IMG/VR virus record: IMGVR_UViG_3300038369_000033
Span: 1 to 21,250 of that record
Source of the DNA: a virus
Direction: 5' to 3' (one strand)
Length of the DNA: 21,250 nt
This document shows positions 1-21,250 of the stretch, piece by piece; position 1 is the stretch's first letter; every line of letters begins with the position of its first letter. A program made the position numbers and the translations under genes. Under the pieces are notes generated by a model. It searched no databases. It was not told where the DNA came from and saw only the letters and a list, made by a program, of their open reading frames with translations.

Positions 1-168
1 TCCATTATTTTGAAATTGCACAGCCTGATTGGTAACATTTCCTGTTGCTGCTGCCACAGGGTTGGACGAGTTATTGGTGTCTCCTTCTGCATATATAGGT
101 GTTATTGTGAGAATACAGAAAGCGAGGTAGTAGTAGAGTTTATTGTAAAGTTTCTTGTGGTGTCCCAT
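1..168 (-). CDS. Exported protein with N-terminal signal peptide, partial (3' end beyond window)
   Basis: Reading from the ATG at 168, the frame stays open for 56 codons to the window edge, so only the N-terminus is visible. It begins MGHHKKLYNK, then has a hydrophobic stretch (about residues 12-25, LYYYLAFCILTITP) and an IYA/EG site near residue 27. This is a typical signal peptide with a likely cleavage after Ala. The mature part starts with an Asn/Ser-rich segment (about residues 28-56, including NPVAAATGNVTNQ). The start lies inside the preceding gene, overlapping it by 67 nt in another frame. I do not know its function. It is the second of two consecutive exported-protein genes, so a periplasmic or outer-membrane role during infection, or a virion role, is possible. 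The frame and signal peptide are clear; the start could be elsewhere. Confidence 0.6.
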   Translation of the reverse strand, partial: MGHHKKLYNKLYYYLAFCILTITPIYAEGDTNNSSNPVAAATGNVTNQAVQFQNNG

Positions 169-458
169 TGTTCTACTATTCCAGCTGATCTGGAGGTTGT
201 TTCTAGTGTCCAAGGTAGAGTTGTATCTGTTATGGTAAATGTAGTATCACTACCTGCTATATCAGCAGAAGGTGTTATATTTGTACCGTTCCAAGTTTTT
301 ACTTCAGCCCCATAAACTTGACGCTGTTCTACTTCGGTTATAGTTTGTGTGGTTGTGGTCGTTGAGTTCATCGACCCTGTAGTGAACTGAGGTGTTACGA
401 CATTTGCTCTAGCTATGCTGGGTGATAACAAGGCTAACAGAATGATAATTTTTTTCAT
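102..458 (-). CDS. Small exported protein, Thr/Ser-rich, function unknown
   Basis: A 118-residue protein with a clean signal peptide: two lysines after Met (MKK), a hydrophobic core (IIILLALLSPSIA) and an ARA/N cleavage site at about residue 18. The mature portion is rich in Thr, Ser and Asn (a TTTTTQT run near residues 33-39) and looks extracellular and beta-rich. The start overlaps the stop of the upstream holin-like gene by 4 nt (ATGA), so the two are probably translationally coupled. The 3' end overlaps the next exported-protein gene by 67 nt. No cysteines remain in the mature part and no known domain is recognised. Its place after the fibre and holin-like genes suits a host-envelope role, but that is inference. 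Confidence 0.75.
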   Translation of the reverse strand: MKKIIILLALLSPSIARANVVTPQFTTGSMNSTTTTTQTITEVEQRQVYGAEVKTWNGTNITPSADIAGSDTTFTITDTTLPWTLETTSRSAGIVEQWDTTRNFTINSTTTSLSVFSQ

Positions 459-748
459 TGTTTTGTTTTATCTTCTTTTGACTTTTTGTTACCTGTAGAC
501 AGCCCGAATGTTGCGAGTGCCCCCGTAAAAATCGAGGCTACGAAAGTGATATCAGCTGACGCATTTGTTTTTTTGACCATAGGAAGTTCGACATAATTAA
601 GAGTAATTATAAATCCACTCCATATGACAACACCCAAACGGACTGCTGCACCAAGAACTGCCATCTGTTCATCATGGTCGTCTACATTTTCTTTTAGTTT
701 TTTTAGGAAACTTTTGGGTTGTCCTTTGATGACCTTATCTTCTTCCAT
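455..748 (-). CDS. Holin-like small membrane protein
   Basis: A 97-residue protein from the ATG at 748 (MEEDKVIKGQPKSF). A charged N-terminal helix (residues 1-30) is followed by two hydrophobic segments, about 31-52 (MAVLGAAVRLGVVIWSGFII) and about 66-84 (ITFVASIFTGALATFGL). It ends in a lysine-rich tail (GNKKSKEDKTKQ). Two TM helices with a basic tail fit a small holin, the inner-membrane pore former used in lysis. Similar small proteins are, from memory, common near tail genes of marine phages. An in-frame ATG at 787 would add 13 residues (MGCNC...). I prefer 748 because it reduces overlap with the preceding gene, although neither start has a good Shine-Dalgarno. It overlaps the next gene by 4 nt. 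Topology is visible; the holin role is inferred. Confidence 0.65.
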   Translation of the reverse strand: MEEDKVIKGQPKSFLKKLKENVDDHDEQMAVLGAAVRLGVVIWSGFIITLNYVELPMVKKTNASADITFVASIFTGALATFGLSTGNKKSKEDKTKQ

Positions 749-1083
749 GCTGTTTTTAGTATAGGTTTCATTGCAGTTACAACCCATTTAAAGGCTGCTG
801 TTGCAGTTAGGGTTGCAGCTACAGAAACGACTGCTGTAGTAGAAGCCGTTATAAGTATTTCGTTTTCTGGTAAAGGCATTTTGACATCAATAATAGGTAT
901 ATCAATCTGCCTTATGCCAGTAGGTGTTTCTTCTGTAGCCTCTGGTTCTGTGCCCTCTGGTTCTCTAAGATCACTAGGAGGTACTACCAAAGGTACATAA
1001 CTAGGAACGTCAGCTGTTGGTAAAGGTATAGATATTGTTTCAAGTTTTTGTGCTGGTGGTAACTTTATAGTAGGAAGTTCTAT
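703..1083 (-). CDS. Pro-rich single-TM protein, likely ATA start
   Basis: The open frame has no usable ATG. Reading from the ATA at 1083-1081 gives 126 codons: ELPTIKLPPAQ, a Pro-rich region (residues 1-40, including VPSYVPLVVPPSD), an acidic stretch (REPEGTEPEATEE), IDIPIIDVKMPLPEN, one TM segment (about residues 78-102) and a basic tail. ATA overlaps the TAG stop of the upstream gene as ATAG. The GGAG that lies 8 nt upstream is the same element that serves starts elsewhere in this cluster. A conventional caller would use the TTG at 990 and lose 31 residues, but the sequence upstream of 990 is clearly coding and in frame. Role unknown; the layout suggests an inner-membrane or virion-associated protein. 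The start is an inference. Confidence 0.6.
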   Translation of the reverse strand: MELPTIKLPPAQKLETISIPLPTADVPSYVPLVVPPSDLREPEGTEPEATEETPTGIRQIDIPIIDVKMPLPENEILITASTTAVVSVAATLTATAAFKWVVTAMKPILKTAWKKIRSSKDNPKVS

Positions 1084-1667
1084 GCTGCTATCTCCGTAAG
1101 AGTAACTCTACATTGTCCTCTTTGTGCTGAATCGTAATTTCTTCTATTAAACCAAACAGTACTAGAATTTCCACCAGTTGCTCCCTGCAATTTATATGTA
1201 AGATTTGACCCTGCACTTTGTCCATGAGTATCAAAAAATTTATAACTTATCAGTGCAAAACTATATGTGTAACTGGCTGTTGCAACAGCATCATACATAC
1301 CAAATGTGTTCGAGCCACCACTATGACTAGGAAGAAATGTACTATCTCTAAAAAGTTTGAAAACATATCCTGTGTCGTGATCTCTTCCGCAAAGTAAATT
1401 AATATCAACCATTATTGTCGTGCCACTTGAAACACCATTTATTGTTGCATTTAATCCAGATATATCAACATAACTTGCAGAAGCAATAGACGTTATTGAC
1501 TCTTGTGTATTAGTGACTACTTGAAGAACTTTACCACCACCAAAACCTGTTGCTGTTCCAGAACAAGTAGCATTACCTGGAATGGTAACACTACCGTCTG
1601 AAGCTAATGTAATCCCGTCAGAACTAGCTGACGAGTTACGTATGGAGTCTACGATTATTCGAGACAT
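1080..1667 (-). CDS. Short tail-fibre-like protein, GKVLQVV family (paralog 6)
   Basis: A 195-residue protein of the fibre-paralog family: N-terminal Ser/Thr/Gly-rich collar (MSRIIVDSIRNSS, ITLASDGSVTIPG), the GGGKVLQVV motif near residue 45, a beta-rich body with DISGLNATI (about 67-76), FFDTHG and WFNRRNYD, and the terminal TEIAA. It starts 11 nt downstream of the previous gene with a strong AGGAGG. It is the most divergent of the six in the body but keeps the motif order. By position and family it is probably a receptor-binding or fibre-tip component; a beta-sandwich fold is inferred from alternating hydrophobic strands. Its last codons form the GGAGATAGCAGCAT junction that leads into the ATA-start gene. 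Confidence 0.75.
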   Translation of the reverse strand: MSRIIVDSIRNSSASSDGITLASDGSVTIPGNATCSGTATGFGGGKVLQVVTNTQESITSIASASYVDISGLNATINGVSSGTTIMVDINLLCGRDHDTGYVFKLFRDSTFLPSHSGGSNTFGMYDAVATASYTYSFALISYKFFDTHGQSAGSNLTYKLQGATGGNSSTVWFNRRNYDSAQRGQCRVTLTEIAA

Positions 1668-1678
1668 TGCTTACCCTC

Positions 1679-1978
1679 CTATGGTTTTGGGTTATCTGCC
1701 TTTACCTTTGCAACGTGATCTTTCCATGTAGTAGTTCCGTTTACTGCGTCCCAATACTGCATGTCTAGCTGGTCGCCTACAGAGGCGTAAGCTGCTGCTC
1801 TGTCAGACTGATATTTAATTGCTGCGGCTGCCTTGTCTAATTCTGTGCGAGCTGCTGCTACTTTGACAGCATCGAGTGTTACTGATTTGCCGTCTTTGTC
1901 AAACGCTCCAGCGGAGTCGTCTATTGATACTACTGTGCCTGCATATGCAGAGTAGATTGCTTCGTGATCTAATGCCAT
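1679..1978 (-). CDS. Small fibre-cluster protein with DQLDMQYWD motif
   Basis: A 99-residue protein, MALDHEAIYSAYAG..., with no relation to the flanking fibre paralogs. An N-terminal strand-rich part (VVSIDDSAGAFDKDGKSVTL) is followed by an Ala-rich helix (about 37-65) and a conserved-looking ending (VGDQLDMQYWDAVNGTT, WKDHVAKVKADNP). Proteins with this DQLD...YW...VK..NP pattern occur near tail-fibre genes in marine and enteric phages, and some are treated as fibre-assembly or virion proteins; that is from memory. It has 28 nt before its start, T-rich and without an obvious Shine-Dalgarno, so it is not coupled to the upstream gene the way its neighbours are. Function not established. Confidence 0.75.
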   Translation of the reverse strand: MALDHEAIYSAYAGTVVSIDDSAGAFDKDGKSVTLDAVKVAAARTELDKAAAAIKYQSDRAAAYASVGDQLDMQYWDAVNGTTTWKDHVAKVKADNPKP

Positions 1979-2006
1979 TGTTGTTAAAAAAAATAATTGT
2001 TTGTTG

Positions 2007-2609
2007 TTAAGCTGCTACTTCCATAGCGGTTATTGTTGAACTACCACTATATGAATAATTAACTACGGAGGTATGATAAGCAGTTCTATTTATACAAGTA
2101 AAAACATCTGTTATATTTGACCATTGAACTTTATAAACATGTGCGTTTGTATCTTGTGCATCATCTAAGAAGTTAAAATTCTTATCAAGCATATCGTAGT
2201 AACCACTTCGAGCAGTATTATGAAAACCTCCTGTAAAAGAAGTATAATAGCCAGCAGTTGAATTACCTATATCTGATGTACTGCCTCCAGCAGTTCTTAC
2301 AAGTTTTAAAATATATTCTCCCGCACTAGATACATTCATTTGCACCATAACTAAAATTTTATTACTTGCTGATGTAGGAGTAATACTTACATTAAAACCA
2401 GTTATATCTGCGTAGCTAGTAATTCCATTGATTGAAACAGCAGAATTAACAAATGTTTGTTTAACTTGCAGAATTTTACCTGTATCTCCAACCGCAACTG
2501 TACCGTCTGCATCTGGTAAAGTTAAGACTCTATGTGCACCACCTGTTGTTGATGCTGGAGCCTGTAAGGATACTGACCCAGAGGTAGATCCGACTAATTT
2601 TACGGTCAT
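2007..2609 (-). CDS. Short tail-fibre-like protein, GKILQV family (paralog 5)
   Basis: A 200-residue protein: N-terminal collar (MTVKLVGSTSGSVSLQAP, HRVLTLPDADGTV), GKILQV near residue 43, then a conserved block DITGFNVSITPTSASNKILVMV (about 68-89), FNFLDDAQDTNAHVYKVQW, INRTAYHT, and the ending ITAMEVAA. The collar resembles the T(L/V)P-DADGT segments that phage fibres use to link stem and head. It overlaps the preceding paralog by 4 nt (ATGA), with AAGGAG 8 nt upstream inside that gene. Probably a virion fibre-tip or host-recognition protein; the family assignment is visible, the function inferred. Confidence 0.8.
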   Translation of the reverse strand: MTVKLVGSTSGSVSLQAPASTTGGAHRVLTLPDADGTVAVGDTGKILQVKQTFVNSAVSINGITSYADITGFNVSITPTSASNKILVMVQMNVSSAGEYILKLVRTAGGSTSDIGNSTAGYYTSFTGGFHNTARSGYYDMLDKNFNFLDDAQDTNAHVYKVQWSNITDVFTCINRTAYHTSVVNYSYSGSSTITAMEVAA

Positions 2610-3151
2610 GCTGCTATCTCCTTTACACTAATAGTACTTGTAAATCTTGGTGTTACTATGCTATCTCCATCAGTTTCTCCTCCCGATCTATTTATATAAA
2701 TAGTCATTGGAGATTCAGATTGAACTTGAACCTTGTAAGTAGTAGCACTTGTTGTTGAAGGAGTATCTAAAAATTCAAAAGAAAATGGATGCGTAGTATC
2801 TGTGTTATAAACACCTTGAGTTCCAAAAGTACAACGAGATCGATTACCAGCCGTATCAGCTATACAAATTGCTGTACTACCACGCATTAAATAAAACCTC
2901 ATACCGTATGCAATATTAGTACTTAAACCAGCCATAATAGTTCCTGTAATCAGTACTTTATTAGAACTAGAACTAGGAGTAATATCTACAGAAAAACCTG
3001 TAATATCTACTTGAGAAGTTGAAGCTGTTGAAAATGTATCAGTTTTTGTTGTCGAAACAACTTGAAGAATAGACCCTGCACTCATAGCAGAATCTGGTAA
3101 CTGAGCTAACCCAGTTACGGCACCTGTCGTGCCATTTATTGCTACTGGCAT
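2606..3151 (-). CDS. Short tail-fibre-like protein, ILQVV family (paralog 4)
   Basis: A 181-residue protein: MPVAINGTTGAVTGLAQLPD collar, SILQVVSTTKTDT near residues 28-40, DITGFSVDITPSSSSNKVLITG (about 49-70), a central RRGSTAI-like element (MRGSTAICIADTAGNRSRC), FLDTPSTTSATTYKVQV, YINRSG and the terminal VKEIAA. The motif order matches the other five paralogs, and its collar is closest to that of the 189-aa paralog at 4658-5227. It starts directly after the stop of the upstream gene (TAA ATG). Probably a receptor-binding or fibre-tip protein by family and position. Confidence 0.8.
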   Translation of the reverse strand: MPVAINGTTGAVTGLAQLPDSAMSAGSILQVVSTTKTDTFSTASTSQVDITGFSVDITPSSSSNKVLITGTIMAGLSTNIAYGMRFYLMRGSTAICIADTAGNRSRCTFGTQGVYNTDTTHPFSFEFLDTPSTTSATTYKVQVQSESPMTIYINRSGGETDGDSIVTPRFTSTISVKEIAA

Positions 3152-3472
3152 TTATATTATTACCCAAGTCTCGCCAGAACCTACAGTAACTGTAGCTCCT
3201 GAGTTTACTGTTATAGGACCAAATGTACCAGCATTATGATTATTGGTAATCGTATAGTTAGTAGTTACTGTTGTCCCATTCTCCCAAAAGATTTTGTCCG
3301 ACCCACCGCCTGCTGCACCAGCACTAGCTTCAGCCCATGTAAGACCTCCGGCTGCACTGGACTTAGCAGTTAGTACATAATCATTTGTAGGAGTATTATC
3401 TATATTAAGATCGGCTTCTTTGATAGAACCATCTTTGATTCCATCTCCACCTGTTATTTGTGTTAATGCCAT
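3152..3472 (-). CDS. Stand-alone copy of the tail fibre C-terminal module
   Basis: A 106-residue protein that matches the last ~100 residues of the main tail fibre (5231-7615). Both have a (S/T)I(K/T)EA(D/K)L(N/D)I start, a Gly/Ala-rich linker ending GGG(S/T)DKIF(W/Y)ENG, then TVTTNYTITNN(H/T)NA and a strand-rich end (VTVGSGETWVII here, VTIGTGENWTIV in the fibre). It therefore looks like a duplicated fibre tip that became its own gene. It starts within the stop of the preceding paralog (TAATG), with the GGAG junction element upstream, and its own stop abuts the next ATG. It might form homotrimeric tips or exchange with the fibre end; that is inference. Confidence 0.8.
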   Translation of the reverse strand: MALTQITGGDGIKDGSIKEADLNIDNTPTNDYVLTAKSSAAGGLTWAEASAGAAGGGSDKIFWENGTTVTTNYTITNNHNAGTFGPITVNSGATVTVGSGETWVII

Positions 3473-4050
3473 TATGCTGCTATCTCCATTACTGTAATTA
3501 CACTTGCTGTTCTTGCTGTGTAATAAGCATCAGTATCATTAACTGATCTATTAAACCACATAGTAAGAGAAGAGTTTCTACCATGAGAAAATGCTAAATT
3601 ATAATATCTTTCGCTTGTATTTCCAGCAGTATCTAAAAATTGAAAACTGTGTTGTATTTGATTCCAGCCAGCACCAGCACCAGTTATATTAGTAACTGAT
3701 CTTTTTCTGTTACTAGCTGCATCTCCCATAGCACCAGATAAATCCGTTCCATCTTTTTGTAAATATAAAAAAGTTGAATGATCTCCAACATCAACATTAG
3801 CGTAACCAAAAATTAGTAATTTACTTGATGCAGAAGTAGGAGTAATCGTTGTTTTAAAACCTGTATAACTCCATACTGCTTGAGAAGCTATTGATTGACT
3901 TACTGTATCTGTTTTAGTTGTTGATACAACTTGAAGAATTTTACCACCACCTGACAAGTTAGATATAGTTGTACTTCCATCAGAACCTAAAACAATATTG
4001 TTAGAACCAGAGGAAGCGTGTTTTAAATTTGTTGCGTTTAAAGTTGCCAT
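3472..4050 (-). CDS. Short tail-fibre-like protein, GKILQVV family (paralog 3)
   Basis: A 192-residue protein when started at the ATG at 4050 (MATLNATNLKHASSG). The open frame extends upstream to an ATG at 4101, but 4050 is favoured: it overlaps the upstream stop as TAATG, has GAGG in the conserved junction, and gives a collar like those of its paralogs (IVLGSDGSTTISNL, compare ITLASDGSVTIPG). GGGKILQVVSTTKTDT is near residue 35. It is followed by SYTGFKTTITPTSASSKLLIFG, FLDTAGNTSERYYNLAF, MWFNRSVND and the ending ITVMEIAA. Likely a fibre-tip or receptor-binding virion protein; function inferred from position and family. Confidence 0.8.
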   Translation of the reverse strand: MATLNATNLKHASSGSNNIVLGSDGSTTISNLSGGGKILQVVSTTKTDTVSQSIASQAVWSYTGFKTTITPTSASSKLLIFGYANVDVGDHSTFLYLQKDGTDLSGAMGDAASNRKRSVTNITGAGAGWNQIQHSFQFLDTAGNTSERYYNLAFSHGRNSSLTMWFNRSVNDTDAYYTARTASVITVMEIAA

Positions 4051-4661
4051 TATGCTGCTACCTCTATTGCTGTTATTGATGATGCTGTGCGTATCAACCA
4101 ATTACCAGTGTTGTAGGAAGTTCGATTAAGAAACATAGCAGAAGCATCAGTTCTAGCCCCCCAATATATTTGGTAAGTTGTTTGAGATGTTGTATTAGGA
4201 CTATCTAAAAAATTATCATTGTGGTTAAACATTTGAAATTGGTTAGCAAGATATATAAAACTTGTTGTATCAGTTATTGATAACCCTGTATTATCTCCTG
4301 TATAAATTGCTGTGCTACCTCTTCTTAGCTGAAACTGGGCCCAACAGTTAGTTGAGCTAAGTTTAAGGTTTGTTATTATATAAATTTTACTTGTTGTGGC
4401 AGATGGTGTTATATCAACAGACAAACCTGATATTGCAGCTAAAGTATCTGTACCACTACTTCCTCCTCTACTTACAACGTCAGTTTTAACTGTTTGCACA
4501 ACTTGAAGAATTTTACCAAAGCTATCTGATGTGGTAGCTAATGTTGCATTACCAGTTCCAGGTACAGTCAGTTCAATAGCTGCATTACCAGTTGTAGTAG
4601 ATGGTCCTTTTAAGGAGACTGTGCCTCCACCGCCGTCTGCGGTTAATTTTAATTGGCTCAT
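4050..4661 (-). CDS. Short tail-fibre-like protein, GKILQVV family (paralog 2)
   Basis: A 203-residue protein: collar MSQLKLTADGGGGTVSLKGP and AAIELTVPGTGNATL (close to the T-LP-DADG collar of paralog 5), FGKILQVVQTVKTD near residue 48, AISGLSVDITPSATTSKIYII (about 73-93), QLRRGSTAIYTGDNTG, FLDSPNTTSQTTYQIYW, MFLNRTSYNT and the terminal ITAIEVAA. The start overlaps the upstream stop as ATGA, with GGAG at 4670-4673, 8 nt from the ATG. The downstream junction is TAATG. Probably a virion fibre-tip protein; the family link is direct from the motifs, the function is inferred. Confidence 0.8.
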   Translation of the reverse strand: MSQLKLTADGGGGTVSLKGPSTTTGNAAIELTVPGTGNATLATTSDSFGKILQVVQTVKTDVVSRGGSSGTDTLAAISGLSVDITPSATTSKIYIITNLKLSSTNCWAQFQLRRGSTAIYTGDNTGLSITDTTSFIYLANQFQMFNHNDNFLDSPNTTSQTTYQIYWGARTDASAMFLNRTSYNTGNWLIRTASSITAIEVAA

Positions 4662-5227
4662 GCTGCTATCTCCATAACTGTTATTGAACTTACAACTCTT
4701 GCTCTATTAGCTTGGTCTGAATCACTTGTACCCCTGTTTATGTAAAAAGTATTACTTGCTGCATCTGTTTCATTTACTGAAATTTTATAAGTATGTTGAC
4801 TTGTATCAGGAGCAGTATCTAAAAATGTTATTGGAACAACTTTACAATCAACTGAGTTGCTTTGATTTTCTACGTTTGTCGTTAATCGACCACGACTACC
4901 AGCAGTATCACCTAAAAAGATTGAAGTTGAGTCTCTCCTTAATAAAGTACCCATTCCAGAAGAAATAGAGCTTAGAGCAACCATAGCCATAATAAGCATT
5001 TTATTACCTGTTGCTGATGCTGTAATATCTACACTTAGTCCTGAAATATCATAAATATTTCCACCGCTACTTGCTATAGAAGCAGTATCAGTTTTAGCTG
5101 CCGAAACAACTTGAAGAATTTTACCTCCAACTCCACTTGCTAAATCAGCACTTTGTATTATTCCGTCTGGTAAACCACCAGCCGATATACCGGTCACTGT
5201 GCCAGACCCGCTTAATGTAATAGGCAT
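4658..5227 (-). CDS. Short tail-fibre-like protein, GKILQVV family (paralog 1)
   Basis: A 189-residue protein, first of the paralog cassette and only 3 nt after the tail fibre stop. The collar MPITLSGSGTVTGISAGGLPDG resembles paralog 4; GGKILQVVSAAKTDT is at about residues 34-48. ISGLSVDITASATGNKMLIMA, LRRDSTSIFLGDTAGSRGR, FLDTAPDTSQHTYKISV, YINRGTSDSD and the ending ITVMEIAA follow. The RRxS-x-I...GDTAGxRxR element is shared with paralogs 2 and 4. Directly following gp17 places it with receptor recognition. It may be a fibre tip, a second fibre type or a trimeric adhesin head. The beta-sandwich fold is inferred. Confidence 0.8.
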   Translation of the reverse strand: MPITLSGSGTVTGISAGGLPDGIIQSADLASGVGGKILQVVSAAKTDTASIASSGGNIYDISGLSVDITASATGNKMLIMAMVALSSISSGMGTLLRRDSTSIFLGDTAGSRGRLTTNVENQSNSVDCKVVPITFLDTAPDTSQHTYKISVNETDAASNTFYINRGTSDSDQANRARVVSSITVMEIAA

Positions 5228-5230
5228 AAT

Positions 5231-7615
5231 TTATACGATTGTCCAGTTTTCTCCAGTACCGATAGTCACAGCAACACCGTTATTGATGGTCACAGGACCA
5301 GCACTCATGGCGTTTGTATTATTAGTAATGGTGTAATTGGTCGTTACGGTTTGACCATTTTCATAGAAAATTTTGTCAGTTCCTCCACCTGTTGCTCCGG
5401 CTTCTGCTACAACCCACTCCATACCATTAGCTGTATAGCCAAGTACTTTGTCAGTTCCAGAAGGAGCTGCATGTATATCTAGTTTTGCTTCTGTTATACT
5501 ATCGTCTGCTAACTTACTACCAGCAATAGCTGCTGAAGCATTTATATCAGCATTGACAATAGTACCATCTACAATCTTGGCAGATGTAACAGAATTGTCG
5601 GCTGGTACACTAAGACTTATTGCGTTTCCGAGGGTAAGAATAAAGAAGTCAGAACCACTAGCAGGGGCACTGGCAAATATAATGTCATTACCATCAATAG
5701 CAAATCCTTCGCTTGGACTGGTTCCACTATTAGGTTTCTGAATGACTCCATTGACGCTAACAAGATGAGCTTGTGCATTTGTTCCGGCATTAGATAATGT
5801 AAATCTTGTAGCTGTACCATTAAAGGTTGCACTACCACCACCTGAGCCACTTGAGCTAGATAGTGTATTTATTTGTATGTTGTAAGGACTAACCGGTAAG
5901 TTAGTTAAATTTGCACCACTAACTGCGGGTAAAGTTGCAGGGAATCTTGCATCAGGAATAGTACCAGATGTTAAACTATCTGCACTAAGAGCTGTTAAAT
6001 CTACAGCAGCCCAGCTAAGGTTTCCATTAGTATCAGTTTTTAAGAATTGACCATTAACTATATTGTTAGGCAAAGTTAATGTATAACTTGCACTGGCACT
6101 ATGAGCTGGTCCTTTTATGGTTACACCATGACTGTTGTTTTCACAGTTAAGTTGTATTGATCCAGCGTTAGTATTACCTTTTACTTCTACTTTTCCAGTT
6201 CCGTTAGGACCTAGTTTTATATTTCCGTTAGTTGTGCTTGTAGTAATCTCACTTGCTTGTACATCTAAGTTACCACCAAGTTGAGGTGTAGTGTCATCTA
6301 CAACATCTGTAGCTACATCAACAAATTCTAAAGCGTTTGCTGCACTATTAACTTTAACTGTTTTACTTGCAGCTCCTGTAAAGTTTGCTGGGGTATCTGT
6401 AAGCCCTGCAAAATTACCGGCTGGTGTTGTAACTGTAACAAACTCAACTGCATCACCAGCAGAGTTTACTTTAAGTGTTTTACCAGCAGCACTTCCAAAG
6501 TTAGCTGGTGTGTCAGATAATCCTGTAAATGTAGAACTACCTCCACCACCACCTCCACCACCGTCATCGGCGATGATAAATGCAGATGAAGAAGAATCAT
6601 ATTTTAGTATCTTACCGTCAGCTACACCGGATGTATTTACATCTGATAAAGCATTTAATCCAGTAACTAAAGTTGGTTTGTTTAATATCTGTGCATCTCC
6701 AGAACTAGCGTTCCAGTCAGCATTCACATTTACTTCAGCTCCAGTTGCTATGCCATTAAGTTTAGTATGGTCAGCATCAGTAAATACATTACTATCGGTA
6801 GCATTTTCTACAAGTGTTCTTATTTCTGCTGCGGTTTGATCTGCTGTAGCTGCTGTTTCAATACCGTTTAATTTTGTATGATCTGCGTCTGTAAAAACAT
6901 TACTGTCGGTAGCAGATTCAACAAGAGTTCTTATTTCTGCTGCTGTCTGATCTCCAGTAGCTCCACTCTCTATTCCGTCAAGTTTTGTACCATCAGCAGC
7001 TACGTCTCTACCATCTACAGTTCCAGAAACAGTTATGTTTCCTGTTACTCCTAAGTTACCAGTAGCACCAGTTCCTGTAGTAACAATATTTTGACTACCA
7101 AAATTAGGTGATATTTTAGTTCCATCTATAGCTGCACTTGCATTTACATCAGCATTAACTATAGTTCCATCTAATATTTTACTAGAAGTTACAGAACCAT
7201 CTTGCAATTCTGGATTTTCAATTGGTTGTTCTTGTAACTCGTGTATTGCATAAAGTGCTTGTTCAGTATTTGCATTTAAATCAACAGCTCTAATAGACGA
7301 ACCAGCTGCATATACAGCTTTAGGATCATCATCACCTGTAGATTTACCAACAGTTGTTTGTCTAAATACTCTTACTAATACTCCTGACTTGGGAGCACCA
7401 GTACTTTCCTGTACTGAACTATCTACACTTGTATTATTAAAAGTTATTTTGGTGGGATTGCTTGCAGTATCAACTGCATATTTAGTTGTCGCTTGTGTTA
7501 CTCCATTAAGAGCAACTTTTACATCTTCAGTTTGTATGACAGGGAAGGTGTACGTAAATTCCAGATCGGAACCATTGGGTGCACCTCCACCATTGTCGGT
7601 GTATGTAATTGCCAT
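5231..7615 (-). CDS. T7 gp17-like tail fibre protein
   Basis: A 794-residue fibre. Residues 1-130 (MAITYTDNGGG, FTYTFPVI, VKVALNG, VLVRVFRQTTVGKSTGDDDP, SSIRAVDLNANTEQALYAIHELQEQ) match the T7 gp17 N-terminal domain that attaches fibres to the tail. The shaft holds repeats: DGTIVNADVNASAAIDGTKI near 147 and again near 685; two 37-residue repeats (about 212-288) with DSNVFTDADHTKLNGI; a nine-glycine linker near 350; and two SDTPANF-type repeats (about 363-425). The C-terminal module (about 715-794, GGGTDKIFYENG...) is duplicated as a separate gene at 3152-3472. The start has a good AGGAG. It is longer than T7 gp17 (about 550 aa). Role: host receptor recognition. Confidence 0.93.
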   Translation of the reverse strand: MAITYTDNGGGAPNGSDLEFTYTFPVIQTEDVKVALNGVTQATTKYAVDTASNPTKITFNNTSVDSSVQESTGAPKSGVLVRVFRQTTVGKSTGDDDPKAVYAAGSSIRAVDLNANTEQALYAIHELQEQPIENPELQDGSVTSSKILDGTIVNADVNASAAIDGTKISPNFGSQNIVTTGTGATGNLGVTGNITVSGTVDGRDVAADGTKLDGIESGATGDQTAAEIRTLVESATDSNVFTDADHTKLNGIETAATADQTAAEIRTLVENATDSNVFTDADHTKLNGIATGAEVNVNADWNASSGDAQILNKPTLVTGLNALSDVNTSGVADGKILKYDSSSSAFIIADDGGGGGGGGSSTFTGLSDTPANFGSAAGKTLKVNSAGDAVEFVTVTTPAGNFAGLTDTPANFTGAASKTVKVNSAANALEFVDVATDVVDDTTPQLGGNLDVQASEITTSTTNGNIKLGPNGTGKVEVKGNTNAGSIQLNCENNSHGVTIKGPAHSASASYTLTLPNNIVNGQFLKTDTNGNLSWAAVDLTALSADSLTSGTIPDARFPATLPAVSGANLTNLPVSPYNIQINTLSSSSGSGGGSATFNGTATRFTLSNAGTNAQAHLVSVNGVIQKPNSGTSPSEGFAIDGNDIIFASAPASGSDFFILTLGNAISLSVPADNSVTSAKIVDGTIVNADINASAAIAGSKLADDSITEAKLDIHAAPSGTDKVLGYTANGMEWVVAEAGATGGGTDKIFYENGQTVTTNYTITNNTNAMSAGPVTINNGVAVTIGTGENWTIV
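6750..6980 (-). repeat. Tandem 37-residue repeat in the tail fibre shaft
   Basis: Two diverged copies of a 111-nt unit are visible: acattact(a/g)tcggtagca occurs at 6786 and again at 6897. At protein level the unit reads (Q)TAAEIRTLVE(S/N)ATDSNVFTDADHTKLNGI and is flanked by partial copies (KLDGIESGATGDQ upstream, KLNGIATGAEVN downstream). Such repeats are usual in trimeric fibre shafts and can change fibre length by recombination. Confidence 0.85.
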
Positions 7616-7645
7616 TTTCTCCTAAGAGGTTTATTGGTAGGCGGA

Positions 7646-10600
7646 TTATTTGTTTCTACGATTTAATAATTCTTGTGCTTCTTTACTTGTATTTTTTATA
7701 CTTGTTTCTTTTGTTTTTTTATTACCAGCTATTTCTAAGTCTGTTGCTTCTTTGATAAGTCTTTGTATTTCTGGATGTTTTCTTATAGACGCAAAAGCTT
7801 TAGATCTTGCTTTATCAAAATGTTTTTTTATTATTTTATTATGTGTGTATCTTAGTGGATCTAAATTATCTTCACCTTTTGCAAGATCTGCATTCATAAT
7901 TGCTATCGATGCTAATATTTCTGGATCTTCTGCTAATTCATTAAATATTTCTTCTAGGTTTTGTCCTTTTTTATTTTTATAATCACCTATTGCTTTTTGA
8001 AATAATGATCTCGCAACATTACTTTTTGCTAATGATACAGGTACACCTTTGTTTGGTAAAGATAAAACAGAAAGTCTTAGATCATAACCACTTTTATGAA
8101 GTAATGTTCTACCAGGACTTTGTTGTAAACTTAATGTAATAGGACTTACTGCATTAAAAATACTTTCTATAAAATTCCAATCTCTTATAGGTCTTCCATT
8201 TAACATGTCATATTTTATTGGAAGTTTACCAGTTACACCTTTAACACCAAAACCTTCCATAGCAAGGTTTCTATTCCTAATAGAATCAAATATACTTTTA
8301 TTTAACTCTCTCATGTATGGATTTAATAATTTACCTATATCATTTCTAAGTCCACTACCTAATGGAAAAAATGCATAACTATTCATAATGTTACCAGCAA
8401 TTCTTCCAGCACCAGCACCAGGTTCACCACTTAACCAGTCTGCTAAATCAGTTACACCTTGTAAATATGATTTACTTACGAATCCAGTTGCTATACCTTG
8501 TGCTAATAATTGTAATTTTTGTGTTCCCCATTCAGGACCCATTAACTTCATATTATCACCAATATCAGCAACGATAGAAAGAATTAAATCATATGGTTCT
8601 AGTGTTTGATAACCAACTCGTAAACCACCAACAGTTATTGTTTTTCTCATCCATCCTGTATCAGACCACATTGCTCTTTGTGATCTATCAGCTGGTCCAT
8701 TACCTGTTAATTGTCCAGCAAGATATTTTTGTGATGCAATATATACAACTGCTGTACCCATTGCTTGTCTACCAATCAATAGGTTTTGTGCTTGTTTAAG
8801 ATCATCAATAGTTTCTATGCCAAACTTTGCATATTTTGCAGGGTTTGCTTGTAATTTTGCAGCAGTACCAGTAAGAATAGTTCTACTTTCTTCTAATAAC
8901 AAAGAAAATAATGGCATATTTTTTACATTCATTTTTAAACCATTAATACCAGTTCTTGCAAATAGATAAAATGGTTTTACTAAAGGTGCATTATTAAACA
9001 AGTTTTCTAAATCACGACCAAATGCATCAACATCAGAAGTTAATGTAGCTTCTTTAAATTGATATTGCAAAGCTCTATCTTTATCTATACTAAAATCACC
9101 AAACTCATCAAAGTATTGATTAAAATGTAAATCCTCTGCATTTCTTAACAACTCAGGTGTTATTTCTGCAAAAGTATTTTGATTTACAGCATCATATACA
9201 TCTCTAAATGCACGTTCTTTTGATTTTGCTCTAGCCATTAAATGTCTAAAAGTATCATCAACAGCTGATAACACCCTTGGTGACCAACTAAATAATCTAT
9301 TGTTATTAAGAGTACGAGCAATATTTGCAATACTATAAGCTGCTACGTCAGCTTGTGCTCTAATTTTGTTAGGGTTTTTAGCAAGTCTTTCTTCTACAAA
9401 CTTACCATACATCGCCCATTTTCTACTAGCTGTTTTTTCAAATTCTGTATATCTACTTTTTATAGTAGCAACGTCTTTAGAAAAGTTAACATCTAAATTT
9501 CTTTTAAAAACTTTTAGTGCATCAGGTATTAAATTAAACATACCTTGTGTATGTGCAAGAGACATTCTCATTAATCTAGTATCACCAGTTAATCCTGTTC
9601 TAATACTTGCTCCAATAAGTTGATTAAGAGAGTTAGCATATGCATTACCAGTTGTACCAATAACTGCTCTTAATGGTGTTTTAAATCCACTTAATATACT
9701 GTTTACTGACAAACTTTGCAGTTCTCTTATAACAGCACCTACGTTTTGTTTACCATTAAATTCACCACCCATTAACTTTGCTCTCATCCAAGCATCAAAG
9801 TCTTGCCAATTTTGTATTTTATTAGAAAATTGAAACACTTCTAATATTGCTTCGGCTAGTTCATCAGATTGAGTATCTTTCATGACTTTCATCATTAGTC
9901 GTACTCCATCTACAGTTTCATCATGTAATGCTTTTATTGTATCTTTTGCTGTTTTTGCTGATGCTGTGGTACCCACTCTTTTTAAATCAGCAAATGTAGA
10001 ACCCATAAAATATCTTGATCTTTTTGTGCTTGCTAAACCAACAATTAATTTATCTTCTAAAGCTTGCATTAGGCCATCTCTAGCCCAGACATCAACATCA
10101 TCTATTAATTCTTTACCAGCTATGCTTAAATTCCTAAGTTCTTTAAACAAAGCACCATTAACCATGTCAGCAACTAATACATTTTGCACAGACCAATAAT
10201 CCTGATTTTCCATCCAAGGTCCACTACCAGTTGATCCAGGCTTATCTCTTGTTATTGGTTCCCAAAAATCTTCTACAGTTTCAGCACTTGTTTTACGGCC
10301 CATAATTTCCTGAACACGTCTATATGCTGGTTCAAATCCTTCTTTAAAACCTACTCGTGAATCTCTAAACTGTTTCATCATTTGTTTAAATCTTTCTTCA
10401 CTTAGCAGTTCTTTAGCTTTGTCTTGTAAAAATTTAACTGTATAACCAGAATCTTTTGATGCTTTTTCAGCTTGCAAAGGTGACATAACAGAATCAGTTG
10501 ATCCTATGTTTTTTTCAGCACCATATGAATCATCAATTCTATTTAATTGTCTATATACACCAAACAAATCACCTTGTTCATAATTAGATGTAGGTGAAGC

Positions 10601-11752
10601 TTGTCCAGGTTGTGCAAGTGGTTTATTTTTATGACCTCTAAATCCAGATCTTGTTTGTTCTACTGTTGGTTTTGGTTTTATAGAACCCTCTACTAAATTT
10701 TCTGTAGCACCTGTAATTTCTGGTGGATCTGGTATTACATCAACATCAATAACATCTCCTTGTTTTGTTATAGCTGTTGTTGGTAATGCTTTCTGTTTTC
10801 TAAATGTGTTATCGTATTCTATTTCTTCAGCAAGTTCAGCTGCACCTTTTTTTAATATTTGATCGTCAACATTAGCTCTACGTGATTGTGCAACTATTGC
10901 ACCTGTAGTTGGGTTATGTACACCTAATAAATGATCAAATACACGTCCTAATGTTAATTCTTCTAGTACATTTTTAAGAGTAAGCATTAAAGGAGAATCT
11001 TTATCATTAGAAGCAATAGAACCAAAAATATATCTAGTCCAAGGCATTCTTTGTGCTATTTGTCCAGTAACGTTATCACCTTGTGAATACTCAGATATAG
11101 CAGCAACTGCTCCTTCTTGTGCTGCAAGACTTTTTACACCAGCTGCTTTGAAAAGTCTACCACCTAGACCATATTTAGTTACACCTTGTACAAGTGTTCC
11201 CCACCAAGAGTTTTGCCAAGGGTCTTTGACATTACCCATAGGATCCCAATCTACTTCGTATTTTTCACCTGTATAACGATTGATCATTCCACCATCAGGT
11301 CCTCTTTTCATTTGACCAACAAAAGGTGTCATATCAACTAATCGTTCTGGAAATGTAAGTATTGAGGAAACAAGATCAATACCACCTTTGTAGATGCTAT
11401 TTCTTATTTCCATAGGAACATCGCCTTTAAGTGCGTGTTTTCTTTTCAAAAAGATTTGGGCATTTTCCATTGCAGTTTTACCTGTATATATTTCAGGAAA
11501 CTTTTGTTGGTAACCAAAACCACCCTCACCTTCTTGCCAAGGTAAATCTAAACGTAATTCTTCAAACTGGGGATGATCACGTAAATCTCTGTTTCCAGCT
11601 CCAAGAATTGGACCATCTTCTACTAATTCGTCTTCTTCTTCTGTTTGCTCTACAGGTTTGACTTGTTCTATTTCTAATTCATCCTGTAGGTTTTCTTCCA
11701 TAAACTCTACGTCATCTCGTAAGATGCCTTCGTAGTCTATTTTCTGTTTCAT
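7646..11752 (-). CDS. T7 gp16-like internal virion (ejection) protein
   Basis: A 1368-residue protein, the right size and position for T7 gp16 (1318 aa), the largest inner-core protein, which enters the cell envelope to carry DNA in. The N-terminus (about 1-50) is very acidic (EEDELVEDG), followed by GNRDLRDHPQFEELRLDLPWQ. I see no lytic transglycosylase catalytic motif of the kind at the start of T7 gp16. Recognisable stretches: VKPFYLFARTGINGLK near 925, YIASQKYLAGQLTGNGPADRSQR near 1000, GYQTLEPYDLILSIVADIGD near 1050, and YAFFPLGSGLRNDIGKLLNPY near 1130. The body is long, helical and amphipathic. Its start abuts the stop of the gp15-like gene. Confidence 0.9.
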   Translation of the reverse strand: MKQKIDYEGILRDDVEFMEENLQDELEIEQVKPVEQTEEEDELVEDGPILGAGNRDLRDHPQFEELRLDLPWQEGEGGFGYQQKFPEIYTGKTAMENAQIFLKRKHALKGDVPMEIRNSIYKGGIDLVSSILTFPERLVDMTPFVGQMKRGPDGGMINRYTGEKYEVDWDPMGNVKDPWQNSWWGTLVQGVTKYGLGGRLFKAAGVKSLAAQEGAVAAISEYSQGDNVTGQIAQRMPWTRYIFGSIASNDKDSPLMLTLKNVLEELTLGRVFDHLLGVHNPTTGAIVAQSRRANVDDQILKKGAAELAEEIEYDNTFRKQKALPTTAITKQGDVIDVDVIPDPPEITGATENLVEGSIKPKPTVEQTRSGFRGHKNKPLAQPGQASPTSNYEQGDLFGVYRQLNRIDDSYGAEKNIGSTDSVMSPLQAEKASKDSGYTVKFLQDKAKELLSEERFKQMMKQFRDSRVGFKEGFEPAYRRVQEIMGRKTSAETVEDFWEPITRDKPGSTGSGPWMENQDYWSVQNVLVADMVNGALFKELRNLSIAGKELIDDVDVWARDGLMQALEDKLIVGLASTKRSRYFMGSTFADLKRVGTTASAKTAKDTIKALHDETVDGVRLMMKVMKDTQSDELAEAILEVFQFSNKIQNWQDFDAWMRAKLMGGEFNGKQNVGAVIRELQSLSVNSILSGFKTPLRAVIGTTGNAYANSLNQLIGASIRTGLTGDTRLMRMSLAHTQGMFNLIPDALKVFKRNLDVNFSKDVATIKSRYTEFEKTASRKWAMYGKFVEERLAKNPNKIRAQADVAAYSIANIARTLNNNRLFSWSPRVLSAVDDTFRHLMARAKSKERAFRDVYDAVNQNTFAEITPELLRNAEDLHFNQYFDEFGDFSIDKDRALQYQFKEATLTSDVDAFGRDLENLFNNAPLVKPFYLFARTGINGLKMNVKNMPLFSLLLEESRTILTGTAAKLQANPAKYAKFGIETIDDLKQAQNLLIGRQAMGTAVVYIASQKYLAGQLTGNGPADRSQRAMWSDTGWMRKTITVGGLRVGYQTLEPYDLILSIVADIGDNMKLMGPEWGTQKLQLLAQGIATGFVSKSYLQGVTDLADWLSGEPGAGAGRIAGNIMNSYAFFPLGSGLRNDIGKLLNPYMRELNKSIFDSIRNRNLAMEGFGVKGVTGKLPIKYDMLNGRPIRDWNFIESIFNAVSPITLSLQQSPGRTLLHKSGYDLRLSVLSLPNKGVPVSLAKSNVARSLFQKAIGDYKNKKGQNLEEIFNELAEDPEILASIAIMNADLAKGEDNLDPLRYTHNKIIKKHFDKARSKAFASIRKHPEIQRLIKEATDLEIAGNKKTKETSIKNTSKEAQELLNRRNK

Positions 11753-13918
11753 TTATACACCTGGTAATTTTAATCCTGGCATCATTAAACTTGTATCAGT
11801 ATTAAACAGTGATTTAAAGACTGTTATCTCATCATCCGTAGAGTCAAGATATTTTTTTACGTCCAATATATCAACTGATGCCTGTCCAATACTGTATGGG
11901 TTTGATTTATATGTAAGTTTGTTATTGATTTCTGAAAGAGTATCATCTTTAAGTATAGCATTTTCTAGTGGTTCATCACCAGCTCCCTCTTGTACTTCAC
12001 CCTTTTTCTTTTGATCTATTTTTAATTGTGCATCCATAATATCCCATGCTTGTATATTAGGAAATTTACGTGCAATTGTTTTATAAATTGTAGGTATTTT
12101 TTTTATACCTCTATCTCTGTATTTACGTGCTTCTAATATATCTTCTTCTGTACCTGGTAATTTATTATTTTTAAACCAGTCAATAGTTTTACTGTAATCA
12201 CCATCCCATTCTTTTGATTCTTTCAACAATAGTTTATTGATTTTATAAACTTTTTGTGCTCTTTTTTCGTTAGTAAATTTTTCTGGTTCTTGAAAATATA
12301 TACCTTTCATTAAATCTTCTTTATCAAACTCACCATCATTGTTAAAATCTAAATTATCTTTAACTTCATCTATAGCAATTTTATGAGCCTCTTCTTCATT
12401 TGTATATTGCAGTGCTTGACGATAAAGTCTTTCATAATCAGCTTCTGCATTTGTTAATGCTGTATCAAATTCAGGACCATCTAGATCTTCAGCACTCATA
12501 TCTAATATAGCTCTAATACGTGTTTTCATTGCACGATCAGCTTTATCTTTAAATGAGTTTTCTTTTATAACATCTTGATCTGATTTTACTTTATCTTTAT
12601 ATTTTTCCTTAACAGCTTCTGACATACCATATAAATCAGATTCAATTAAATATCCACGGGCATCATCACCTAAATGTTCTTCTAATAAAGCGACATCATC
12701 ATTATCTTCAGCCGTAAGATAATCACTCATCCAGTCTGGTGGTGTTTCATTACCAGTTTCTTTTGTCCATCTAGTAATATATTCTGCTTTTGTGTCATCA
12801 TCAATAGGTCCTTCTTTTACTTTATTACGCCATTCAACTTCTATAGCATCTTCAGCAGCTTCTAAATCTTTAAGATCATTTTGTGCTTTTTCTCTAGCTG
12901 CACTTTCTAATTCTTCTTGCAGTTCCAACCATCTTGTTTTCCACCTTCCAACTTTGTATGGTTTTCCATCTATTTCTATTTCTTGTTCTTGTAGTGCTAA
13001 TAAATCTTCTACAGTTAATTGGTTTGTTTTTGCAAGATTTTCTAATATATCAAAAGTTTCATCTAAAGCTTCTTTACGATTATAAGATGTGCCATCATCT
13101 TTAGCAGTTCTTTTTATTGTACCTAGTAATGACTCAAAATCTTTATTAACTAAAAAATCATTTATAGCATCAGTTCTTATTTTAAAACCTTTATCAATTG
13201 CATCATCTTGCTCATAACCTTTCATTATAGAACTATGTGCACTTTGAACTTTGTCATAAAATCCAACTGCTTGATCATCAAGTAATGCTCTATTTACATC
13301 AGTTAAATTTTGTTGTATAAGATATTCTCTGCGTAGTGCTTTTAATGCTATATTTTTTTGTTCTAATGTTTCCGCAGTAGCTGGTGTAAATTCAACTCCA
13401 TTAGCTTCTAATTTTATATCTTCATTATTTTGCATCTCACCAGCTAACCAATCTTGATAACCATCAGCAGCTATTTTAGATTTTTGTTGTACGTAACTAT
13501 ATAAACCCCATCCAGACAAATTACTTATTTCATCAGCCTGTTGAAATGTACCACCTTCTTCTATAACTTCATTTGCTACACTATTTAATTTTTTTTTGCT
13601 ATCTATAATAGTAGATTTATTACTATCATATTCTTGATAAACTTCTTGTGGTATTTGTGTAGAACCAGTTATCTCTTTAGATTCTATATCTTCTTCTATA
13701 GCTGCTAGTTTGCCTTTCAGTATTTCTTGTTCTTTAGTTTCTTCAAATTTGCTTTTTACAAACCCATCTAATGTTTCAGAAAATGTAGATAGAGCTTCTA
13801 GTCTTTGACGACCTCTTTCTCTGTCGTCAGCTAAACGTATTGATTCATAACGTGCAAAATCACTTGCATTACGTTGTTCACCAGCCGTTAATCCTCTTAG
13901 TACTTCTTTATATGACAT
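11753..13918 (-). CDS. T7 gp15-like internal virion protein
   Basis: A 721-residue, highly charged and almost wholly helical protein (MSYKEVLRGLTAGEQRNASDFARYESIRLADDRERGR...), close in length to T7 gp15 (747 aa) and at the same place between gp14 and gp16. T7 gp15 forms the middle of the internal core and, after ejection, part of the periplasmic channel with gp16. No enzymatic motif is seen. A segment near residues 525-535 (DFNNDGEFDKEDL) resembles an EF-hand loop (D-N-D-G-E-x-D). There is a 2-nt gap to the gp14-like gene and none to gp16. Identification rests mainly on order, length and composition, since gp15 proteins diverge strongly. Confidence 0.88.
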   Translation of the reverse strand: MSYKEVLRGLTAGEQRNASDFARYESIRLADDRERGRQRLEALSTFSETLDGFVKSKFEETKEQEILKGKLAAIEEDIESKEITGSTQIPQEVYQEYDSNKSTIIDSKKKLNSVANEVIEEGGTFQQADEISNLSGWGLYSYVQQKSKIAADGYQDWLAGEMQNNEDIKLEANGVEFTPATAETLEQKNIALKALRREYLIQQNLTDVNRALLDDQAVGFYDKVQSAHSSIMKGYEQDDAIDKGFKIRTDAINDFLVNKDFESLLGTIKRTAKDDGTSYNRKEALDETFDILENLAKTNQLTVEDLLALQEQEIEIDGKPYKVGRWKTRWLELQEELESAAREKAQNDLKDLEAAEDAIEVEWRNKVKEGPIDDDTKAEYITRWTKETGNETPPDWMSDYLTAEDNDDVALLEEHLGDDARGYLIESDLYGMSEAVKEKYKDKVKSDQDVIKENSFKDKADRAMKTRIRAILDMSAEDLDGPEFDTALTNAEADYERLYRQALQYTNEEEAHKIAIDEVKDNLDFNNDGEFDKEDLMKGIYFQEPEKFTNEKRAQKVYKINKLLLKESKEWDGDYSKTIDWFKNNKLPGTEEDILEARKYRDRGIKKIPTIYKTIARKFPNIQAWDIMDAQLKIDQKKKGEVQEGAGDEPLENAILKDDTLSEINNKLTYKSNPYSIGQASVDILDVKKYLDSTDDEITVFKSLFNTDTSLMMPGLKLPGV

Positions 13919-13920
13919 AA

Positions 13921-14823
13921 TTATAAGAATGTATTTTGTGTTTCAAACCCAAGACTTTGACCTGTATTAAATGTTTTAGAAGCAACATAGTCATCTAATT
14001 CTTGCTTTAAAAATGGATTTTGTTTAAATTGAGGTATCTCATACTGTGGAACCTCCATAGTAGTAAATGGACTTGATGCCTGATTATATGTCTCACTAAA
14101 TGATGGTATGTTTGAATTATTAGGTCCTGGATTAAATTCATAAGGATTTCCACTTTCAGTAACTTGTGGTGCTTTAGTATCTTGATATTGTTGATATCTT
14201 TTAAAACCAGAACTTGCTATAGATAATGCAGTATTAAAGAAACTTGGTCCTTGTTTAAACTCTTGTAGTAATGGTGGTGCTTCAGGACTGGGTCTTCCAG
14301 TAATGTATTCTACATACTTACCTTGTGCAAATGCTGCCATATTTCTACCAGCTTTATCTCTAAATAATATTTCACTATCTCTAGAAAATGCAGCCTGTGC
14401 TCCAGCAGCAGCAAATTGTTGACCTAATTCAGCTATACCTCCTCTACCAGATCTACGTCCAGCTTGTTCTCTACCACCAGCATTTATCATTTTAGCTAGT
14501 ATTTTTTGTTGTGATAAAGCAGCTTCACCAGCAACTTGTCTGGCTTTTAATTGTGCTTCTGCTAATGCATCTTGAGTTTCACGCCATTTGTTGTCAACTT
14601 CTATGTCGCCATCAATTTTACTGTTTCTCCAGATGTTTTCTTCATTACGATTTTTTGTTTCGTAAGCATTGATTTTTAATCTATTTTGAATAGCTATAGA
14701 TCTGTTAGCTTCTCTTGTTTGCCTTCGTTGTTCTCCGTATTGTCCTAGTGCTCCTAAAGCATCTAGTCCGAAGCCGATTCCGCTGGACATCCCTGCGGAC
14801 ATTCCTCCTGATCCTGCACACAT
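13921..14823 (-). CDS. T7 gp14-like internal virion protein
   Basis: A 300-residue protein (T7 gp14 is 196 aa). It begins MCAGSGGMSAGMSSGIGFGLDALGA, a short Cys-Gly-rich hydrophobic N-terminus like the MCW... start of T7 gp14. A long helix follows (about 30-130; EQRRQTREANRS, NKWRETQDALAEAQLKARQVAGEAALSQQKILAKM), then the RRSGRGGIAELGQQFAAAGAQAAFSRD region and a looser Gln/Pro/Asn-rich C-terminal third (about 205-300) absent from T7. gp14 inserts in the outer membrane during ejection. The start overlaps the gp13-like gene by 61 nt, which is needed to include the conserved MC start. Confidence 0.87.
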   Translation of the reverse strand: MCAGSGGMSAGMSSGIGFGLDALGALGQYGEQRRQTREANRSIAIQNRLKINAYETKNRNEENIWRNSKIDGDIEVDNKWRETQDALAEAQLKARQVAGEAALSQQKILAKMINAGGREQAGRRSGRGGIAELGQQFAAAGAQAAFSRDSEILFRDKAGRNMAAFAQGKYVEYITGRPSPEAPPLLQEFKQGPSFFNTALSIASSGFKRYQQYQDTKAPQVTESGNPYEFNPGPNNSNIPSFSETYNQASSPFTTMEVPQYEIPQFKQNPFLKQELDDYVASKTFNTGQSLGFETQNTFL

Positions 14824-15257
14824 GGTATTTTACAAAATTCAATAAATGGTAATAAGTTCGGACCATGTAAAACTTCACGAAGAAATTTAAAGCCCAAAAA
14901 TTTTAATAATCTTAGGTGTGTTGTATTTCGTTTATCACAAATATTCCACAACAAAGATTCAGTTCGTTTATCTAACCATCGTTTCGCTTCTCTAGAAAAT
15001 GAAACTGGATAGTCATGAATGACATCTGTACATATCATCCATATTCGTCCATCTGGATAAACGCCAGCCAATCCAGCAGTCTTGCCGTTTGGCATCGTGA
15101 AATAGATATTGTCTCCAGATTCTAAGAAAAGAGGAACATGGACAACAGGTGTTAATCCATGACCCTCAACAAGTTCTCGATAGTCGTCTGAACGTAAGTT
15201 TTGTGCAACTTCTAAAGCTACTGCTTTTGTAGCTGGGAGGATAGTTACTTTAGACAC
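14763..15257 (-). CDS. T7 gp13-like protein (GNAT-like, virion core assembly)
   Basis: A 164-residue protein (T7 gp13 is 138 aa). Its second half resembles T7 gp13: SFSREAKRWLDKRTESL, LWNICDKRNTTHLRLLKFLGFKFLREV corresponds to the AKRKF..., LWN, H.RFLK.IGA.F pattern. Position between tail tubular B and gp14 agrees. The overall plan (N-terminal region, AGLAGVYPDGRIWMICTDV mid-strand, helix, H-LRLLKFLGF end) is that of a GNAT acetyltransferase-like fold. In T7 this product is needed for proper internal core assembly; acetyltransferase activity is not shown. It has extra Cys residues at the C-terminus (CKIPC, ECPQGCP) in the part that overlaps gp14. The start overlaps the tail tubular B stop by 8 nt. 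Confidence 0.83.
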   Translation of the reverse strand: MSKVTILPATKAVALEVAQNLRSDDYRELVEGHGLTPVVHVPLFLESGDNIYFTMPNGKTAGLAGVYPDGRIWMICTDVIHDYPVSFSREAKRWLDKRTESLLWNICDKRNTTHLRLLKFLGFKFLREVLHGPNLLPFIEFCKIPCVQDQEECPQGCPAESASD

Positions 15258-18099
15258 GTCTATAATATTTAGGGTTGTAATCTCCTTCCCAGTTCATTGA
15301 GTGAAGTGTAGCTGGTGAAGGATGTGTTGATTTAATTTGTATATCTAAGTTTGTATTTCTTTCGTATATCGGTATTGTTTGTATAAATTCTTCTACTACA
15401 GGTAATTCATTTGCTTTTATAGAATCTATTTCAGCGGCACTAAAATTAGTTGTATAGTCAACTCTACCTTTTCTTTTTATAACTGTATCAATATTTCCTA
15501 TTTCACCAAATGCAAAATGTAATCTATGTATAACTAATGATGATCTCGTATCTGATCTTGTTTTTTCTCCAGCTGCTTTTGTAACAAATATAGTAGGTAA
15601 TTCTAGTGACCAGTCATATAAATAACCTAGCATTAATGTAGACCCAGTCCAATTACCTTCTACTTCTAAATTTTGTGTACCACTTACGATATTAGCTTTT
15701 GCGTATCTACCAATATCATCGCCAGCATTATTGTTATATACAGCTAGTTGCCCAGTACTAGCATATCCAGTTGGTTTTGCAAAAGTTGTTTTTTTAGTTG
15801 TTGCATTATATGAGCCAGATGATAAAGCTGAAAGTTGACTATGTCTATCTAAATGTATAGGATAATTTTCTGCACCTATTAGTGTTGTGTCATCTTGTTT
15901 TTTAACATCAATGGCTTCTAAAATATGTTCTCCGCCACTTAAAACAACAACATAATATACATCATCTAATATTACATGGTGTACTAATTCACCAGTTAAT
16001 AACCATCTAAACCAAGCTGACTGTACCCTTTTTTCTCCGTTATTATAAAACCTAAAACCCCATACTTCATTAGATGGTGAAGTAGTATCAGCATATCTAG
16101 CACCTAGTAATAGTAAACTATTTTCTTTAGAAGTTGTAGGTAAATTAATATTAATAGGTAACTTTTTTGATATTAGTTTGCTTTGTTCTAAAACTGTAGG
16201 CTCACCTTCTCTTCTAATATCAGCCATTTCAAATATTCTACCATTCTTACCAGTGCTATTTATAAATCCTGATGTGGTACCTAAAGAAAAAGGTACAGTT
16301 TTTGGATTATAATTATAGGCACATAGATAATTTATTTTTGCTGTAGATGGTGTTAATGCATCACTATCTGTAGTTAACATAAATTGTTGGTTAGAACTAA
16401 ATAATAATAGTCCTGAGTTAACTTCTATACCATCAAATAATGTTGTTGGAAAAGTAGAACTAGCCTGGATATCTATAGGGTCAGCTGTAGATTCTGACAT
16501 TGCAGTTGTACTAAAGAAATTAAAAAAGTCATTAGTTTTTGACAATACAACATTGCCTTTACTTAATACGACTAATCTATTTCTAAAGAATAACATTTTT
16601 TCTAATGTGCTTCCTATAAAACTAGGAACTGGGTTTGTGTTGTCATCCCCAACATCACGTAGAGTATAGTCGATTGTTTGTACACGAAATCTACCTTGTG
16701 GATATGTAGTACCAGCTGATTCTCTAACAATCTTTACAGGCATAGTATCTTTATCGATTTCTATTTCTATGCCAGGTGCTGGACATTCTTCCCATACACC
16801 TTCACCAAAAAAGTTACCACTAGTACCAGCGTTAGATTGTTTAAATTTTAAAAAGAAATCGTCATCATCATCACCACTGTTAACAATCTTGACCACATAA
16901 TTATGTCTACAATTAGTAGGTAATTCTGCAATTGAGTTTGCTTCATTAGTTATGATATTCATCAACTGTGGTTCTGGTGTACTAACAGCAAAAGGTGTAC
17001 TGCGTTGTAAATGTAAACAGTTACCAGTTATAGTTGCTGTAATACCTGTACCAGTAATAGCGTCTAGTGCAGATTTCATATCACCTAGTATACCAGCAGC
17101 TGTTACAGCTTCATCAGCACTAGAAGAGGTAGCAGCTGGACGTACAGCAGCAATATTAGCAGAACTTCGTATTGTGACATGTGATTTTATTTCGACAGTG
17201 CCTGTACCATTTTTTGCAGTTGTATAAGTATGCGTTTGACCAGTTGTATAACCTTCTCCACCGAATTGTAATTTTGCAAATGGTTGATAAGAATCATCAT
17301 ACTGTGGGCCAGTACTTGAAGTCCCAGTATTATTAGGATCAACAACTGGTGTACATCTTACGTCTATTTCATACCTTAAATTTTTTGTACCACTAGCAGT
17401 TGATGTTATGACATCTCTACCCATAGCTTGGCATGATCCATCGTTTGCACCATTAGTTTCAGTAAAGTCTGCTCTAGCAGCTATTGATGTAGCTCTTGTT
17501 TCAGTTATTGGTGTTCCAGGATTTGTTGGATCGTAAATATTAAGAGCGTATTGTTTACCATAAGATATTGTTTTTAATTCTATTATTGCTTCATTAACTA
17601 AAGCTGGTGACAAATCAGATGCACCACTTTTCATAGCTGTTGTCTTTTTTCTATTAGTAAAAAAAGTCTGCTCGTTAAGTGTTAGTGCTTGTATATCAGT
17701 TGATTCTGTCCAACCAGATAAATATGTTTGTGTATTGTTACTTACAGTAGGCAACCCATTTGCATCATTATCTTTGTAAATAATTAAATTAGTTCCTTGT
17801 CCATTATTGTCATGATATGAAAAACCATCTCTTGTCCTCCATATTTGCACATCACCAGATGTATTTACACAACCTATATACTGATTATCTTCATCTGTAT
17901 AAATGTGAAACCAACTTAATGTACCACTGTTTGGTGTAATTTTTTTTATTAATTTACTGCCAGGTCTTTTTATACAACCTAAAGTTACATCAGGTATAGC
18001 ATTTACTAAATCTTTAACTTGTCCTGGTAGTTTTAATTCATCTGGCTGTTCTGATATTCCTAAAATATAGTTAGGTATTTGTTGTGTAACTGTAGACAT
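15250..18099 (-). CDS. Tail tubular protein B (T7 gp12-like nozzle)
   Basis: A 949-residue tail protein, longer than T7 gp12 (794 aa). It opens MSTVTQQIPNYILGISEQPDELKLPGQVKDLVNAIPDVTLGCIKRPGS, the hallmark start of the gp12 family (xxPN-GVSQQP...R-xGQ-xx-xN-xPxxxxG-xKRPG). Other family stretches: TDEDNQYIGCV, FFTNRKK near 145, STLEKMLFFRNRLVVLSKGNVVLSKTNDFFNFFS near 500, and QQFMLTTDSDALTPSTAKINYL near 570. A Thr/Ser-rich insertion (about 190-390) may explain the extra length. It forms the hexameric nozzle below the gp11 ring, to which fibres attach. The start overlaps the tail tubular A stop as TAATG. Confidence 0.94.
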   Translation of the reverse strand: MSTVTQQIPNYILGISEQPDELKLPGQVKDLVNAIPDVTLGCIKRPGSKLIKKITPNSGTLSWFHIYTDEDNQYIGCVNTSGDVQIWRTRDGFSYHDNNGQGTNLIIYKDNDANGLPTVSNNTQTYLSGWTESTDIQALTLNEQTFFTNRKKTTAMKSGASDLSPALVNEAIIELKTISYGKQYALNIYDPTNPGTPITETRATSIAARADFTETNGANDGSCQAMGRDVITSTASGTKNLRYEIDVRCTPVVDPNNTGTSSTGPQYDDSYQPFAKLQFGGEGYTTGQTHTYTTAKNGTGTVEIKSHVTIRSSANIAAVRPAATSSSADEAVTAAGILGDMKSALDAITGTGITATITGNCLHLQRSTPFAVSTPEPQLMNIITNEANSIAELPTNCRHNYVVKIVNSGDDDDDFFLKFKQSNAGTSGNFFGEGVWEECPAPGIEIEIDKDTMPVKIVRESAGTTYPQGRFRVQTIDYTLRDVGDDNTNPVPSFIGSTLEKMLFFRNRLVVLSKGNVVLSKTNDFFNFFSTTAMSESTADPIDIQASSTFPTTLFDGIEVNSGLLLFSSNQQFMLTTDSDALTPSTAKINYLCAYNYNPKTVPFSLGTTSGFINSTGKNGRIFEMADIRREGEPTVLEQSKLISKKLPININLPTTSKENSLLLLGARYADTTSPSNEVWGFRFYNNGEKRVQSAWFRWLLTGELVHHVILDDVYYVVVLSGGEHILEAIDVKKQDDTTLIGAENYPIHLDRHSQLSALSSGSYNATTKKTTFAKPTGYASTGQLAVYNNNAGDDIGRYAKANIVSGTQNLEVEGNWTGSTLMLGYLYDWSLELPTIFVTKAAGEKTRSDTRSSLVIHRLHFAFGEIGNIDTVIKRKGRVDYTTNFSAAEIDSIKANELPVVEEFIQTIPIYERNTNLDIQIKSTHPSPATLHSMNWEGDYNPKYYRRV

Positions 18100-18761
18100 T
18101 ATCTCTGCAATGCTTTAAATGGTTTGTATGTTGAATAATGTGTGTTATGTCCAAAACCTAACATATTATAATCACCTTGATTACACTCATATTCCATACA
18201 TGCAGCTCTAGCCATTTGTTCTTGTGTAGCTATTAGTTGTACAAGCTGTGCATTTGTAATCATTTGTGTAGCTGCTCTACCAGCTGCCTTATATGTTATG
18301 TATCTCTTAAACACAGAAGGTAAATCTTCATACTCAAAAAGATAAACAACATTTAGTAAAATGTCATCGTCAAATTCATATGTATGATTTACTTTGTCAT
18401 ATAGTTTTCCTTGTCTTCTAACTGGATCTATAGTTTTATCTTCAGGATTTTCTGAATCTAATCTCAGTACATTTGTAGGTATAACAATATGTTTTGTTGT
18501 TGCATCTGGACTAAACTTAACATGATTTTCTCTGTTAAAAGACCACCCTTCATTTTGTATGTCACTATTACACTCTTTTAATATCTGAAATATAAGTGCT
18601 ATTTCTGGATTCTCAAAAGTGTTTGCAACTTCTGAAGCTGTATTAGTTACGTTTGTAGTTACTGTACCTAATGTTGTTACTGGAGATTGACCGATAGCTC
18701 CCAGTATTGTATTTACAGCGGAGAGTTCTGTCTCGGTATCTATTGTTGTGGGAGTTGTCAT
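18099..18761 (-). CDS. Tail tubular protein A (T7 gp11-like adaptor)
   Basis: A 220-residue protein (T7 gp11 is 196 aa). The N-terminal ELSAVNTILGAIGQSPV at about residues 12-28, ECNSDIQNEGWSFNRE near 68, and RYITYKAAGRAATQM near 153 are typical of the gp11 adaptor family, which forms the dodecameric ring between the portal and the nozzle. It is the first gene after the capsid terminator, with its ATG only 6 nt beyond the terminator's T-tract and no Shine-Dalgarno visible. Its translation therefore depends on read-through, RNA processing or a leaderless-like start. It overlaps tail tubular B by 1 nt. Confidence 0.93.
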   Translation of the reverse strand: MTTPTTIDTETELSAVNTILGAIGQSPVTTLGTVTTNVTNTASEVANTFENPEIALIFQILKECNSDIQNEGWSFNRENHVKFSPDATTKHIVIPTNVLRLDSENPEDKTIDPVRRQGKLYDKVNHTYEFDDDILLNVVYLFEYEDLPSVFKRYITYKAAGRAATQMITNAQLVQLIATQEQMARAACMEYECNQGDYNMLGFGHNTHYSTYKPFKALQR

Positions 18762-18767
18762 ATATAT

Positions 18768-18790
18768 AAAAAAGGGGAGCCGAAGCTCCC
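18768..18790 (-). terminator. Intrinsic terminator after the capsid gene (T7 T-phi position)
   Basis: On the minus strand GGGAGC, a TTCG tetraloop and GCTCCC form a perfect 6-bp GC-rich hairpin, followed by C and TTTTTT. It begins 15 nt after the capsid stop and ends 6 nt before the tail tubular A start. This is a textbook rho-independent terminator with an extra-stable UUCG loop. In T7 the main late terminator T-phi occupies the same place between genes 10 and 11. Partial read-through would supply the tail genes. Confidence 0.93.
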
Positions 18791-18805
18791 GTATAAATGT
18801 ATAAA

Positions 18806-19933
18806 TTAGAATGCAGAAGGAGCAGATGTTCCAACATATAGTTCAACAGCAGCAGCTGGGTTTAAGTAGTCTGCACCCATAGCCATGCGACCTAAGATCA
18901 CATCGCCCTGGTAGATTACAGAAACGTCACCGTTTGTTACTTGAACTTGTGGTCCGATTGCTTCAACAACACCAGCAGCTTCCTTTTGGAAGATAAGTCC
19001 ACAAGACTTAGCACCTAACTCAGCGTTAGTACCGTAGTCGTTGTTAACTCCACCAGTAGCGTTAGCATTTTCAGGTGTAGGTCCAATGAAAGAACCAAGA
19101 TTTCCAGGAGAAGTCTCACCTGTTGTACCGCCGTAAGCAACACCATACTTGCCAAGGAAAGGAATATTCATTGACTTGTAGATGTGGATACCAGCGATTT
19201 CTATAACGCCTGTACCACCTTGTAATGCATCACCCTGTACATCTCTGTTAACAAGTCCGTTAGACCCTACATTTTGGATGAGGGAATAATATTGTCTTGG
19301 GTTCAATACCGCACAGCGTCCGTCAGTACTCACTCCTTTTTCGTCAAGAGCAGCAGCAGCATCATAAAATGCGTTTACTAGGTTTGTAGCGTTATAAGCA
19401 TCAGAATCGTTTGTTGTAGATCCAACTCTGATTTGTGTTCCGCCAGGCTCTACAAAACTTGTTGCAGATACTGGAGATGCAGATCTAGCTCCACGTGTTA
19501 TAGAACGGAAGATAAGTCTGTCATATTTTTCAGCAAGAGCATATCCAATCTTCTTGGAAATTTCTCCTCTTAATTCGTAGTGAGCAAGAGTTTCATCTAA
19601 GTCATAAACAAATGCAGAGCTGATTAGTAGATCATCCATTACGATGGTCTTCTCTGCCACTGGAGGTGCCTTGTCACTGTTTCCAAGTATGGGAGTACCT
19701 GGTGTGTGGAAGGAACTGCTCATGCGTCCTGTGTAGACGAACTGTAGAGATTTGCCGTTTCTTAGTGTTCTTTTTGTTACAAGATCTCTAGCAATTGTTT
19801 CATGCTGGAAACCTTTAAACATTTCTCCACTAAACAATTTAAGGTAAAGGGCGTACTTATCGGTAGCACCACCATACCCTGTGCCTGTAGATAGATTCGA
19901 TCTACCTAAAGCAACTTGATTAGCATTAGCCAT
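18806..19933 (-). CDS. Major capsid protein (T7 gp10-like, HK97 fold)
   Basis: A 375-residue protein (T7 gp10A is 344 aa). The start MANANQVALGRSNLSTGTGYGGATDKYALYLK and the segments FKGFQHETIARDLVTKRTLRNGKSLQF (about 38-64), GRMSSSFHTPGTPILG, MDDLLISSAFVYDLDETLAHYELRGEISKKIGYALAEKYD (about 98-137), DGRCAVLNPRQYYSLIQ and AGIHIYKSMNIPF near 250 are those of T7-type capsid proteins. The ending VILGRMAMGADYLNPAAAVEL also fits. Codon use looks more GC-rich than in neighbouring tail genes, as expected for a very highly expressed gene. No Shine-Dalgarno precedes the ATG (ACTTAAAATGGC); instead there is a long structured leader. It is followed by a strong terminator. Confidence 0.96.
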   Translation of the reverse strand: MANANQVALGRSNLSTGTGYGGATDKYALYLKLFSGEMFKGFQHETIARDLVTKRTLRNGKSLQFVYTGRMSSSFHTPGTPILGNSDKAPPVAEKTIVMDDLLISSAFVYDLDETLAHYELRGEISKKIGYALAEKYDRLIFRSITRGARSASPVSATSFVEPGGTQIRVGSTTNDSDAYNATNLVNAFYDAAAALDEKGVSTDGRCAVLNPRQYYSLIQNVGSNGLVNRDVQGDALQGGTGVIEIAGIHIYKSMNIPFLGKYGVAYGGTTGETSPGNLGSFIGPTPENANATGGVNNDYGTNAELGAKSCGLIFQKEAAGVVEAIGPQVQVTNGDVSVIYQGDVILGRMAMGADYLNPAAAVELYVGTSAPSAF

Positions 19934-19968
19934 TTTAAGTTATAAAATCTAAGGTATAAATAATCGTC

Positions 19969-19980
19969 TTCACATGTGAA
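19969..19980. repeat. 12-nt perfect palindrome TTCACATGTGAA
   Basis: A perfect inverted repeat 35 nt upstream of the capsid ATG. As DNA it could be a dimeric protein-binding site; as RNA the loop would be too tight for a stable full stem. Function unknown. Confidence 0.6.
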
Positions 19981-20025
19981 AAGTTGCGAGTCTTATGCGA
20001 CTCATTTGTTGCGTGGTCTATCCCA

Positions 20026-20037
20026 CCGTCATGACGG
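20026..20037. repeat. 12-nt perfect palindrome CCGTCATGACGG
   Basis: A perfect, GC-rich inverted repeat in the capsid leader, in a locally GC-richer stretch than its surroundings. It could be an operator-like site or part of a larger RNA fold. Function unknown. Confidence 0.6.
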
Positions 20038-20073
20038 CTAGTGAGTATCCTCGTAAGGGTCAAAAGCCAAACT

Positions 20074-20106
20074 GAAAGAGAGTCCGACTCTGAGGTGCTC
20101 TCTTTC
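20074..20106 (-). other. 9-bp hairpin with an alternative inner hairpin
   Basis: The outer stem GAAAGAGAG/CTCTCTTTC has a 15-nt loop. The inner AGAGT-CGG-ACTCT stem uses bases that overlap the outer 3' arm, so the two cannot form together. It sits 7 nt after the stop of the 17-aa peptide. The downstream sequence (AGTTTGGCTTTTG) is only weakly T-rich, so it is at best a weak terminator or attenuator; a processing or stability hairpin is equally likely. Confidence 0.55.
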
Positions 20107-20113
20107 TTTGTTG

Positions 20114-20167
20114 TTACTTAACTATTTTAGTGTAAGCAACGCCACGATATACGTAAGTTACTGTCAT
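20114..20167 (-). CDS. 17-aa YRGVxY 'downstream peptide' ORF
   Basis: A mini-ORF encoding MTVTYVYRGVAYTKIVK, with GGGAG 7 nt upstream of its ATG. The core TYxYRGVxYxK matches the start of the small cyanobacterial proteins found after the Downstream-peptide RNA motif (family DUF4278, begins like MxLTYRGVxY); here it stops after 17 residues. It lies directly behind the riboswitch candidate, whose last pseudoknot strand ends 4 nt before the Shine-Dalgarno, so translation is probably controlled by that fold. Possible roles are a short effector peptide or a leader ORF whose translation affects the capsid leader downstream. The assignment relies on the peptide motif plus the RNA structure. Confidence 0.72.
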   Translation of the reverse strand: MTVTYVYRGVAYTKIVK

Positions 20168-20183
20168 GAGTAATCTCCCATAT

Positions 20184-20237
20184 ACCTAGACCCCGTTCCA
20201 TGTCTAGGTTTCATGCGTCCTATAACAGGATGAACGG
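20184..20237 (-). promoter_or_regulatory. Candidate glutamine riboswitch (Downstream-peptide / glutamine-II type pseudoknot)
   Basis: In minus-strand order: P1 5' strand CCGTTC (20237-20232); P2 TCCT-GTTAT-AGGA (20230-20218); the joining segment CGCATGA; pseudoknot strand ACCTAGAC (20209-20202); P1 3' strand GAACGG (20198-20193); pseudoknot partner GTCTAGGT (20191-20184). All three helices are perfect (6, 4 and 8 bp) and interleave as an H-type pseudoknot. The CGTTCA...GGAACG ends and P1/P2/pseudoknot topology are those of the cyanobacterial Downstream-peptide motif, known to bind glutamine. Immediately after it come GGGAG and the YRGVxY peptide, the usual partner. Ligand binding is predicted, not shown. 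Confidence 0.78.
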
Positions 20238-20246
20238 ACGTGGCAT

Positions 20247-20372
20247 TTATTTTTCTTTTTTAATATAGCGTCCTTTTTCGTCACGCTTTTTTTTAACTGG
20301 TTTTTCTGCAACTATTGGTATATTTTTTCTACCTGTAGTTTCAGATTTCCAGTGTCTTGTACTTTCAGCCAT
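20247..20372 (-). CDS. 41-aa basic peptide, function unknown
   Basis: ORF MAESTRHWKSETTGRKNIPI..., 41 residues, ending in a lysine/arginine-rich tail (KPVKKKRDEKGRYIKKEK). It starts 2 nt after the stop of the 45-aa ORF and stops 10 nt before the riboswitch P1. The dense packing with its neighbours, same strand, and strong basic bias argue for a real gene, but I recognise no family. The C-terminal KKKRDEKGRYIKK segment could contact nucleic acid. No Shine-Dalgarno is evident, so coupling to the upstream ORF is likely. Confidence 0.6.
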   Translation of the reverse strand: MAESTRHWKSETTGRKNIPIVAEKPVKKKRDEKGRYIKKEK

Positions 20373-20374
20373 TT

Positions 20375-20512
20375 TTAAAATGATGGATCACCTTCTGGTT
20401 CTTTATACACAGGAATCTTTTCTTGTCTATATTTTTCTAATATATCCTCTACTTGCTTTTGTAGTTTAGAAACTTCAAAATCATGTTCTGGTGTAGGTTT
20501 TGTATTAGACAT
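20375..20512 (-). CDS. 45-aa peptide with central helix, function unknown
   Basis: ORF MSNTKPTPEHDFEVSKLQKQ..., 45 residues. The middle (about 12-32, FEVSKLQKQVEDILEKYRQE) looks like a short amphipathic or coiled-coil helix with leucine/valine spacing, followed by a Pro-rich end (IPVYKEPEGDPSF). It is acidic to neutral, unlike its basic neighbours. It starts 5 nt after the 56-aa ORF stops and ends 2 nt before the next ORF. No homology recognised. Operon-like packing is the main support. Confidence 0.6.
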   Translation of the reverse strand: MSNTKPTPEHDFEVSKLQKQVEDILEKYRQEKIPVYKEPEGDPSF

Positions 20513-20517
20513 AAGGA

Positions 20518-20688
20518 TTACTTCTTAGTTTTTCTTTTTGCACCTTTAGCAGTTTTAGCTGCTCTTTTAAAGTTAGCAGCAGTAGGTGCCCCCGCAGTTC
20601 CAGGCTTTCTCATTTTTTCACCTGACCCAGCAGCTATTCTTTTTCTCTTTGCATGTATGTTTGCATAGAGTCCACGTTTAGCGGGCAT
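20518..20688 (-). CDS. 56-aa very basic protein (MPAKRGLYANIHAKRKR family)
   Basis: ORF starting MPAKRGLYANIHAKRKRIAA, then GSGEKMRKPGTAGAPT and a Lys/Arg/Ala-rich end (AAKTAKGAKRKTKK). The GLYANIHAKRKRIAxGSGEKMRKPGxxGAPT pattern recurs, from memory, in small proteins of many marine phages, so this is very likely a genuine conserved gene of unknown function. It has the best ribosome site in this part of the window, AGGAGG 8 nt before the ATG with A-rich spacing. The charge suggests DNA or RNA binding or a virion-associated packaging peptide; that is inference. The start overlaps the 22-aa ORF by 11 nt. Confidence 0.78.
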   Translation of the reverse strand: MPAKRGLYANIHAKRKRIAAGSGEKMRKPGTAGAPTAANFKRAAKTAKGAKRKTKK

Positions 20689-20746
20689 TTTTTTTTCCTC
20701 CTTTTTTCATGCCTCCTTTACAGGAGCCTTTACCTTTGTGTGCCAT
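20678..20746 (-). CDS. Possible 22-aa Gly/Lys peptide
   Basis: ORF MAHKGKGSCKGGMKKGGKK plus NAR. Its ATG directly follows the stop of the 80-aa gene (TAAATG) and its end overlaps the start of the 56-aa gene. Nearly all residues are Lys, Gly, His or Ser with one Cys. It also contains the AGGAGG of the next gene, so the codons may be a by-product of that site. It may serve mainly as a translational bridge, or be joined to the next frame by slippage on the A9 tract. Reality as a protein is uncertain. Confidence 0.35.
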   Translation of the reverse strand: MAHKGKGSCKGGMKKGGKKNAR

Positions 20747-20989
20747 TTAACATTTCCATTTGCGAAGGGCTAAAGCCTTACGTGTAGGCTTGCCGTTTGG
20801 TTTTTTCATAGGACCTTTTACACCTTTCATGCGAGCACAAAATGATCTCTTTCTAGGTCCACCTCCTGGCTGGGGTGCTTTTAAATTACTGCCAGTTTCT
20901 CTGTTGTATTTTTCTCTACCAGCTTTTGTAAGGCCGCCAGTTCTACTTTTATGCTTTCCTATTTTTAGGCTTACGTTTTTTTTTGGCAT
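20747..20989 (-). CDS. 80-aa basic phage protein (GGLTxAGREKYNxxTGSNLKAPQP family)
   Basis: 80 residues: MPKKNVSLKIGKHKSRTGGL, then TKAGREKYNRETGSNLKAPQ, a Pro/Gly turn, RKRSFCARMKGVKGPMKK, and RKALALRKWKC at the end. The pattern GGLT..GR.KYN..TGSNLKAP...R..SFCARM.G...GPM...G.PTRKALALR.W.C is one I associate with a widespread family of small phage proteins (probably DUF6321), often next to structural genes. The two Cys (about 51 and 80) lie in conserved positions. A role is unknown; the charge suggests nucleic-acid contact. The start overlaps the 49-aa ORF by 41 nt, within an A9 run. Confidence 0.82.
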   Translation of the reverse strand: MPKKNVSLKIGKHKSRTGGLTKAGREKYNRETGSNLKAPQPGGGPRKRSFCARMKGVKGPMKKPNGKPTRKALALRKWKC

Positions 20990-21098
20990 TTGACTTCATT
21001 GCTCTAAGTTTTGCTAGATCGTCTGCACCAATCTTCTTTCTATTACCAGCTAAAGATGCCAAACCTTTTTGTTTTGCAGAGTATTTAGAATATGGCAT
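20949..21098 (-). CDS. 49-aa basic peptide (MPYSKYSAKQK)
   Basis: ORF MPYSKYSAKQKGLASLAGNR, then KKIGADDLAKLRAMKSNAKKKRKPKNRKA, 49 residues. The short segment KGLASLAGNRKKIGADDLAKLRA reads as a helical, repressor-like basic stretch, and the tail is almost all Lys/Arg. Its ATG directly follows the hli stop (TAA ATG), so it is coupled to hli. It overlaps the next gene by 41 nt, with a different frame through the A9 tract. From memory, similar small ORFs occur in other cyanophages near this gene group. Function unknown. Confidence 0.65.
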   Translation of the reverse strand: MPYSKYSAKQKGLASLAGNRKKIGADDLAKLRAMKSNAKKKRKPKNRKA

Positions 21099-21233
21099 TT
21101 AGAATATACCTGGAATAATTTGTCCTGTTAGTGCATAAGCACCTAATGCAGCTATGATGCCTATCATTGCAAGGCGACCATTTGTTTCTTCAGCTACATG
21201 CCATCTATCGTTTTCGTGGTTATGATGGGTCAT
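21099..21233 (-). CDS. hli: High-light-inducible protein (Hli, one-helix chlorophyll-binding)
   Basis: A 44-residue protein: hydrophilic N-terminus MTHHNHENDRWHVAEETNGR, then LAMIGIIAAIGAYALTGQII-type single TM helix (the exact residue at 30 should be checked) and PGIF at the end. EETNGRLAMIG (15-25) is the chlorophyll a/b-binding signature: ExxNGR with the Glu and Asn that ligate chlorophyll, the Arg pairing with Glu. Hli proteins sit in thylakoids and protect photosystem II; cyanophage copies help keep photosynthesis running during infection. The frame remains open upstream to the window edge, but the ATG gives the usual phage Hli length. It heads the small-ORF string and is likely co-transcribed toward the capsid gene. 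Confidence 0.93.
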   Translation of the reverse strand: MTHHNHENDRWHVAEETNGRLAMIGIIAALGAYALTGQIIPGIF

Positions 21234-21250
21234 AATTCTTATCGGCGGTT

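Follow-up and report, generated by a model that had tools for sequence, protein, structure and literature searches.

Branched receptor-binding systems of the KP32 type are the nearest working analogue of the arrangement proposed below, which is not claimed as a member of that class. According to PMC13082707, a second receptor-binding protein (RBP) of Klebsiella phage KP32 and of G7C docks through a short conserved N-terminal peptide, and the SP6 adaptor bears two RBPs; in KP32, docking takes place on a T4 gp10-like branching domain that forms part of RBP1, and these RBPs have enzymatic activity. At the locus described here, by contrast, the candidate socket is a 58-aa C-terminal module, the putative heads are six small jelly-roll proteins, and no gp10-like branching domain is named among the Pfam and PHROG matches of the fibre. 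That C1q-like and fibre genes vary among marine phages is already known: PMC3909814 (2014) describes metaviromic islands with C1q-like genes and T7-like tail fibres of pelagiphages, both variable and interpreted as host-recognition genes; the part consulted holds no mention of fixed tags, slots filled once each, exchange between slots or a free module. A search of the open-access literature returned no description of the free module, the tags or the one-of-each rule. The fibres of P-SSP7 are not shown at full length in the tomography as excerpted in PMC5345008, and the distal tail fibres are not resolved in the P-SCSP1u structure in the excerpt of PMC10575957.

Genomic setting of the cassette

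The stretch analysed (the window) is a virus record of 21,250 bases. It comes from an ocean virus of cyanobacteria that shares 93.3% identity with Prochlorococcus phage P-SSP7 in the major head protein. Families of major head, tail, tail and internal virion proteins follow one another in T7-like gene order, and a 1368-aa ORF directly before the fibre gene is likened by position to P-SSP7 gp16. Directly after this presumed large internal core gene, the fibre gene occupies the place of a T7 gp17-like gene. A profile of fibre residues 1–160 matches residues 10–142 of P-SSP7 gp17 (82 bits), residues 1–175 match phrog_13518, and similarity to P-SCSP1u gp28 (E 7.6e-70) peaks at residues 595–702; a Pfam search at E 0.01 found no T7 fibre domain. 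The features of the cassette are as follows.

1080..1667, minus strand: tagged head protein C2
1679..1978, minus strand: conserved 99-aa cassette gene, phrog_9114 (unknown function)
2007..2609, minus strand: tagged head protein B2
2606..3151, minus strand: tagged head protein A2, directly behind the free module (model, mean pLDDT 86.8)
3077..3151, minus strand: A2 tag, residues 1–25, mostly of low model confidence
3152..3472, minus strand: free-standing module gene, 106 aa, ATG start (from ORF, homology and contig scan)
3155..3328, minus strand: C-terminal module, 58 aa, of the free 106-aa protein
3329..3472, minus strand: N-terminal 48 aa of the free 106-aa protein, evolving slower than the module
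3472..4050, minus strand: tagged head protein C1, with a conserved ATG at 4050 inside a longer TTG ORF
4050..4661, minus strand: tagged head protein B1
4658..5227, minus strand: tagged head protein A1, just after the fibre gene
5126..5227, minus strand: A1 tag, residues 1–34
5231..7615, minus strand: tail fibre, 794 aa, gp17-like by position and by similarity to P-SSP7 gp17
5234..5407, minus strand: fused module copy at the very C-terminus of the fibre (from homology and diagnostic columns)

Past the fibre lie six paralogous small genes, each composed of an N-terminal tag and a head, and the order of the window reads fibre module, A1, B1, C1, free module, A2, B2, phrog_9114 gene, C2. The free gene thus stands inside the paralog cassette, as the preliminary description placed it, with three tagged heads before it and two plus one after. 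P-SSP7 (gp17 and ORFs 037–041) has the same fused fibre-end module followed by A1, B1, C1, the phrog_9114 gene and C2, but is without exactly the block of free module, A2 and B2; from the last head to the phrog_9114 gene, the two sequences are nearly identical. The phrog_9114 gene, which in the window is flanked by head genes and comes immediately before C2, has a C-terminal motif that may resemble tail-fibre assembly proteins. Cyanophage SS120-1 (CYYG_00028) likewise carries a free-standing module, of 128 aa, followed by an A-type-tagged protein, but differs from the window in that two large genes separate the internal virion protein from the module; this separate gene is the only module detected in that record, which yielded no fused copy.

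The free-standing module and its relatives

Residues 9–106 of the free protein align by BLASTP with residues 699–794 of the 794-aa fibre (54/99 identical, 55%; 67/99 positive; E = 3e-20), in keeping with the earlier claim that the protein repeats roughly the last 100 residues of the fibre. The strand TVTTNYTITNN is identical in both proteins and the GGG(S/T)DKIF(W/Y)ENG stretch is present as described. This similarity extends beyond low-complexity Gly/Thr/Asn residues, since E is still 1.9e-12 under SEG masking. Strong likeness to the fibre resides in the last 58 aa, and the first 48 aa are loosely fibre-like. At the DNA level the two genes agree weakly, by 61/84 bases in the best stretch; the duplication is therefore old.

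Relatives were collected in two sets. The 106-aa protein, used as query against viral contigs, yielded a first set of 79 distinct loci (best 80 of 135 relatives), and a scan with the family alignment, matching at least 599 stretches, yielded a second set of 72 new loci (best 80 of at least 579 relatives), 11 of which were dropped as contigs of the first set, leaving 61 further contigs. The same free gene recurs at 85–97% identity in at least 38 further contigs (L001–L037 and L040, the copies of L033 and L036 being cut by contig ends) and is therefore not a chance reading frame; the free copy of L038 shares 78% identity with that of the window. Counted from their own ATG and with the window included, the free 106-aa copies number 36 under one filter and 39 under another that is slightly wider and also admits L036, cut at its start. 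The reading frame is open in the counted copies, save that L036 is cut by the contig end. Among 33 distinct sequences (528 pairs), median amino-acid identity is 94%, with median dN 0.040 and dS 0.367, a ratio of about 0.11; the corresponding medians are 0.018 and 0.369 for the N-terminal 48 aa and 0.060 and 0.389 for the module part. By these substitution rates, the free gene is under purifying selection. A functionless relict of duplication is barely credible: nothing speaks for it beyond the gene being a duplicate, and it is rejected on the dN/dS ratio, with open reading frames and fixed neighbours also against it. In all 39 loci with an upstream head, the start of the free gene shares one base with the stop codon of that head, a layout typical of translational coupling.

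The free and fused modules fall into two classes. In a tree of 118 modules, built on 58 columns only, the 20 distinct free 106-aa copies occupy one side of a branch with SH-aLRT 85, a support that is not starred; the first set's 16 other free forms require seven changes on this tree, two of them forced by starred branches. At 11 diagnostic columns, the 39 free copies share one letter at 92–100% and 28 fused copies, taken from contigs having both forms, share another at 96–100%; the window's free copy carries the free-class letter in 10 of the 11. Free and fused ends seem not to interchange, given the separate side of the tree and the diagnostic columns, and no exchange between them was seen in either. 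The preliminary description had proposed a fibre end that can be swapped; this is not supported for the free copies, and it is the neighbouring heads that exchange instead. Its further suggestion of split fibre systems found support elsewhere: in L070, L075 and L076 a fused-class module is a separate gene, so that what is one chain in one phage is two genes in another; the window, carrying both forms, falls outside this comparison. Among the matches listed, free and fused modules co-occur in 29 contigs. Phages with one form, which the preliminary description had proposed to look for, were also found: fused modules alone in P-SSP7, a complete record, and in contig L058, and separate modules alone, behind a fibre without a detected module, in L070, L076 and SS120-1, the contigs being fragments. 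Each form thus occurs without the other, which tells against the obligate co-assembly in hetero-trimers envisaged there. In L025, L039 and L062, the C-terminal module of the fibre is strongly diverged or only partly matched, and the separate module of the same contig matches well.

More broadly, the module is widespread as the C-terminal part of phage proteins. Its last residue coincides with that of the protein in 109/112 first-set cases (1 residue away in one and 7 away in two; scored without matches below 25 bits or ORFs truncated at the 3' end) and in 71/72 second-set cases, the remaining one being 1 residue away. Searching 50,697 phage records with a single 58-aa module query retrieved 166, most of them from cyanophages. 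Genes encoding a separate module are not confined to these cassettes: others are known from a Vibrio phage (138 aa), a Methylophilales phage (147 aa) and the large Synechococcus phage S-B43 (209 aa). Relatives were also seen in ten genome contigs (L158–L167), nine metagenome-assembled and one from Variovorax sp. J22G73. Two tiny separate module genes adjoin in L114, of 71 aa (1949–2164) and 92 aa (2201–2479). Ten contigs carry two module-ending proteins each (L107, L113, L122, L128, L129, L134, L136, L146, L151 and L153), and in seven of these the second module is followed by a 76–77-aa gene beginning M[KR]..IEKQ.

Database comparison gave the module no family. The window's copy has no Pfam match, nor does the free 106-aa protein of the window match a Pfam family of any kind at E 0.01. 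Membership in DUF6799, weakly matched by 17 of 64 module members (best E 0.00019), was not accepted, and phmmer matches to CD276 and tyrosinase (E 0.17 and above) were taken as chance. A profile search found no related solved structure at E 0.1. The single-chain AlphaFold model of the module was poor (mean pLDDT 60.6) and was not used for structure search.

Address tags and exchangeable heads

The A2 protein of the window was modelled from 115 sequences. Its first 20 residues have pLDDT 47–53, and the tag appears in the model with low confidence and no regular structure. In Foldseek the A2 head ranks highest with the C-terminal domain of Chlamydia Pgp3 (E 2.2e-7) and with the TNF-like lectins PLTL and BC2L-C; VIA-align gave Z 14.8 against PLTL (rmsd 2.0, 125 aligned), 11.0 against the C1q domain of Caprin-2 and 9.6 against C1q. 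Because the modelled A2 head matches TNF-like lectins and C1q domains, the head is predicted to be a TNF/C1q-like jelly-roll, the other heads being assigned by sequence. A head of the window type also forms the C-terminal part of the solved 658-residue orf22 (PDB 9efk chain AE; E 6.6e-22). By analogy with this fold, the heads would be trimeric and sugar-binding.

Tags and heads evolve differently. We compared 17 contigs, namely 19 canonical ones minus the near-copies L011 and L015, with three heads without a recognisable start dropped. Median identity over the first 24 residues is 88–96% within a slot (46% for slot A2), and the heads are 32–41% identical within slots and 34–40% between slots. 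In the tags, dS is 0.29–0.52 and dN 0.02–0.12; synonymous change with so little amino-acid change indicates that they are kept by selection and are not merely recent. Head pairs at different loci that reach 70% identity number 200 in a comparison that includes near-copy contigs, and 104 of them sit in different slots, at up to 97% identity. Heads move between slots behind fixed tags. This exchange does not erase ancestry, because the nearest neighbour of a head keeps its slot in 63/198 cases, more than the 32.7 (sd 6.4) obtained by shuffling. The edges of the heads are conserved in DNA, with the GKILQV stretch in 109 heads and the final 21 bases in 226, and may represent recombination seams.

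A few tags stand on unusual proteins: tag C2 of L032 (7820–8815) on a 331-aa protein whose head-profile match is confined to the first 32 residues, tag C1 of L001 (5342–6001) on a 219-aa protein with a weak head-profile match, and a slot tag of L018 (6706–7437) on a protein little like the usual head. These sequences suggest that tags may accept other folds.

Pairing of modules and tags

In the first set, 97 of the 100 head genes that immediately follow a module of either form carry tag A, as do 0 of 164 elsewhere, the 100 being genes recognised by the head profile at most 75 bases from a module; the pattern was drawn from these same contigs, and the second set served as the test on others. 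The three exceptions are L061 and L063, which carry another tag, and L039, whose tag lies just past the searched stretch owing to an early ORF start. Nine modules fall outside the 100, their next gene not being recognised by the head profile: an A-type tag is seen by eye in five (L053, L054, L073, L075 and L076), a loose tag-A fit in two (L079 and the fused module of L062) and none in two (L078 and L082).

Of the 23 contigs that span fibre to phrog_9114 gene with both modules, 21 contain each of the six tags exactly once, counted with a version of the patterns loosened after misses such as the window's own A2. The exceptions are L025, where A1 and C1 are not recognised, and L039, where no tag is. 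Seventeen of the 21 follow the window's order and four show three other orders; the pairs of fibre module with A1 and of free module with A2 are unbroken in all 21. Among fibre-to-phrog_9114 spans, the free 106-aa copy, A2 and B2 are found together in 22/22 contigs with a free copy (21 by script and L021 by hand, its copy having been missed by the start-motif filter) and in 0/7 without one, three of these seven (L039, L061 and L063) having no recognised tag. The separate fused-class modules of L070, L075 and L076 are followed by A1-like tags, so that the tag goes with the class of the module and not with its fusion; L075 and L076 are alike, which makes at most two independent cases. The contigs behind all these counts are related and include near-copies such as L008/L010/L011, L014/L015, L009/L037, L026/L027 and L075/L076, for which reason Fisher p-values for the tag counts are given no weight.

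A universal tag-A rule was not borne out beyond the first set. The next gene is visible behind 69 second-set modules (three have none visible) and is A-type in 13, six by the original and seven by the loosened pattern; another tag family, MS[TQ][LI]K..., follows in 37, an unrelated 76-aa gene in 11 and something else in eight. A module can therefore stand without a following head gene. The other tag is found on 27 head genes beside modules and on 34 away from them, and A-type tags away from modules occur on three head genes by the loosened pattern and one by the original. Since other tags and genes predominate in the second set, the tight module–tag rule is a property of P-SSP7-like cassettes. 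The family MS[TQ][LI]K[VA][ND]... recurs in many of L100–L156, with similar tags in L061 and L063, often before heads of the same kind.

A candidate second socket and competing readings

We propose, at a probability of about 0.5, that the 106-aa protein is the dedicated second socket of a multi-head adhesion cassette. Through the old duplication, the phage would have gained a fibre-end module of its own, with a 48-aa N-terminal stalk or anchor and no fibre shaft. The fibre's own end would serve head A1, and the free module would serve A2, with B2 as companion. Each head protein would combine a fixed N-terminal address tag with an interchangeable TNF/C1q-like head, probably trimeric, that binds a surface glycan or another receptor; phages would change specificity by exchanging heads behind fixed tags, and the free module would raise the number of exchangeable heads from four, as in P-SSP7, to six. 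The proposal draws on homology, purifying selection, fixed module–tag pairs, one tag of each kind per cassette and head exchange between slots, all of which the sequences show. It further supposes that the module physically binds the tag and is itself trimeric, that the 106-aa protein has an attachment place of its own, and that the heads bind receptors. Module and tag A are neighbouring DNA, so that their pairing could reflect linkage alone; the co-occurrence of module, A2 and B2 and the match of tag to module class could arise in the same way. Counting against a socket are the A-type tag behind only 13/69 second-set modules and the less conserved tags of slot A2 (46%). A wider version, which we regard as tentative, sees addressable adhesins: six heads drawn from a shared and exchanged pool would be sent by their own tags to six places on the virion, the two modules being class-specific sockets for A1 and A2.

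The chief rival, and a serious one, is a generic C-terminal cap. In this reading the module's only role is to close and trimerise fibre ends in a foldon-like manner; the free protein would be a short homotrimeric stalk or plug, and the head gene behind it would owe its place to operon history and not to any binding. A module ending within one residue of the C-terminus in 72/72 second-set and 110/112 first-set cases fits such a cap well, as do its wide spread in phage records (166/50,697, mostly cyanophages), the unrelated 76-aa gene in 11/69 second-set cases and the separate module genes of 138–209 aa in Vibrio, Methylophilales and large Synechococcus phages. We nevertheless hold it to be less likely than the socket; for P-SSP7-like cassettes it offers no account, other than linkage, of why module class pairs with tag class or why the module, A2 and B2 are present together. 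An assembly factor that nucleates the folding or trimerisation of the fibre or the heads without entering the virion would accord with the small size, strong conservation and position among fibre genes of the 106-aa protein, and with the overlap of its start with the stop codon of the head gene before it; a chaperone that duplicates a structural end would, in our view, be unusual, and the lack of any Pfam family at E 0.01 lends no help, which makes this improbable. More improbable still is hetero-assembly, in which the free copy would mix with the fibre C-terminus in mixed trimers or cap alternative fibres. The homology of the free copy to the fibre end and the 29 contigs with both forms speak for such mixing, but each form occurs without the other, the 11 columns set the two classes apart, and the free form keeps to one side of a branch with support 85.

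Were the addressable version of the socket reading true, a phage could hold up to six receptor specificities, each changed independently, and the free module would be the step that added a second docking station. Should the tag, head and module rules hold, sequence alone would suffice to recognise head genes and assign their places, P-SSP7 and its three-gene-longer relatives would offer a natural comparison, and selection would be seen to act on interchangeable adhesin heads behind fixed addresses.
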